In this document: piece by piece, positions 1 to 64,000 of the stretch
Position numbering within the stretch: the first letter of the stretch is position 1
Layout of the letters: every line of letters begins with the position of its first letter
Source of the DNA: Bacteroidota bacterium
GTDB taxonomy: Bacteria > Bacteroidota > Bacteroidia > Cytophagales > Cyclobacteriaceae
Direction: 5' to 3'
Assembly (NCBI GenBank): GCA_018266055.1
Contig: JAFDYT010000002.1
Span: 17,568 to 81,567 of the forward strand
Length of the DNA: 64,000 nt
Program-made: the position numbers and the translations under genes
The notes under the pieces: generated by a model
Told to the model about the DNA's origin: nothing
The model's database searches: none
Seen by the model: only the letters and a program-made list of their open reading frames with translations

Positions 1-84
1 GGGCATGCCTAATACCAGTTCCGCAATTTTTTTCATGCGCTCAGGCTTGCCTACGGATGTACCACCAAATTTTACGACGAGCAT
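1..84 (-). CDS. aspartokinase, N-terminal fragment (cut by window edge)
   Basis: The minus strand reads an ATG at 84 followed by 27 more codons to the window edge. Residues 4-10 are KFGGTSV, the signature ATP/substrate-binding motif at the N-terminus of aspartokinases, which phosphorylate aspartate in the first step of lysine, threonine and methionine synthesis. Only 28 residues are visible, so I cannot tell a monofunctional LysC from a fused aspartokinase-homoserine dehydrogenase. The gene points away from mdh, and the roughly 280 bases between the two must hold both promoters. Confidence 0.85.
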   Translation of the reverse strand, partial: MLVVKFGGTSVGKPERMKKIAELVLGMP

Positions 85-366
85 ATATTTTGTTTTTGAG
101 GCCGCAAAGTTATTGTCTATCATCAAATTACGAAGGAATGGAAAGTGATTTTTCAAAAAAGTTAACCGCTTCCCTTTCCTAATGACCGTTCACCAAAGCG
201 CTATCCGGCCTGGCGTTGCATATACAACGGTTGCATTCGCCACGTACTCTAAATCCGGTCTGATTAACATCATTTATTTTAGTTGGGAATAGTTTTCTTT
301 TTGAGGGGGTTGAATGATAACTTCGCGACCACAATTCTAAAAGGACTAACTCAAACTGATAAGATT

Positions 367-1299
367 ATGAAAATAACTGTTGTAGGCGCGGGCAACGTAG
401 GCGCTACCTGTGCCGATGTATTGGCTTACCGCGAAGTAGCCAATGAAATAGTATTAGTGGATATTAAGGAAGGTTTGGCGGAAGGCAAAGCCCTCGACAT
501 CTGGCAAAAAGCCCCCATCAACCTCTACGACAGCCGCACCATCGGATCGACCAACGACTATACCAAAAGCGCCAATTCAGATGTGGTGGTGATTACCTCA
601 GGCTTGCCACGCAAACCCGGCATGACCCGTGATGACCTTATCAGCACTAACGCCGGAATAGTAAAAACGGTGACTGAAAACGTGGTGAAGCATTCGCCCA
701 ACGCTATCATTATAGTAGTGAGCAATCCGCTGGACGTAATGACTTACCAAGCTCACCTTATTTCGAAGTTCCCCCGCACACGCGTGATGGGTATGGCCGG
801 AATCCTTGACACTGCCCGCTATCGCGCGTTCCTCGCCGAGGCGTTGTCGGTTTCTCCAAAAGATATTCAGGCTATGATTTTGGGTGGTCATGGCGACACC
901 ATGGTGCCACTGCCTCGCTACACTACCGTAGGAGGTATTCCTGTCACTGAGCTTATCGCAAAAGATAAACTTGACGCTATCATTGAGCGCACTAAAGTGG
1001 GCGGTGGCGAGTTGGTGAAACTGATGGGTACTTCGGCCTGGTATGCTCCCGGATCGGCTGCAGCCCAAATGGTAGAAAGCATTGTAAAAGACCAACGTCG
1101 TGTATTGCCGGTATGTATCCAACTCAACGGCGAGTACGGCATCAAAGACTGCTACCTTGGCGTGCCGGTAGTGCTTGGCAAGAATGGCGTAGAAAGAGTA
1201 ATCGAACTCGATCTGAATGCCGACGAGAAAGCATTGCTTGAGACCAGCCGTAAACACGTGAAAGAAGTGATGGACGTGCTTGACAAGCTGCCGAAATAA
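367..1299 (+). CDS. mdh: malate dehydrogenase
   Basis: This 310-residue protein is an NAD-dependent malate dehydrogenase of the LDH-like type, interconverting malate and oxaloacetate in the TCA cycle. It has the Rossmann motif GAGNVG at residues 7-12 and an acidic NAD-selecting Asp32. Arg82 and Arg88 lie in the substrate loop (PRKPGMTR); lactate dehydrogenases have Gln where Arg82 stands. The catalytic pair is Asp148 (LDTAR) and His175 (GGHGD). The frame is open upstream to a TTG at 283, but the family starts at the Rossmann strand, so ATG 367 is the better start. A hairpin terminator follows at 1330. Confidence 0.96.
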   Translation: MKITVVGAGNVGATCADVLAYREVANEIVLVDIKEGLAEGKALDIWQKAPINLYDSRTIGSTNDYTKSANSDVVVITSGLPRKPGMTRDDLISTNAGIVKTVTENVVKHSPNAIIIVVSNPLDVMTYQAHLISKFPRTRVMGMAGILDTARYRAFLAEALSVSPKDIQAMILGGHGDTMVPLPRYTTVGGIPVTELIAKDKLDAIIERTKVGGGELVKLMGTSAWYAPGSAAAQMVESIVKDQRRVLPVCIQLNGEYGIKDCYLGVPVVLGKNGVERVIELDLNADEKALLETSRKHVKEVMDVLDKLPK

Positions 1300-1329
1300 A
1301 ACGACTGATCTAAAATTCAGCTAGAAAAG

Positions 1330-1358
1330 TGCCGGTTTACGCCGGCATTTTTTGTTTT
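1330..1358 (+). terminator. Rho-independent terminator after mdh
   Basis: A six-base stem TGCCGG (1330-1335) pairs with CCGGCA (1342-1347) around a six-base loop and is followed by a T-rich run. It lies 31 bases after the mdh stop, in the right orientation. Confidence 0.8.
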
Positions 1359-1441
1359 TCAGCTATAGCAAGTCAGATTTTATAATAAGGTTATTTGAAT
1401 TCTCGGAGTAAATAATTAATTATGTATCAGTAATTACGATT

Positions 1442-1993
1442 GTGAAAAAAGCCGTTGCCTTATTTTTAACCATTGTTTTCCTGTTCAATGTAATAGGATA
1501 CTATGGTATTTATCTGGCCATGGTGACCAAAGCACAATCGGCAATGAATCAAAAAATTGATAGCGAAAGCTATAGCGCCGATCAGACACTCACCATCAAA
1601 GTGCCTCTCAGCCTGCCTTATCCGGTGCAGCAAAATGAATATCAGAGTGTTCAAGGCGATTTTGAGCACGGCGGAGAGTTTTACAAACTCGTAAAGCAAA
1701 AGTATTCCAACGACACCTTATATATTGTCTGCCTTAAAAACACAGAAGAGAAGAAGGCTTTCAAGACTCTTAAAGAGTTTGTCAACCTTTCGACAGACCA
1801 ATCCAACGCGACGGGTAATCAAAACGCCAAAACCATCGTCAACATTATTAAAGACTACAATCCCGTTGTAGCTCAGATTCACTTCACTCAGCGTGAAGCC
1901 ATAGCGCTTGTGAAACCCGCTGCTTTCCATAGCAGCAAAATTCTTGTTCAGGACTTTCCTGAGTTTTCGCCTCCTCCGGAATCAGCCTGCTGA
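1442..1993 (+). CDS. membrane-anchored hypothetical protein
   Basis: This 183-residue protein starts at a GTG. A hydrophobic segment at about residues 4-27 could be a signal anchor and is followed by a polar domain of about 150 residues, presumably periplasmic. The C-terminus ends in a Pro-rich stretch (PEFSPPPES). I see no catalytic motif and do not recognise the family. It follows the mdh terminator by about 85 bases, so it probably has its own promoter. Amino-acid composition and codon use look coding, and the opposite-strand frames are shorter. Confidence 0.7.
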   Translation: MKKAVALFLTIVFLFNVIGYYGIYLAMVTKAQSAMNQKIDSESYSADQTLTIKVPLSLPYPVQQNEYQSVQGDFEHGGEFYKLVKQKYSNDTLYIVCLKNTEEKKAFKTLKEFVNLSTDQSNATGNQNAKTIVNIIKDYNPVVAQIHFTQREAIALVKPAAFHSSKILVQDFPEFSPPPESAC

Positions 1994-1996
1994 ATT

Positions 1997-2119
1997 TTAC
2001 AGCAGCAATACACACACATCAGAAATGGATTTTGATTTTACTTCGTCATTGAAGTAATTGATTTCATACCATTCGGATTCTTTAAAACGACTGTTGTAAA
2101 ATTCTAATTCGTCATTCAC
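1997..2119 (-). CDS. possible small protein or gene remnant (40 aa)
   Basis: On the minus strand a frame runs from a GTG at 2119 to a TAA at 1997 and is open a few codons further upstream. The peptide is rich in Glu, Tyr, Phe and Asn (for example ELEFYNSRFKESEWYEINYF), which looks like real protein rather than noise. It is convergent with the preceding gene. It could be the 3' end of a lost gene. I do not recognise it. Confidence 0.2.
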   Translation of the reverse strand: MNDELEFYNSRFKESEWYEINYFNDEVKSKSISDVCVLLL

Positions 2120-2167
2120 GACGAATCCGTCAGTCCATCATTTCTATATATTTTTTTGAATAGTTGA

Positions 2168-2285
2168 GGGGAAAAGTGAAAGCCCGTATTAGGGTCGGGC
2201 CAAACCAACACTCCCCATTTCGTGAATAGTTTAGGAAACAGATTACGTGGCACCAGTTCTTGTTAGGGTCAAGACTGGTGTCCAC
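2168..2285 (+). repeat. structured element, copy 1 (two hairpins with TTAGGGT loops)
   Basis: Copy 1 has two stem-loops. Hairpin A pairs GGGG..AGTG (2168-2178) with CACTCCCC (2209-2216) and holds an inner stem GCCCG/CGGGC (2182-2186 with 2196-2200) capped by TATTAGGGT. Hairpin B pairs GTGG (2247-2250) with CCAC (2282-2285) and CACCAGTTCTTG (2251-2262) with CAAGACTGGTG (2270-2280), capped by TTAGGGT. The strand shown is that of the downstream operon; the true strand is unknown. Confidence 0.7.
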
Positions 2286-2341
2286 CAAGTCTGAGAAAGC
2301 CAGAATTTTTTTACATGAATCATAATTGAATTTGAAAATAA

Positions 2342-2460
2342 GAAAGTGAACCAGCCAAAGCCCGTTAGGGTCGGGCCTGGCGGCGACACTTTCAAAGTAG
2401 TAAATAGTTTAGGGTAAAGATGCGTGGCGCCAGTTCTTGTTAGGGTCAAGACTGGCGTCA
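2342..2460 (+). repeat. structured element, copy 2, upstream of the AhpD-like operon
   Basis: Copy 2 repeats the two-hairpin layout of copy 1 with base changes that keep pairing. Hairpin A has the outer stem GAAAGTG (2342-2348) with CACTTTC (2387-2393) and the inner stem GCCCG/CGGGC capped by TTAGGGT. Hairpin B has CGCCAGTTCTTG (2428-2439) with CAAGACTGGCG (2447-2457), again capped by TTAGGGT. A shared stretch AATAGTTTAGG lies between the hairpins of each copy. The element ends 30 bases before the first start codon of the operon, as expected for a 5' leader, but a mobile or dispersed repeat is also possible. Confidence 0.7.
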
Positions 2461-2489
2461 CAAATTTTGAGGGAAAAAATTTAGACAAT

Positions 2490-3056
2490 ATGCCATACAT
2501 TCCATTAGAAGAACACCTTCCGGGCATCACCGGGCTACTTGAGTACCGAAGAGACACCGCTGAACCCATTCGGGAACTCACTCAATTTTTATTGCGCGGG
2601 CCGTCTTCGCTTACTGAAGGCGAACGTGAACTCATCGCTACGATCGTGTCGCACGGCAACCAATGCCGCTTCTGTACCGCGGCTCATACCGCCGCGGCCA
2701 ACGTGCTGCTCGGCGAATGCGAGACCACTGAAAAAATCAAGGAGAACATCGCTACAGCGCCCGTCAGTGAAAAAATGAAAGCGCTGCTCACCATCGCCTC
2801 ACAAGTGCAAAAGAGTGGAAAGGCGGTAACGACCGAATCGATTGCTGTGGCCAAAGCTGCGGGAGCAACCGACATCGAAATTCACGACACGGTGTTGATT
2901 GCGGCATTGTTCTGTCTGTACAATCGCTACGTGGATGGATTATCCACCGTAACACCCACCGATCCGAAATTTTATGAAGGGCTTGCATCGCGTATCGCGA
3001 AAGGATACCAGCGGTTGCCACAAGGGTACGATCATCTAAAGAAAAATATAATTTAA
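2490..3056 (+). CDS. AhpD/CMD-like peroxidase-related protein, paralogue A
   Basis: This 188-residue protein belongs to the carboxymuconolactone-decarboxylase/AhpD superfamily, close to the 'uncharacterized peroxidase-related enzyme' group. It keeps the AhpD active-site spacing: Glu47, Cys59, Cys62 and His66 (GERELIA, then CRFCTAAH), with 12 residues from Glu to the first Cys as in mycobacterial AhpD. Such proteins are all-helical and reduce disulfides or peroxides through the CxxC pair. The frame is open to 2424, but ATG 2490 begins the MPxIxL start shared by the paralogues. The end lies two bases before the next ATG. Paralogue A resembles E (GITGxLxYR) more than B, C or D. Confidence 0.88.
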   Translation: MPYIPLEEHLPGITGLLEYRRDTAEPIRELTQFLLRGPSSLTEGERELIATIVSHGNQCRFCTAAHTAAANVLLGECETTEKIKENIATAPVSEKMKALLTIASQVQKSGKAVTTESIAVAKAAGATDIEIHDTVLIAALFCLYNRYVDGLSTVTPTDPKFYEGLASRIAKGYQRLPQGYDHLKKNII

Positions 3057-3058
3057 TC

Positions 3059-3604
3059 ATGGCACACATCGCAGTACCCGAAGGAGTTCCCGGCATTCGC
3101 AGCCTGGTCATGTTTCGCCCCGAGTCGGGCCAGCATCTTTATGCATTAGCACAGACTTTACTCAGAGGCGAATCGCCATTGAGCCCTGCCGTGCGTGAAT
3201 TAATTGCTGCCTTTGTTTCATCTGGAAATGAATGTGGCTTTTGTCGCGATAGTCATGCTGCGGCGGCACGGTACTTATTCAAAGACAAAAAAGAAGTAGT
3301 CGATTTTGTATTGGATGAATATCATCATGCACCCATCAGCGAAAAGCTGAAGGCTCTTTTGAACATCGCCGGTAAGGTGAGGAAAAATGGAAAAGAAGTT
3401 TCGCCCGAGGATGTGGCGCGCGCGCGGGCGGAAGGCGCTGACGACCGCGAAATCCACGACACGGTTTTGATCGCTGCTACCTTCAGCATGTTTAATCGCT
3501 ACGTGGACGGTCTGGCCAGCTTCACCCCTACCGACCCCAAAGCTTACGAAGAAATGGGCGTGCGCCTGGGGGAGAAAGGATACGCGTTACCAAAGCCGCA
3601 GTAA
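3059..3604 (+). CDS. AhpD/CMD-like peroxidase-related protein, paralogue B
   Basis: This 181-residue paralogue belongs to the PGIR..FRPE subgroup. Active-site residues are Glu47, Cys59, Cys62 and His66 (RELIA, then CGFCRDSH). The C-terminal signature EIHDTVLIAA followed by FNRYVDGL, present in all five paralogues, is intact. It starts two bases after the stop of paralogue A, which implies translational coupling. The charged residues around the CxxC (Arg-Asp-Ser before His) differ from A, so the copies may have diverged in partner or substrate. I infer a cytosolic redox role; no substrate can be read from sequence. Confidence 0.88.
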   Translation: MAHIAVPEGVPGIRSLVMFRPESGQHLYALAQTLLRGESPLSPAVRELIAAFVSSGNECGFCRDSHAAAARYLFKDKKEVVDFVLDEYHHAPISEKLKALLNIAGKVRKNGKEVSPEDVARARAEGADDREIHDTVLIAATFSMFNRYVDGLASFTPTDPKAYEEMGVRLGEKGYALPKPQ

Positions 3605-3648
3605 GTTGTACGTGATAAGTCTAACGTCTAACAACCACCAACTAAAAT

Positions 3649-4197
3649 ATGGCACACATTAATTTACCAGAAGGTCTTCCCGGCATCCGGGGGCCCATGG
3701 CATTCCGACCAGAAACGGCAAAGCCTCTCAATCAGCTGGCGGAAGTTTTGCTTCGCAGTGAAAACTCGTTGACGCGAGGAGAACGCGAATTGATTGCGAC
3801 GTATGTGTCGTCGCTCAACGATTGTTTCTTCTGCCAGAACGCGCACGGAGGAATCGCCCAGCATTATCTGCAATGCGACATGAGTTATATCGATGCCGTG
3901 AAAAAGGATTTTCAGTCCACCTCTATTTCAGAGAAGCTCAAATCTCTTTTGGCGATCGCCGGAAGTGTTCAAAAAGGTGGTAAGCATGTAACACCAGAAC
4001 AGATTGCACAAGCTAAATTCTTTGGGGCAACGGATATTGAGATTCACGATACTGTTTTGATTGCTGCGGCCTTCTGTATGTTCAACCGCTATGTGGACGG
4101 CCTCGGTACATGGGCTCCTCAAGATCGCAATATCTATGTAGCACGTGGGCCACGACGCGCCGAAGAAGGATATATCAATTTTGATCTGTACAAGTAA
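3649..4197 (+). CDS. AhpD/CMD-like peroxidase-related protein, paralogue C
   Basis: This 182-residue paralogue of the PGIR..FRPE subgroup has Glu47, Cys59, Cys62 and His66 (CFFCQNAH). The EIHDTVLIAAAF..FNRYVDGL block is conserved. The 44-base gap from paralogue B contains TAAGTCTAACGTCTAAC-like short repeats similar in wording to those after ettA at 31.7 kb. Downstream is the MetE-like gene after 29 bases, so one transcript is likely. The C-terminus ends in YINFDLYK, unlike the other copies. Confidence 0.88.
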   Translation: MAHINLPEGLPGIRGPMAFRPETAKPLNQLAEVLLRSENSLTRGERELIATYVSSLNDCFFCQNAHGGIAQHYLQCDMSYIDAVKKDFQSTSISEKLKSLLAIAGSVQKGGKHVTPEQIAQAKFFGATDIEIHDTVLIAAAFCMFNRYVDGLGTWAPQDRNIYVARGPRRAEEGYINFDLYK

Positions 4198-4226
4198 TAC
4201 ATCTCATAAACCAAAACCAATTGATT

Positions 4227-5291
4227 ATGAAAATCGCAACGGAACCAGTTGGCAGCATCCCACGGCCGGGCTATCTCATCGAAGCGATGGGAGCATTTCA
4301 AAAGGGTCAAATCAAAGAACATGAATTGGAGCAGCTCACCGAGCAGGCCTTGAAAGAAACAATCAAATTGTTTGAGCAAACCGGATCACCCGTAATCTCC
4401 GATGGCGAGCAATCGAAACCAAGTTTTGTAACATACCCAATTCATGGCTCAAAATACCTCGCACCGGATGGTGTCGTGATTCCCTTTGCCGACGGGCACA
4501 CACGGCAGTTGCCGAAGCTTACGGCTGGACCTTTTCACTATCAAAGCTACGCCAGTCGCTATTTTGAAAAAGCTAAAACATTCACGCATTTGCCGTTGAA
4601 ACAAGCCGTCATATCTTCTTCAGCCATCAGCCTGTTGTATCCTCAAGAAGGAATTTCCGGATATTCAAGAGACAAGTTCATCAGTGATCTGGTCAACGAG
4701 GCTGAGGCAGACATCCGGAAATGTTTGAATGCCGGCGCGCACAACGTGCAGATTGATTTTACCGAAGCCCGACTGGCGATCAAACTTGATCCTTCAAAAG
4801 GGTTGCTGAAAATGTTTATTGACTTGAATAATCAGGTGCTTGACCGGTTTACAGCATCCGAGAAAAAAAGAATAGGCGTACACACGTGCCCTGGCGGTGA
4901 TCATGACTCCACGCATAGCGCAGACATCAGCTACACGGATTTGCTGCCGTTGTTATTTCAGCTCCATGCAGGAAATTTCTATCTGGAGTACGCGGCTGAA
5001 AAAGATAAGATCAACACCTTGAAGGCGATTCGCGAATTTTCTACGCCGGATCAAAAAATTTTTATTGGAGTAACCAACGTGCTAAGTCCACGAGTTGAAA
5101 CTCCAGAAGAAATATGTGACTTGATTCTGGAAGCGGCCGAATACATTCCTGCAGATCGCCTGGGCTCGACTGACGACTGCGGCTTCTCTCCTTTTGCCGA
5201 TGACGTTTCTACAGCACGTGAAACGGCATTTGCTAAAATAAGAGCGCGAGTGGAGGGAACAGCGATGGCCGAAAGGAAACTAGCCGTCTAA
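4227..5291 (+). CDS. MetE C-terminal-like (cobalamin-independent) zinc methyltransferase
   Basis: This 354-residue protein matches the catalytic C-terminal barrel of cobalamin-independent methionine synthase (UROD/MetE-like superfamily). All four zinc ligands can be placed: His219 and Cys221 (GVHTC), Glu254 (FYLEYA) and Cys318 (DDCGFSPF). It lacks the N-terminal MetE domain that helps hold the folate tail, so the methyl donor may not be methyl-folate and the acceptor thiol may not be homocysteine; this is inference. ATG 4227 is preferred over a TTG at 4221. It sits inside a run of AhpD-like genes rather than with methionine genes. Confidence 0.85.
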   Translation: MKIATEPVGSIPRPGYLIEAMGAFQKGQIKEHELEQLTEQALKETIKLFEQTGSPVISDGEQSKPSFVTYPIHGSKYLAPDGVVIPFADGHTRQLPKLTAGPFHYQSYASRYFEKAKTFTHLPLKQAVISSSAISLLYPQEGISGYSRDKFISDLVNEAEADIRKCLNAGAHNVQIDFTEARLAIKLDPSKGLLKMFIDLNNQVLDRFTASEKKRIGVHTCPGGDHDSTHSADISYTDLLPLLFQLHAGNFYLEYAAEKDKINTLKAIREFSTPDQKIFIGVTNVLSPRVETPEEICDLILEAAEYIPADRLGSTDDCGFSPFADDVSTARETAFAKIRARVEGTAMAERKLAV

Positions 5292-5323
5292 AAAATCCTA
5301 TACTTCGTAACTCGAAGAGTAAT

Positions 5324-5331
5324 TAACTTTA
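5324..5331 (+). promoter_or_regulatory. possible internal -7 element before the DUF3179 gene
   Basis: TAACTTTA matches seven of eight bases of the Bacteroidota -7 consensus TAnnTTTG, 18 bases before the next ATG. No clear TTG lies at the expected distance upstream. A short inverted repeat CTTCG..CGAAG precedes it. Weak. Confidence 0.3.
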
Positions 5332-5349
5332 GAAGACAAAAATTAACCC

Positions 5350-6495
5350 ATGAAAAAACTCTTTTACATCGGCATCGTCGGAATCATTCTTTTTGAATTA
5401 TTCAACGTGTATTTCATCATGCCCATGCCGGGAAGTCAGCGTATGCAAAGTATTGACGTAGCCTACTTTCTTTACAGCTATCGATGGTACTTCAGAATTG
5501 TATTCGGACTGATGATTGTTGCCGGAGTAAAGCCGTCCTTCCAAACCAAGCAAAAATGGGTGCCGGCGTTGGCGATCGTTGCAGTCCTAGTCGCGATCTA
5601 TATGTTCAACTTTGTGATGGCTGCCGATGCCATGTTCAAACAGCCTACACAACTCACTTTTCTTCCGAAAGAAAAAAACCTGCTGAGCGACAGCAGTATG
5701 GTGATCGGCGTAGAACATAACGGCGAAGTAAAAGCCTATCCCATTCGCTTTATTGTGTATCATCATCAGGTGCAGGACGTAATCGGAGGGAAGTCAGTGA
5801 TCGTAACTTATTGCAGTGTATGCCGCACCGGGCGCGTGTATGAGCCTTCAGTAAAAGGCAAACCTGAAAAATTCCGTCTGGTAGGTATGGACCATTTCAA
5901 CGCAATGTTTGAAGATGCAGCTACCAAAAGCTGGTGGCGTCAGGTGAACGGTGAAGCAATCACCGGTTCGCTGAAAGGAGAAGTACTACCAGAAGTTCCT
6001 TCGTTTCAGATTTCCTTAAGGAAATTATTCGAGTTGTATCCCAACGCGCTGGTGATGCAAATCGATCAGGAATCGAAGTCCCATTACGATTCACTTGGAA
6101 AATTTGAGCGAGGCAAAAGCAAAAGCGACCTTACCCGTACTGACAGTCTTTCGTGGAAAGACAAATCGTGGGTAGTCGGAATTCAGGTAGGATCAGCGAG
6201 CAAAGCTTACGACTGGAACAAACTCAAAGAAGTGCATGTCATCAACGATGAAGTGGGAGGCAAAGCTATCGTGCTGGTGCTGTCTGCCGACAATCAGAGT
6301 TTTGCAGCCTACGAGCGATCTGCCGGAGAATCTTTCGCTTTCCGCAATGACACGCTATTAGTCAGCACCTCACGGTATAATTTTTCCGGCGCTAATCTTT
6401 CAGGCTCCGGGTCTTCGTTAAAAAAAATCAACGCTTATCAGGAGTTCTGGCACAGTTGGAAGACATTCCACCCGAAGACAGATCAGTATAAGTAG
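5350..6495 (+). CDS. membrane protein with DUF3179 domain
   Basis: This 381-residue protein has three hydrophobic segments at about residues 4-24, 45-62 and 71-92, then a soluble DUF3179 domain from about residue 105. The DUF3179 hallmarks are visible: an AYP motif, a histidine pair (YHHQ) and VTYCSVCRTG, a CxxC-containing strand typical of the family. The biochemical function of DUF3179 is unknown to me. The membrane part suggests the domain is held at the outer face of the inner membrane. It lies 58 bases after the MetE-like gene and 25 bases before paralogue D. Confidence 0.82.
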   Translation: MKKLFYIGIVGIILFELFNVYFIMPMPGSQRMQSIDVAYFLYSYRWYFRIVFGLMIVAGVKPSFQTKQKWVPALAIVAVLVAIYMFNFVMAADAMFKQPTQLTFLPKEKNLLSDSSMVIGVEHNGEVKAYPIRFIVYHHQVQDVIGGKSVIVTYCSVCRTGRVYEPSVKGKPEKFRLVGMDHFNAMFEDAATKSWWRQVNGEAITGSLKGEVLPEVPSFQISLRKLFELYPNALVMQIDQESKSHYDSLGKFERGKSKSDLTRTDSLSWKDKSWVVGIQVGSASKAYDWNKLKEVHVINDEVGGKAIVLVLSADNQSFAAYERSAGESFAFRNDTLLVSTSRYNFSGANLSGSGSSLKKINAYQEFWHSWKTFHPKTDQYK

Positions 6496-6520
6496 TAAAC
6501 CAAAAAAATCAATTTCAGTT

Positions 6521-7081
6521 ATGCCACACATTGATCTTCCTAAAGAATATCCGGGCATCCGAAGCTTGTTTATGTTTCGACCAGAAACGGCTGCGCCATT
6601 GAATGCGCTCGTGCAAATTCTGCTACACAATCCTCATCCTTCGCTTACGCCGGGTGAGCGAGAACTTATCGCTACGCGCGTATCAAGTCTGAACAATTGC
6701 AAGTATTGCGCTACCATTCATGGAGCAATCGCCAAGCATCACCTCCACAATGGCGATGTAGTAGAAATTGTAAAAGTTGATCCTGACGCAGCGCCGATCA
6801 GTTCAAAACTAAAAGCACTGTTAAAAATCGCAGGAAAAGTACAGCTGAGCGGCAAAGAGGTTTCCTCCGCTGACGTTGACGCAGCCAGAAAGGAAGGCGC
6901 AACCGACCTGGAGATTCATGACACTGTGTTGATCGCTGCTGCCTTTTGCCTTTTCAATCGATACGTCGATGGCCTGGCTACATGGGCACCTGATGATCTG
7001 GATGTTTATGATCGCATGGGCAAGCAGCGGGCGGAAGAAGGCTACCTGACACCTCCTTTTAAAATTCAACCAAAGCCTTGA
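6521..7081 (+). CDS. AhpD/CMD-like peroxidase-related protein, paralogue D
   Basis: This 186-residue paralogue of the PGIR..FRPE subgroup carries one extra residue before the active site, giving Glu48, Cys60, Cys63 and His67 (CKYCATIH). The C-terminal FNRYVDGLATWAP block is close to paralogue C (GTWAP), so C and D are probably the most recent duplicates. It resumes the AhpD-like series after the MetE-like and DUF3179 genes, which shows that the paralogues were not simply amplified in tandem. Confidence 0.88.
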   Translation: MPHIDLPKEYPGIRSLFMFRPETAAPLNALVQILLHNPHPSLTPGERELIATRVSSLNNCKYCATIHGAIAKHHLHNGDVVEIVKVDPDAAPISSKLKALLKIAGKVQLSGKEVSSADVDAARKEGATDLEIHDTVLIAAAFCLFNRYVDGLATWAPDDLDVYDRMGKQRAEEGYLTPPFKIQPKP

Positions 7082-7107
7082 GCACTAACAAACCAAACTA
7101 AATAAGT

Positions 7108-7668
7108 ATGCCACATATTCCTTTGGATGCGAACCTGCCGGGGATCACAGGTATTCTCAACTACAGAACAGACACGGCTTTGCCAATCCGTGAGCTAACA
7201 CACTTGCTTCTGCGGGGCGAATCTACCTTAACACGCGCTGAACGCGAGTTGATTGCAACGGTAGTGTCGTACGGAAACGAATGCAAATTTTGCACCGCTG
7301 CCCATGCTGCCACCGCAGATTTGCTACTGGGTGAAAAAGAGACTGTTGAAAAAGTTAAACACAACCACGAGCACGCGCCCGTGAGCACCAAGATGAAAAC
7401 CTTACTGACCATTGCACGCGCGGTTCAGGTGAGCGGAAAAAATGTAACAACAGAAATGATTCAGCACGCCAAGGCTGAAGGTGCAAGCGATCTTGAAATT
7501 CACGACACCGTGCTAATCGCTGCGTTGTTTTCACTGTACAATCGACTTGTCGATGGATTAGCCAGCATTACACCAACAGAGCCTGCATTCTATGATCGTC
7601 TGGCCCACATTCTGGTGGAAAAGGGTTACCTCCCTTCCGAGAATCGATACGCTTCATTAAATTCATGA
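7108..7668 (+). CDS. AhpD/CMD-like peroxidase-related protein, paralogue E
   Basis: This 186-residue paralogue has Glu47, Cys59, Cys62 and His66 (CKFCTAAH). It shares GITGxLxYR, PIREL and the same CxFCTAAH box with paralogue A rather than its neighbour D. The cluster is therefore bracketed by the A/E subtype with B, C and D inside. Two subtypes could form hetero-oligomers, since AhpD works as a trimer; this is inference. It begins 26 bases after paralogue D. Confidence 0.88.
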   Translation: MPHIPLDANLPGITGILNYRTDTALPIRELTHLLLRGESTLTRAERELIATVVSYGNECKFCTAAHAATADLLLGEKETVEKVKHNHEHAPVSTKMKTLLTIARAVQVSGKNVTTEMIQHAKAEGASDLEIHDTVLIAALFSLYNRLVDGLASITPTEPAFYDRLAHILVEKGYLPSENRYASLNS

Positions 7669-7715
7669 CAATATTATCCTCAACCTAAAAAACTAAACAT
7701 CTAAATCAAAAAACA

Positions 7716-7979
7716 ATGGCTACACAAAACGATGCGGTTATCAGCAACCAAAAAGTAATCAAAAACAATCAAGGTGCTATTCTGAAAAATCAGGGCGACT
7801 TGAAATCCAATCAAAAAGTGATTATCGACAATCAAAAATCACTCAAGCAAAACCAGCAGTCAATTCTTGCAAATCAAAAAGCAATCATCAACAACCAGAA
7901 CAACATTCTGAAAAACCAGAAAACACTAGACTTGATCGTAAAGAATCAGCAAGCGATTCTTAAATTGCTGAAAAAATAA
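7716..7979 (+). CDS. coiled-coil protein of IxxNQ heptads
   Basis: This 87-residue protein is almost entirely a heptad repeat with the pattern NQxx[IL]xx. Placing Ile/Leu at core position a puts Asn at core position d in nine layers (Asn18, 25, 32, 39, 46, 53, 60, 67 and 77). Asn at d after Ile at a ('N@d' layers) is known from trimeric autotransporter stalks, where the Asn side chains hold an anion. One ten-residue spacing at 67-76 breaks the heptads, like a stammer. There is no signal peptide or membrane segment. DNA is repetitive with a 21-base period. It lies 47 bases after paralogue E. Confidence 0.8.
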   Translation: MATQNDAVISNQKVIKNNQGAILKNQGDLKSNQKVIIDNQKSLKQNQQSILANQKAIINNQNNILKNQKTLDLIVKNQQAILKLLKK

Positions 7980-7998
7980 CAAGCCCATTTTCCTTAAG

Positions 7999-8979
7999 AT
8001 GTCCGGCAAGAAAATACCAAAGCTTTATTTCTCGTTTCTGATAATTGTTTTGATCTGCTGGACATCTTACATGGTATCCACGCAGAGTTTTGGTCTTTAC
8101 TTAAAGCACTATTACGCTGTGCTCACGATGGTGTTCGGTTCATTCATCGCAGGCTCAAGCCCCGAAGGAAGTGCCGCCATCGCGTATCCCATCTTCACGT
8201 TATTGTTAAAGATTTCGCCGGCCATCGCGCGTAATTTTGCTTTCGCTATTCAAAGCATTGGCATGACGTCGGCCAGTCTTTTGATCCTTGGGCTTGCTAT
8301 TAAAGTCGAGTGGAATTATATCCGTTACGTCACCATCGGTGGTATATTCGGTTTAGTCTTTGGCACCTACTACATCGTGCCGTTGATCTCTCCTCCGCTC
8401 GCTAAGCTCTTTTTCGTTTCTCTGTGGCTAAGCTTTGGTCTTGTGCTGTGGTTCGAAAATCGAAAACCCAAACGGGAAGTGTTTGACTCCATTCAGCACT
8501 TTGCGCAATCTGACATGGTGCGCCTGCTTTTCTTTGGTTTAATCGGCGGAATGATTTCCTCCATTTTCGGAACCGGCATTAATATCTTCACCTTTTGCCT
8601 GATGACGATCTATTACCGCATCAATGAAAAAGTAGCTGTACCGTCTTCTGTGATCATCATGACCATCGAAACACTGCTCGGATTTTTCTTGCATGCAGGC
8701 GTAATCGGCGACTTTCAATTGCAGTCGTTCGAGATGTGGCTGGTGTGTGTGCCGGTGGTGGCTGTGTTTGCACCGTTAGGCGCATTCGTCATCAGCAAGG
8801 TGCCGCGCAAAGGCGTCGCCGCATTTCTTTACCTTATCCTGGTGGTGCAATTTTTCGGCGCGATGATCGTGATTAAACCCAACCTAATCCAGTTAAGCAT
8901 GTGCCTTGGCGTCCTGGTGATGGGTCTTTCCACCTTCTTCTATCTTTCTCGCATGCAGCGCCAAAGTGTGCAAGGCTAA
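7999..8979 (+). CDS. TauE/SafE-family membrane permease
   Basis: This 326-residue integral membrane protein has about eight to nine hydrophobic segments. The two pseudo-repeats begin with glycine-rich helices (FGSFIAGSSPEGSAA at about 48-62 and GLIGGMISSIFGTG at about 180-193), as in the TauE/SafE group of sulfite, sulfoacetate or other anion exporters. The substrate cannot be read from sequence. It begins 19 bases after the coiled-coil gene and closes the operon. Its last four bases overlap the convergent methyltransferase gene. Confidence 0.8.
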   Translation: MSGKKIPKLYFSFLIIVLICWTSYMVSTQSFGLYLKHYYAVLTMVFGSFIAGSSPEGSAAIAYPIFTLLLKISPAIARNFAFAIQSIGMTSASLLILGLAIKVEWNYIRYVTIGGIFGLVFGTYYIVPLISPPLAKLFFVSLWLSFGLVLWFENRKPKREVFDSIQHFAQSDMVRLLFFGLIGGMISSIFGTGINIFTFCLMTIYYRINEKVAVPSSVIIMTIETLLGFFLHAGVIGDFQLQSFEMWLVCVPVVAVFAPLGAFVISKVPRKGVAAFLYLILVVQFFGAMIVIKPNLIQLSMCLGVLVMGLSTFFYLSRMQRQSVQG

Positions 8980-9746
8980 GCCTTCTCTGCCTTGTAAATA
9001 ACTTCCTGCCGTACGATGCCAAAATGAAAGGCTTTTTCCGCAGAGAACGACTGACCAAAAGTATCTTCTAGCGCTTTTAATCCGCTTTGTGTAATTCGCT
9101 GCGGATAATCTGATCCGTATTTGCGAACATGATCATCCTGACCAAATATTTTTTCGCGTTCGCGAGGATCGGTAATGGAATTGTCTTCAAAAGTTTTCTC
9201 TGGCACCGGCTTAAAAAAAGGAACTTGTAAAATAGCCCACCCTCCGGGCTTGAGTACGCGGCGAAACTCTTTCATCACCTGGATGTCGTCTTTCACATGC
9301 TCGAGCACGTGATTGCATAGGATCGCATCAAAATGATTATCCCCGAAAGGAATCTGATGAACATCCATTTTCACTTTGGCTAACGGCGACTCAATGTCGG
9401 CCGTGATATAGCCGTCGCCATGTTGCTTTTCAAAGGGCTTCATGTAGCAATGCTCCGGGGCGATGTGCAAAACCGTAAGTTTTTCAGAAAAGAAATTAGT
9501 CTTCTCCCGCAGGTAAAGCCAGATTAGCCGATGACGCTCCAGACTCAGGCAGTTAGGGCAAAGTGCATTTTCGCGCGACTTCAGCCGGCCGTAAGGAAGA
9601 AATTTTTTGTAGTGATGGTTGCAGATCGGGCACTCCACGGCATTCCCTTTATAAAAGAAGCCAAGGGTTTTTAGTCCGATTCCGGTAAAAAGCTGGAGGT
9701 ATTTTCGGGGAACAAAGCGTACCAGCAGGGAAATTACTTTTTTCAT
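8976..9746 (-). CDS. class I SAM-dependent methyltransferase with zinc-binding N-terminus
   Basis: This 256-residue protein has an N-terminal four-cysteine module (CPIC then CPNC, about 25 residues apart) that probably binds zinc, followed by a Methyltransf_11-type domain. VLHIAPE is the first strand, the acidic ADIES follows, and FDAILCNHVLEHV and LKPGG are the later motifs. The first in-frame codon is a TTG, and ATG at 9746 is the natural start. The substrate is unknown; such proteins often sit near polysaccharide genes, which is not the case here. It converges on the TauE/SafE gene with a four-base overlap. Confidence 0.82.
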   Translation of the reverse strand: MKKVISLLVRFVPRKYLQLFTGIGLKTLGFFYKGNAVECPICNHHYKKFLPYGRLKSRENALCPNCLSLERHRLIWLYLREKTNFFSEKLTVLHIAPEHCYMKPFEKQHGDGYITADIESPLAKVKMDVHQIPFGDNHFDAILCNHVLEHVKDDIQVMKEFRRVLKPGGWAILQVPFFKPVPEKTFEDNSITDPREREKIFGQDDHVRKYGSDYPQRITQSGLKALEDTFGQSFSAEKAFHFGIVRQEVIYKAEKA

Positions 9747-9886
9747 CGGCGGCAAAGATAAAAACCCAATGCTTTATTCCGATACAGGCAGCCATTGGCC
9801 TGGGAAACAAAAATCATTTCGGCATTTAAAACTATTTGGCATTATCCGCCATCTTTATAGCATATTAACCTGAAACCAGGGTTTTT

Positions 9887-10516
9887 GTGGCCGAAACACT
9901 ACCTGACATTGCCATGATGCATTCCGATAGGCTCATCGCTAGCGCTCGCGAAGGGGATAAGAATGCCCAGGGCAAACTGGTGCAGCTCTGGTACAAGCGC
10001 ATCTACAACTTCAGCTACAAGTTTTTCTATGATCACGACATGGCTATGGAAGTGTCGCAGAAAACCTTTATCAGCATGCATAAAAATCTCGCCGGCCTGC
10101 AGGATGTAGCCCGCTTCAAATCATGGCTTTACACCATAGCTGTAAACTCATGCCGCGAAGAAGTGAGAAAAAAGAAAGCCAGCCGGTCTCATTCGCTTCA
10201 CGACCTTAACCCGGGAGAAGGTGAAGACAGCTATCGTTGGGAAGAAAGTCACCACCGCAATGAAAATCCCGAGCGTGTGCTGAGACACAGCGAGCTTTCG
10301 GATCTGCTGCAGTCGTGCCTGTTGCAACTCAACCCCGAACAACGCGAGGTGGTTATCATGAAGGAATACGAAGGCCTGAAATTCAGAGAAATTGCCGAAG
10401 CACTTAACATCTCTGAAAATACAGTGAAGTCGCGAATGTATTACGGGCTGGATGCGCTGAAGAAAATTTTTGAACAGAAAAAGATTACCAAAGAAACGAT
10501 TGGTTATGAACTATAA
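9887..10516 (+). CDS. ECF-type RNA polymerase sigma factor
   Basis: This protein of 209 residues (200 if ATG 9914 is used instead of GTG 9887) is a sigma-70 family factor of the extracytoplasmic-function class. Region 2 is seen in FYDHDMAMEVSQKTFISMHK and RFKSWLYTIAVN, and region 4 near the C-terminus in EQREVVIMKEYEG followed by the helix-turn-helix FREIAEALNISENTVKSRMY. The next gene starts within its last codons, which fits a sigma/anti-sigma pair. Its regulon is unknown. Confidence 0.92.
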   Translation: MAETLPDIAMMHSDRLIASAREGDKNAQGKLVQLWYKRIYNFSYKFFYDHDMAMEVSQKTFISMHKNLAGLQDVARFKSWLYTIAVNSCREEVRKKKASRSHSLHDLNPGEGEDSYRWEESHHRNENPERVLRHSELSDLLQSCLLQLNPEQREVVIMKEYEGLKFREIAEALNISENTVKSRMYYGLDALKKIFEQKKITKETIGYEL

Positions 10517-11336
10517 ACCTGATGAACGTACGTTGATCGCTTACCTGTATGGTGAGCTCAACCATGAGGAAACAGAAAAGGTAGAGGCTTACTTGCTCCA
10601 ACATCCTGAAGAGCGAGCAAAATACACAGCCCTTAGCGACGTGAGCGAAATACTAGGCCACGTGCAAGATAAGGAAGTAATCGCGCCGCCGGTTTTTGTG
10701 AGCGACCCTTCCATCAAGCCACTATGGTCCTATTCCTCGATTCGGTTTGCAGCGGGTATAGCAGCGTCTATTCTGTTCATTTTAGTGGCCGGAAAAATTC
10801 TTGGTCCTGAAATAAGCTATTCGAAAGGAGAGTTACGGATCAGCTTTGGGAAACCGCAACAAAGCCAGCCTGCGCCAGTTCAGCAGGCTAGCCTCACCGA
10901 ACAAAAAGTAGCGGAGATGATCAGCACATCACTCGCGAAGAACAACGAAGAACAAAGCAAAGGCAAAACAGAAGAGCAGAAAAAACTACTGCAGACCATT
11001 GCTGACTTCAACTCGAAGAAAATCGATGCCATGACCAAGCAAGCGTCGCTGGCCAGCCAGGAACAGGTTCGGTCATTCGTGGCAGGCCTGCAAGAGCAAA
11101 ACCTGAAACTGATGAAAGATTATTTTCAACTTTCGTCAGCCGACCAAAAGAAATACATGGAAAATCTGCTCGTAGATTTCTCGAGCTACCTGCAAGAGCA
11201 ACGCAAGCAAGATCTGCAGTTTGTACAAAACAAAATGAACTATCTGGAAAAGAACAACAATCAATTCAAACAGGAAACGGAACAAATCCTGACCAGTTTG
11301 ATCTCTAATCCAGGCAAAAAGAAAAACAATTATTAA
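10506..11336 (+). CDS. putative anti-sigma factor, single-pass membrane protein
   Basis: The frame is open from 10470, but ATG 10506 overlaps the sigma stop by 11 bases, a typical coupled start. The resulting 276-residue protein has an N-terminal cytosolic segment of about 75 residues (ERTLIAYLYGEL, E/Q-rich helices), one membrane segment at about 79-99 and a long periplasmic Gln/Lys-rich part that is probably coiled coil. I see no HxxxCxxC zinc motif, so it is not a canonical ZAS-type anti-sigma factor. The role is inferred from position and topology. Confidence 0.72.
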   Translation: MNYKPDERTLIAYLYGELNHEETEKVEAYLLQHPEERAKYTALSDVSEILGHVQDKEVIAPPVFVSDPSIKPLWSYSSIRFAAGIAASILFILVAGKILGPEISYSKGELRISFGKPQQSQPAPVQQASLTEQKVAEMISTSLAKNNEEQSKGKTEEQKKLLQTIADFNSKKIDAMTKQASLASQEQVRSFVAGLQEQNLKLMKDYFQLSSADQKKYMENLLVDFSSYLQEQRKQDLQFVQNKMNYLEKNNNQFKQETEQILTSLISNPGKKKNNY

Positions 11337-11354
11337 TCCTTAAATAGAAAGTTT

Positions 11355-12560
11355 ATGAAAAAGGTGTTGATGGTGTTGATGGCGGCGGCAAGCACAATGG
11401 TGTTTGCACAAAATAAAGTCGATGAAGTACGCATGCAACGCGACATCGAAGTGGCCGAAAATATTTTGGGCACATTGATCAAACAACAGTACGGGAAGCG
11501 TCAGTTTTTCCCCATGGAAGTGCAAGGCAGCTATCTGCCAGGGTACGGTGTTACTTTTCATGTGCCTTCGGAAATGTTTGGCAACATGTTTCTCATGCAA
11601 AGCGGCGATGAAGTATGGAATATAGAGCCAATGCCTCCCATGCCGCCCGGAGCAGTTTCTATCTCCGGAACTTTCACCTCCGGTGATAATTTAGCCAGAG
11701 ATCAGGCCGAGAGCAACGCCATCATTGCCAAAAAACAAGCCATACGGTCTAAAACTCAAGCCAACAAACGCAAAGCCAAAGAAGACAGCACGCGCAATTC
11801 GTACCATGAGAAATTGCTCGAAGCAGCCAAAACGTTTATTGCAGACTACGGCGACTTGCTTACCCAATTGCAGCCTAATGAAAAAATAATCGTCACCAAC
11901 AAAAGTGAAAATGCGAACCTCCGCATGACGTGGATCGGAGCTTTAGACGGAGGCCAAAATCAAAACCTGGTCATTGTGGAAGGAAACAAAGCCGACGTAA
12001 ACCAATTCCGTCAGGGAAAAATGAGCCGGAACGAATTGATTGGCAAGATCAAAGTGGTGAACAGCGAAATCAGCGATGAGACTCAGCCTGATCTTGAACT
12101 GATGTCGAGCATTTTGAACAGGCTCTACAGCCGCGATCTTTCCAAAACTTTCTTCGCCGACGGAAATATTTACTATGAACGCTTAAAAGATTTCGGCGCA
12201 CTGTATCACATGCAAGTGTATGCCAGTTCACAAACCGACGAAGACATGTTTGACATGCCTACGCTTCGTCTTCAGGATTTGAACCAAGACCAACGTGATC
12301 AAAAAGTAAAAGAGATGTATCCGGATTTTGAGCGGAGCATCAAAGAAGATGTGTTGGAGTATGGCCGTACGATCAAAAGTCTGAAAGAAGAAGAGACCTT
12401 GATGGTAGAAGTAAACCTGACGCGGTGCCCCCATTGCGGGATCCCTTCAACGCTGGAACTCTCCATCAAGAGTGCAGTATTGAGAGATTATTCTTCAGGT
12501 AAGATCACCAAAGAAACAGCCCTGTCGAAAATGGAAGTCAAAAAAGGCGCTGAACAATAA
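11355..12560 (+). CDS. secreted hypothetical protein of the sigma/anti-sigma operon
   Basis: This 401-residue protein has a clear signal peptide (about 1-18, ending VFAQ). The mature part is mixed alpha/beta without a motif I recognise. A Met/Pro-rich stretch at about residues 94-100 is followed by a charged coil. A CPHCGIP motif near the C-terminus could bind metal or form a disulfide. It begins 18 bases after the anti-sigma gene and is followed by a strong terminator, so the three genes form one unit. It may be the envelope protein sensed or controlled by the sigma factor; that is inference. Confidence 0.72.
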   Translation: MKKVLMVLMAAASTMVFAQNKVDEVRMQRDIEVAENILGTLIKQQYGKRQFFPMEVQGSYLPGYGVTFHVPSEMFGNMFLMQSGDEVWNIEPMPPMPPGAVSISGTFTSGDNLARDQAESNAIIAKKQAIRSKTQANKRKAKEDSTRNSYHEKLLEAAKTFIADYGDLLTQLQPNEKIIVTNKSENANLRMTWIGALDGGQNQNLVIVEGNKADVNQFRQGKMSRNELIGKIKVVNSEISDETQPDLELMSSILNRLYSRDLSKTFFADGNIYYERLKDFGALYHMQVYASSQTDEDMFDMPTLRLQDLNQDQRDQKVKEMYPDFERSIKEDVLEYGRTIKSLKEEETLMVEVNLTRCPHCGIPSTLELSIKSAVLRDYSSGKITKETALSKMEVKKGAEQ

Positions 12561-12580
12561 TACATACTCGCTCAAAGAGT

Positions 12581-12617
12581 AAAGGGCTTTCTTAACCGAA
12601 AGCCCTTTTTGTTTTTT
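12581..12617 (+). terminator. Rho-independent terminator of the sigma operon
   Basis: AAAGGGCTTTC (12581-12591) pairs perfectly with GAAAGCCCTTT (12598-12608) around TTAACC and is followed by two T-runs separated by one G. Confidence 0.88.
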
Positions 12618-12644
12618 ACCGTTGGCTGTGAAATAGAAATCCCT

Positions 12645-12674
12645 TTTGATTTGAATTCAATGCTACTAACTTTA
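12645..12674 (+). promoter_or_regulatory. promoter of the GH109-like gene
   Basis: TTTG at 12645-12648, an 18-base spacer and TAACTTTA at 12667-12674 resemble the Bacteroidota promoter (TTG and TAnnTTTG, last base differing). The ATG follows 23 bases later. Confidence 0.5.
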
Positions 12675-12697
12675 AGCACGTCAATAACCCAAGAAAC

Positions 12698-14050
12698 ATG
12701 AAATCAAGAAGAGACTTTATCAAAACAACCGCACTGGCCGGAGCCGCATTTTCCATCTTACCTTCAAAATCCGTGTTCGCCGGCAACCTTGAAAATAAAG
12801 TACGCCTTGGATTTATCGGTGTTGGCCTGCGAGGCCAAAGCCATCTTGAACTGGCCCTAAAACGCGATGATGTGGAAGTAGTCGCTATCTGCGACATTCA
12901 ACAACGCATGATTGACATGAGCCTCGGCCTGGTGGCTCAGGAAGGTAAAGCTAAGCCCAGTGTAATTTTAGAAGGACCACAAGGATATAAGAAACTTTTG
13001 GACCGCAAAGACATCGACGCAGTCATCATCGCCACTCCGTGGGAATGGCACAAAGTCATGTGCATCGATGCGATGAATGCCAAAAAATATGTAGGCTGCG
13101 AAGTGATCACCGGCATGACGGTGGACGAATGTTGGGAACTCGTTCGCACCTCCGAAAAAACCGGAATGCCGCTGATGATGCTGGAGAACGTTTGCTATCG
13201 CCGCGATGTGATGGCCGTGCTTAACATGGTTCGCCAAAATGTTTTTGGTGAACTGATTCACCTGCAAGGTGGTTATCAGCACGACCTACGTGAAGTGAAA
13301 TTCAACGACGGCAAAAGCGGTGGCCGCGGAGCAGAGTTTGGCGAAAAGGGTTTCTCAGAAGCGCAATGGCGCACGCAACATTCTGTCGATCGCAACGGCG
13401 ACCTCTACCCTACTCACGGCATCGGGCCTGTGGCCATGATGACGAACATAAATCGGGGTAACCGTTTTACTCAGTTAGTTTCTTATTCTACAAAAGCGCG
13501 TGGCCTTCACGAATACGTGACTAAAGTTGGTGGCGAAAATCATCCTAACGCCAAAATAAATTTTAAGCTTGGCGATGTAGTCACCACGATGATACGAACT
13601 GCTAACGACGAAACCATTTTACTACAACATGACACCAACTTGCCTCGGCCTTACTCCCTCGGGTTCAGGGTGCAAGGAACGAAGGGCATCTGGATGGACG
13701 TGAACAAATCCATTTACATAGATGGACAAAGTGCAAAACCCCATCAGTGGGAAGAAGCCAAAGCGTGGCTCGATAAATACGATCATCCTCTATGGAAAAA
13801 ATATGGCAACGATGCTGCCGGTGCCGGCCATGGTGGTATGGACTGGTTTGTGTTGAACGCCTTCATCGAATCCATAAAAAGAAAAACCACACCTCCACAA
13901 GACGTGTACGATGCAGTAACCTGGAGTGTCATTACCCCCTTGTCGGAAAAATCCATCGCACAAAACGGAGCAAGCATCGATTTCCCAGACTTCACGAACG
14001 GGCAATGGAAAGCGCGCAAAAATAATTTCGCTCTCGACGATTCGTATTAG
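12698..14050 (+). CDS. Gfo/Idh/MocA-family protein, GH109-like (exported)
   Basis: This 450-residue protein opens with a twin-arginine-type leader (SRRDFIK, then a hydrophobic stretch to about residue 28). An NAD-binding Rossmann domain follows (GFIGVGLRG at about 37-45, VVAICDI). The middle carries motifs typical of glycoside hydrolase family 109, the NAD-dependent alpha-N-acetylgalactosaminidases: MMLENVCYRR, DLYPTHGIGP and NRGNRF. GH109 enzymes cleave by oxidation-elimination with bound NAD, which would explain Tat export of a folded protein. Length matches the family. Activity on GalNAc is inference, since related Gfo/Idh/MocA oxidoreductases share the fold. Confidence 0.85.
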   Translation: MKSRRDFIKTTALAGAAFSILPSKSVFAGNLENKVRLGFIGVGLRGQSHLELALKRDDVEVVAICDIQQRMIDMSLGLVAQEGKAKPSVILEGPQGYKKLLDRKDIDAVIIATPWEWHKVMCIDAMNAKKYVGCEVITGMTVDECWELVRTSEKTGMPLMMLENVCYRRDVMAVLNMVRQNVFGELIHLQGGYQHDLREVKFNDGKSGGRGAEFGEKGFSEAQWRTQHSVDRNGDLYPTHGIGPVAMMTNINRGNRFTQLVSYSTKARGLHEYVTKVGGENHPNAKINFKLGDVVTTMIRTANDETILLQHDTNLPRPYSLGFRVQGTKGIWMDVNKSIYIDGQSAKPHQWEEAKAWLDKYDHPLWKKYGNDAAGAGHGGMDWFVLNAFIESIKRKTTPPQDVYDAVTWSVITPLSEKSIAQNGASIDFPDFTNGQWKARKNNFALDDSY

Positions 14051-14160
14051 GATACCGCCTTAACAAGTGTTAGCCCTAACTAAATTAGGGGTAAGCGAAA
14101 TTTTCAAATTGGCTGATTGATCGTTACCTTGCCGGACTTTTTACCAACCTATCACGGCTT

Positions 14161-14727
14161 ATGATCAATCTTGTACTCTTTGGCCCTCCGGGCGCAGGCA
14201 AAGGAACTCAAAGCGAAAAGCTCATCAAGAAATACGGCTTCGTTCATATTTCTACCGGCGATCTTTTCCGTTGGCATACCAAAAATGATACGGCCCTGGG
14301 CAAAAGAGTAAAAGAAATAATGAACAGTGGCGCCTTGGTGCCCGATGAAATTACCATCGCGATGCTCAAGGAAGAGTTAGACAAAAATCCGCAGGCAAAG
14401 GGATTTTTGTTTGATGGCTTTCCACGCACAGTACCTCAGGCCGAAGCGCTGGATAAATTCATGAAAGACAATGGTTCGGCAATTCACTTTGTGGTAGCCC
14501 TCGATGTGACTGAAGAAGAACTGAGAGTACGGATTGCTAAGCGCAAACAGACCGAGAATCGCGCTGATGACGAAGAAGAAAAATTAAACAAAAGGGTAAA
14601 CGAATATTTCACTAAGACCATTCACGTATTGCCCTATTACGAAAAGCAAAAGCGACTGAACACCGTGCACGGCATTGGCGAGATTGAAGAAATTTTTGGC
14701 AACATCTGCAAAGTAATAGATAAATAA
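14161..14727 (+). CDS. adk: adenylate kinase
   Basis: This 188-residue protein interconverts ATP, AMP and ADP. The P-loop GPPGAGKGT is at residues 8-16, the AMP-binding motif STGDLFR at about 36-42, and the DGFPRT box near residue 85. The LID is the short form without zinc cysteines (RADDEEEK region). It is complete and of usual length for short-LID enzymes. It lies 43 bases upstream of obgE on the same strand. Confidence 0.96.
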   Translation: MINLVLFGPPGAGKGTQSEKLIKKYGFVHISTGDLFRWHTKNDTALGKRVKEIMNSGALVPDEITIAMLKEELDKNPQAKGFLFDGFPRTVPQAEALDKFMKDNGSAIHFVVALDVTEEELRVRIAKRKQTENRADDEEEKLNKRVNEYFTKTIHVLPYYEKQKRLNTVHGIGEIEEIFGNICKVIDK

Positions 14728-14770
14728 TACACGGGGTTGCCGATGCCGGTAACCCGCAACCGGAATCCCA

Positions 14771-15760
14771 ATGTCCTCCCCCAACTTCATAGATTACATT
14801 AAATTTTATTCCCGATCGGGACATGGAGGCGCCGGGTGCAGGCATTTTCATCGCGAAAAATTCATCGACAAAGGAGGACCCGACGGCGGCGATGGCGGTC
14901 GCGGCGGCCACGTTATCTTACGTGGCAATGCTCAGCTCTGGACTCTTCTACATTTAAAATACCGAAAGCACGTCATTGCCGAAGCTGGAAAGAGCGGCGA
15001 AGGCCAAAACATGACGGGCTCCTTTGGCAAAGACGAAATCCTGGAAGTTCCTCTCGGGACGGTAGCTCGTCGCTTTGAGACCGGCGAGTTGCTTTGTGAA
15101 ATCAATACCGACGGGCAAGAAGTAATCCTCACCCCCGGCGGCCGTGGAGGAAAAGGAAATGCCCATTTCGCCACCTCCACCAACCAGGCGCCCCAGCATG
15201 CTCAGCCCGGAGAACCCGGTATAGAAGAGTGGATTGTCCTGGAATTAAAGCTACTTGCCGACGTTGGCCTCGTGGGGTTTCCTAATGCAGGTAAATCAAC
15301 GTTGCTTTCAGTGGTTTCGGCTGCCAAACCAAAAATTGCCGATTACGCATTCACCACCCTTACACCAAACCTGGGTGTAGTGCCTTATCGGGATGAAAAA
15401 TCGTTCGTCATGGCCGACATTCCCGGCATCATCGAAGGCGCCGCCGAAGGCAAAGGACTTGGTATCCGCTTCCTCCGCCACATCGAGCGAAATTCTTTAC
15501 TGCTCTTCCTGGTGCCCGCCGATGCAAAAGACATCCGACAAGAGTTCGCTATCTTATTAAACGAGCTTAAAAAGTATAACCCTGAATTGCTGGATAAGAA
15601 AAGAGTGTTGGCCATATCCAAAGCAGACATGCTGGACGATGAACTGAAGGAGGAAATCAAAAAGGAGCTACCCACTGAAATCCCAACGGTATTTATTTCA
15701 GCACTCACCAATCAGGGCATAAAAGAATTGAAAGATTTGATCTGGAAAGAACTGCATTAA
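14771..15760 (+). CDS. obgE: GTPase Obg/CgtA, ribosome assembly factor
   Basis: This 329-residue protein has the glycine-rich Obg fold (residues about 1-158, with [14 protein letters not shown] and DGGDGGRGG) followed by the G domain. G1 is [10 protein letters not shown]3 is [10 protein letters not shown]4 is the SKAD variant and G5 is ISALT. It lacks the long C-terminal OCT extension of some homologues. It acts in 50S subunit maturation and the stress response. It probably shares a transcript with adk. Confidence 0.95.
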
Positions 15761-15834
15761 TCAGGTCAACCTGTCATTTTTGAATGGTTTGGCAAAATTC
15801 TTGTCATTTTTGAGGCTCAATTAAGCGATATCTA

Positions 15835-16398
15835 ATGGAAAACACTGTTCATCCCGAACCAGAACTTGGAAAACACGAAGCTACCATGCCTGAAGGCACG
15901 CCTCTGCAAAGCGACGAGCCTTCAGTGGCTGAAAAGAATGGGCCTACGGACAACCCGTTATCGAAGCTTCAAGACGAATTGGCAGAAGCCAAGGACAAAT
16001 ACGTGCGCCTTTATGCGGAATTTGATAACCACCGCCGGAGGTCAGCCAAAGAGAAACTGGAGATGATTCAGTCTGCCAATGAGCAATTGCTCAAGTCGCT
16101 TCTCACTGTGGTTGATGATTTTGAGCGGGCCGAAAAATCATTCAAAGACAAAACCGATAAAGAGTCAGAGGGATTCTTCCTTATCCAGAATAAATTCAAA
16201 AAGATCCTTGACCAATACAACGTCAAGGCGATGGATGTTTCTCAAGGCTCAGAGTTTAACCCCGATTTCCACGAAGCCATTACTCAAATCCCGTCACCAG
16301 ACGAAAAGCTAAAAGGAAAAATTGTGGATGTAGTTGAGAAGGGATACCTGCTCAATGACAAAGTGATTCGTTTCGCCAAAGTAGTAACCGGTAGTTGA
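15835..16398 (+). CDS. grpE: nucleotide exchange factor GrpE
   Basis: This 187-residue co-chaperone releases ADP from DnaK. The acidic, variable N-terminus (about 1-40) is followed by the long helix (KDKYVRLYAEFDNHRRR) and the C-terminal beta domain with the family signature ending GYLLNDKVIRFAKVVV-like (here AKVVTGS). It is followed after 43 bases by dnaJ, the usual partner; dnaK is not in the window. Confidence 0.95.
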   Translation: MENTVHPEPELGKHEATMPEGTPLQSDEPSVAEKNGPTDNPLSKLQDELAEAKDKYVRLYAEFDNHRRRSAKEKLEMIQSANEQLLKSLLTVVDDFERAEKSFKDKTDKESEGFFLIQNKFKKILDQYNVKAMDVSQGSEFNPDFHEAITQIPSPDEKLKGKIVDVVEKGYLLNDKVIRFAKVVTGS

Positions 16399-16441
16399 TC
16401 ACGAGAAGCTTCATGGTTATTTCACCCCTTAATTTTTAACA

Positions 16442-17557
16442 ATGTCAACCAAGCGAGATTATTACGAAATATTAGGCGTAAGCAAAACGGCCACTGCCGA
16501 TGAAATAAAAAAGGCGTATCGCAAAACGGCCATCCAATTTCACCCGGACAAAAATCCAGGCAATAAAGAGGCGGAAGAAAAATTCAAGGAGGCAGCCGAA
16601 GCCTACGAAGTTCTTAGCGACGAAAACAAGCGCGCTCAATACGATCGCTTTGGCCACTCCAAAGGCGGTAGCGGTGGCTTCCAGGGGCACGACATGAATA
16701 TGGAAGATATCTTCAGTCAGTTTGGAGATATTTTTGGAGGAAGTGGTTTTGAAAGCTTCTTCGGAGGCGGCGGGGGCGGTCGCTCAAGGCAACGCAAAGG
16801 ATCAAACCTTAGGATAAAACTGAAGTTGACTCTGGAAGAAATCTCTCACGGAGTAGAAAAAAAACTAAAGGTTAATCGCCTCATTCACGCCGAAGGAGTG
16901 ACCTTCAAGAACTGCACCACCTGCAACGGTCAGGGTCAGGTGCGAAAAGTTGTAAACACGATGCTCGGCCAAATGGTATCCACCACCACGTGCCCGGCTT
17001 GTAATGGAGCAGGCCAATTGATCGACAAGCGGCCTCCCGGGGTGGACAGTTCGGGGCTGGTATCCAAAGAAGATTTAATCTCTGTAAAAATCCCAGCCGG
17101 AGTAGCCGACGGTATGCAGCTCTCCATGTCTGGGAAAGGAAATGAAGCACCCGGTGGGGGGATTCCTGGAGACCTGCTGATCGTGATTGAGGAAATTGAG
17201 GATAAGGAATTGAAGCGTGATGGCAATAACTTAGTGTATGACCTACACATTAGCTTCATCGACGCTGCTCTGGGCACCTCAGTAGAGGTTCCTTCCGTAG
17301 GCGGAAAAGTCCGGCTGAAGATAGAACCCGGCACACAGAGCGGCAAAATACTGCGCTTGCGCGGTAAAGGAATAAAGGACATCAATGGCTATGGCTCTGG
17401 AGATCAGCTCATTTACGTGAATGTGTGGACCCCCAAGAAGCTTACTTCCGATGAGAAGGCAAAGCTCGAAGCATTCCGCTCGTCGCCGAATTTCCAGCCT
17501 CATCCCGATCATAATGAGAAGGGATTTTTCGAACGCATGAAAGAGTATTTCGGCTAA
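16442..17557 (+). CDS. dnaJ: chaperone DnaJ with a half-size zinc finger
   Basis: This 371-residue Hsp40 has the J domain (residues about 1-70, HPD at about 33-35), a Gly/Phe-rich linker ending in GGGGGGR and the C-terminal substrate domain. Standard DnaJ has four CxxCxGxG repeats forming two zinc sites. Here only two are present (CTTCNGQG and CPACNGAG), separated by a segment with [13 protein letters not shown], so a single zinc site is expected. I recall similar short zinc regions in other Bacteroidota DnaJ proteins. A strong terminator follows. Confidence 0.93.
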
Positions 17558-17580
17558 AATTTCTTTGAACCTTTTAAAAA

Positions 17581-17616
17581 ATAACCCGTATAAGCCCTAT
17601 TACGGGTTATTTTTTT
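17581..17616 (+). terminator. Rho-independent terminator after dnaJ
   Basis: A perfect ten-base stem, ATAACCCGTA (17581-17590) with TACGGGTTAT (17601-17610), is followed by a T-run. An A-run precedes it, so it could work in both directions. Confidence 0.9.
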
Positions 17617-17680
17617 AACAAAAACTTAACCTTCCTTACATCAGAACAACTTAAACCATCGCCTAACGTAAGATCGTTAC

Positions 17681-18574
17681 ATGTGGAAGACATTTATTTT
17701 GATTTTTGCTGGGGGGGTCGCTGACCTGGGTATTTACGCGCAAGTAAAAAAGCAATTCACGGTTGAGAAGAACCAACAATGCAACCGGGTTGAACTCAGT
17801 CTTAAAGCCAAAACAGGCAACTGTTTCATTCGCCCAAGCCAAAACAATGAACTTCTCAACATCTATAGCAATCAGGATCTCGAAGAATATTCACACTCCT
17901 TTAGTAACGAAGTAAAAGGGAAAGCCTGTATCGTGAAATTATCCCTTGAGCAGGAAAGCAAACGAGGCGTTGGCCGTAAAATTTCTTATCACGTTTTTGG
18001 CTCAGAAGAAAAACCAAACGATAAATTCTGGAAAGTCTACCTGGCCGAAGATATGCCCTACTCTCTCAATCTGGATTATGGCCTCGGCAACGCCAATGTT
18101 GATCTGGCCGGTCTTTCAATCAGCAAACTTAAAATTAATACAGGGAGCGCCGATGTTAATGTGTCTTACAGTGCAGATATAGAGAATAAAGTGGACATGG
18201 ACACTTTCTTCATCAAAGTAGACATGGGTTCGCTCACAGCGCGGCAGCTAAATCTGACTCGTTCAAAACTTGTGCTGGCCGACGTAGGGTTCGGCAACAT
18301 GCTTCTTGACTTCAGCGACAAATCGACGATGAGTCATCATATCAAAGGAAGTGTTGGTGCAGGTAATTTGGTTATCCACTTGCCGGGTAACGAAATCCCT
18401 GTGATGGTAAAAATTTCTGATTCCTGGTTATGTAGTGTAAGCCTTTCTCATAACCTCAAAAAAATTGGCGAGAATACATTCGCCAATGCAGCGTATCACA
18501 AAAATCCTAAAGATGCCCTCACCTTCGATCTGGATGTATCGATGGGTAAAATCATTTTTAAAGACAAAAACTAA
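17681..18574 (+). CDS. secreted hypothetical protein, probable beta-solenoid-like
   Basis: This 297-residue protein has a signal peptide (about 1-20, ending IYAQ). The mature part has alternating hydrophobic strands with phrases such as LDYGLGNANVDLAG, INTGSADVNVSY and VDMGSLTARQLNL, which recall the repetitive beta structure of DUF4097-like putative adhesins. No catalytic motif is visible. It is isolated between the dnaJ terminator and the ABC genes. Function unknown. Confidence 0.7.
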   Translation: MWKTFILIFAGGVADLGIYAQVKKQFTVEKNQQCNRVELSLKAKTGNCFIRPSQNNELLNIYSNQDLEEYSHSFSNEVKGKACIVKLSLEQESKRGVGRKISYHVFGSEEKPNDKFWKVYLAEDMPYSLNLDYGLGNANVDLAGLSISKLKINTGSADVNVSYSADIENKVDMDTFFIKVDMGSLTARQLNLTRSKLVLADVGFGNMLLDFSDKSTMSHHIKGSVGAGNLVIHLPGNEIPVMVKISDSWLCSVSLSHNLKKIGENTFANAAYHKNPKDALTFDLDVSMGKIIFKDKN

Positions 18575-18702
18575 GTAGCCCTTCAACAAATTTTGTTTCG
18601 TACCCCAGTTGGGATAAAACCATTGGTCACGATTTGAATTCGTTTAAGATTTGATTTTGAACTTTTTGTCAAAATTAACCGCCCATCTTTTACCCGATTA
18701 CG

Positions 18703-18710
18703 TATTTTTG
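18703..18710 (+). promoter_or_regulatory. -7 element before the NatA-like gene
   Basis: TATTTTTG matches TAnnTTTG exactly, 20 bases before the GTG start of the ABC ATPase gene. No TTG is found at the standard distance upstream. Confidence 0.5.
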
Positions 18711-18729
18711 TTTTACACAAACCAATCCC

Positions 18730-19674
18730 GTGGAACCATTACTAGTAAAAGGAGTAACCAAGCAATATGCTGAGCATAAAGCGCTGGACAACGTGAGTAT
18801 CACCATCCCCGAACAAAGCATCTTCGGTCTTTTAGGACCTAATGGCGCAGGGAAAACCACACTGATACGCATCATCAACCAAATCATCAATTCTGACTCT
18901 GGCGAGGTTTTAGTTTTCGGTGAGAAATTGAAGCCACAGCACGTGGAGATTATAGGCTACCTTCCGGAAGAACGAGGGCTGTATAAAAAAATGAAGGTAG
19001 GCGACCAGTTGCTTTATTTAGCTCAACTCAAAGGACTGAGCCGTAAAGATGCCTTAGCAAGAATTAAAGTATGGTTGGAGAAATTTGAGATTAAGGACTG
19101 GTGGAATAAAAAAGTGGAAGACCTTAGTAAAGGTATGGCTCAGAAGGTACAGTTTATCAGCACAGTTTTACACGAACCTAAGCTCATCATCCTCGACGAA
19201 CCATTTTCAGGATTTGACCCGGTGAATGCTGAATTGATTACAGAAAAAATCCTGGAACTCAAAGCCAACGGAAGTACAATAATTTTTTCCACTCACCGAA
19301 TGGAGACAGTGGAAAGTCTTTGCGACCACATCGCTTTGATCAATAAATCAAAAAAGATTTTAGAAGGCCCTAAAAAGTCAGTAAAAGAACAGTATCGCTC
19401 GAATACATTTCTAGTAGAACACCGCGGAAACCATTTTGCTCTGCCGAGTGAAAAATACGAATTGAAAAAGCAGTCAGTTATTGAAGATGGACTATTCTCT
19501 TCTACCATTCAAGCCAAAGGTGACATCAAAGGCAATCAGTTGATCCGCGACCTGATAGACCTTACCGAGGTATATAGCTTCCAAGAAAAACTACCCAGCA
19601 TGGCCGATATCTTTATCAGTCTTGTAAAAGGAGAGGGTGATGACGCCCTGAAAAAGCACTTGCAGGAAGCATAA
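18730..19674 (+). CDS. ABC exporter ATP-binding protein (NatA-like)
   Basis: This 314-residue ATPase starts at GTG. It carries Walker A GPNGAGKTT (about 38-46), signature LSKGMAQ, Walker B LIILDEPFSGFD and the switch STHR. The C-terminal 90 residues carry the DUF4162-type extension of NatA/YhaQ-like proteins. It would energise the ABC-2 permease encoded 42 bases downstream. Such pairs export sodium ions, drugs or peptides; the substrate cannot be told from sequence. Confidence 0.9.
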   Translation: MEPLLVKGVTKQYAEHKALDNVSITIPEQSIFGLLGPNGAGKTTLIRIINQIINSDSGEVLVFGEKLKPQHVEIIGYLPEERGLYKKMKVGDQLLYLAQLKGLSRKDALARIKVWLEKFEIKDWWNKKVEDLSKGMAQKVQFISTVLHEPKLIILDEPFSGFDPVNAELITEKILELKANGSTIIFSTHRMETVESLCDHIALINKSKKILEGPKKSVKEQYRSNTFLVEHRGNHFALPSEKYELKKQSVIEDGLFSSTIQAKGDIKGNQLIRDLIDLTEVYSFQEKLPSMADIFISLVKGEGDDALKKHLQEA

Positions 19675-19715
19675 GATTTCATTTTAAGGCACTACACCAA
19701 TTACCATTATCCATC

Positions 19716-21056
19716 ATGAATAAAGTTTGGTTAATTATTCAAAGAGAGTTTTTAATCCGCGTAAGAAAAAAATCTTTTCTTATTGCCACGATCATTGTTC
19801 CACTAATCATCCCGGCGGTAATTGGCGGATTAGTAACCATCATGATAAAAGAAGCCGAATCGGCCAAGGCCGACACGGTGATGGTGGTAGACGAAAGTGG
19901 CGTTTTCAATTTAGACAGCACCAAAAACACAAAGCGCTTTTTGTTTGTACCCCTGCAAATGCCGTTGGAGCAAGCAAAAAAGGTGTATAATGAAACGAAA
20001 GATTTCGCCTTGCTTTATGTGCCAAAGTTTGAAGTTGCCAAACCTGAGGGTTTTGTGATCTATACCCAGGAAAACCCAAGCATAGAAAAGATCGGAGACC
20101 TAGAGGGATTGCTTGGTGACCGAATTCGCGATTTAAAACTTCAAGAATATAAAATCGACAAAGAGATTCTAAAAAATCTCAAAACAAACGTAAGCCTCAA
20201 ACAAATCAACTTGTCTAAAACAGGTGAAGAAAAATCCGGTAACGCAGGAATCCTGTATGTTTTAGGTTTTGTTCTGGGGATTTTGATTTACATCTTCGTA
20301 CTGGTCTACGGCATACAAATTATGCAGGGTGTCATCGACGAAAAAACGTCTAAAGTTGTAGAGGTTATTGTCTCTTCTGTCAAACCATTCCAACTCATGC
20401 TTGGTAAAATACTTGGCATCGCGGCTGTGGGTGTTTTACAATTCCTGATTTGGATTGTCCTTATCACCTTTCTTTCCTCTGGTGTACTTGCCTACTTTGG
20501 ACTAAAGATGCCTCAAAAACAGGCCATGGAGCAAGTGACAAAGAAAATGCAACAGAATGAAGATGTAAAGCAGGCGATGGACCAGCAAAACGTGAAGATC
20601 AATGAAATTCTCGGGCATATCGGAGAAATCCCCTTTACCAAAATTGCATTTGTCTTTGTGTTTTTCTTTGTGGGCGGTTACCTGCTTTACGGTGCACTGT
20701 TTGCTGCCGTCGGTTCTGCCGTAGAATCGATGCAGGAATCACAGCAATTTCAGTTTCCTATCACAATGCCTTTGCTAATTGGATACTTCGGGCTTTTCAT
20801 GTTCATTCTTCGCGACCCGCATGGAACCGTAAGCTTCTGGCTGTCCATCATTCCTTTTACATCTCCTGTAGCGATGGTAGGACGAATAGCCTTTGACGTA
20901 CCCAACTGGCAGTTGGCGCTTTCCATGATCTTATTGATTGCTGGATTCATTCTAACCACATGGATCGCAGGTCGCATTTACCGGGTAGGAATTTTGATGA
21001 CGGGCACCAAAGTAAACTGGAAGGTAATGGCCAAGTGGTTTATGATGCGCGAATAA
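19716..21056 (+). CDS. ABC-2-type permease (NatB-like)
   Basis: This 446-residue membrane protein begins with VWLIIQREFLIRVRKKSF, the N-terminal amphipathic segment of NatB-like permeases. It has one membrane helix at about 21-44, a periplasmic domain of about 120 residues and five more helices from about 185 on. DEKTSKVVEVIVSSVKPFQ is the intracellular coupling motif of this family. It is the partner of the preceding ATPase. A sensor kinase gene follows after 53 bases. Confidence 0.88.
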   Translation: MNKVWLIIQREFLIRVRKKSFLIATIIVPLIIPAVIGGLVTIMIKEAESAKADTVMVVDESGVFNLDSTKNTKRFLFVPLQMPLEQAKKVYNETKDFALLYVPKFEVAKPEGFVIYTQENPSIEKIGDLEGLLGDRIRDLKLQEYKIDKEILKNLKTNVSLKQINLSKTGEEKSGNAGILYVLGFVLGILIYIFVLVYGIQIMQGVIDEKTSKVVEVIVSSVKPFQLMLGKILGIAAVGVLQFLIWIVLITFLSSGVLAYFGLKMPQKQAMEQVTKKMQQNEDVKQAMDQQNVKINEILGHIGEIPFTKIAFVFVFFFVGGYLLYGALFAAVGSAVESMQESQQFQFPITMPLLIGYFGLFMFILRDPHGTVSFWLSIIPFTSPVAMVGRIAFDVPNWQLALSMILLIAGFILTTWIAGRIYRVGILMTGTKVNWKVMAKWFMMRE

Positions 21057-21109
21057 AGTCAGTTCCGCCTGACCATTGACTGGTCAATTTTTTGTTTTAC
21101 TTTTAAAAG

Positions 21110-22333
21110 ATGGCAAGGAAAATCGCATCCCCATCTTCCTTTGACTTTTACCAGAACAACACCAATCTGAAATGGATCATTCTGGTGGTTTCGGTATTGA
21201 TCAGCATTGGCTCCATTTACTTCACTGACATTCTGGTCAAGGAACTGAAGGAAAGAGAAGGCAATCAGGTAAGGCTTTTCGCACGAGCGCTGGAGTATAG
21301 CATCAATGATACCGAAAACAATATTGTCTTCATCACAGAAGAAATCATTAACAAAAACAATTTCATTCCTACTATCCTGACGGACAAAAAGGGAGCTATT
21401 GTATTTTCAAATAACATCGACCTTGACCCTACCTGGAGCAAATCCAAAAAAGATGAATACCTGCAAGCGGAACTTGCTTCCATGAAGAAAAGCTTTCAGC
21501 CCATTGAAATTCTTCTGAAGGATCCAGCCACGCAAAAAGTATTCGATAAGCAATACGTCTATTACAAGAATTCATTTCTTCTTACTCAACTTATAGTTTA
21601 TCCGTACATCCAGATATTGGTGCTCTCTATTTTTGGCTTCATCTCTTATCTCGCCTTTAACTACTCTAGAACTGCCGAACAAAATCAGGTTTGGGTTGGC
21701 TTAACGAAAGAGACAGCGCATCAATTAGGTACTCCTATCTCTTCGTTGATGGCGTGGATTGAAGTACTCCGCGATGACCCTGACATTCGCAATAAAGGCA
21801 TCGTGGAGGAACTGGATAAAGACATTCGCAAACTTCAAATGGTGACGGAGCGTTTTTCGAGTATTGGAAGTGCCCCTACCCTTAGAAGTGAAAATGTGTA
21901 CAGTCTTGTCAACCGGGTAGTCGGCTATTTGCAACCACGGGTTTCTTCCAAGATTAACTTTGAAGTCTACACGCTCTCTGAAACCATCCACGCGATGATC
22001 CACCCGCCCTTGTTTGAATGGGTGCTGGAAAATTTATGCAAGAATGCCATTGATGCGATGGGCAGCACAGGTACTATTGCGATAAAAATTCTACGCGGTA
22101 ATGAAGGAAAAGTACTGATCGATATTTCGGATACCGGAAAAGGAATTCCCAAGACCATTCTCTCCAATGTTTTTAAACCTGGGTTTACTACAAAAAAAAG
22201 AGGATGGGGCCTTGGGCTCACTCTCGCCAAGCGAATCATTGAACTATACCACCAGGGAAAAATCTTTGTGAAATCTTCCGAAGAGAATGAGGGAACGACA
22301 TTTCGGATTGAACTGAAAAGTTCTACGAATTAG
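21110..22333 (+). CDS. sensor histidine kinase
   Basis: This 407-residue kinase has two membrane helices (about 23-42 and 160-183) around a periplasmic sensor of about 115 residues. There is no HAMP or PAS domain. The phosphoacceptor His204 lies in TAHQLGTPISSL. The ATPase domain shows the N box (LENLCKNAIDAM), G1 (DTGKGIP) and a G2 region (GWGLGLTLAKRI). No response regulator is encoded nearby. Its end overlaps the convergent permease gene by four bases. Confidence 0.9.
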   Translation: MARKIASPSSFDFYQNNTNLKWIILVVSVLISIGSIYFTDILVKELKEREGNQVRLFARALEYSINDTENNIVFITEEIINKNNFIPTILTDKKGAIVFSNNIDLDPTWSKSKKDEYLQAELASMKKSFQPIEILLKDPATQKVFDKQYVYYKNSFLLTQLIVYPYIQILVLSIFGFISYLAFNYSRTAEQNQVWVGLTKETAHQLGTPISSLMAWIEVLRDDPDIRNKGIVEELDKDIRKLQMVTERFSSIGSAPTLRSENVYSLVNRVVGYLQPRVSSKINFEVYTLSETIHAMIHPPLFEWVLENLCKNAIDAMGSTGTIAIKILRGNEGKVLIDISDTGKGIPKTILSNVFKPGFTTKKRGWGLGLTLAKRIIELYHQGKIFVKSSEENEGTTFRIELKSSTN

Positions 22334-23589
22334 TTTGCCCTTATGGCAATTACCGGATCAAGTCGTGCTGCCACAGCTGCCGGTATTATTCCCGCGACCA
22401 ATCCGATAATGGACGATACACCAAGCCCAAGAATAATATTTTTGATGGACAGTACTACCTGCAGACTTCCGAACGGCGCAAAGGTCAGCAGCCAAACCAG
22501 GAGTAATCCAGCCAAGCCTCCGATCAAGCTGAGGAAAATTGACTCAAACAAGAATTGAAACAAAATGAAATAGTTCTTTGCGCCAAGCGACTTCTGCAAC
22601 CCTATGATACTTGTTCTTTCCTTCACCGAAACAAACATGATATTGGCTATTCCAAATCCACCTACGAGCATTGAAAAGCCGCCGATGATCCATCCTGCAA
22701 CTCCCAATACATCAAAAAGCCCTGCGATTACTTTCACCAGCGCTTCGGGCCTGTTCATCGTGAAGTTATCCTTCTTGGCTGGCTTAAGTCCACGCTTTAC
22801 ACGGAGATAACCACGTGCTTCATTTTCCAACTCCACCAGCCCCAAATCATTTTCATACCCTTTCAAACCGATCGTAGAGCCAAGTTCATTCCAGCGGCCT
22901 GTTCCAGTTTGGTATAATTTCCGAAACGAATCATATGGTATAAAGCAGGAATAATCCTTACTTGACCAGCCCATGAAACTTTCTCCTTCCTTCTTCACAA
23001 TTCCAACCACAGTAAATTTCAGATTTTTGATTTTCACATATTGGCCGATTGGGTTTGACTTCGGAAAAAGTGCTTTGGCAATTTCACTGCCGATGATTAC
23101 CACATTTCTTCCGCTCTCTAATTCAGCAGAAGTAAAATACCTTCCGCTCTCGATATTGATTTCAAATAGTCTGTCGTAGTCTTCACCAATTCCATTCAGT
23201 GTGATTTTGTTGATCCCATTGCTGCCAGCCTTTACTGTTATTGGCTGATAGTCGGCGAAGATGGAAATGGTCTGTCCATTCTTCAGATTTGTTTTCAGGA
23301 ATTTATATTCTTCGAATGAAACATTCGGGCGCTTGATATAATCTTTCCACCAGTCACGGCTATTGCCGCCCGTCCACGGCCATTTCTCCACATAGATTAC
23401 ATCGGAGCCGAGGAAGTTAAGGCTGTCAACAATATTTTTTTGTAACGAATCAACCAGGGTGAGTACGGCGATGATCGAAAAAATTCCGATGGTCACGCCG
23501 AGTAGTGAAAGAATTGTGCGCAGCAGGTTTGACTTCAATGCCTTCCAGGCAAAACCAAGGCTTTCAAAAATCAAACGAAGTGCAAGCAT
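22330..23589 (-). CDS. MacB/FtsX-type ABC permease, paralogue 3
   Basis: This 419-residue protein has the MacB layout: one N-terminal membrane helix (about 17-45, LSLLGVTIGIFSIIAVLT), a periplasmic MacB_PCD-like domain (about 46-280) and three C-terminal FtsX helices. The FtsX motif GGFGIANIMFVSVKERT is intact. There is no ATPase domain, so it needs a separate LolD/MacB-type ATPase. It is the most downstream of three tandem paralogues on the minus strand. Confidence 0.88.
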   Translation of the reverse strand: MLALRLIFESLGFAWKALKSNLLRTILSLLGVTIGIFSIIAVLTLVDSLQKNIVDSLNFLGSDVIYVEKWPWTGGNSRDWWKDYIKRPNVSFEEYKFLKTNLKNGQTISIFADYQPITVKAGSNGINKITLNGIGEDYDRLFEINIESGRYFTSAELESGRNVVIIGSEIAKALFPKSNPIGQYVKIKNLKFTVVGIVKKEGESFMGWSSKDYSCFIPYDSFRKLYQTGTGRWNELGSTIGLKGYENDLGLVELENEARGYLRVKRGLKPAKKDNFTMNRPEALVKVIAGLFDVLGVAGWIIGGFSMLVGGFGIANIMFVSVKERTSIIGLQKSLGAKNYFILFQFLFESIFLSLIGGLAGLLLVWLLTFAPFGSLQVVLSIKNIILGLGVSSIIGLVAGIIPAAVAARLDPVIAIRAN

Positions 23590-23616
23590 AGAATTTTATT
23601 AGATGATTGATTACGT

Positions 23617-24882
23617 TTAAGTAGAGCGGATCGCGATCACAGGATCCATCCGCGCCGCTAATGCGGCCGGAACAATCCCTGCCACCAGACCAATGGTTGA
23701 GGAGACACCAAGTCCCAACACAATATTTTTAAAGGTCAATATTACCTTCAAACTTCCAAATGGGGCAAGCGTTAGCAGCCACACCAAAAACAAACCCGCG
23801 AGCCCTCCAATCAAACTTAGAAAAACAGATTCAAACAAAAATTGAAACAGGATAAAGTAATTTTTTGCGCCTAGCGATTTTTGAAGTCCGATGACACTTG
23901 TTCGTTCTTTCACAGACACAAACATGATGTTAGCGATTCCAAATCCGCCCACCAAAATAGAGAATCCTCCGATGATCCATCCTGCTACTCCCAACACATC
24001 AAACACACCGTCGAGAGATTTAGCTACCGCTTCCGGCCGATTCATTGTGAAGTTATCCTTCTTCTGCGGCTTGAGTCCGCGCTTAATGCGCAGTAAGCCG
24101 CGTGCCTCATTTTCCAACTCTACTAATCCCACATCCGTTTTATAACCCTTCAATCCGATCACAGACCCGAGCTCATTCCACCTTCCGGTTCCAGTCTGAT
24201 AAATTTTTCTGAATGCGTCGTAAGGAATGATGCAACTGTAATCCTTGCTGGTGAAGCCAATGAAGCTTTCTCCTTCGCGCTTCAACACACCGACAATTTT
24301 AAACCGAAGGTTTTTAATTTTTACATACTGATCAACCGGGTTGTCCAACTTGGGAAACAAAGCTTTGGCCACCTCGGCACCGAGCACAACTACGTTGCGA
24401 CCTCCTTCCACTTCAGCACTTGTGAGGTAACGTCCTCTTTCGATGTTGATGTCAAATAATTTTTCGTAGTCGAGAGAGGCACCATCTACTTCAATTTTAT
24501 TAATGCCGTTGCTTCCCGCTTTGATGGTGTTGGATTCTGATTCTGCATAGATGCAAACAACCTGTTGCTTTTGCATATTGGCTCTTAAAAACCGGTATTC
24601 GGCGTAAGAGCTATTGGGGCGTTTGATGTAGTCTTTCCACCAGTCGCGACTTTTTCCTCCTGCACCCCACGGCCATTTGTGAACGTAGATCACATCCGAA
24701 CCTAAAAAGTTGAGACTATCCAATACGTTTGACTTCAGCGAATCGACCAGCGTGAGTACGGCTATAATTGAAAATATCCCAATGGTTACTCCCAACAATG
24801 AAAGTATCGTTCTAAGCAAATTTGATTTTAACGCTCGCCAGGCGAAACCAAGACTCTCACCAATTAATCGAATAACCAACAT
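23617..24882 (-). CDS. MacB/FtsX-type ABC permease, paralogue 2
   Basis: This 421-residue paralogue has the same topology and near-identical membrane segments to its neighbours (SLLGVTIGIFSIIAV; GFGIANIMFVSVKERT). The main differences are in the periplasmic domain, for example MQKQQVVCIYAESES where the others have different strands, so the sensing or cargo surface has diverged while the transmission parts are kept. It lies 27 bases upstream of paralogue 3. Confidence 0.88.
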   Translation of the reverse strand: MLVIRLIGESLGFAWRALKSNLLRTILSLLGVTIGIFSIIAVLTLVDSLKSNVLDSLNFLGSDVIYVHKWPWGAGGKSRDWWKDYIKRPNSSYAEYRFLRANMQKQQVVCIYAESESNTIKAGSNGINKIEVDGASLDYEKLFDINIERGRYLTSAEVEGGRNVVVLGAEVAKALFPKLDNPVDQYVKIKNLRFKIVGVLKREGESFIGFTSKDYSCIIPYDAFRKIYQTGTGRWNELGSVIGLKGYKTDVGLVELENEARGLLRIKRGLKPQKKDNFTMNRPEAVAKSLDGVFDVLGVAGWIIGGFSILVGGFGIANIMFVSVKERTSVIGLQKSLGAKNYFILFQFLFESVFLSLIGGLAGLFLVWLLTLAPFGSLKVILTFKNIVLGLGVSSTIGLVAGIVPAALAARMDPVIAIRST

Positions 24883-24896
24883 ACAATCCTATTTTA

Positions 24897-26159
24897 TTAA
24901 TTCGCTCTAATCGCAATCACCGGGTCAAGCCTTGCGGCCACGGCTGCCGGAACAATTCCGGCTACTAAACCAATTACTGAAGACACACCCAAGCCTAAAA
25001 TAATATTAGGCATGGATAATACCACTTGCAGACTTCCGAACGGCGCAAAGGTAAGGAGCCAGACCAACAAAAGCCCCGACAATCCGCCAATTAAACTCAA
25101 CAATACTGACTCAAACAGAAACTGAAAAAGGATAAAATAATTTTTAGCTCCAAGTGATTTTTGAAGACCGATCACACTCGTCCGCTCTTTGACAGAAACG
25201 AACATAATATTGGCAATGCCAAAGCCCCCAACCAACATTGAAAATCCGCCGATGATCCAGCCTGCAGTACTTAACACATCGAAAACACTGCCGATGGCGT
25301 TGGCAATTGCCTCAGGCCGGTTGAGCGAGAAGTTGTCCTTCTTAGAGGGTTTCAAGCCGCGCTTTACGCGCATGTAGCCGCGAATTTCATTTTCAAGATT
25401 GACAAGGCCGAAGTCATCTTCATAGCCTTTTAACCCGATGTGCGAACCCAATTCATCCCAACGGCCGGTGCCGGTTTGATACAACTTCCGAAAGGCGTCG
25501 TACGGAATTAAACATTCATAATCGCTGCTGCTTACCCCCAGAAAACTCTCCCCCTGCTTTTTATTGACACCTACGACTTTGAACCGGAGGTTCTTTATTT
25601 TCACAAATTCACCCACAGGGTTATCCTGTTTGGGAAAAAGAGCTTTGGCCACTTCGTACCCAATCAGTACTACATTTCGTCCGCCTTCAATTTCATCATT
25701 GGTCAGGTACCGGCCCTTCTCAACCACCACATCGCGAAGGTTTTCATAGTCCAGCGATACACCTCGCAAGGCAATTTTATTAATGCCGTTGCTGCCCGCC
25801 TTTACAGTGATTTCGTTGGTGATGGCATAGATCGACACGTGACGGCCCGTTTTCAGATTGGCTTTCAAAAATTTGTATTCGCTGTACGACACGTTAGGCC
25901 GACGGATGAAATCCTTCCACCAATCGCGCGAATTGCCACCGGTAAAAGGCCATTTGTCCAGATAAATTACATTCGAGCCAAGAAAATTGAAGCTGTCGCG
26001 GATGTTTCGCTCCAGCGAATCGACCAGGGTGAGCACCGCGATGATGGAGAAGATTCCGATGGTTACGCCCAAAAGCGACAAAACAGTGCGTAGCAAGTTT
26101 GATTTCAAAGCCTTCCAGGCGAAGCCGAGGCTTTCGTAAATCAAACGTAGGGTAAGCAT
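24897..26159 (-). CDS. MacB/FtsX-type ABC permease, paralogue 1 (first in operon)
   Basis: This 420-residue paralogue is the first of the three on the minus strand. The start at ATG 26159 aligns with the MLxLRLIxESLGFAWKALKSN-type starts of the others; a second ATG lies two codons upstream at 26165. It has a MacB-like periplasmic domain and FtsX C-terminus. Gaps within the run are 14 and 27 bases, so the three are almost surely cotranscribed. No MacA-like adaptor, TolC-like channel or ATPase lies in the run. Confidence 0.88.
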   Translation of the reverse strand: MLTLRLIYESLGFAWKALKSNLLRTVLSLLGVTIGIFSIIAVLTLVDSLERNIRDSFNFLGSNVIYLDKWPFTGGNSRDWWKDFIRRPNVSYSEYKFLKANLKTGRHVSIYAITNEITVKAGSNGINKIALRGVSLDYENLRDVVVEKGRYLTNDEIEGGRNVVLIGYEVAKALFPKQDNPVGEFVKIKNLRFKVVGVNKKQGESFLGVSSSDYECLIPYDAFRKLYQTGTGRWDELGSHIGLKGYEDDFGLVNLENEIRGYMRVKRGLKPSKKDNFSLNRPEAIANAIGSVFDVLSTAGWIIGGFSMLVGGFGIANIMFVSVKERTSVIGLQKSLGAKNYFILFQFLFESVLLSLIGGLSGLLLVWLLTFAPFGSLQVVLSMPNIILGLGVSSVIGLVAGIVPAAVAARLDPVIAIRAN

Positions 26160-26251
26160 GGGCATTTAAACGCGGTTTATGAACACTTTGGTTACGAATT
26201 CATTGAATTTTAAAAAGAATCAAGCCTGTTCCGAAAGCGTTTTCGGATAAT

Positions 26252-26282
26252 TTGGGAGTTCACCCTCATTTCCTTACTTTTG
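26252..26282 (+). promoter_or_regulatory. promoter of queA
   Basis: TTG at 26252-26254, a 20-base spacer and TACTTTTG at 26275-26282 match the Bacteroidota consensus exactly. The expected transcript start is near 26289, which leaves almost no leader for ATG 26297 but about 38 bases for ATG 26327. Confidence 0.7.
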
Positions 26283-26326
26283 CGCCTCCAAATTAAATGT
26301 CCTTACAGGACAAAGCCCGTAAGCTT

Positions 26327-27373
26327 ATGAAGTTATCCGAATTTAAGTTTGACCTCCCCAACAGTTTAATTGCCACCCACCCCGCTGAGAACAGAGACGA
26401 AGCCCGCATGATGGTGTTACACCGCAACACGGGAAAAATTGAGCATAAGATATTCAAAGACATCGTCAATTATTTTGACGAAGGCGATGTGATGGTAGCC
26501 AACGATACGCTGGTATTTCCGGCGCGTTTGTACGGCCGTAAGGAAAAGACCGGTGCAAAGATCGAGGTGTTTTTACTTCGTGAATTGAATGCCGAAATGC
26601 ACTTGTGGGACGTGCTGGTTGACCCAGCCCGTAAAATCCGTGTAGGCAACAAACTTTATTTCGGTGATGGAGACCTCGTAGCTGAGGTTATTGACAATAC
26701 TACCTCACGCGGACGTACCATTCGCTTCCTGTTTGACGGTGACTCTGCCGCTTTTGACAAAGTGGTAGAAACCTTAGGCGAAACGCCACTTCCCAAATAC
26801 ATCAAAAGAAAAGTTGAGGCGGCCGACAAAGAAAGATTTCAAACCATTTTCGCAAAAAATAAAGGAGCCGTTTCTGCCCCTACTGCCGGTATGCACTTTA
26901 CCCGTCAACTGGTGAAACGCCTGCAATTGAAGGGTGTGGACATGTCGTATGTAACGCTGCACATCGGGCTTGGCACCTTCCGGGCGGTCGATGTAGAAGA
27001 CCTTACCAAGCACAAAATGGATTCGGAGAATTACATCGTGGGAACCGATGTAGTAAACCGCGTGAATACCGCTCTGGATAACAAGAACCGCGTGTGCGCC
27101 ATCGGCACTACTGCCATGCGATCCCTGGAGTCGGCTGTATCGGCCAACAACAGATTGAAAGAACGCGAAGGCTGGACAGACCGGTTTATCTTCCCTCCAT
27201 ATGATTTTAAAATCTGCAGTGCGATGGTCACCAATTTTCAGCAACCTGAGTCAACCCTGTTGATGATGGCGGCGGCTTTTGGCGGATACGACCATGTGAT
27301 GAAAGCATATGAAGTGGCCAAAAAGGAAAAATACAAGTTCCTTACCTACGGCGACGCCCTGCTGATTATCTGA
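26327..27373 (+). CDS. queA: tRNA preQ1(34) S-adenosylmethionine ribosyltransferase-isomerase
   Basis: This 348-residue enzyme transfers and isomerises the ribose of SAM onto preQ1 in tRNA to make epoxyqueuosine. Family blocks are visible: LSEFKFDLP at the start, [42 protein letters not shown] and the late [11 protein letters not shown]. The frame has another ATG at 26297, but the promoter position and the family start favour 26327. No other queuosine genes are nearby. Confidence 0.95.
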
Positions 27374-27458
27374 TTCTTTTTCTGAATTGCCGGATTTGTT
27401 TGATCTTTGATACGCATTGGATGATTCTATCCTTTGAGGAAAGATTAAACCGTGGCTT

Positions 27459-28814
27459 GTGATTAAATCTACACTTCTCGCTTTTTTTGTATTGGGCGTT
27501 GTGGCTGTTGGAGCGGCTCAAACGTACTCGTTCAAAAGCCATGATCCTTATCGGAATTCTGAAATACAACCAGAAGGCAACGGATTGTATTGCATGTTTC
27601 AGGTAAGCGTCAACAAAGCCCCTGTTACGGTTTTCAGAAAAGTTTTTCTTAATCAGGAATTACAGCCCATTGACTCCGTCGATTACGCTGTTGAGGGACA
27701 AGCTGTATTATTAACGTCGGGAGGCGATGAGCAATATGTTTTTCACGCCTTCTATTCCAAAACAAAACCGATTGATAAGATTCAATTTATTGTCTGCGAC
27801 AATGCCGGCAAAATTGTGTCCACGTTTTATAAAACGGCCAATGATTTCGCTCCTTTGTTTTCAAAATCGGTAAGCAAGGCAAAACAAATTCAACTGTCAT
27901 TTTTGCCAAACACCGGAAGCCCGGGAATGATGCTGGTACAGCCTTTTCTCATGAAAGGCTCCGTTCGCTATCCGGGAAAATTTTTCGCGATGAACAGCGA
28001 AGACGGAAAATTACTCTGGACTTCCAATGCGCTGTATTTTTCGCGCGTTCAGGTGACGGACAAGTTGATTATGGGATTATCTGCCGTAAGCCCAGGATAT
28101 TCTTACTTCCCAACCTATCAGGTTCAATTCATTGACAAAGCCGACGGATCGCTGCTTAAAACAACGCCCGTATCAAATCCATCCAAAGGGCATCGGGCTG
28201 TATCGGTCTTCGCAACCAACGGACAGGAGTTGATGCTTGGCGGAAGTGAATTTGAAACCAGCAATTCAAAGCACGGCAAATTTTTTATGACCATGCTTTC
28301 GCTGAACGGCGAAAAGATTTTTGACAAGGTGGATTCAGCAGAGCGGCTCTCCACACGCCGCATGCAGCTGATGGGAAGCTTGTTTGATCAAGACGGAAAT
28401 CTGGTATTGGTAGCCGAAGGATGGAAACCAGACGTGTCGCGGGCGGTGGCGGCCACGGCAGCCAGTGTATTATTCTCTGCGGCGTTTGGTACGTACACCA
28501 GAGTTTATGCCGGTGTGGATCACAAAATCGACAATGTAATTTTTGCGACGATGTCGCCGATGGATGGTAAGCTCGTCAATTTCAAAAGTTTTCCTGTTGG
28601 GCCTTGGCTTAGTTTTGGTAGGTTGCTTACCGAAGGGAGTCATGCAGTCCTTGCCGTCAACCGGGATGTGTTGATGTATGATGTAAACTCACCGAATACA
28701 CCACCTTCTATTTTAACCGTTGTGAACTACAACGAAAATTTGATTCTTACTTCATTTGGTCCGATTGTCGCCCGGTGGTCAAACTCCAAAATCACGCTTA
28801 AAAAAATTCGATGA
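27459..28814 (+). CDS. secreted hypothetical protein
   Basis: This 451-residue protein starts at GTG and has a signal peptide (about 1-20, ending GAAQ). The mature part is beta-rich with several sheet-like segments and short blocks (EDGKLLWTSNALYFSR, ADGSLLKTTP) that suggest a PQQ- or propeller-like repeat fold. I do not recognise the family. Its stop overlaps the ispD start by four bases (ATGA), so the two are translationally coupled although no functional link is evident. Confidence 0.7.
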   Translation: MIKSTLLAFFVLGVVAVGAAQTYSFKSHDPYRNSEIQPEGNGLYCMFQVSVNKAPVTVFRKVFLNQELQPIDSVDYAVEGQAVLLTSGGDEQYVFHAFYSKTKPIDKIQFIVCDNAGKIVSTFYKTANDFAPLFSKSVSKAKQIQLSFLPNTGSPGMMLVQPFLMKGSVRYPGKFFAMNSEDGKLLWTSNALYFSRVQVTDKLIMGLSAVSPGYSYFPTYQVQFIDKADGSLLKTTPVSNPSKGHRAVSVFATNGQELMLGGSEFETSNSKHGKFFMTMLSLNGEKIFDKVDSAERLSTRRMQLMGSLFDQDGNLVLVAEGWKPDVSRAVAATAASVLFSAAFGTYTRVYAGVDHKIDNVIFATMSPMDGKLVNFKSFPVGPWLSFGRLLTEGSHAVLAVNRDVLMYDVNSPNTPPSILTVVNYNENLILTSFGPIVARWSNSKITLKKIR

Positions 28815-29479
28815 AAGAATACGCGCTGATTGTAGCCGGAGGAAAAGGAACTCGTATTAAAAGCGCTTTGCCAAAGCAGTTTATCGAACTGTGCGGTAAG
28901 CCGATTCTCCTTCATACCATTGAAGCCTTTTTGCGCTATTCTCCTGCGCTTACCATCGTGCTTGTGCTACCCGAAGAAGACGTCAGTATTTGGGAAACGA
29001 TTTGTAAGAAATTTGATGTCAAGACCCCTATCATTTTGCAACACGGCGGAGAGACTCGCTTTCAGTCGGTAAAAAATGGACTGGACAAAATTGGAGGCGA
29101 AGGTATAGTGGCGATTCATGATGGAGTGCGGCCACTGGTGAGCGCCGACCTGATCGGGGCGTCGTTCCGGCTGGCGGCGGTGCATGGATCGGCGGTGGCG
29201 GCGGTGCGATTGAAGGAATCGATTCGCATGACGGACCAGGACAACACGAAGGCTATGGATCGCTCGCGCTTTAGGCTGATACAAACGCCGCAGACGTTCG
29301 ATGTATCGTTAATCAAGAAAGCATACCAGATCAAAGAAGATGTGAGCCTGACCGACGACGCCAGCGTGGCAGAAAAATCGGGGCACGTGATTTCCCTTTT
29401 TGAAGGGAGCTATGAAAACATCAAAATCACTACGCCGGAAGATTTGATTGTGGCAGAAGCGCTCATGAAATCGAGGTGA
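28811..29479 (+). CDS. ispD: 2-C-methyl-D-erythritol 4-phosphate cytidylyltransferase
   Basis: This 222-residue enzyme attaches CMP to methylerythritol phosphate in the MEP isoprenoid pathway. It has the nucleotide-binding AGGKGTR (about 9-15) with ALPKQF, the IHDGVRPLV motif near residue 100, a RFRLIQTPQTF block, and TDDASVAE and NIKITTPEDL at the C-terminus. Length is typical. Other MEP genes are not in the window. Confidence 0.95.
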   Translation: MKEYALIVAGGKGTRIKSALPKQFIELCGKPILLHTIEAFLRYSPALTIVLVLPEEDVSIWETICKKFDVKTPIILQHGGETRFQSVKNGLDKIGGEGIVAIHDGVRPLVSADLIGASFRLAAVHGSAVAAVRLKESIRMTDQDNTKAMDRSRFRLIQTPQTFDVSLIKKAYQIKEDVSLTDDASVAEKSGHVISLFEGSYENIKITTPEDLIVAEALMKSR

Positions 29480-29495
29480 ATTTGGTAAAGCCGAT

Positions 29496-29575
29496 GCGGC
29501 AGGGATAGCAGCGGAAAGCCCGAAGCGGGCTGCGTGCGCGTAGCCGGACTTGTAGCGGATAGCCCGGCTGCCGCC
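29496..29575 (+). repeat. dispersed palindromic repeat, copy 1
   Basis: GCGGCAG (29496-29502) pairs with CTGCCGC (29568-29574). Inside are GGGATAGCAGCGGAAAGCCCG and a later GCCGGACTTGTAGCGGATA. An inverted, diverged copy lies at 44347-44420. This wording resembles an intergenic repeat I associate with many Bacteroidota genomes. It sits right after ispD. Confidence 0.65.
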
Positions 29576-29580
29576 AAAAT

Positions 29581-29604
29581 AAAAAAGGGCAGTTGCCCGC
29601 CCTT
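29581..29604 (-). terminator. terminator of the DUF2795 gene
   Basis: Read on the minus strand, AAGGGC pairs with GCCCTT around an eight-base loop and is followed by TTTT. It lies 34 bases beyond the stop of the DUF2795 gene. Confidence 0.7.
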
Positions 29605-29637
29605 AGTCACATCAGTCATCCTGATTTTAATCTTATT

Positions 29638-29859
29638 CTAATATTCGTCTTCGTTGAAGAAGAAGTCCTCCTTAGTCGGATAGTCTGGCCAAATCTCTTC
29701 GATGCTTTCGTAGGGCTGTCCGTCGTCTTCCAGCTCTTGAAGGTTTTCCACCACTTCCAACGGTGCACCCGATCGGATAGAGAAGTCGATCAGTTCATCT
29801 TTTGTAGCCGGCCAAGGCGCATCTTCCAGGTAGGAAGCTAGTTCCAATGTCCAATACAT
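29638..29859 (-). CDS. DUF2795 family small acidic protein
   Basis: This 73-residue acidic protein contains ELIDFSIRSGAPLEVVENLQ, the core of the DUF2795 family, followed by an ELED..ESIEEIWPDYP tail. These proteins are very conserved in Bacteroidota and of unknown function. The gene is complete, with an exact promoter upstream and a terminator downstream, so it is a single-gene transcription unit. Confidence 0.88.
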   Translation of the reverse strand: MYWTLELASYLEDAPWPATKDELIDFSIRSGAPLEVVENLQELEDDGQPYESIEEIWPDYPTKEDFFFNEDEY

Positions 29860-29879
29860 AGTACCCTTTTAATTTTGCG

Positions 29880-29909
29880 CAAAAATAAGATTAATTAACC
29901 CATAGTCAA
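29880..29909 (-). promoter_or_regulatory. promoter of the DUF2795 gene
   Basis: On the minus strand TTG (29909-29907), 19 bases, then TATTTTTG (29887-29880) match the Bacteroidota promoter exactly. The ATG follows 20 bases later. Confidence 0.75.
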
Positions 29910-30037
29910 TAGGCAGGTGTGCATAGTTAATTTTTAAATAAAGTAACCGCCGAGGGCGGCGAATGGCCGTCACTTATTTTGTGGACTATTGCTTTAAAAA
30001 AGCAATATTTGTCGGCTCAAACGATTGACAAAACTCC

Positions 30038-31720
30038 ATGGCTGACGAAAAAATAATTTTCTCGATGACGGGCGTAAACAAGATTTACCCGCCTCAAAAA
30101 CAAGTTCTCAAAAACATTTACCTCTCGTTCTTTTACGGTGCCAAAATTGGCGTGCTGGGTCTCAATGGCTCGGGAAAATCGTCACTGCTACGCATTATTG
30201 CCGGAATTGACAAAGAATTTCAGGGCGAGGTGGTATCTGATCTGGGGTACTCCGTGGGCCTTTTGGAACAAGAACCGCAGCTCGACAAAGGCAAAACGGT
30301 GAAAGAAATAGTAGAAGAAGGAGTGCAAGAAACGGTTGCGCTGCTGAAAGAATTTGAAGCCATCAACGAGAAGTTTGCAGACCCTGAGGTACTTGAAGAT
30401 CCTGACAAAATGGATAAGCTCATTGCCCGTCAGGGGGAAGTGCAGGAAAAACTCGACGCCATCGGCGCGTGGGAACTTGACCACAAACTGGAGCGCGCCA
30501 TGGACGCCTTGCGATGCCCACCCGCGGATTCAAAAGTGGATAATCTATCAGGTGGTGAAAAAAGAAGAGTGGCCCTATGCCGGCTTTTGCTGCAAGAGCC
30601 TGATGTACTGCTGCTTGACGAACCTACCAACCACCTTGATGCCGAGTCGGTACTGTGGCTGGAGGAACACTTGCGTCAATACAAAGGCACGATCATCGCC
30701 GTGACGCACGACCGCTATTTTCTTGACAATGTTGCCGGGTGGATTCTGGAGCTGGACCGTGGCGAAGGCATTCCCTGGAAAGGAAATTATTCGAGCTGGC
30801 TCGAACAAAAACAAAAACGCCTGATGCAGGAAGAGAAAACCGAAAGCAAACGGCAGAAGGCATTGGAGCGTGAATTGGAATGGGTGCGCATGAACCCGAA
30901 AGGCAGACAGGCCAAAGGCAAAGCACGCTTGAATGCGTATGAAAAACTGATCGGCGCCGAAGGCCGCGAAAAAGAAGAGAAACTCGAACTCTACATTCCG
31001 CCAGGCCCTCGCCTTGGTAATAAGGTAATTGAGGCTACTGGTGTGGCGAAAGGCTACGGCGACAAGCTGCTTTACGAAAACCTGACGTTCTCACTCCCGC
31101 CCGCAGGCATTGTAGGAATCATAGGTCCTAACGGCGCAGGAAAAACCACGCTGTTCAAAATGATCATTGGTAAAGAAAAACCGGATGCCGGATCATTTAG
31201 CGTAGGCGAAACTGTAAAAATCGCGTATGTGGATCAGGAGCATGACGACCTGAAACCAGAAGATACCGTGTATCAGGCCATCACCGGTGGAAATGATTTG
31301 ATGATGGTGGGTGGCAAAGAGATCAACTCGCGCGCCTACGTGAGCAAATTCAACTTCAGCGGTACCGATCAACAGAAAAAAGTAAAGGAACTGTCGGGTG
31401 GTATGCGCAACCGCGCCCACCTGGCCATCGCTCTTAAGCAAGGCGGCAACTTATTGTTGCTCGATGAGCCCACCAACGATCTTGATGTGAATACGCTGCG
31501 AGCGCTGGAAGAAGCGCTGGAAAATTTTGGAGGCTGCGCCGTGATTATCTCGCACGACCGTTGGTTCCTTGACCGTGTGTGCACGCATATTCTCGCCTTT
31601 GAAGGCGACTCGCAAGTATATTGGTTTGAAGGGACGTTCAGCGAATACGAAGAAAACCGCAAGAAGCGCCTAGGCGACGATCAGCCGCACCGGATCAAGT
31701 ATAAGAAACTGGTAAAATAG
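30038..31720 (+). CDS. ettA: energy-dependent translational throttle protein EttA
   Basis: This 560-residue ABC-F protein binds the ribosomal E site and couples translation to ATP level. Two ABC domains are seen: Walker A GLNGSGKSS at residues 41-49 with signature LSGGEKRR, and GPNGAGKTT at about 363-371 with signature LSGGMRNR. LLLDEPTNHLD is the first Walker B and LLLDEPTNDLD the second. The charged inter-domain linker lies at about 250-320. No membrane segment is present, as expected for ABC-F. Confidence 0.95.
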   Translation: MADEKIIFSMTGVNKIYPPQKQVLKNIYLSFFYGAKIGVLGLNGSGKSSLLRIIAGIDKEFQGEVVSDLGYSVGLLEQEPQLDKGKTVKEIVEEGVQETVALLKEFEAINEKFADPEVLEDPDKMDKLIARQGEVQEKLDAIGAWELDHKLERAMDALRCPPADSKVDNLSGGEKRRVALCRLLLQEPDVLLLDEPTNHLDAESVLWLEEHLRQYKGTIIAVTHDRYFLDNVAGWILELDRGEGIPWKGNYSSWLEQKQKRLMQEEKTESKRQKALERELEWVRMNPKGRQAKGKARLNAYEKLIGAEGREKEEKLELYIPPGPRLGNKVIEATGVAKGYGDKLLYENLTFSLPPAGIVGIIGPNGAGKTTLFKMIIGKEKPDAGSFSVGETVKIAYVDQEHDDLKPEDTVYQAITGGNDLMMVGGKEINSRAYVSKFNFSGTDQQKKVKELSGGMRNRAHLAIALKQGGNLLLLDEPTNDLDVNTLRALEEALENFGGCAVIISHDRWFLDRVCTHILAFEGDSQVYWFEGTFSEYEENRKKRLGDDQPHRIKYKKLVK

Positions 31721-31729
31721 ACTGTATAA

Positions 31730-31815
31730 ATTAGACGTAAGACATAAGTAGCAAGACATAGGACGTAAGACGCAACTAGTCAAGTCAAGTCTTGTGTCTT
31801 ATGTCTTGAGTCTTA
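31730..31815. repeat. short direct and inverted repeats after ettA
   Basis: Repeated words GACGTAAGAC, AAGACATA and their complements fill the gap. AAGACATAAG (31739-31748) pairs with CTTATGTCTT (31798-31807), giving a long imperfect hairpin. It may act as the ettA terminator or be a repetitive intergenic element. Confidence 0.5.
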
Positions 31816-31836
31816 TGCCAAACATCTGAACACAAC

Positions 31837-32205
31837 ATGAAATCACTTTACACCATCATTCTTCTCGTGCTTTCCAACACGTTCATGACGTTTGCGTGGT
31901 ACGGGCATTTGAAGTTTAAAGAGATGAGCTGGAGCCAGAACCTGGGGCTGGTCAGCATCATTGTAATCAGCTGGGGAATTGCCTTGTTTGAATACGCCCT
32001 GCAAGTGCCTGCTAATCGGATTGGCTTTAAAGAAAACGGCGGACCATTTTCGCTGGTGGAGTTGAAAGTAATTCAGGAAGTGATCACGCTTTCCGTGTTT
32101 GTGATTTTCTCCGTTATATTTTTCAAGAACGAAGCTTTGCGGCTCAATCACTTCATCGGCTTTTTCTTTCTGATTCTGGCCGTGTATTTTATTTTTAAGA
32201 AATAG
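31837..32205 (+). CDS. DUF486/DMT-family small membrane protein
   Basis: This 122-residue protein has four membrane helices and the DUF486 features: FMTFAWYGHLK near the N-terminus, ISWGIALFEYALQVPANRIG in the middle and a final hydrophobic helix ending in FIFKK. The family is related to small drug/metabolite transporters; its substrate is unknown. It is a complete single gene. Confidence 0.85.
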   Translation: MKSLYTIILLVLSNTFMTFAWYGHLKFKEMSWSQNLGLVSIIVISWGIALFEYALQVPANRIGFKENGGPFSLVELKVIQEVITLSVFVIFSVIFFKNEALRLNHFIGFFFLILAVYFIFKK

Positions 32206-32236
32206 AACGGCCTCGCCGCGTGAAGCAAATCACCGA

Positions 32237-33181
32237 TCACTTTTTCTTGCTAGGAAGAAAATTCTTACGACGCTCCAGCACCGTTTCTAATCCTTTCGAA
32301 CTAAAGTAAATTCCGTTTTGATGTGTGGAGTTCAGCGCCCAGTCGTTGGTGCGTTTCCAACCCTGAATCGTCGAGAGCACTCCCGCCGATCCGCTCAGTT
32401 GAATGGACAACGATGCCTCACCGGAAGGGGAAAAATCATCGGCGAAGGCAGTTGCATTTTTGAATTCCAGTTGAGCCAGATAGGCCTTCACTTTCGTGGA
32501 ATCGGCTTCGCTGTTGCCCAGCCACCATTTTTTGTCGCGTTTCTCTAACACGAAACCCGAATCGGCCGGATAAACAAAGGACACTTTGGTAATCTGATTT
32601 TGCTTCACGCGAAGAAAAGCCTTGTCGCGCCAGTCGTTGTAGGGTTTATTGAATATGGATTCAAGGAACCCATCTACCGAATACACTTCGTCTTCGGCGC
32701 TCAAGCGCACGTAAGTGAACACACCGCCGCGGCCATAGGGTGGCTGCCCTTGTTGGTTAAACCCAATTCTTCCGATGCGCACATCGGCCAGTACGTCATT
32801 TCCTTTCATGAATTTTACTCGTGTGCTGGTGTCGGCCACATTGAATTCTTTCCACTTTGTTTTTTTTCGCGAGATCAAGTTTATAGGCTTCATGTGAATG
32901 AAATAACTCATCGCGGTCATCGCGCCGCCTTGCTCCACGACGGCGCTGCGATTGCCCATCTTCACATTCCATTTTTTTCCTTCGCGCACCAGCGTGATCT
33001 CCTGATTCTTTTCGGCGCTGGGATAAATTTTTATTTCGGTTACCGCTGCCGTGTCGATCGCTACTAATTCTTTCCGTGCATTGCCATCGCGCGAAGACGC
33101 ACGAAATAAACGCGACAACACAAATACAGCGGCTAGCGCCACCAGCACGATCAATAGTATTTTGTTATTAAGCTTCTTCAT
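32237..33181 (-). CDS. DUF4340 domain protein linked to the Gld ABC transporter
   Basis: This 314-residue protein has one N-terminal membrane helix (about 8-26) and a periplasmic DUF4340-type beta-rich domain. ATG 33181 is preferred over a GTG at 33190, and either start overlaps the gldG stop region, so the gene is coupled to gldG. DUF4340 proteins commonly follow GldG-like genes, which suggests an accessory role in the same complex; that role is inference. Confidence 0.8.
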   Translation of the reverse strand: MKKLNNKILLIVLVALAAVFVLSRLFRASSRDGNARKELVAIDTAAVTEIKIYPSAEKNQEITLVREGKKWNVKMGNRSAVVEQGGAMTAMSYFIHMKPINLISRKKTKWKEFNVADTSTRVKFMKGNDVLADVRIGRIGFNQQGQPPYGRGGVFTYVRLSAEDEVYSVDGFLESIFNKPYNDWRDKAFLRVKQNQITKVSFVYPADSGFVLEKRDKKWWLGNSEADSTKVKAYLAQLEFKNATAFADDFSPSGEASLSIQLSGSAGVLSTIQGWKRTNDWALNSTHQNGIYFSSKGLETVLERRKNFLPSKKK

Positions 33182-34685
33182 AGTTTTCACTCATCCACTT
33201 GTAACGTTTCATTTTATTGCGTTGCATGCGATACACTCCATAGCCGATGGCTAAAAGAACAGGCAACAAGAAGTTGATATACTTGAGAAGTGTTTTGGTA
33301 GAATCTTCCAGTTGGCGAATGGGCCGCGCCGTAGCGCCTTTGGTACGGAGTGCAATAAGCCCGGTATCGTCGGATAGCCAGTCGATGGAATTGACGAGTA
33401 GGCTCACGTTATCTTGCTGTAATCGTTGGGCGCGCTCGCCCGGGCCGTTGATCGGGAAGTCGCCGTCAGCGATGACAATCATTTTCCCATTGGGGTTGCC
33501 GGCCATTTTTCCTTCGAGTGCTGCAGCCACTACTAAATTTCGCGCCGGCAAGTCGGCCTCTGTCCACTGCTTTTGAATATCAAAATACTGAGGTGCTTTA
33601 AGTGCATTCGATTTTTCAGAGGTGTATGCCATCGGGAAATAGCGCACCGAAGTATCGCCTACAAAGTTGATCGTGCTGGCAAATTTCATCACGACCGACT
33701 CAAGTCCTTTGGCTGCAGGATGGCTGGAGAAACTGGAAATGATCGGCAGGTAAGGAAACGAAATTTGCTGCTGCAACATTCCAAAACCCATCTGCTGTTG
33801 TACCGTCACCGAGCCGCACTTGGCATCGATCACAAAATTATCCTCTACTTCTATTCCCTTATTTTTCAACCAGGCTTCCAGACCCGTGGTTATGGCCGAG
33901 CCGGTGGAGTTCTGCAGGTTCCCTTCAACACGGTTGATCGCCACAAAAATTCGCCCGCCACGCTGAATGAAGTTTTCAATCTTTTGAAAATGCGAAGCCG
34001 GTATGCTGTCGGTGGGCCTTACAATCGCCAGTGTCTTTACTCCTTGCGGAATGTCGGTGGTGTCAGAAAGTTTTACCTCCTGCACCGTGTACAATATTTC
34101 AAGCTCTTCCCTGGCCTGCACCATTTCGCTGATGGAGGGTTCGCCATGGCCCTGCAAAAAACCGATTACGGGTTTCTCCTTTACAGAAAGTTTTTTGATG
34201 GCCGTGGAGAGCGCATACTCCATGGCCGCACCAGGTTGAATTACTGGGATTACTTCTTGTTTGCCTCCGTAGCTGAGCTGCGCACCGAGAAATGCTTTTT
34301 GTTGTTTCACCTGATCTTTCTCGCGCACATTGATCATCACGGGCTGAATGCCGGCGCGCGTGGCCTCCTCTTCGGTGGTTTCTTTTTCACCAGGATTAAT
34401 GAACTCGAACACCACTTTGCCATCAGAGCGATTCGCATATTCGACTAACATCTCCTGAAACTCACGTCGTGTACTGGCAATTCCCGGAGGGAGATTGGCT
34501 GAAAAATACGCTTTCACGGTAACAGGATCTTCAAGGTCGTCTAGAATGTCGCGGGTAGATTTGCTGAGGGTGTACTCGTGGTCTTCGGTGAAGTCGAGAC
34601 GAAGGTGAAACTCATTGCTCACCAGGTTAAGCGCAATGATAATCAGAATGACTAGGCCTGTGCTGATGTATAATTTCTTCGACAT
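33168..34685 (-). CDS. gldG: GldG-like ABC-associated periplasmic protein
   Basis: This 505-residue protein has an N-terminal helix (about 7-24), a large periplasmic ABC_transp_aux domain (GldG/IflA type; FTEDHEYTLSKSTRDIL near residues 33-49) and a C-terminal helix (about 470-488). It would join GldA and GldF in the ABC transporter needed for gliding in Flavobacterium. It lies three bases downstream of gldF on the same strand. Confidence 0.85.
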   Translation of the reverse strand: MSKKLYISTGLVILIIIALNLVSNEFHLRLDFTEDHEYTLSKSTRDILDDLEDPVTVKAYFSANLPPGIASTRREFQEMLVEYANRSDGKVVFEFINPGEKETTEEEATRAGIQPVMINVREKDQVKQQKAFLGAQLSYGGKQEVIPVIQPGAAMEYALSTAIKKLSVKEKPVIGFLQGHGEPSISEMVQAREELEILYTVQEVKLSDTTDIPQGVKTLAIVRPTDSIPASHFQKIENFIQRGGRIFVAINRVEGNLQNSTGSAITTGLEAWLKNKGIEVEDNFVIDAKCGSVTVQQQMGFGMLQQQISFPYLPIISSFSSHPAAKGLESVVMKFASTINFVGDTSVRYFPMAYTSEKSNALKAPQYFDIQKQWTEADLPARNLVVAAALEGKMAGNPNGKMIVIADGDFPINGPGERAQRLQQDNVSLLVNSIDWLSDDTGLIALRTKGATARPIRQLEDSTKTLLKYINFLLPVLLAIGYGVYRMQRNKMKRYKWMSENYEEA

Positions 34686-34688
34686 AAA

Positions 34689-35411
34689 TCAGTTAAGGTT
34701 TCGTTTGGTCAATGACAATTCGGATAAGATCAGGCCGATGGCGGTGATCGAAAAGAAGTACAGCAAGTCGCGCGTGTCAACCACTCCGCGCGAGATACTT
34801 TCAAAGTGATCAGACAAACTAAGCGTGGTAAAAAACTGCCCCGCGAATCCGGTGAGGTTGTTGCCGATCACACCGAAGATGATGTGAAAGAACAAGCCGA
34901 TAAACAGCGACGACAAAAAGGCCACGATCTGATTGTTAGTCACACTGCTGGCATACAAGCCGATGCTCACGTACGACGCACTCATCAGCATCAGGCCAAG
35001 ATACCCGCACGCAATCTCACCCTGATCGATGTTGCCGAGGTTGGCCAAGGTGATCACGTATGGCAAAGTGAACAACAGAGCAATGACAATCAGGCCGAGC
35101 GCGGCGAGAAATTTACCGACTACGACCTGTCGGTCAGACACGGGTTTGGTCAGCAGCCACTCGATGGTGCCGGTTTTTCTTTCTTCGGCCAACAGCCGCA
35201 TGGTGAGCGCCGGCGCAAAAAAGAAAAGCGTCCAGAAGGCGATACCAAAAAATCCATGTAACGATGCTTCGCCGGTCAGGAAAACATCGGAGCCAAACAT
35301 CCATGTAAAAAATCCGCTGAAGCCTAAAAACAAGGTCAGTAAAATGTACGCGATAAGCGAATCAAAAAAAGATTGCAGCTCGCGGGAGGCGATAATCCAA
35401 ACGGCGCGCAT
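34689..35411 (-). CDS. gldF: GldF-like ABC-2 permease
   Basis: This 240-residue membrane protein has six helices. It starts with VWIIASRELQSFFDSLIAY, and the LLAEERKTGTIEWLLTKPVSDRQVV-type coupling segment near residue 75 is typical of GldF/NosY-like ABC-2 permeases. It follows gldA by a single base and precedes gldG by three bases, giving a tight operon. Confidence 0.87.
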   Translation of the reverse strand: MRAVWIIASRELQSFFDSLIAYILLTLFLGFSGFFTWMFGSDVFLTGEASLHGFFGIAFWTLFFFAPALTMRLLAEERKTGTIEWLLTKPVSDRQVVVGKFLAALGLIVIALLFTLPYVITLANLGNIDQGEIACGYLGLMLMSASYVSIGLYASSVTNNQIVAFLSSLFIGLFFHIIFGVIGNNLTGFAGQFFTTLSLSDHFESISRGVVDTRDLLYFFSITAIGLILSELSLTKRNLN

Positions 35412-35412
35412 A

Positions 35413-36342
35413 TCAATTCATGGTTAAGTTTCTGAAAATATCTTCGAGGCGGGTTTCAAGCGGGATAAGTTCCGTAAGGATCCATCCTTTGCTGACGCAC
35501 AGCGTAAAAATGTCGCGCTTGCTGGACTGTCCTGGCTTGCTTTGTACTTCGAGGCGGCTGGTAGCCACGTCAATCAAATCTACTTTAGCCACCGAAGGCA
35601 ACGCCTTTAGCGCGGTTTCTACTTCTGCGGCCGCGGCCTCCTCAATCCTCACCTTGATCAACTCGCTTCCCTCCGCTTGCTTGCGCAACGTGTCGGATGT
35701 TCCGTCGGCCACGATCTTTCCTTTGTTGATGATCAGGATACGGTCGCACGTAGCCTCTACTTCCGGCAGAATGTGTGTGCTGAGGATAACCGTCTTTTCT
35801 TTCCCAATTTCGCGGATCAGCTTGCGGATCTCCACGATCTGATTCGGGTCGAGACCAGTAGTGGGTTCATCCAACACCAGGATTTCCGGATCGTGGATCA
35901 TGGCTTGTGCCAGTCCCACGCGCTGGCGATATCCTTTTGACAACTCGCCAATCTTTTTGTGCTTCTCGGCATTGAGCCCGCACTTGCTCACCATACTACG
36001 GATGCGTTCTTCAATTTTTGATTCGGTCACACCTTGCAAGGCAGCACAAAAGCGCAGGTACTCAATCACCGGCATATCAAGGTACAGCGGATTGTTCTCC
36101 TGAAGGTAGCCAATGTGGTGTTTGATTTCGTCGCCTGCTTCCTTCAGCGATTTTCCACCGATCAGGATGTCTCCTTCCGTAGCCGAAAGATATCCGGTGA
36201 TCATTTTCATCGTAGTCGTTTTGCCGGCTCCGTTCGGGCCTAGGAATCCCAGGACTTCACCGGTTTTGACTTCAAACGAAATGCTATCGACTGCCCGTTG
36301 AGGACCGTAGCGTTTCGAAAGGTTCTCAATTTTTATATCCAT
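35413..36342 (-). CDS. gldA: GldA ABC transporter ATP-binding protein
   Basis: This 309-residue ATPase starts at ATG 36342; the open frame upstream is non-coding in character. It has Walker A GPNGAGKTT (about 36-44), signature LSKGYRQRVGLAQ, Walker B ILVLDEPTTGLD and the switch STHI. With GldF and GldG it forms the ABC transporter of the Bacteroidota gliding machinery. Other gld genes (gldB, K, L, M, N) are not in the window. Confidence 0.88.
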   Translation of the reverse strand: MDIKIENLSKRYGPQRAVDSISFEVKTGEVLGFLGPNGAGKTTTMKMITGYLSATEGDILIGGKSLKEAGDEIKHHIGYLQENNPLYLDMPVIEYLRFCAALQGVTESKIEERIRSMVSKCGLNAEKHKKIGELSKGYRQRVGLAQAMIHDPEILVLDEPTTGLDPNQIVEIRKLIREIGKEKTVILSTHILPEVEATCDRILIINKGKIVADGTSDTLRKQAEGSELIKVRIEEAAAAEVETALKALPSVAKVDLIDVATSRLEVQSKPGQSSKRDIFTLCVSKGWILTELIPLETRLEDIFRNLTMN

Positions 36343-36504
36343 AAACAGAGGGTTGAATACCCCGGGTTTTTTTTGCGGGGCAAAATAAATTTTTTCAGAA
36401 AAAAAAATCAAGACCCCTGAGATTTTACCAAAGCACCCCCTTCGCACAACTTTCATTTCTTAGTCTGTCAAACTTTTGCGTTCTTCCAGAATTAATTCCA
36501 ACCT

Positions 36505-38592
36505 ATGAAATATCTCTTTGGTCTTTTCCTCCTCCTGAGCATGGGCTCTTTTGCTCAATCGCTTACAGGCTTCACACCGGCTTCCTCTGAAAAAGAAAAA
36601 CAAGCCGAAACTTTTTTCCTGAATCAGCAGGAAAGTGACCGCTATAAAAATCATTTAAAAACCATCACCAAAGAGCCGCACATCGCAGCCTCCAAAGCCA
36701 ACGAACGCGTGCGCGACTACATGGCCGACGTGATGCGCAAGGCAGGCTTTCAGGTGGAGATATTTCCGTACGACCTTTACCTTCCGGTAATGCCGGGTTC
36801 GGCTTCAGCCGAAATTGTGGAACCGATACGCATTCCGCTCAACAACAAAGAATATATTCATCCCGAAGATCCGTATTCGTCGGATCCAAATTTGAATTTT
36901 GGATTCAATGCCTACAGCGGCACCGGCGATGTCACTGCCGAAGTAGTCTACGCCAACTTTGGCCGCAAAGAAGACTTTGAAAAACTTCAGGCGATGGGCA
37001 TCTCCGTCAAAGGAAAAGTAGTCATCGCGCGCTACGGAGGAAACTTCCGCGGCTACAAAGCGAAATACGCCGAAGCGGCAGGCGCTGCTGCGCTGATCAT
37101 CTTCACTGATCCGGGCGACAGCGGCTACGTCAAAGGACTCGTTTATCCGGAAGGACCTTTTTATAATGAAAGCGACATTCAACGCGGCTCATTGCTCACG
37201 CTCGACTGGACTGGCGACCCGCTCACTCCTTTCGAGCCGTCGCTGCCCGTAGATGGAAAAAAGAAAATCGCCCGCAAGAAACCTGAAGAAGTGACCGGCA
37301 TGCACAACATCCCCGTGTTGCCATTACCGTATGGATCGGCGAAAGAAATCTTCGCCCGCATGAAAGGAAAGCCCGTGCCCGCCGGCTGGCAGGGAGGACT
37401 TCCCTACACGTATCGCCTTGAAGGCGGCGCTGACCTGAAGGTGCGCGTGAACGTGGTACAGAAAAGAGAAATCCAACGCGTGTACAACGTGGTCGGTACG
37501 CTGACTGGCGCTGAACTTCCAGACGAATGGATTATGGCGGGCGCGCACTACGACTCGTGGGGCTTTGGTGCCACCGATCCCAACAGTGGTACGGCTATGC
37601 TGATGGCGCTGAGTGAATCGCTCGGCAAACTCGCGCAAGCCGGATACAAACCGCGTCGTACAATTAAGATCGCTCACTGGGATGCTGAAGAACAAGGTGT
37701 GATTGGCTCTACCGAATGGGTAGAACAATTTCGTGATGAACTCAATGCCAAAGGTGTTGCCTACTTCAATGCCGACGGAGCCGTGTCCGGAAAATCGTTT
37801 GGCGCTGCATCCAGCCCGTCGCTGAAGGGATTGATCATTGAAGCTACCAAGTCGGTGCCCTATCCTGACTCGGCGAAAACAGTGTATGACCATTGGCTCG
37901 GAAAGAAAAGTCAGAAAGAACCTGCGCTGGGAAATCTTGGCGGTGGCTCTGATCACATCGCCTTCTATACGCACGTGGGCATCCCATCGTGGGGTGGCGG
38001 CACAGGTGGCCCAACGATCTATCACTCCAACCACGACAGTTTTTCGTTTTACGAGCGCTTTGCTGATCCCAGCTTTAAAATGGGTCCGCTGGTAGAGCGC
38101 GTGTTTGGCATCGTGGCCTTACGGCTCGCCAATGCCGACGTGATTCCCTACAATGTAAGTCGCTACGGCGCTGACTTGCATACACACTTTGAAGGACTTC
38201 AGAAATTAACCAAAGTGTACGACAACGGCCCGAACGCCTTCTCCTTCGATGCACTGATCAAAGCTTCCGATGATTTGAAAAAAGCAGGTGAAGATGCAGA
38301 GGCCGCCATCAAGTCGGCTAATGCATCCAATCTGAAAGCCATCAACGCCGAACTTCTTTTGCTGGAACGTCAATGGATTGACGAAAAGGGAATGCCTTAC
38401 GGGAATTGGTACCGCTCGCTCTATGCGTCGCCGGATCCGTACAGTGGCTACGCTTCGTGGATGATGCCTGCGTTTCAATACGAAGCGTCGATTAAATCGA
38501 CTGCGAATTTGAAAGCCTACGAACAGCGTTACCTCGATGCCATCAGCCGGTTGAAAGTGAAGTTGGAGAATGTGACGAAGTTAGCGAAGTAG
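36505..38592 (+). CDS. M28 family zinc peptidase (glutamate carboxypeptidase II-like)
   Basis: This 695-residue protein has a signal peptide (about 1-18), a PA-type insert (about 120-300), the M28 catalytic domain (about 320-560) and a C-terminal TFR-dimerisation-like helical domain. Predicted zinc and catalytic residues are His348, Asp358 (TDPNSGTA), Glu395-Glu396 (DAEEQG), Asp424 and His507. This is the set used by glutamate carboxypeptidase II and N-acetylated-alpha-linked acidic dipeptidase. It is probably a periplasmic or secreted carboxypeptidase. Confidence 0.92.
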   Translation: MKYLFGLFLLLSMGSFAQSLTGFTPASSEKEKQAETFFLNQQESDRYKNHLKTITKEPHIAASKANERVRDYMADVMRKAGFQVEIFPYDLYLPVMPGSASAEIVEPIRIPLNNKEYIHPEDPYSSDPNLNFGFNAYSGTGDVTAEVVYANFGRKEDFEKLQAMGISVKGKVVIARYGGNFRGYKAKYAEAAGAAALIIFTDPGDSGYVKGLVYPEGPFYNESDIQRGSLLTLDWTGDPLTPFEPSLPVDGKKKIARKKPEEVTGMHNIPVLPLPYGSAKEIFARMKGKPVPAGWQGGLPYTYRLEGGADLKVRVNVVQKREIQRVYNVVGTLTGAELPDEWIMAGAHYDSWGFGATDPNSGTAMLMALSESLGKLAQAGYKPRRTIKIAHWDAEEQGVIGSTEWVEQFRDELNAKGVAYFNADGAVSGKSFGAASSPSLKGLIIEATKSVPYPDSAKTVYDHWLGKKSQKEPALGNLGGGSDHIAFYTHVGIPSWGGGTGGPTIYHSNHDSFSFYERFADPSFKMGPLVERVFGIVALRLANADVIPYNVSRYGADLHTHFEGLQKLTKVYDNGPNAFSFDALIKASDDLKKAGEDAEAAIKSANASNLKAINAELLLLERQWIDEKGMPYGNWYRSLYASPDPYSGYASWMMPAFQYEASIKSTANLKAYEQRYLDAISRLKVKLENVTKLAK

Positions 38593-38634
38593 TGTCGCAC
38601 CGATTTCGATTAACAATTAACCCATAACAGGATA

Positions 38635-39555
38635 TCACCTGATTTCCTGACCTGGCTGTGTCTTCCACCGCTCGTGCATCCACACCCATTGTTCGGGATG
38701 CTCGCGCACGATACGCTCAGTGAAGTCAGTGAAGTTTTGTGTGTTGATGATTAAATCCTGCTCCTCATCACCGGTGTACACCAACGGTATCTCCGGAAGG
38801 ATGTGCATCTGCTGCTTGTAGTTCTCATCGAGGTAAACGTAGGTGGGCACCACGGCACATCCTGACTTCAACGCCATCACGGTAGCGCCGATAGGTGTGG
38901 CGGCAGGCTTTCCGAAAAAATTAACAAACCGGCTTTTCACCTTCGTATCCTGATCGATGAGAATCGCGATCGAGCCGCCGGACTTCAACGCCTTAAAAAG
39001 CCGCACACTTTCTTTTCCACGTTCAATGGCTATGGCGCCGTAGGCATTTCTGTATTTCACGAGCAACTGGTTGAGCCGTTCGTCGCCAAGTGCAGTGCCG
39101 ATGATGTTGGGTTTTAATCCGCGCAGCGCCATGTTGGTGATCTGCAAATCGAATGCGCCGAGATGCGCCGTCAGAAACATCACCCCTTTCCCCTTCGCAT
39201 GTGCCTTTTCATAGTTTTCAATCCCGGTGGTGACGAGAAATTTGTTCAGGTCGTCGAGTGTTTTCACCGTAAGGGAACGGATGATATCGCCCGCATTTTT
39301 GCCGAGCATCTCAAATGTTTTCTTACTAAGCTTCTTTATTTCTTCGGGCGATTTCTCGTTACCGAATGCAATGGTCAGGTGCTTGATCATTCGCTCGGCA
39401 GGCTTCGGTGAGAAACGGTAAGCCACACGTCCTAGCACGCCGCAGAAGCGTAACCATATTTTTCGTGGCGTAATTCCCGCCGAAAAAATCAGGAACCGGA
39501 CGAAGTAATAGAGGGCCGTGTATTTAATTTCCTTGCGCAGCGGGCGTTTTTCCAT
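38635..39555 (-). CDS. lipid A late acyltransferase (LpxL/HtrB-like)
   Basis: This 306-residue membrane-associated acyltransferase has the HxxxxD motif at His131 and Asp136 (TAHLGAFD), an N-terminal hydrophobic segment (about 14-45) and the AIERGKESVRLFKALKSGG block with ILIDQD typical of LpxL/LpxM. It would add a secondary acyl chain to lipid A at the inner membrane. It is not adjacent to other lpx genes. It lies back to back with the SixA-like gene. Confidence 0.88.
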   Translation of the reverse strand: MEKRPLRKEIKYTALYYFVRFLIFSAGITPRKIWLRFCGVLGRVAYRFSPKPAERMIKHLTIAFGNEKSPEEIKKLSKKTFEMLGKNAGDIIRSLTVKTLDDLNKFLVTTGIENYEKAHAKGKGVMFLTAHLGAFDLQITNMALRGLKPNIIGTALGDERLNQLLVKYRNAYGAIAIERGKESVRLFKALKSGGSIAILIDQDTKVKSRFVNFFGKPAATPIGATVMALKSGCAVVPTYVYLDENYKQQMHILPEIPLVYTGDEEQDLIINTQNFTDFTERIVREHPEQWVWMHERWKTQPGQEIR

Positions 39556-39600
39556 AGCCTAAAAGGGCAAAGATACAGCGCAAAAACGTAACTTCGAGGT

Positions 39601-40107
39601 ATGAAAAAAGTGTACCTGGTACGTCATGCCAAATCAAGCTGGGCCGATATGGGCATGGACGATTTTGACCGGCCACTCAACGAGCGCGGCGAAAAAGATG
39701 CGCCGCACATGGCGAAGCTCCTGAAGCATCACGGCGTGGTGCCCGACCGCATGATCAGCAGTCCCGCCAAACGGGCCTTGTCGACCTGCCTGGCATTCGC
39801 CGACGTGTTGAAGTTTGACGAAGCCAGTATTGTCACCGACAAAAAATTATATCACGCCAGCGCCGACGCTATTCTTCGTGTGCTGGCACAAATGAAAGAA
39901 CACAAAGGCGAAGAGGAGGATGTAGTGTTGCTCTTCGGGCATAATCCCGGCATTACTGATTTTGCCAATGCATTACTCAACATAGGAATTGACAACATAC
40001 CGACCTGCGGAATTGTGGGAGCAACGCTGAACATCGACCGTTGGGCAGACATTGCATTCGGCTGCGGAAAGCTGACGTCGTTTGAGTATCCTAAAAAAGG
40101 AGGCTAA
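39601..40107 (+). CDS. SixA-like histidine phosphatase
   Basis: This 168-residue protein of the histidine phosphatase superfamily has the nucleophile His9 in LVRHAKSSW and the second catalytic His114 in FGHNPGI. Length and the RHAKSSW motif match SixA, which removes phosphate from HPt proteins, but the substrate here is unproven. It is divergent from the acyltransferase gene with a 45-base gap. Confidence 0.88.
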   Translation: MKKVYLVRHAKSSWADMGMDDFDRPLNERGEKDAPHMAKLLKHHGVVPDRMISSPAKRALSTCLAFADVLKFDEASIVTDKKLYHASADAILRVLAQMKEHKGEEEDVVLLFGHNPGITDFANALLNIGIDNIPTCGIVGATLNIDRWADIAFGCGKLTSFEYPKKGG

Positions 40108-40110
40108 GGA

Positions 40111-40416
40111 TTATTCCTTCTTGCGAAAGAGTCCGCGCATCCGCGTGAAAAATCGCTTTTCAAAAGCGTAGAAAAAATGAAATTGTCCGAACAAGAATCC
40201 ATACATCAGCAGCACGATGTTGTACACCGGGAGAATCAAAATGTAATACACCACTTTGGCCCAGGTAGGAATTTCGGCACCAAAGAAAAAATGCAACAAG
40301 GGCCGAGCCAACGCTACCACCGTCATCCCGGTACAGCAAAACACCAGCAGGATGGCAATTACCTGCCAGATATTTTTGGCGTTCCAGCGCGTCTGAAGTT
40401 TCTGTAACCAGCTCAT
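40111..40416 (-). CDS. small membrane protein (DUF6787-like)
   Basis: This 101-residue protein has two hydrophobic segments (about 15-40 and 53-78) and a basic C-terminus. The frame begins at a TTG abutting the pseudouridine synthase stop; ATG 40416 is more likely. I tentatively link it to DUF6787 by length and layout. It is cotranscribed with the RluA-like gene. Function unknown. Confidence 0.68.
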   Translation of the reverse strand: MSWLQKLQTRWNAKNIWQVIAILLVFCCTGMTVVALARPLLHFFFGAEIPTWAKVVYYILILPVYNIVLLMYGFLFGQFHFFYAFEKRFFTRMRGLFRKKE

Positions 40417-40428
40417 CTCAGCGTTCAA

Positions 40429-41106
40429 TTAACTAAAAAGATTCCAGAATTCATTCTTCGGCAATGGCGCTTCGATAGAAACGGGCTCTTTTTTCACCGG
40501 ATGAACAAACTGAAGTCGCCGAGCATGCAGGCAAATGCTATGGTCGGCATTCGGTTGTTCGGCGCCATACTTTACGTCACCCACAATGGGGCAACCCATC
40601 GATGCGAGTTGCACACGAATTTGGTGCGGTCTTCCCGTAAGGGGATTCACTTCCAACAGGAAATATCCCGACTGACTTTTGATCACCCGGTAACTTAGCT
40701 CCGATCGCTGACCGTCTTTGTTCTCGCGTGCATACGCGGTGACCTTGTTGTTCTTTTCGTTTTTTATAAGCCAGTGTACCAACGTGCCCGATTGGTGTTG
40801 AGGTTTGCTTCGCACGATAGCCCAATATGTTTTTTTGGTTTCGCGTTCGCGAAACTGTTCGTTCATGCGTTCCAACGCCTTTGACGTTCGCCCAAAAATC
40901 ACCACACCACTTACAGGCCTGTCGAGGCGATGCACCACACCCAGAAAAACATCGCCGGGTTTATTGTACTTTTCTTTGATATACTTTTTGCAAGTTTCAA
41001 CTAAAGGTTCGTCGCCGGTTTCGTCGCCCTGCACTAGTTCACCGGCGCGTTTATTCACGGCAAGTAAATGATTGTCTTCGTAGAGGATACGCGTACTGAT
41101 ATCCAT
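40429..41106 (-). CDS. RluA-family RNA pseudouridine synthase
   Basis: This 225-residue enzyme has the catalytic Asp62 in HRLDRPVSG and the later GRPHQIRVQLASMGCPIVGD block of RluA/RsuA enzymes. It lacks an N-terminal S4 domain. Its target (rRNA or tRNA uridine) cannot be assigned. It lies six bases downstream of the M20 peptidase gene on the minus strand. Confidence 0.92.
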   Translation of the reverse strand: MDISTRILYEDNHLLAVNKRAGELVQGDETGDEPLVETCKKYIKEKYNKPGDVFLGVVHRLDRPVSGVVIFGRTSKALERMNEQFRERETKKTYWAIVRSKPQHQSGTLVHWLIKNEKNNKVTAYARENKDGQRSELSYRVIKSQSGYFLLEVNPLTGRPHQIRVQLASMGCPIVGDVKYGAEQPNADHSICLHARRLQFVHPVKKEPVSIEAPLPKNEFWNLFS

Positions 41107-41111
41107 GGCAC

Positions 41112-42554
41112 TCAGAGTCCGCGGATCAATTGCTCATAAAACCAAAGACTCGTTTTGAAACTCTCCACACTCACACGCTCGTCGATGCCATGAAATCCGA
41201 TCGGGTCAACCATAGGGCTGAACTTGATGATATTGGACGAAACTTCGTCGAACTTGCGTGAGTCGGTTGCGCCGATCATCAGGAAAGGCGAAACCAATGT
41301 TTCCGGATAGGCTTTACGGATAGCGCCTGCTACTTGCTGAAATCCACTTCCTGCCTCATCCGTCACACCGGACGCTTCGGTGAAGAATCCGTTTTTGTAC
41401 TCCACCTTCACGCGCGGATCATCAATGAGGGCGATTACTTTTTCGCGGATGTCTGCTCCCTTGTCGCCGGGCAGCAACCGGAAGTTGATATACGCCGACG
41501 CCATTGTGGGGATGACGTTATCTTTAATTCCGGCATTAATAATCGTAGGTGCGGCCGTGGTGCGCACCATGGCGTTGCCCGGTCCTGTTTTTTCATAGAT
41601 GCCTACCAATACGCCTTTGAACAACCACGTGTTGGCAAAAACCATCTTTTGCAAGAACGGCAATTCCGGTCCTACAGCGCGGATAAATCCTTGCATCGGT
41701 GTCGTGAATTTCGCGTCGAACGGTTTAGCTCTCACCTTCACGATGGCCTTTGTTAAAATATCAATCGAGGTTTCTTTCTCCGGCATCGACGAGTGACCTC
41801 CACTCTTCTCCACCGACAAGATCAGCGACATGTATCCTTTTTCTGCTGTGCCCAGCAATGCCACTGGTTTGGCTAGGTTAGGAATTTTCTCTTTGGTGAT
41901 TACACCGCCTTCGTCCAGCACCAGGTCCACTTGAATCTTCCTTTCTTTCATCAGCGTGGCAATGGCTTCAGCCCCTTTTCCGCCGATCTCCTCATCATGA
42001 CCAAACGCCAGGTAAACGGTGCGCTCAGGTTTAAAACCGGCTGCCAAAAGTTTCTCAACCGACTCCATGATCGAGATGAGATTAATTTTGTCGTCGGCCG
42101 TACCGCGTCCCCAGATGAAATTGTCTTTCACCGTTCCGGCAAACGGGTCGACCGTCCACATCTTCTCGGTCCCTTCTTCAATTGGTACTACATCCTGATG
42201 CGCCATCAAGACAGACGGTTTCAATTGAGGATTTTTTCCCTCCCACGTGTAGAGCAAACTGAAGCGCGCTACTTTCTCAACTTTCAACTGCGCATGAACG
42301 AGCGGATATGTCTTTTCGAGATATTGATGAAAAGCGATAAACTGGGTAGTATCAATTTTCGACGCATCGAGATACGAAACAGTTTTGATATTGACCGCGC
42401 CTTTGAAATGGTCCAATGCCTGCTCAGCGACTTCAGGGGCAGGTAAGGCGGCAACCTTCTGTTGAATGGAAGAAAACCGAAAGGTGTTAATGAGTAAAAC
42501 GGCCACCAGCGCCAGCAACGCGAAGAGCAAGCCAAGAAGAATTTTTTTGATCAT
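41112..42554 (-). CDS. M20 family metallopeptidase, membrane-anchored
   Basis: This 480-residue protein starts at ATG 42554 with an N-terminal signal anchor (about 5-24). Zinc and catalytic residues of the M20/CPG2 family are visible: His119 (MAHQD), Asp154 (GRGTADDK), catalytic Glu188 and Glu189 (GHDEEIGG), and a late His in DPIGFHG. It resembles carboxypeptidase PM20D1-like enzymes. A frame extension to 42593 exists but would bury the signal anchor. Confidence 0.9.
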   Translation of the reverse strand: MIKKILLGLLFALLALVAVLLINTFRFSSIQQKVAALPAPEVAEQALDHFKGAVNIKTVSYLDASKIDTTQFIAFHQYLEKTYPLVHAQLKVEKVARFSLLYTWEGKNPQLKPSVLMAHQDVVPIEEGTEKMWTVDPFAGTVKDNFIWGRGTADDKINLISIMESVEKLLAAGFKPERTVYLAFGHDEEIGGKGAEAIATLMKERKIQVDLVLDEGGVITKEKIPNLAKPVALLGTAEKGYMSLILSVEKSGGHSSMPEKETSIDILTKAIVKVRAKPFDAKFTTPMQGFIRAVGPELPFLQKMVFANTWLFKGVLVGIYEKTGPGNAMVRTTAAPTIINAGIKDNVIPTMASAYINFRLLPGDKGADIREKVIALIDDPRVKVEYKNGFFTEASGVTDEAGSGFQQVAGAIRKAYPETLVSPFLMIGATDSRKFDEVSSNIIKFSPMVDPIGFHGIDERVSVESFKTSLWFYEQLIRGL

Positions 42555-42668
42555 AAAAAAGCAGATGAGACAAAAATACTTTTTAATGGCCAAAGAGTGG
42601 AATGAAGAGAGCGTTATTTAATAACCTCCGACTCCCCCTGCGTATCCGAGCCTTTGCGTGCCTTACCC

Positions 42669-44252
42669 TCAATCCTTAAACTCGCTCGTAAAATGGAAGT
42701 TGATCTCCGGGAAATTATCCTGCACCATCTGCAGCCAGGCCTTCGACTCCGCCATGAATACCAGCTTGCCGTCTTTGTCCAGCGCGATGTGCCGTTGCTT
42801 TGACGCAATGAACTCCTGCAACTTCTTTTCGTCGGGGCTGCTAAACCAACAGGCCTTATAAATGTGCTGAGGCAAAAATTCTACCGTAGCACCGTATTCT
42901 TCTTTCAACCGGAACTGAATCACTTCAAACTGAAGCGCACCCACGGTGCCCACTACTTTTTTCTTACCTAGCTCGTAGGTGAATAGCTGCGCTACCCCTT
43001 CTTCCATCAACTGCAGCAATCCTTTTTCAAGCTGCTTGGTTTTCATCGCATCGCGGTTCGACACCTCTTTGAAAATCTCGGGCGAGAAACTAGGTATGCC
43101 GGTGTAGAGCATCTTCTCTCCCTCCGTGAGTGTATCGCCGATTTTCAAATTGCCGGTATCAAACAAACCGACGATGTCGCCAGGCCACGCTTCATCTACT
43201 GTCTCGCGGTCTTGCGCCATGAAAGCCGTAGCATTCGAAAAGCGAATCGACTTGTCGTTGCGCACGTGCAGGTAGTTGTTGCCGCGCTCAAACTTGCCGG
43301 AGCACACGCGCAAAAACGCAATGCGGTTGCGGTGCTTCGGGTCCATGTTGGCGTGAATCTTAAAAATAAATCCGGTGAATTTTTTCTCGTCGGGTTTTAC
43401 TTCGCGCGTCGTGGTGGTACGAATCAGCGGCGGCGGCGCCAGGCGGATGAACGTGTCGAGCAATTCTTTCACTCCGAAATTATTCACTGCACTTCCAAAA
43501 AATACCGGCGCTACTTTTCCGTCGAGGTAATCCTGTACATCCAGCTCAGGATAAACGCCGTTGAGCAGCTCCACATCTTCACGAAGTTTGATCGCGTAAT
43601 TTTCGCCCACGTATTGATCCAACTCCGGCGAGTTGATGTCCGAAATTTCTATCGCTTCTTCCACCGTTGTTTTACTTGGCGTAAAAAGCTTCAGACTTTT
43701 TTCATAGAGACTATACACGCCTTTGAACGTCTTACCCATACTGATGGGCCAGCTCAGCGGATGTACCTTGATTTTGAGTTTTGCTTCGATCTCGTCGAGC
43801 AAGTCAAAAGGATCTTGTCCTTCGCGGTCGAGCTTGTTGATAAAGCAGAGCACGGGAGTGTTGCGCATACGGCATACCTCCATCAGCTTTTCCGTTTGCA
43901 TCTCCACACCCTTCACACAATCCACCACCATGATTACGCTGTCTACCGCGGTGAGCGTGCGGTACGTATCTTCAGCAAAGTCCTGGTGACCGGGCGTATC
44001 GAGCAGATTGATTTTGATGTCTTTGTAGTTGAACCCCATCACCGAGGTAGCCACTGAGATACCGCGTTGCTTTTCGATTTCCATCCAGTCGCTGCGGGCG
44101 TGGTCTTTGATTTTCGATGATTTTACGGCACCGGCCTTCTGGATTGCCCCACCAAAGAGGAGCAGTTTTTCCGTAAGGGTAGTTTTCCCGGCATCGGGGT
44201 GAGAGATGATGCCAAACGTGCGGCGTTTGGCTATTTCCTGATCTAACGTCAT
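42669..44252 (-). CDS. prfC: peptide chain release factor 3
   Basis: This 527-residue GTPase recycles RF1 and RF2 from the ribosome. G1 is [10 protein letters not shown] (about 17-26), G3 is DTPGHQDF and G4 is NKLD. The RF3-specific [15 protein letters not shown] block follows the G1 region, and the C-terminal domain ends normally. Length is typical. It is a single-gene unit; the upstream gap on its 5' side holds a dispersed repeat. Confidence 0.95.
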
Positions 44253-44321
44253 GAGTAAAAATTCGGCGCGAAGATAGGCAAAAGTTAAAAGCTGAAAGAG
44301 GGAAAGAATAAAGAGGCGGCC

Positions 44322-44420
44322 TGGCGCGGTCGAGACGAGCGCGCCACCGGGCTATCCGTTACAAGTCCGGCCACACGCTGCGCCAGCGCACTTCGGGCTT
44401 TTCACTGCTATCCCTGGCCG
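44322..44420 (-). repeat. dispersed palindromic repeat, copy 2, with an added hairpin
   Basis: The core 44347-44420 is the inverted counterpart of 29496-29575; read on the minus strand it has AGGGATAGCAGTGAAAAGCCC and GGCCGGACTTGTAACGGATA. Next to it TGGCGCG (44322-44328) pairs with CGCGCCA (44340-44346). The 44253-44555 gap holds nothing else I can name. Confidence 0.6.
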
Positions 44421-44555
44421 GAAACCCTTGCCGTTGGTGAACTTACATTCTATTTGCTCTTCTTGATCAAGAGTTTACTACTCGACACTCCTCTCACTTC
44501 TCCCCAAAAATTCTTATCTTAATGGTGCACCACCTAAACCCCAAAACCTAATACC

Positions 44556-45041
44556 ATGAAAAAAATTACGTTCACTCTTCTTGCAGCAGTTTTACTGTCG
44601 TTTGCAGGCTGCAACTTCAGCGCTGGCACAAAAAAAGACTTCGCTACCGGCCTTTCGCAAACCTACCATGGCTTTACCGTGGACGAAGTACTGTTGGTTG
44701 GCCCAGATAATAAAGCCATGAGCAACAACAAAGTTGCTGTAGGAACAAAGGTTGCAATAGTTATCCAAGGGTTAGCCGGCTATGAATTAAAAGACAACAA
44801 AGCCTATCCCGGCCTTTCGCTAAGCGTTACTGATAAAGACGGCAAAACTGTACTGGGCGCCGAAGACTTGTTCGGACAAAATGAAGGTTTTTCCACTGCC
44901 GATGCGTCGGTGCTTCGCGGTACACTTACTGTGGGCGATCCGATGAAAGCAGGTGAAACCTATCATGTCAAAGTCCATGCGTGGGATAAAAACAATAAAG
45001 AAAATGAACTCACTGCCGAGGTGGACATAGTTGTTGAGTGA
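44556..45041 (+). CDS. lipoprotein of unknown function
   Basis: This 161-residue protein has a lipoprotein signal peptide with lipobox LSFAGC (Cys19). The mature part is a small beta-rich domain. The C-terminal half, with GTLTVGDPMKAGETYHVKVHAWDK, reads like an Ig-like or beta-sandwich fold. No catalytic residues are seen. It is a single gene. Confidence 0.75.
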   Translation: MKKITFTLLAAVLLSFAGCNFSAGTKKDFATGLSQTYHGFTVDEVLLVGPDNKAMSNNKVAVGTKVAIVIQGLAGYELKDNKAYPGLSLSVTDKDGKTVLGAEDLFGQNEGFSTADASVLRGTLTVGDPMKAGETYHVKVHAWDKNNKENELTAEVDIVVE

Positions 45042-45128
45042 TTCTCAATGATGCTTCCCCTTCTCTTCCAACGCAAAGGAAGATCGGTAGCCGGTGAGTA
45101 GATTCAAAAATCGCGTAGATTTACTTGC

Positions 45129-45659
45129 ATGAAACTAGTGTCGGTCATTCTTCTGAAGTTGCTTCTCTTCTCGTGTTGCCTCGCTCAACAAAAGTATAGC
45201 ACATCGCAAGACACAGCGTATTCCGAATTAGTTTGGCGGTCAAACACACCTGACAAACTCTTTCAGTTTTATAATCAGGCTAACATCAAGGGTGCGTACG
45301 CTATTAACAGAGAGCTCAATCCCTTTTACTTAAGAGGCGACTTTGATGGCGACAAGAACATTGACTACGCAATTGCGGTAATTGAGAAAAAGTCAAGTAA
45401 AAAAGGAATTCTAATTTATCACCCATCGAGTAAAAAGTACTTTTTAGCCGGAGCTGGTCAGGCACTCGGTTATGGTGACGATTATCCATGGATGGACGCC
45501 TGGCAAGTGTATGAAAAAAAGTACGTCGGGTTAGGTGTTGGTGAAACGAAGAGAATCAAATTAAAAGGAGAAGCGATTCTTGTTGAAAAACTCGAATCCT
45601 CCAGCGGGCTGATCTATTGGGATGGAAAAAAATACGAATGGTATCAACAGGGCGATTGA
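45129..45659 (+). CDS. secreted hypothetical protein with a calcium-loop-like motif
   Basis: This 176-residue protein has a signal peptide (about 1-19, with two Cys near the cleavage site, so a lipoprotein is possible). DFDGDKNIDYAI at about residues 74-85 resembles the Asp-rich calcium loop of FG-GAP/VCBS repeats. The C-terminus is rich in Tyr and Trp. It may be a minimal single-repeat member. Function unknown. Confidence 0.68.
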   Translation: MKLVSVILLKLLLFSCCLAQQKYSTSQDTAYSELVWRSNTPDKLFQFYNQANIKGAYAINRELNPFYLRGDFDGDKNIDYAIAVIEKKSSKKGILIYHPSSKKYFLAGAGQALGYGDDYPWMDAWQVYEKKYVGLGVGETKRIKLKGEAILVEKLESSSGLIYWDGKKYEWYQQGD

Positions 45660-45668
45660 CAACTAGTC

Positions 45669-47036
45669 TTACAAGTTTCGCTTCTCCACCTTCCATGTAG
45701 ACCACTGCGTCTTATTAATTAAAAACATCCATTTGAAATCGCGCTTTACCACACACTGAAGTTGCCCGGGCATCACGTTAACGTGTTGAATAGACGTCCA
45801 CGATGCAAACGAGGTGCTGCCCATCTGATTTACTTTCACTACCCGACCGCTCTGCTTATCCAATTTGACCAGTAAGGCCAGATCAAAATTATCGCGTTTA
45901 TATTGTGCGCTGCCGCCCAGGTAAAGGAACGATGAATCCACCGCCACATCGTACACGTGCACATCATCGGCCGATAAAGAGACCGAAGTCGTGCTTACCA
46001 TTTTTCCGGTTGCCACATCCACTGCCGCCACGTGCACGGTAGCGTTTGAATCATTGGCAATCCGATACACGGCAAACACCCGACGCAACGTGGTGTCCAC
46101 CCGGATCAAGACGTCAGCAGGATCCGGTGAATAGCGGTTTATTTTTTCAAAGAGCACTACCGACCAATGCAAGTTTGTTTTCGAAAAACAGCGCAGGGTT
46201 ATCCGGGCGACTTCCTGCGGTGAAGGATGCGAGCATTCCGACACGATCGTCAGTGAGTCAACCCTCACTTCTTTCACAAAGGGATCTGCCGGCACCGCCT
46301 CTTTCTCTATCGGGCCCGAAATCACTTCTTCTTCGTATTGCGCAGTGCTTACGTGTGGAGCCTGAAAAATCATATCGCGGTGATGCAGGATTCCATAATA
46401 CGCCCCATGTACAAATCGTGTGGCCGATGCATTGTACAGCGTAAATTGGATCACAAATATCCCAACGCCTTTGAAGAGAATGGTCGTCCACTTCAGCTTA
46501 CCCAAAATACGGATGATCGCATACGTCAGGTACGTGGCCTGCGTAACAATAGCGATGAGGGTAACGACATTGCTGTTCCACCGGCCGATGATCATCACGC
46601 CGATGGATTGCAACACAAACATGATGAACACCGAGTGCCCGATGAGGTACAAACTGATAGTAAGAAATCCCGGCATCGATTTTCGTTTTGCAAAAAGGAA
46701 AATCGTAAGCGACATGTAGAAGGCGATGGCACCAAGAATCAGTCGCTTGAGCGGTTGGGTATTTTCATAAAAGCTCTGGTATCCGTCCAACAGATCAAGC
46801 ATGCGCCGGGGTGTCAGCCAAAACACCGAAGGATCCTGAGTTTCTACAAACGAGTGAATCAAAAACCAGGTAAACACGCAACTGACCGACACGGCATAGG
46901 TGGCATACTTCCACGGGCGTGTGAATGCCTGGGGATTATTCACCACCTTTTCGGGCGCCGAAAAAAGCGTAAGAAAAGTAGTGACGATTCCCTGATCCCA
47001 ATCGAGCGCTTCTTTAACAAACTCTTTTTTACCCAT
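45669..47036 (-). CDS. membrane protein with C-terminal beta-rich domain (DUF3667-like membrane part)
   Basis: This 455-residue protein has five to six membrane helices in its first 210 residues, after an opening PEKVVNNPQAFTRPWKYA segment that recalls DUF3667 proteins. The C-terminal 250 residues are beta-rich with propeller-like strands (VYDVAVDSSFLYLGGS, LLVKLDKQSGRVVKVN). A membrane sensor or anchor plus a surface domain is suggested. ATG 47036 is preferred over a TTG at 47042. Confidence 0.7.
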   Translation of the reverse strand: MGKKEFVKEALDWDQGIVTTFLTLFSAPEKVVNNPQAFTRPWKYATYAVSVSCVFTWFLIHSFVETQDPSVFWLTPRRMLDLLDGYQSFYENTQPLKRLILGAIAFYMSLTIFLFAKRKSMPGFLTISLYLIGHSVFIMFVLQSIGVMIIGRWNSNVVTLIAIVTQATYLTYAIIRILGKLKWTTILFKGVGIFVIQFTLYNASATRFVHGAYYGILHHRDMIFQAPHVSTAQYEEEVISGPIEKEAVPADPFVKEVRVDSLTIVSECSHPSPQEVARITLRCFSKTNLHWSVVLFEKINRYSPDPADVLIRVDTTLRRVFAVYRIANDSNATVHVAAVDVATGKMVSTTSVSLSADDVHVYDVAVDSSFLYLGGSAQYKRDNFDLALLVKLDKQSGRVVKVNQMGSTSFASWTSIQHVNVMPGQLQCVVKRDFKWMFLINKTQWSTWKVEKRNL

Positions 47037-47124
47037 GACCAAAAGTGAAATTTACCGAATTAGAGGGGATCTTGACCATCGCTTTGTTCGAAAAACAAAA
47101 AAGAAAATTTACTAACTAGCACCC

Positions 47125-47490
47125 ATGAATCACAGCACCCGTTCCATCCGTCCGTTTATCGGAGCAAAAGATTTCAATACTTCCCGAAGTTTTTATCGCG
47201 ATCTTGGTTTTCAGGAAGTCGTTCTCTCGCCTGAGATGTCGCTCTTCACCGCGGGAGCGACAGGCTTCTACCTGCAGAATGCGTATGTGAAAGACTGGAT
47301 CAACAACACCATGGTGTTTCTTGAAGTGGATGATGCCGACCGCTACTACGCCGAACTTGCCGCTACGGGTGTAACGTCAAAATACGAAGGTGTGCGACTC
47401 ATCCCGGTAAGGCATCACGATTGGGGCAAGGAATGTTTTCTTCACGATCCCTCGGGTGTGCTCTGGCACTTCGGACAGTTTCATTCATAG
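47125..47490 (+). CDS. VOC (glyoxalase/bleomycin-resistance) family protein
   Basis: This 121-residue protein has the paired beta-alpha-beta units of the vicinal oxygen chelate fold: RPFIGAKDFNTSRSFYRDLGF at the start and a second half with MVFLEVDDADRYYAEL and a terminal GKECFLHDPSGVLWHF. It may bind metal or simply a small ligand. Substrate unknown. It precedes the ArsC-like gene by 37 bases. Confidence 0.85.
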   Translation: MNHSTRSIRPFIGAKDFNTSRSFYRDLGFQEVVLSPEMSLFTAGATGFYLQNAYVKDWINNTMVFLEVDDADRYYAELAATGVTSKYEGVRLIPVRHHDWGKECFLHDPSGVLWHFGQFHS

Positions 47491-47527
47491 AAGTAACGAA
47501 TACGTCTTTCAGCTACAATAATAGATC

Positions 47528-47875
47528 ATGACGCTTTACGGAATAAAAAATTGCAACACAGTGAAGTCGGCCGAGGAGTGGCTGAACAAACACAAGATCG
47601 AATTCACGTTTCACGATTATAAAAAATCGGGAATCACCGAAGCCAAACTCCGTGGCTGGTGCAAGCAGGTAGGTTGGGAAAGCCTGGTGAACAAACGCGG
47701 CACTACCTGGCGTCAATTGGACGAAACTGTACAAAAGAAAGTGATCGACGAAAAGTCGGCGATCGCCCTGATGCTCGAAAAAACAAGCGTAATCAAAAGA
47801 CCATTGATCGAAAAGAATGACAAGGTCATCCTGCTCGGCTTTGATGAGGATGAGTACAAGAAGGTGTTAAAATAA
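47528..47875 (+). CDS. ArsC/Spx-family reductase-like protein (YffB type)
   Basis: This 115-residue protein has the thioredoxin-like ArsC fold with Cys9 in GIKNCNTVKSA, FHDYKKSGI and the late IKRPLIEK motif. It lacks the Arg set of true arsenate reductases as far as I can judge and matches the YffB group, which may act as thiol reductases. It is on the same strand as the VOC gene. Confidence 0.85.
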   Translation: MTLYGIKNCNTVKSAEEWLNKHKIEFTFHDYKKSGITEAKLRGWCKQVGWESLVNKRGTTWRQLDETVQKKVIDEKSAIALMLEKTSVIKRPLIEKNDKVILLGFDEDEYKKVLK

Positions 47876-47905
47876 AAAGCGCCGGCCTTCACAGACCGAC
47901 GCTTT
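47871..47905 (-). terminator. terminator between the ArsC-like and YiaA genes
   Basis: AAAGCG and CGG (47876-47885) pair with CCG and CGCTTT (47896-47905) with one mismatch. On the minus strand a five-T run follows. It serves the YiaA gene and perhaps both convergent genes. Confidence 0.65.
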
Positions 47906-47924
47906 GGCTTAGCTCATTCTTTGA

Positions 47925-48341
47925 TTATCCCTCCGCGTCTCCCTGCTGACTGTCCCGCGTGTTCTTTTGTACGGCGATCGCCGCAAACAAACTCAACGTG
48001 AAAGACATCGCATAAAATCCCTTCTCACTTCGCAGCAGCGTAGCATTCCACAATCCGACCACCAAAAGCACCACGGCTAACAAGGTAGAGAACCAGGCCA
48101 ACCCGTAATAGATGTTGGTGACTGGAATTCCTTCCAGCTGATCGCGCACCGCCTTTTGCAGTGATATGGAGGCAAAGAGGCCAAACATCAGCACCGCGAA
48201 GTAGTACCCCTTTTCGTTTAGCTCCATGTCGGCATTCCATAATCCGACGATGAAGGCAATCACACCGGTTAACAAGGCAATCCACGATGCCGCAATAAAT
48301 GCGTTGGATGGTTTTTGAAATGATTTGTTTTCCATTTTCAT
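47925..48341 (-). CDS. YiaA/YiaB-like inner membrane protein
   Basis: This 138-residue protein has four membrane helices as two YiaA/YiaB repeats; each has a VGLWNA motif followed by EKG(Y/F)Y. The function of the family is unknown. It starts at ATG 48341 or ATG 48335. It is minus-strand, upstream of the ArsC-like gene terminator and downstream of the Crp/Fnr gene. Confidence 0.85.
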
Positions 48342-48415
48342 TTGATTTTAATAAACCAAATGTATCGGGACCAGTTCTTACTTTTTTTGATAACTATCAA
48401 AAAAGGAATCCGCGA

Positions 48416-48979
48416 TTAGGCTAGGCTTCTGATCCGACTTAGCGTCTCCTGAGTCATTCCAAGATAGGAAGCAATATAGCCGAGCGATACGCGCTGAAGA
48501 ATGTGCGGCGTATGCGCAATGAGGTTTTCGTATCGTGTTCGTGAGTCGGTGAAATGGTTTCTGACAAAGCGTTCTTCCAGCATCATGTAATAGTGCTCAT
48601 TCATCAGGCGGCCAAAGCGCTCGATCTCCGGATGTTTGTCGTACAGTTTTTGCAAATCATCGTACGAGATAGCCCACAGCACGGCATCTTCCAGCAGTTG
48701 AATATTTTCGACCGACGGCTTACGCGTACTGAAACTGTAGAACGACATTACCAAGTTATTTTCAAAAGCAAACCAGTACGTGATCTCCTTACCGTCGTGG
48801 TTATAGAATCCACGTACACATCCCTGCTCCAAAAAGTACACATGGTTACACACCCTCCCTTCGGTAATTAAAAAATCGCCTTTCGCGATTTCAATCTTTT
48901 GCAACACCGCGCTCATGCTTTTGATAGCGGCCGGCGTGAGTTTTGAAAACTTGCTGATGTGATCAAACAGGGCTTGCAT
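48416..48979 (-). CDS. Crp/Fnr-family transcriptional regulator
   Basis: This 187-residue regulator starts at ATG 48979 (a TTG lies two codons upstream). A cyclic-nucleotide-binding-like beta barrel (about 15-115, EGRVCNHVYFLEQGCVRGFY) is followed by a short helix-turn-helix (LGYIASYLGMTQETLSRIR). No iron-sulfur cysteines are seen. It may control the YiaA gene just downstream; that is inference from adjacency. Confidence 0.88.
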   Translation of the reverse strand: MQALFDHISKFSKLTPAAIKSMSAVLQKIEIAKGDFLITEGRVCNHVYFLEQGCVRGFYNHDGKEITYWFAFENNLVMSFYSFSTRKPSVENIQLLEDAVLWAISYDDLQKLYDKHPEIERFGRLMNEHYYMMLEERFVRNHFTDSRTRYENLIAHTPHILQRVSLGYIASYLGMTQETLSRIRSLA

Positions 48980-49012
48980 GACCAAAGATAGGAATTATCA
49001 AATGCCCCCGGC

Positions 49013-49219
49013 TTACTTCGCCGTCACCTGATAGGCTTTCTGACCATCCTTCTCCACTTCGCGCAGGGTGCGCATTTGCTGCATCTCGGTTAGTAATTTC
49101 AGCAGCAGTTCTTCGTCGGCTACGCCGACATGCGTTTTAATCTCTGAAAGTGTTTTGATGGCATTGGGCGCTTTGCGGAAGTCGGTGATGAAATTGAGGA
49201 TGTCTATTTTCTTTACCAT
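49013..49219 (-). CDS. small winged-helix-like protein
   Basis: This 68-residue protein has a helical pattern with a final beta hairpin (REVEKDGQKAYQVT) that suggests a small winged-helix fold. I do not recognise the family. It lies upstream of the Crp/Fnr gene on the same strand with a 33-base gap. Confidence 0.6.
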   Translation of the reverse strand: MVKKIDILNFITDFRKAPNAIKTLSEIKTHVGVADEELLLKLLTEMQQMRTLREVEKDGQKAYQVTAK

Positions 49220-49312
49220 ATTCAGTTGATTTGGGGTTTTGGGTTGTACGGAGAAAGATCACCGCGGGTTTACCAGCCAAAAAATAAACCTCCGGCATAG
49301 GTGCATAGTTAT

Positions 49313-49320
49313 TAAATTTG
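49313..49320 (+). promoter_or_regulatory. -7 element before the truncated kinase gene
   Basis: TAAATTTG matches TAnnTTTG exactly. The preferred start at 49363 is 42 bases downstream, which supports it over starts at 49318 that would overlap the promoter. Confidence 0.5.
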
Positions 49321-49362
49321 CATCCCAGAACTGGCTTTACTCTAATGTTCCTTTCATCCTGC

Positions 49363-50721
49363 ATGAAGCGCTCGTCATTTGTCGCTCTCTTGTTTTTTAC
49401 GGCCCTGGCTACCGCCACAGCTCAGGATACATCCATGGCCTGGCACGAAGCCCAAAAGGCTAGGAAAGGTACCGTCACTGTTCACTGGTTTGCCAACAGT
49501 CCGTTTTGCTACAAAGACCCCGCCGGGCACATGAAAGGAATTGAGGTGGAAATCATGCAAGGGTTTCAGGATTATCTGAAATCTCACCACCACGTTGACC
49601 TTTCCTTTCGCTGGGTAGAAGACAATACCTTCAACGACGTGTTGACGCTTATAAAAAGCAACCCAGCACCGGGCACGTTTGGACTCGCCGGGTTTTCCTT
49701 TTCCGACGAGCGGAAAACGTTCATGAAATTCTCTCCCTCCTATATGGCCGACATTACGGTGCTGGTCTCCACACCGGATATCCCCATCGTAAAGTCGAAA
49801 GAAGACCTTAAAAAATACCTTGACGGTACCACTGCGCTTACCGCCAAAGGAACGCTGCTGGAGAGAGAACTCATGCAAATGCGCGACGAAAACAAAATCA
49901 ACTTTGCGATTGAATACACAGGTGCGAGTAAAGAGCTGGTGAACGTGCTGCATGCAAGGCAAAAAAGTTTTGGATACCTCAACCTCCCGGTATATCTGAT
50001 GAACCTCGACAAAGGGCTTAACAAACTGAATCGTCAGAACTACCTGACCAAACGGTACGAAGGCCGGGGAATAGGAATGCCCATCACCAGCGACTGGGAT
50101 GAACCGATGCGCGAATATTTTGCCAGCGACGAATTCAAAATACAGCGGGAAATCATCATCGGCCACTACGTAGACCTCAATCTCTATCACTTCATCGAAA
50201 CCTTCAACCCTGAAAATGAAGTTGGCCTGCTGAATAAAGAAAAAGACATTCAGCAGATGCAGCTGAAATTGCAGGAGCTCACCATCCGCGATAAAGAACA
50301 GCGCGAGTTTTATCTCATCGTCATTATTTCTGTGGTCACGGTACTGCTGATCGTCATTGCTTTCCTGTTTCGCAGTTTGCGTCGCAACCATCTCCTGTTA
50401 ATGGAGCAGAAAGCCGAGATTGAAGCACAGTCGGAAGAGATTCACTCGATCAACAACAACCTGGAAGAAACGATCCGCAAGAGAACGCGCGAACTGGAAA
50501 ATAAAAACAAAGCGCTGGAAGAGTACGCCTTCATCACCGCGCACAAACTGCGCGCGCCGCTAGCCAGCATTCTTGGACTTGTGTCACTTGTCAATCGGGT
50601 GAAGCTTCCACCTGAAGACATGATCCTTATCAATCATCTTAACGATTCTGCCAAAAAACTTGACGACGTGGTTCACTCTGTCATGAATGCGATTGACACA
50701 GATGAAGAAACTGAAGCCTAG
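49363..50721 (+). CDS. periplasmic-binding-domain sensor kinase lacking the ATPase domain
   Basis: This 452-residue protein has a signal peptide (about 1-20), an SBP_bac_3-type solute-binding domain (about 30-280), a membrane helix (about 322-345), a coiled coil, and a histidine-kinase dimerisation domain with phosphoacceptor-like His394 in TAHKLRAPLASILGL. It ends 58 residues after that His, so the HATPase_c domain is absent. It may be phosphorylated by another kinase or act as a receptor subunit. It is 63 bases upstream of a full kinase gene. Confidence 0.82.
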   Translation: MKRSSFVALLFFTALATATAQDTSMAWHEAQKARKGTVTVHWFANSPFCYKDPAGHMKGIEVEIMQGFQDYLKSHHHVDLSFRWVEDNTFNDVLTLIKSNPAPGTFGLAGFSFSDERKTFMKFSPSYMADITVLVSTPDIPIVKSKEDLKKYLDGTTALTAKGTLLERELMQMRDENKINFAIEYTGASKELVNVLHARQKSFGYLNLPVYLMNLDKGLNKLNRQNYLTKRYEGRGIGMPITSDWDEPMREYFASDEFKIQREIIIGHYVDLNLYHFIETFNPENEVGLLNKEKDIQQMQLKLQELTIRDKEQREFYLIVIISVVTVLLIVIAFLFRSLRRNHLLLMEQKAEIEAQSEEIHSINNNLEETIRKRTRELENKNKALEEYAFITAHKLRAPLASILGLVSLVNRVKLPPEDMILINHLNDSAKKLDDVVHSVMNAIDTDEETEA

Positions 50722-50784
50722 TCTATAGGTAATCTGCTTCTGCATTTCTTATGCTCAATTTCTTTTTTACTTTGGAAGCACATT

Positions 50785-53700
50785 ATGACAAAGTTTTTTG
50801 TTGCGTGCCTTTTTCTTCTGGCCACAATGTCTTCTGCACAAACCGGGCTTCCCACCGGCAAAATTTACGAAGCACTTAAAAAGCAAGATGTATGGAGTAT
50901 TGCTCAAGACGAGCGCGGTATCCTTTATGTACTCACCGACGCTGGTTTATACCTTTACGACGGAGTTGAATTTACATTGGTGGGCGAGACGTTCCCGCGA
51001 AATTCGATTGCCATTGATTCTTCCGGAATATACGTAGGAGGATTAAATGAATTTGACCGGCTCGTGTCAGACGAAACTGGGAAAGTTCATTTCGAAAGTT
51101 TGCTTCCCTTGTTTAAAGAATTGGGCGACTCCATAAAAATCGGAAGTGCATGGCGCATCCATCGTACGACGAAGAAAGTGTACTGTACTACACCCCGATT
51201 TATTTTAGAATTAGACAAGTTAACAAAATCGACCAAAGTATATACTGCCGGCGTTGATGAAGCCTTTTACAACGGGTTCATCCACAACGACACCTACTAC
51301 CTATCCGTCAGAGGCCGCGGGCTTATGTATCTTAAAGATAACCGGCTTGTATTAGCACCTTACGGTGATGACCCGGCTACCCCTTTTGTGAAGGATGGAC
51401 TTTACTCTACAGGATTGGAGTGGAAGAATGGACAACGGCTTTTGGGATACGGGGCAGCCTTAATGCAATACAACTGGGGGAAAACCAAACCCTCTCCCTT
51501 CCGGCTCAAAAGTAACTTTCTGTCGAAGGGAAACTACACGCTTTACAGTTCGCACACCATCAGTAAAAACCGCCATGTACTAGCCACATTGGAAAAAGGT
51601 GCCATTCTCATCGATACTATGGGCCATGTGTTAAATTATTTTACCGACTCTACCGGCATGCCTGGCAACAACCTGATCCATGCATTCAGCGATAAAAACC
51701 AGAACATATGGTTTGGTCATTACCAAAACAAATCGTGTCTTACTAAAATGGAAATGGGCCTTGACCTAAGCGTGTGGGACGAACGTGTAGGCCTGAAGAG
51801 CGGAATCTTTGACATCCTCAAGTACAAAGGCAAAATTCATATCTCAACCACACAGGCCATATACACTATCGACAAAGACGGACGAGTAAATGATCTCCTT
51901 AAAAAAGGAGTCACTTTCAATTTCATGACAATATTTAAAACCGAGTCCGACGAGAAGCTACTGGTAAGCGCCTTGTCGAGGGAAATCTGGGATGTATCTG
52001 ACGGCAAGGCAAACGTGATTTATTCAGGAGAAGAATATGTGTCGCAGATTGTCCAATCAAAAATTTTTCCTGACCGGCTCCTTGTATTGTTTGAAAACAG
52101 TCTCGGCTATTTGCAAATGGATCATGGCAAATGGATCTTTCACGAGATTGATCACGAAACAGGAGGACTATTTGTAGTAGAAGACGGGCCAAATGTAATC
52201 TGGGTAATCGGCTTTCGGGAAATCTCCCGGTTTGAACTGGTCAATGACCACGATGCAGTGAAAATAAAATCAGTACAGCGGTTCACACCCAAAGACGGCT
52301 ATCCGGACGAATTCTCGTCCCCGCGGATGTATCAGGGCAAATTACTTTTTGTCTCCATGGGCAAAGGTATTTATTGTTATAACGAAATAACTAAACGACT
52401 TGAAAAGTGGAAAGGCATTGGCAAGCGGTTTGAATCCATCGTGTCTAATGCAGCTTCTTTTGAAGTCAATCCCATTGACAATTCCATTTATTTCTCAACC
52501 GATATCACGCGTCCGTTTAACGGTCGCATCTATAAAAATGCCGCCGGAGATACAGTGATAGACTACAATCCTTTTAAGCGGATACCCGACCTGAACTTCT
52601 ATCCGGGATACGGATATTATTTTGACGATGACGGCTCGCTATGGATGGGTGGAACGAAAGGTCTTGCCCGGTATGATCCGCACAACGACACCAAAAACTA
52701 TGACCTTGATTTCAAATGCGTGATCCGGAAAATAACCCAAGGCAGAGATAGCCTTGTATTTGATGGTGGATTGTATGAAAAGGAACTTGAGAAACGCACT
52801 ACCAGACTCCTCAACAACTTTGGCAACCTCACCATTCGTTATGCCGCTCCTTTTTTTGATTTGGAAGAGCAAACAAAGTTTTCATATCGCTTGGAAGGTC
52901 GCGACACGGAGTGGTCGCCCTGGAGCAGTCAGCCCTTCAAAGAGTACTCAGATTTACCTGAAGGCAGTTACGTTTTTTTTGTGAAAGCCAAAAACGTGTA
53001 CGACAAAGAAAGCGACGCGGCCCGATTTTCATTTACCGTCTTGCCACCATGGTACCGCACCTGGTGGGCCTACGCCAGTTATACTCTCCTCTTCATCGGG
53101 TTGGTATTAACGCTGATACGGTGGCGCACTCAGGCACTAAGCGAAAGAGAAAAAGAACTTGAAGCACTGGTGGCCCGGCGAACTTATGAACTGGTTACTA
53201 TCAACCATGAGTTGGAAAGTAACCGTAAAGTGCTCAAGCAAAATAACGACGAGTTGACCGTAACGAATGAAAACCTGATCAAAGCGCAAAAGCAACTTGT
53301 AGAATCTGAAAAGATGGCGTCATTAGGTCAGCTTACAGCGGGCATCGCTCACGAAATTAATAACCCGATCAACTTCATCTCCGGTGGAGTGCAGGCCCTT
53401 ACGCAATTGCAAAACGACCTCCTCGCCGGAAAAACACTTACACAGGAAGAAAAGCAAACGCAGGAAGAAATAAACGAGTTAATTAAGAGTATCAAAAACG
53501 GGGTGACGCGCACAGTCAACATCATTAAAAGCCTGCGCACAATTTCGCATAGTAGCCCGGAGATCAACACGAGTATTCCCATCACCGAAGCCTTAGACAA
53601 TGCACTGGTCTTGCTCCATGGTAAAATAGTAAACCAAGGAGTTAGCCTGAAGAAAGATTTTCAACACCGTAGTCTGGTGAAGGCTAACTCACCACAACTA

Positions 53701-54018
53701 AGTCAGGTGTTCATCAATCTACTCGACAATGCCATCTACGCAGTTAAAAATAAAAATGGTGAAAGGATCATCACCATCGCCACGCGCGAAACGGCAAAGG
53801 ATTTAGTCATCACCATTGAAGACAACGGATGCGGCATACCAGATGGAGCAAAAAGCCATGTGTTTGAACCTTTTTTTACCACCAAAGAGGTTGGCTCGGG
53901 TACCGGCTTAGGAATGTCCATCTGTTATTCCATCATCAACAATCACAAAGGAACGATCACGTTTGAAAGTGAGCTTGATAAAGGAACGGTATTTACCATT
54001 ACACTGCCAAAGCAATGA
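50785..54018 (+). CDS. propeller/Y_Y_Y sensor histidine kinase
   Basis: This 1077-residue protein has a signal peptide (about 1-18), a long periplasmic beta-propeller region of two-component-regulator propeller type (about 30-640), a Y_Y_Y domain (about 690-750; FSYRLEGRDTEWSPW), a membrane helix (about 765-785), a coiled coil, and a kinase core with His856 in GIAHEINNPINF and an ATPase domain (DNGCGIPDG; GTGLGMSICYSI). No receiver or DNA-binding domain is attached, so a separate regulator is needed; none is nearby. Confidence 0.9.
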   Translation: MTKFFVACLFLLATMSSAQTGLPTGKIYEALKKQDVWSIAQDERGILYVLTDAGLYLYDGVEFTLVGETFPRNSIAIDSSGIYVGGLNEFDRLVSDETGKVHFESLLPLFKELGDSIKIGSAWRIHRTTKKVYCTTPRFILELDKLTKSTKVYTAGVDEAFYNGFIHNDTYYLSVRGRGLMYLKDNRLVLAPYGDDPATPFVKDGLYSTGLEWKNGQRLLGYGAALMQYNWGKTKPSPFRLKSNFLSKGNYTLYSSHTISKNRHVLATLEKGAILIDTMGHVLNYFTDSTGMPGNNLIHAFSDKNQNIWFGHYQNKSCLTKMEMGLDLSVWDERVGLKSGIFDILKYKGKIHISTTQAIYTIDKDGRVNDLLKKGVTFNFMTIFKTESDEKLLVSALSREIWDVSDGKANVIYSGEEYVSQIVQSKIFPDRLLVLFENSLGYLQMDHGKWIFHEIDHETGGLFVVEDGPNVIWVIGFREISRFELVNDHDAVKIKSVQRFTPKDGYPDEFSSPRMYQGKLLFVSMGKGIYCYNEITKRLEKWKGIGKRFESIVSNAASFEVNPIDNSIYFSTDITRPFNGRIYKNAAGDTVIDYNPFKRIPDLNFYPGYGYYFDDDGSLWMGGTKGLARYDPHNDTKNYDLDFKCVIRKITQGRDSLVFDGGLYEKELEKRTTRLLNNFGNLTIRYAAPFFDLEEQTKFSYRLEGRDTEWSPWSSQPFKEYSDLPEGSYVFFVKAKNVYDKESDAARFSFTVLPPWYRTWWAYASYTLLFIGLVLTLIRWRTQALSEREKELEALVARRTYELVTINHELESNRKVLKQNNDELTVTNENLIKAQKQLVESEKMASLGQLTAGIAHEINNPINFISGGVQALTQLQNDLLAGKTLTQEEKQTQEEINELIKSIKNGVTRTVNIIKSLRTISHSSPEINTSIPITEALDNALVLLHGKIVNQGVSLKKDFQHRSLVKANSPQLSQVFINLLDNAIYAVKNKNGERIITIATRETAKDLVITIEDNGCGIPDGAKSHVFEPFFTTKEVGSGTGLGMSICYSIINNHKGTITFESELDKGTVFTITLPKQ

Positions 54019-54061
54019 TTCACCAGTGAAGTCTTTGCCGCTTATTAATCTAATAATAACC

Positions 54062-54151
54062 TCAATACCCTTCTGCTCGAAATGTTTTCAGTTCTTCTAC
54101 AAACTCCTTCGACTGATAATCGGCGTCCACTTGCGCCGGCGCTAATCCCTT
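54062..54151 (-). other. coding-like -1 frame tail after the second giant kinase
   Basis: The minus-strand kinase gene ends LKKRD at a run of seven A (minus strand, 54156-54150). In the -1 frame the reading continues for 29 codons (GLAPAQVDADYQ, then a Glu/Lys-rich helix-like stretch) to a TGA at 54062. It could be an ancestral C-terminus, a frameshift or chance. Confidence 0.25.
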
Positions 54152-57100
54152 TTTTTGAGTAACGACAATGTAAACACCGTTCCATCGGCGCTGCTCTTAA
54201 AAGTAAGGGAGCCGCCATGTCTTTGAACGATGGAATAAGAGATAAACAATCCTAATCCAATTCCTTTACCCACCGGCTTTGTGGTAAAGAAAGGTTCAAA
54301 AATATGCGACTGCTTTTCTGCAGGAATACCGGAACCATTATCAAACACCCGTATCACAATCTCGCGCTTTGTTTCTTCTGCCGTAATGTGAATGAGTCTG
54401 TCATTACTTCGCTGAAGCAATGCATCGATGGAATTGCTAATAAGATTTACCAGCACCTGATTAATTTGAGAGCTCAATGCCTGGGCTTGTGATTGAACTT
54501 CAATACGGGTTTGTACCTGAATGTTCGCTTCTTTTAGTTTGCTGTTAATAATGAGTAGCGAACTAGAAATACACTCTTTAATATCGGTAGAGACCGAATC
54601 ATTTAATTCGTCATTTGGACTTGAAAATTGCCGTAGGCTTTTGATGATATCTGAAGTGCGATGAACCCCTTTAATAATGGAGTTCATCAAATCTTCAATT
54701 TCACGGTTTTTGTCTGCAAGTTCTTCCTTTGTCATCAAGTGACCCTGGTTTTGAACTTCATGTTGCAATTCGCTTAGCGCTTGAACACCACCTGAAATGA
54801 AGTTGATCGGATTATTAATTTCATGTGCTATGCCGGCGGTGAGCTGACCCAACGAAGCCATTTTTTCGGAAGCAATTAGCTTTTGTTGTGTCAACACCAG
54901 GTTTTCATTTATACTTCGCAGCTCTTCATTATTGGCTTTCAATTCCCGCGTCTGGTGCTGTACGGTGGCCTCAAGTTCTTTTCTCCTTCGATTAATGTTT
55001 TTTGTACGTTGCCTGATCAACACTGTGATGCACAATGTTACCAACAATGCAAATAACGTATAGGCCCACCACGTTCGGTACCATGGCGGAAGAACGGTGA
55101 ATGAATACGTTGCCACCGTGCTTTCAACACCATATATGTTTTTGGCCTTCACTTGAAATTCATACTTCCCCTCATACACATTGGTGTATTCTTTATAATA
55201 CATTTTATCCCATTCCGACCAGCCATCCCCCATACCTTGCAGGCGGTACGAGTATAGTGTCTCTTCCTCTTTGTCAAAGAAAGGCGCGGCAAAATCAAAT
55301 GCTATTCTATTGTTTTTATACTCCACTACGGGGTTTTGTGTATTGGCCTCACCCAGTGCCAATCCTCCGTAAAATGGAATGCTGTCTGCGCCAATTTTTA
55401 CTTTGCGAATAAGGCAATTGAATTTTTGCTGATAGTCTTTTCGATCTGCCTCGTGCTTGCACATGATCAGTCCAAAATCTCCACAGAGCCACAGCGTGCC
55501 ATCGTGATCCAGCCAGGAATCTCGCACGGTACCTAAATTGGTAAGTCGTTTAAATTGGCGCGTATCGTATCTCACTTCTCCTGATTTTGTAATGGTGCAC
55601 TGCACGGTATTTGACGGAGCGCCTACCGGTATAAGATAGAACGTACTGTCATTTACTTTTTGAATCTCTTTGAAGGGATTGAGCGAATTGGCAAGTGCAC
55701 CGAAACCAATCCATGGTATGAACCTATTCTTATTTTTTTCAAATGTATAAAAACCGTTGCCAGTACCCAGCACCACCTGCCCATGGATCATAAACGGACT
55801 TCCGCATGGGCCTGTCAACCCGTGCTGCTGATCAAACACTGTGACTGGTTTATTCGGGAGCTGGGGTTGATAACGAATCAATCTTTTTCTGTCGGGTATC
55901 CACACGGTTCCATCGGGCTCTTCCATCGGCTTGCCAAAGGCATCGGTAATTTTTCCTTCGTCAATCCACTTATTATTTTGATACCGTATGGAGTAGAACC
56001 GCGCTTGCCCGGCCACATACACCCGATGTGGATCTACTTTAGATTGCAGCATAAAAGCCACCGATTGTGATCCGCGCTCAATCGGCACCAGCCCGTTGCC
56101 CACCACTTCACTGAGGCCAATCAGGCTCGATACTAAAAGTTTGCTCATGCCATCCACCTCCACCTGGGCCATGCTGAATTGAATGTCATTCACACCTTCT
56201 ACTTTATGAATCACTTTATTTGTATCTACATAAAAGAGCCCTTCACTGGCACCGACATAGAGTAAATCCTTTAAACGCCTGATGGTGAAAGCAACTTGCA
56301 TTTCGGCGATAAAGAGATCACGTTCGGATGATATTTTTATCAGCGTACCATCCCTGTCGTCTTCATGGGCAATCCAATAATTTTTTTGCTGGTCCACTCC
56401 GATACTGTGCGCACTTTTAGCCGCTAAACCAGGAAGACCTTTGTATTCGTATAAAACGTTGTGGTCAAGATCAGTTAATGTCGCCCCTCCCTGTGTCCAC
56501 CAGTGCAAGTGCAAATGCGATTGCGCGGTAGATTTAGCATAATAGGAACTCACGCTGATTTGCTCGTTGTTTCTGTTTAGGTGTATCGGTTTAGGTGGTA
56601 CTTTATCACTGGGTGTGTATTCGAAGAGTTCCTTCCAACCTAAGATGAACGTTCCGTTATTTTGCCTAATCGCGCTATGCACCACATGCCCTTTAAAAAA
56701 GTCGCCATGCGGTGCTTTGGTCACGCTACCTTTATGTGCGATGAGCAAACCAACCGCTGCATTGCTTACAAAAAGAGAATCACCTACGGTAAACCCATAA
56801 TTATAAGCACCCTTTTTAGACTCCAGCGGATACACGGTAATTTTTCCGTCCCGTTTATCTACTTCATAGATGTATTGAAAGGAGACAAAAAATACTTTGG
56901 TGTTGGCAATTCTTACCGTGGCAGCGAACCTGACATTGATTGAGTCGGGCAGATGTTGGCTGAAGCTCTCCACGAAAACGGCACCTTGTGCGTCGGATTT
57001 CAATACACCAAAACTAGTACCCGCGGCCACATAGATCTGGCCATCGCTGTCTTCGGCCATATCGTACTCAGGGGCAGAAAGTAGTAATTTAAACTGATGC

Positions 57101-57291
57101 CCGTCGTACTCAACCACTCCCCCACTCCCGCCAATCAGCAAGGCGCCACTTCTGATCGGCATAACACAAAATACCGAGTGCATGCCCGGCAAACTCATTT
57201 TATAATAGTTTAAGAGAGGCGAAAAGGTGTACTGCGAGAACGTAGCCACCCTTGTGAGAAGGAGCAGAGATAAAACGAGGACGGAGCGCAC
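54142..57291 (-). CDS. propeller/Y_Y_Y sensor histidine kinase, paralogue
   Basis: This 1049-residue paralogue of the preceding kinase starts at a GTG. It has the same order: signal peptide, propeller region, Y_Y_Y domain (YSYRLQGMGDGWSEW), membrane helix, coiled coil, kinase core with His823 in GIAHEINNPINF and an ATPase domain (DNGSGIPAEK; GIGLGLFISYSI). The kinase cores of the two are very alike and the propeller regions much less so. The two genes converge with 123 bases between. A paralogous pair by duplication with sensor divergence is likely. Confidence 0.9.
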   Translation of the reverse strand: MRSVLVLSLLLLTRVATFSQYTFSPLLNYYKMSLPGMHSVFCVMPIRSGALLIGGSGGVVEYDGHQFKLLLSAPEYDMAEDSDGQIYVAAGTSFGVLKSDAQGAVFVESFSQHLPDSINVRFAATVRIANTKVFFVSFQYIYEVDKRDGKITVYPLESKKGAYNYGFTVGDSLFVSNAAVGLLIAHKGSVTKAPHGDFFKGHVVHSAIRQNNGTFILGWKELFEYTPSDKVPPKPIHLNRNNEQISVSSYYAKSTAQSHLHLHWWTQGGATLTDLDHNVLYEYKGLPGLAAKSAHSIGVDQQKNYWIAHEDDRDGTLIKISSERDLFIAEMQVAFTIRRLKDLLYVGASEGLFYVDTNKVIHKVEGVNDIQFSMAQVEVDGMSKLLVSSLIGLSEVVGNGLVPIERGSQSVAFMLQSKVDPHRVYVAGQARFYSIRYQNNKWIDEGKITDAFGKPMEEPDGTVWIPDRKRLIRYQPQLPNKPVTVFDQQHGLTGPCGSPFMIHGQVVLGTGNGFYTFEKNKNRFIPWIGFGALANSLNPFKEIQKVNDSTFYLIPVGAPSNTVQCTITKSGEVRYDTRQFKRLTNLGTVRDSWLDHDGTLWLCGDFGLIMCKHEADRKDYQQKFNCLIRKVKIGADSIPFYGGLALGEANTQNPVVEYKNNRIAFDFAAPFFDKEEETLYSYRLQGMGDGWSEWDKMYYKEYTNVYEGKYEFQVKAKNIYGVESTVATYSFTVLPPWYRTWWAYTLFALLVTLCITVLIRQRTKNINRRRKELEATVQHQTRELKANNEELRSINENLVLTQQKLIASEKMASLGQLTAGIAHEINNPINFISGGVQALSELQHEVQNQGHLMTKEELADKNREIEDLMNSIIKGVHRTSDIIKSLRQFSSPNDELNDSVSTDIKECISSSLLIINSKLKEANIQVQTRIEVQSQAQALSSQINQVLVNLISNSIDALLQRSNDRLIHITAEETKREIVIRVFDNGSGIPAEKQSHIFEPFFTTKPVGKGIGLGLFISYSIVQRHGGSLTFKSSADGTVFTLSLLKKRD

Positions 57292-57429
57292 GTATAGTAT
57301 TTATGCAATATCTAAATATAGATATGAAAAAAATAACAATCAATCAAGGGCGGGGCGGATAATATAAGGATGTTTGTTGGTTGGAAATGAGATCAACAAT
57401 AAGAAGTTACTGGTGGTGTAATGGGCTCC

Positions 57430-57840
57430 TCACCACTCCACAATTATTACAGTTTCTTTGAGCGTCCCGGCATACTTTCCCAGGTGTCCTTTGTGGTCCT
57501 CATCAAATTCTCCTTTTATTTTTATTCTTTGTCCATCTAATCCACGGAATGTATTGAGGGTCATAAACAATTTTGAGTACTTAATCCAGACGGCTTTGTG
57601 CTTGGAGCTATTCGTTGTTAAATAAAGTGCACTGTCACCAAATCTCTCGTGAATTATTCCTGTTATCTCAACCTCCTTTCCTTGAAACTCGTCAGGCGAT
57701 TGTAATAAACGTTCAAATTGATCATCCGTCCTGGCACAACTTTGTCCGAAGAAGAAGAATGCTATGATTAGAATGATTGGATTGTTGGTCAGAGACCAAC
57801 AATAACAAAGGGTTAAAATGCGAACAGGATATAGTCGCAT
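57430..57840 (-). CDS. probable lipoprotein with OB-like domain, cassette-like gene
   Basis: This 136-residue protein has a hydrophobic stretch followed by FGQSC, a possible lipobox (Cys at about 35). The mature part contains VEITGIIHERF and GQRIKIKGEFDE, reminiscent of an OB-fold. The first 20 codons span a perfect palindrome, so the true start may lie further in. The gene is AT-richer than its surroundings and begins 34 bases after the attC-like palindrome on the minus strand. Confidence 0.6.
   Translation of the reverse strand: MRLYPVRILTLCYCWSLTNNPIILIIAFFFFGQSCARTDDQFERLLQSPDEFQGKEVEITGIIHERFGDSALYLTTNSSKHKAVWIKYSKLFMTLNTFRGLDGQRIKIKGEFDEDHKGHLGKYAGTLKETVIIVEW
57781..57803. repeat. perfect palindrome ATTGTTGGTC-AGA-GACCAACAAT
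   Basis: Ten bases at 57781-57790 are the exact complement of 57794-57803 with a three-base loop. It lies in the 5' part of the 136-codon frame on the minus strand. Confidence 0.6.
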
Positions 57841-57873
57841 TTGTAAGTTGTCTAATTTGTCCGAACGGCTTGC

Positions 57874-57970
57874 CGCTAACGTTTTGCGCCTACTTGGAGT
57901 TTTTGCTATGTCCAGTTTACGAATTCGAGCGCTAACCCGACAAAAATTGCAAGTAGGTGCTGTTAGCCGC
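57874..57970 (-). repeat. attC-like imperfect palindrome
   Basis: GCTAAC (57875-57880) pairs with GTTAGC (57962-57967). GCGCCTACTTG (57886-57896) pairs with CAAGTAGGTGC (57950-57960) with one G-T pair. GTTTTTG (57899-57905) pairs with CAAAAA (57941-57946). Between the arms are unpaired bases of unequal length, as in the folded bottom strand of attC sites. It sits seven bases after the stop of the 335-codon gene and 34 bases before the next start. The outer boxes fit RYYYAAC/GTTRRRY only partly. Confidence 0.5.
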
Positions 57971-57976
57971 AGATGG

Positions 57977-58984
57977 TTACTTGTATGATTGAATAATGTT
58001 CAAAAAGAAGTTGGAAACATCGGTAAATACCTCTTTGTTCGTCTCGTGACCAATGTTAGGATAAGTCCTAAACGTGGCGTTAGTCGCATTATTTTTATAA
58101 ATCTCTTGGCATTTCAACCACCTGTCTGGCTGCATGGTCCTTCCAATACATTTATAAATGATTTTTCGTTCTTTTTTGCCATAGGCATCATCAAACAAAA
58201 CGGCATCGTTATTGTCTTTTGCTCCCATATAAATGAATTGAGGAACCCTTTTGTACGCAGTTAGCTTAACTGTATCTGAAAATATTTTTTCGAAATCATA
58301 TAGACCCAGTGGATATATCAAATTGCACGATTCGATATTTTTAACTGGTAAAATTGGAATTCCATTTATCCCACCACAAGCAACACCAGCAACCATATCC
58401 GGATGTAAAAGCGTAAACCTATTGGCAAAAGTACCTGATGCAGAAAAACCATTTAATAGTATTTTGTCATTTATAAGTACATTCATTTTTCTGAGTTGTG
58501 ATTTTGCATGTTTTATCATTGCAATTAATTGTTCGTCCAGGCGTTTCATTTCTCCTTTTTTGATCAACACGGCATCACGGTCAAGTGCATGTGTGTAAAG
58601 ATTTTCTTTCTTTTTTGGTCGTGGAAAAACCGGAACCAAAAAAGGAGTCTTCAATTTACGGCACAAACTGCTTCCTAACGAGTTTTTGATTACTTCTAAA
58701 TATGTTTCTTTTTCATGAAATGCAAGACTATCATTTACTCCAGAATTATTTGTTTCAACCAGTAAGAATAGTTCGGCATCAATGACCATTCCCTTTGGAA
58801 GTCTCATGAAATAAGGATAATAAAATCCCAAATCTGGATCCGCATTAAATTTAACAATCGTATCATTCGCTATTTTACCCTGTTCTAAATGCAAGTTTTG
58901 CGCATAAGAACTAATTATTGAGATTTTGAAAATGATTAAAACCAAACAAAATGCCTTGTTCAAGGCAAATCTATTATTAGTCAT
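57977..58984 (-). CDS. secreted alpha/beta-hydrolase-like esterase
   Basis: This 335-residue protein has a signal peptide (about 1-28, ending SYAQ). The nucleophile elbow GFSASG is near residue 180, with a candidate acid Asp in MGAKDNND and a candidate His in NIGHETN near residue 314. The layout resembles PHB-depolymerase/esterase-like alpha/beta hydrolases, but the substrate is unknown. The gene is AT-rich with codon use unlike the housekeeping genes, which suggests transfer. It ends seven bases before the attC-like palindrome. Confidence 0.75.
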   Translation of the reverse strand: MTNNRFALNKAFCLVLIIFKISIISSYAQNLHLEQGKIANDTIVKFNADPDLGFYYPYFMRLPKGMVIDAELFLLVETNNSGVNDSLAFHEKETYLEVIKNSLGSSLCRKLKTPFLVPVFPRPKKKENLYTHALDRDAVLIKKGEMKRLDEQLIAMIKHAKSQLRKMNVLINDKILLNGFSASGTFANRFTLLHPDMVAGVACGGINGIPILPVKNIESCNLIYPLGLYDFEKIFSDTVKLTAYKRVPQFIYMGAKDNNDAVLFDDAYGKKERKIIYKCIGRTMQPDRWLKCQEIYKNNATNATFRTYPNIGHETNKEVFTDVSNFFLNIIQSYK

Positions 58985-58988
58985 TGAA

Positions 58989-59294
58989 TTATTTTTTATG
59001 GTTAAAGAATTTGTAGCTAACGCCCAAGTGTACGTGGCGGTACTGACAACGCAAGTTAATGAAATAAGTTGCGTTGAAAACTTCGGACCTAAAATTTAAA
59101 TGACGTTTTGTAATCCCGGATATTTTCTCGTACTCTAATTTGTCTTTTAGCCTTTCACTAATTATTGGCTCCGCCAAAAGTCTAGTATCATACATGTCCA
59201 TTGAATTATCCAATCCTTTAAAAGCAATTCGTTTTTTGCCCGGAAAATCCTTGGACTTTCTTAAAGCCTCGAAAATGACATTTTGCGATTTAAG
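58989..59294 (-). pseudogene. 5'-truncated gene remnant with cassette-like tail
   Basis: A minus-strand frame is open from 59294 to a stop at 58989. It begins with coding-like sequence (SQNVIFEALRKSKDFPGKKR, then an acidic/basic helical stretch), has no ATG in the first 50 codons, and ends in a palindrome-containing tail (CAACGCAA 59047-59054 with TTGCGTTG 59069-59076) followed by GGGCGTTAGC. I read it as the 3' part of a gene that lost its start, plus a decayed attC-like end. The rest of the gap to 59440 holds nothing I recognise. Confidence 0.4.
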
Positions 59295-59440
59295 TCATGC
59301 AATTAAAGGTTATTTAATCCTTTAATTGAATAGATCTTAACAATAGCGATGGGGAGTAGAAGGTAGCACAAGTCGCGCTCATTGCTCACACACTTGCCTA
59401 AGATTAGGTAACATTTACCAAGGGCAAGGATTTCTTTTTC

Positions 59441-60016
59441 TCAACCTGGTTTGCTGATCCCTAAATTTTCATTCTTGTAGATATCCGGGTCTTCAATCAA
59501 AGTTGCCACAAACGCTGCAATGCTCTTTCGGGAAATAGCAGTGCCGATCTCCGGCTCACCTTTGTGGGTTATTGCATAGTCTATTTCATTTGAATTGGTA
59601 AACCAATCTGGCCTGAGGATTGTATAATCTAACCCTGAGCTTTCGATTATATCAGCGAGCTTTCGATAAGGCACCAAAACCTGTTTCAAGGGTATTTTGT
59701 ATATACCGATGGAGCTAATCGCGATTATTCTTTTGGCCCCTGTTTCCTTCATTGCATTCACAATGTTCTTCGCCATGGCTTCAAGATTGCCGGCAAGGTT
59801 CACATACACGATGTCGTGGCCTTTTATTGCATTTCTTAGGCAATCATAATCCATGGCATCGCCTTCTACAACCTTGTGTAGATTGGCAATCTCGCGAGGC
59901 AGTCTGACCTTGCTTCTCACAAAGAGTGTTAGTTCAGCATCTTTGATTGCCTCTATAACAAAGTGCGCCAGACTCCCACTCGCGCCAATAATAATTACTT
60001 TTTTCAAGATACCCAT
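59441..60016 (-). CDS. NAD(P)-binding protein, NmrA/SDR-like
   Basis: This 191-residue protein has the Rossmann motif IIGASGSLAHF (GxxGxxx-type, about 9-19), VEGDAMDYD and ISSIGIY, as in NmrA-like or YwnB-type atypical SDR proteins. The C-terminus stops at SKPG, shorter than I would expect for the family by some ten residues. It could act as a redox sensor or reductase. It sits with the aldo/keto reductase genes on the minus strand. Confidence 0.82.
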   Translation of the reverse strand: MGILKKVIIIGASGSLAHFVIEAIKDAELTLFVRSKVRLPREIANLHKVVEGDAMDYDCLRNAIKGHDIVYVNLAGNLEAMAKNIVNAMKETGAKRIIAISSIGIYKIPLKQVLVPYRKLADIIESSGLDYTILRPDWFTNSNEIDYAITHKGEPEIGTAISRKSIAAFVATLIEDPDIYKNENLGISKPG

Positions 60017-60136
60017 TAATAGGTCATGCGTTCATTTGTTCTTTTTTGAGCATTACTGCCCACTCAAAGAAAGTGTGAAATTCTGTTCACCATTGTTTGG
60101 TCCTCCCGTATTTGAATTTTTTAAGCCTGATGGTGA

Positions 60137-61252
<1,116 letters not shown>

Positions 61253-61308
61253 AGCTTAAAAGGTTTGATGGTGATTACAGACCTGTAGTTTTTTTCAGTG
61301 CTGCCGCT

Positions 61309-62421
<1,113 letters not shown>

Positions 62422-62520
62422 TCAAACCAAGACTTACAAAAATCAAACTCTTAAAGCCTGTTATTTGATTCTCGTAATTCTATGTTTGATCTTTACACTG
62501 TACCCTGAATCTGGTTTTCC

Positions 62521-62528
62521 TAACTTTG
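62521..62528 (+). promoter_or_regulatory. -7 element abutting the AraC start codon
   Basis: TAACTTTG matches TAnnTTTG exactly and ends five bases before the ATG, so the mRNA would be nearly leaderless or the true start lies downstream. Confidence 0.45.
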
Positions 62529-62532
62529 CCCC

Positions 62533-63435
62533 ATGGAAAAGGCCGAAACACTGCAAGAATTCTACAAACGAAAGTTTGCCGAAGTACCTGGCACCTTTAC
62601 CAGCGAGATTGGCCATTTCAACTTATTCAAGCTTGATCCTTACATAGAAGGAAAACCCACTACGATACCGTACCGCCGAAGAGATTTTTATAAAATCATG
62701 TTGGTGAAAGGACAAAGTGAAATTCATTTTGCCGACAAAACAATACCGGTAAGCAAACAGACTCTTTCATTTTCCAATCCACAGATCCCTTATAAATGGG
62801 AACATCTTGACAAGATCAGAGAAGGGGTGTATTGCATATTTGATCAACAATTGTTTCATCAATTTGGTCAACTTACCCGGTATGAAATTTTTCAACCCAG
62901 TGGGAAACATATTTTCGAGTTGACTGACGAAGAGACCAAAGCAACGCTGGACATATTTACCCGCATTGAAAAAGAATTCAACTCAGAATACAAATACAAA
63001 TATGATGTCATTCGGAATCTGATCTTTGAACTTATTCATATTGGGTTAAGGTTACAGCCCGGCGCGACGCCAGAGAAGCCAACGGCGAATGCTTCACAAC
63101 GAATTTCAGCCTTGTTTTTAGAATTGCTCGAGCGCCAGTTTCCGATCGACGATCAGCATCCTGTAATCCAAATCAGGTCAGCGTCCGAGTTTGCCGATCA
63201 GCTTAATGTTCACGTTAACCATTTGAACCGCGCCATCAATGAAACGCTGCAAAAAACAACTACACAGGTGATCGCCGAGCGAATAGTTCAGGAAGCTAAA
63301 ATATTGCTGCGCCATAGCACCTGGGACGTGGCTGAGATTGCTTATGCGCTTGGCTTCACCGAGGCTACGCACTTTAATAATTTCTTCAAAAAACACACTG
63401 AGGTTAGCCCGACTAAGTTTAGGAATTCTGCCTGA
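62533..63435 (+). CDS. AraC-family transcriptional regulator
   Basis: This 300-residue regulator has an N-terminal cupin-like sensing domain (about 20-120) and a C-terminal double helix-turn-helix (about 200-300) with DVAEIAYALGFTEATHFNNFFK and TKFRNS. It is divergent from the aldo/keto reductase gene with a 240-base gap and likely controls that operon in response to an electrophile or aldehyde; the ligand is inference. Confidence 0.9.
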   Translation: MEKAETLQEFYKRKFAEVPGTFTSEIGHFNLFKLDPYIEGKPTTIPYRRRDFYKIMLVKGQSEIHFADKTIPVSKQTLSFSNPQIPYKWEHLDKIREGVYCIFDQQLFHQFGQLTRYEIFQPSGKHIFELTDEETKATLDIFTRIEKEFNSEYKYKYDVIRNLIFELIHIGLRLQPGATPEKPTANASQRISALFLELLERQFPIDDQHPVIQIRSASEFADQLNVHVNHLNRAINETLQKTTTQVIAERIVQEAKILLRHSTWDVAEIAYALGFTEATHFNNFFKKHTEVSPTKFRNSA

Positions 63436-63750
63436 TCATCACATTAGTGAAGGAGACCATTCAATCTGCTTAATAAACCGTTGACCTCATTTTAAATCGG
63501 TGATTTTTGATGGCCAGTCAAGGGCAGTATTACGGAGCTCACTCTATATTAATATATAAAACAGAAGTATCAGAAGACCGCATCCCGTTTTTGGCCGAAA
63601 GCGCAGCTTTTTCAGGCCGGTGCTCACCTAGACCTAAGTCAATGCGATTTGCGAAAAGTCAACCGCTGAATTAATTATTTCCCGTGCGGGTATGATTAAC
63701 CCGGGGTGTACCGTAACGTGGGCGGCTCCGCTTTTGCTAAAACGGTGGCT
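63436..63750. other. intergenic stretch, no gene seen
   Basis: About 315 bases with an AT-rich core near 63545 (TATATTAATATATAAAAC) and no convincing reading frame. Nothing else is recognised. Confidence 0.5.
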
Positions 63751-64000
63751 ATTCTGGTCAACCTGGTGTCGGTCGTGATGATGTCCGGGGGCGTTATAAT
63801 GAGTCCAAACCCCGTTTTTACTATGCCAGGGGCTGTTTTTGTTACAGTAGCACCTGTTATAATCAAGTTGGTGTCGAAGATCATCATCTCTATACCGAAG
63901 ATCATCATCTCTATACCAAAGATCATCATCTCTGTACCAAAGATCATCATCTCTGTACCGAAGATCATCATCTCTATACCAAAGATCATCATCTCTGTGC
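63751..64000. repeat. 21-bp minisatellite, runs past the window edge
   Basis: From 63877 the unit AAGATCATCATCTCTATACC plus one base repeats five times and a sixth is cut by the window edge; units differ only at two sites (A/G before TACC and the last base). From 63751 to 63876 the same 21-base period is seen in degenerate form (units often beginning GTTATAAT or GTTTTT). Both strands are open: the plus strand reads a KIIIS(I/V)P heptapeptide and the minus strand a MMIFG(T/I)E heptapeptide. Neither is clearly a gene. Confidence 0.75.

Follow-up and report, generated by a model that had tools for sequence, protein, structure and literature searches.

An altered version of a recurring Bacteroidota gene cluster with diverged AhpD-type paralogues and a possible role in small-molecule uptake and conversion

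Which process could bring five AhpD-like paralogues together with a MetE-like enzyme, a DUF3179 protein, a coiled coil and a permease within a few kilobases of a Bacteroidota genome? The first-pass annotation had reported nine co-directional genes with short gaps at 2490-8979 of the window, i.e. the whole stretch of 64,000 nucleotides analyzed here. The ORF list corroborates this arrangement, with nine ORFs on the + strand, start codons read in the sequence as ATG (CMD-A at 2490, the MetE-like gene at 4227) and, from 5' to 3', intergenic gaps of 2, 44, 29, 58, 25, 26, 47 and 19 bases. The gene unit is real and its content recurs in other genomes, but the cluster begins one gene earlier than annotated, with UP (1442-1993) as its tenth member. 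The features are as follows:

1442..1993, + strand: UP, small protein, N-terminal helix as probable membrane anchor, Pro-rich tail (recurrence, model)
2182..2282, + strand: hairpin pair 1 with TTAGGGT loops
2360..2459, + strand: hairpin pair 2 with TTAGGGT loops, a tandem copy of pair 1
2490..3056, + strand: CMD-A, peroxidase-related enzyme (TIGR01926, Pfam, tree)
3059..3604, + strand: CMD-B (TIGR01926, Pfam, tree)
3649..4197, + strand: CMD-C (TIGR01926, Pfam, tree)
4227..5291, + strand: MetE-like enzyme (Meth_synt_2) with zinc ligands and an altered QxDEP stretch (Pfam, alignment)
5350..6495, + strand: DUF3179 protein, N-terminal helices followed by beta domains (Pfam, structure model)
6521..7081, + strand: CMD-D (TIGR01926, Pfam, tree)
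7108..7668, + strand: CMD-E, A-type (TIGR01926, Pfam, tree)
7716..7979, + strand: NQ, coiled coil of [I/V/L]xxNQxx heptads, 87 residues (heptad count)
7999..8979, + strand: TauE/SafE family permease (Pfam)

The gene 3' of TauE is convergent and overlaps the TauE stop. On the 5' side a terminator-like hairpin of 13 pairs is located at 1324-1353, 3' of a dehydrogenase-like gene, and the remaining terminator-like matches on the + strand all lie within genes. The total of such matches is near the shuffle level (11 versus 8.9, sd 3.1), promoter-like matches are not in excess (10 versus 11.4 in the shuffles), and no Rfam family reached its gathering score in the window. A chance cluster is ruled out because the co-occurrence of these genes is repeated across many genomes.

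The AhpD active site ascribed to the five paralogues was borne out. CMD (PF02627) matched all of them with E 3.7e-10 or better in Pfam, their E-x11-CxxC-x3-H site is intact with E47, C59, C62 and H66 invariant, and all five scored 83.5 to 96.6 bits against NCBIfam TIGR01926 ('peroxidase-related enzyme', cut-off 81.8 bits). AhpD proper is ruled out as their identity by the TIGR00777 score, for which CMD-B alone was listed (12.7 bits versus a cut-off of 191.95 bits). The site is common to the window CMDs and to AhpD and TIGR01926 enzymes (PDB 2oyo, 2pfx, 6k40, 3c1l, 2prr), from which the present system differs in combining several paralogues with transporters in one operon. In the alignment of 277 CMD rows E47, C62 and H66 are present throughout and C59 in 270, the first cysteine of the site being Thr in seven, and the active-site residues are kept across all CMD groups. 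Furthermore, H132, D133 and D149, none of which was seen in the 2oyo alignment, are kept in 275, 277 and 277 of these rows, respectively.

The 278 rows of the tree comprise the window paralogues A to E, those CMDs from 80 loci and 18 regions that have 150 residues or more (at least three contigs being represented twice) and one outgroup fragment. The two subtypes distinguished at first pass, A/E and B/C/D, separated into an A/E clade (70 tips, support 0.935) and a joint clade of B, C and D (200 tips, 0.933), and B (62 tips, 0.863) and C (70 tips, 0.847) each formed a clade. Some inner nodes are weak, and the node joining E directly to the A orthologues has a support of just 0.185. Among the related loci A, B and C are separate orthologous clades with a fixed position in the gene order. 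Fifteen alignment columns discriminate between them, for example position 28 (R, Y and N), and six of the 15 lie at positions 14-31; these columns are consistent with group-specific interfaces but do not prove them. The hetero-oligomers suggested in the first-pass annotation appear to be a sensible idea at the level of sequence, the orthologous groups and their conserved order being compatible with them.

Recurrence was analyzed at three levels. CMD-D matched 25 of 58 related genomes, 12 of them (the window's own included) below E 1e-40, and 18 regions from related genomes were read. A scan of a genome collection with nine CMD-C orthologues yielded at least 558 relatives, and the best 80 loci were analyzed by single-linkage clustering of their 1128 ORFs. 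Among these best 80 of at least 558 loci we found CMD in 80, MFS in 67, UP in 50, DUF3179 in 35, TonB receptors in 32 and 20 (two clusters), SusD in 19 and the MetE-like enzyme in 14. Every other cluster occurred at most seven times, including an outer-membrane-type protein, PAP2, CRTAC1-type FG-GAP proteins, trehalase (6) and esterase (4). These counts are minima because many contigs end within the loci, and the frequencies may fail for the remaining relatives since the 80 are the best of at least 558 and several stem from one genus. The usual order is UP - CMD-A - TonB receptor - MFS - CMD-B - CMD-C with optional extras. Across the phylum, CMD-C-like genes were found at E 1e-25 in 26 of 395 genomes, and 12 regions from 12 of these 26 were inspected; MFS genes lay beside the CMDs in six of the 12, TonB receptors in five and CRTAC1-type genes, at 25-31% identity, in three. 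Named cultured hosts of related loci are Ohtaekwangia koreensis, Flavihumibacter petaseus and Mucilaginibacter and Dyadobacter species.

Compared with what the sequence alone could show, the system is both larger and more widely distributed, with transporters as its commonest partners. The core of the gene set is conserved, which leaves the first-pass annotation unrefuted on this point, but the exact nine-gene set varies between relatives. Its statement that no system of such content had been described also agrees with our search of the open literature, which returned no description of this system, and the gene set is widespread and apparently undescribed. With at least 558 CMD-C relatives in the scanned collection, this recurring operon and its three diverged AhpD-type paralogues open to test the function of TIGR01926 enzymes, obligate hetero-oligomers, the nature of DUF3179 and the role of an N@d coil (NQ) beside TauE.

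Measured against these relatives, the window cluster represents a modified version of a layout that recurs in Bacteroidota. It contains no TonB receptor, SusD, MFS or CRTAC1-type gene, and it carries the NQ-TauE pair, which also recurs elsewhere; TauE is missing from most related loci. In the related genome G001 the same flanks (dehydrogenase, methyltransferase-like) enclose DUF3179-UP-A-receptor-MFS-B-C. G003, whose proteins are 71-88% identical to those of the window, has an MFS gene end ahead of B as well as CRTAC1-type gene pieces between the MetE-like gene and DUF3179 (both fragments named by eye). In the window, where these genes are missing, A is separated from B by 2 bases. By parsimony, the receptor, MFS and CRTAC1-type genes were probably lost from the window locus. 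MFS and TonB receptor homologues are present elsewhere in the window genome (56% identity at C17, 43% at C8); they were rejected as relocated pieces of the operon, since they look like other systems, the C17 homologue adjoining a glycosidase-like gene (by eye).

It is quite possible, and our tentative preference, that a widespread Bacteroidota operon for uptake and conversion is present in the window in locally remodelled form. Import is indicated because the commonest partners in other genomes are MFS, UP and TonB receptors. The nearest solved relatives of the MFS protein are SLC22 organic-anion carriers, and its best NCBIfam match, under the cut-off, is the aromatic acid/H+ symport family. 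We infer the import, the hetero-oligomer, the chemistry and the roles of DUF3179 and TauE. In loci of the usual order a small molecule would be taken up by a TonB-dependent receptor (accompanied by SusD in some), the membrane-anchored UP and other exported proteins, and an MFS symporter related to organic-anion and aromatic-acid carriers would pass it into the cytoplasm. The imported compound would be a small organic anion destined for thiol-redox processing there, with CMD-A, -B and -C, as a putative hetero-oligomer, performing redox chemistry at the Glu/CxxC/His site. Where present, the zinc-dependent MetE-like protein would assist the CMDs as a thiol alkyltransferase, and DUF3179 may act as an electron or thiol relay on the membrane's outer face. 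In the window species, with receptor and MFS gone from the locus and paralogues D and E present, TauE and the N@d coil would serve an anion-transport step, perhaps product export.

In analogy to SusC/SusD-type uptake loci of Bacteroidota, the related CMD loci have TonB receptors, some with SusD; they differ in holding CMD enzymes where SusC/SusD loci have a glycosidase set, and both receptor and SusD are absent from the window copy. The absence of receptor and MFS from the window unit argues against the uptake reading, as do five of the 12 phylum regions, in which a single CMD occurs without recognised transport genes.

The thiol/sulfur or peroxide pathway proposed at first pass is possible in either of two forms. 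If the cluster served peroxide or oxidant defence, the CMDs would act on organic hydroperoxides or oxidised thiols as thiol peroxidases or reductases, the remaining genes would be accessory and import would be incidental. The TIGR01926 name, the AhpD-type site and the haloperoxidase-like motif of PAP2 proteins found in some loci would suit such a role, and so would the selenoprotein forms of both DUF3179 and CMD-like proteins that appear in PMC9312934 and PMC13188914. Nevertheless, we regard it as unlikely: transporters are the commonest partners in the 80 loci, three diverged paralogues in conserved order exceed a scavenger's needs, and no AhpC-like partner was seen among the recurring clusters of these loci.

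The second form involves the MetE-like enzyme. Its family assignment at first pass, like those of the DUF3179 and TauE proteins, was reproduced with Pfam (Meth_synt_2 PF01717, E 3.4e-14; DUF3179 PF11376, E 1.8e-54; TauE PF01925, E 8e-19, 68.7 versus a cut-off of 32.6 bits). Close homologues of the MetE-like protein (E < 1e-140) occur in five of the 58 related genomes. H219, C221 and C318 are present in 15/15 sequences and E254 in 13/15; by the ligand positions of MetE we take these four residues to be the zinc ligands. The fold, as judged by sequence, and the zinc ligands are those of MetE and core-MetE enzymes (PDB 3rpd, 1ypx), whereas all 15 MetE-like sequences have QxDFTE at the site of the QxDEP stretch that MetE shows in the 3rpd alignment, and the NCBIfam equivalog and subfamily cut-offs for methionine synthase were all missed (best 76.7 versus 406 bits). 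The last two findings rule out MetE proper, and the protein may be a thiol alkyltransferase with a different acceptor.

The operon could alternatively serve organosulfur catabolism. Here the degraded substrate would be a thiol or sulfonate, the MetE-like enzyme would shift an alkyl group on a thiol and TauE would release sulfite from the cell. Apart from the zinc site, this would accord with the family membership of TauE, with sulfite export being putative, and with Advenella, for which PMC5373536 places an AhpD-domain gene beside 3-mercaptopropionate dioxygenase and calls TauE a sulfite exporter. Weighed against the scarcity of TauE in the related loci and the lack of any sulfur oxygenase or desulfinase among the recurring clusters of the 80 loci, we consider this route decidedly improbable.

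In the uptake-and-conversion reading DUF3179 would have a relay function. A Rieske-like fold is predicted for residues 124-223 by the structure model, but a true Rieske protein is ruled out by the ligand pattern CxH...CxxH, which occurs in none of 30 DUF3179 sequences; YHH and CxxC motifs are found in all 30.

The heptad-repeat coil of the first-pass annotation was confirmed by ten [I/V/L]xxNxxx heptads in NQ, nine in one register and one past a three-residue break, which start with I or V in eight cases and with L in two; no Pfam family was assigned to it. Among the 58 relatives NQ was matched strongly and without stops (E 1e-11 or better) in three, G000, G003 and G006, each time next to the CMD operon. 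The single strand reported for the cluster holds in the window, but in G006, a close relative of the same genus, NQ lies on the opposite strand. At E 1e-8 NQ matched five of the 395 phylum genomes, of which, besides the window's own, only G304 was strong. There the order is UP-NQ-TauE-MetE-like-UP plus a 748-residue protein, CRTAC1-type by eye.

It is a realistic, if somewhat doubtful, possibility that NQ-TauE is a separate module that lies behind the CMD operon by happenstance. An N@d-type coil directly upstream was judged by eye in seven of 23 TauE-subtype loci, five of the seven having no CMD in the DNA fetched; in G304 about 410 kb separate NQ-TauE from the CMD cluster, and the inverted NQ of G006 points the same way. 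Against this, NQ lies beside UP and MetE-like genes in G304 and beside CMDs in L093 and in L123 (a record titled Terriglobia, of uncertain binning). Furthermore, TauE-subtype genes (23/395 genomes) and CMD (26/395) co-occur in 14 genomes (Fisher p 3e-13, uncorrected for relatedness, 12 of the 14 belonging to two families).

According to PMC12933892, [I/V]xxNxxx heptads form halide sites in trimeric coiled coils. NQ shares this pattern and differs in that nearly the whole protein consists of such heptads; a trimer and ion binding are putative for it. In the same source, engineered trimers with two Asn@d halide layers did not form in solution, which is evidence against a simple NQ trimer. In a halide-linked redox system an NQ trimer would hold a file of halide ions and sense or gate them for TauE, while PAP2 and the CMDs would handle halogenated products. 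This would unite the N@d heptads, the coil-TauE pairs, the TauE-CMD co-occurrence and the PAP2 proteins with a haloperoxidase-like motif, which in some loci lie beside CMD or coil-TauE genes; we rate it as very improbable, and no paper combining vanadium haloperoxidase and CMD was found in the open literature. In its details the haloperoxidase-like PAP2 of relatives would be exported and the CMD hetero-oligomers cytoplasmic, with halogenated or hypohalous products being made and removed.

The 5' end of the cluster carries UP and the hairpins. UP has no Pfam family above the cut-off, no notable sequence relative and no fold match at E 0.001; its model (mean pLDDT 80) consists of a helix at 2-40 and four strands. 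In the window the gap between UP and CMD-A contains four hairpins with TTAGGGT loops, i.e. two tandem pairs. Genome-wide the loop word GTTAGGGTC shows no enrichment (14 + 9 versus 17 + 20 for the control), and over all compared loci the hairpins number 11, versus a mean of 9.5 and a maximum of 18 for permuted words. Because neither word nor hairpin is enriched overall, the case for them is one of position and recurrence in four genomes only. Hairpins of this kind are absent from G006, G015, G018 and G032. In G001, G002 and G033 a single pair occupies the same site, its stem sequences being different, and TTAGGGT words with a stem of at least five pairs account for 8/11 in UP-A gaps versus 16/87 elsewhere in the compared loci. 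It is plausible that the hairpins represent a cis-regulatory RNA of this subclade.

In the gap between the gene of the small, probably membrane-anchored protein UP and CMD-A, the first of the five AhpD-fold paralogues, pairs of hairpins with TTAGGGT loops were found in four genomes of the genus (window 2182-2459 and the fetched regions L021, L022 and L033), the loops being kept while the stems vary. Within the CMD tree, the first active-site Cys is replaced by Thr in 2 of 70 A/E-clade rows and 5 of 62 B-clade rows.

For residues 124-223 of the DUF3179 protein (gene at window 5350-6495) a Rieske-like fold is predicted, lacking the Rieske ligand motif. In many same-genus genomes (L184-L202) DUF3179 adjoins not CMDs but sugar-enzyme-like genes, assigned by eye as glycosidase-like and dehydrogenase-like. 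The gene of the coiled coil NQ is flanked in genome G006 (L026 2751-3122) by DUF3179 and TauE permease genes, yet lies on the opposite strand. In G304 an NQ-TauE-MetE-like group has two UP genes and a gene for a 748-residue CRTAC1-like protein at its flanks (L158 7641-14761), apart from the CMD cluster of that genome.

PAP2 proteins were scored with a loose haloperoxidase-like motif; it was matched by 7/7 proteins in one cluster and 2/6 in another. The matching proteins, whose genes lie close to CMD or coil-TauE genes, are:

L054, L058, L059, L066, L072, L116 and L120, PAP2 proteins
L034 3388-4953, PAP2 protein
L159 5881-7431, PAP2 protein
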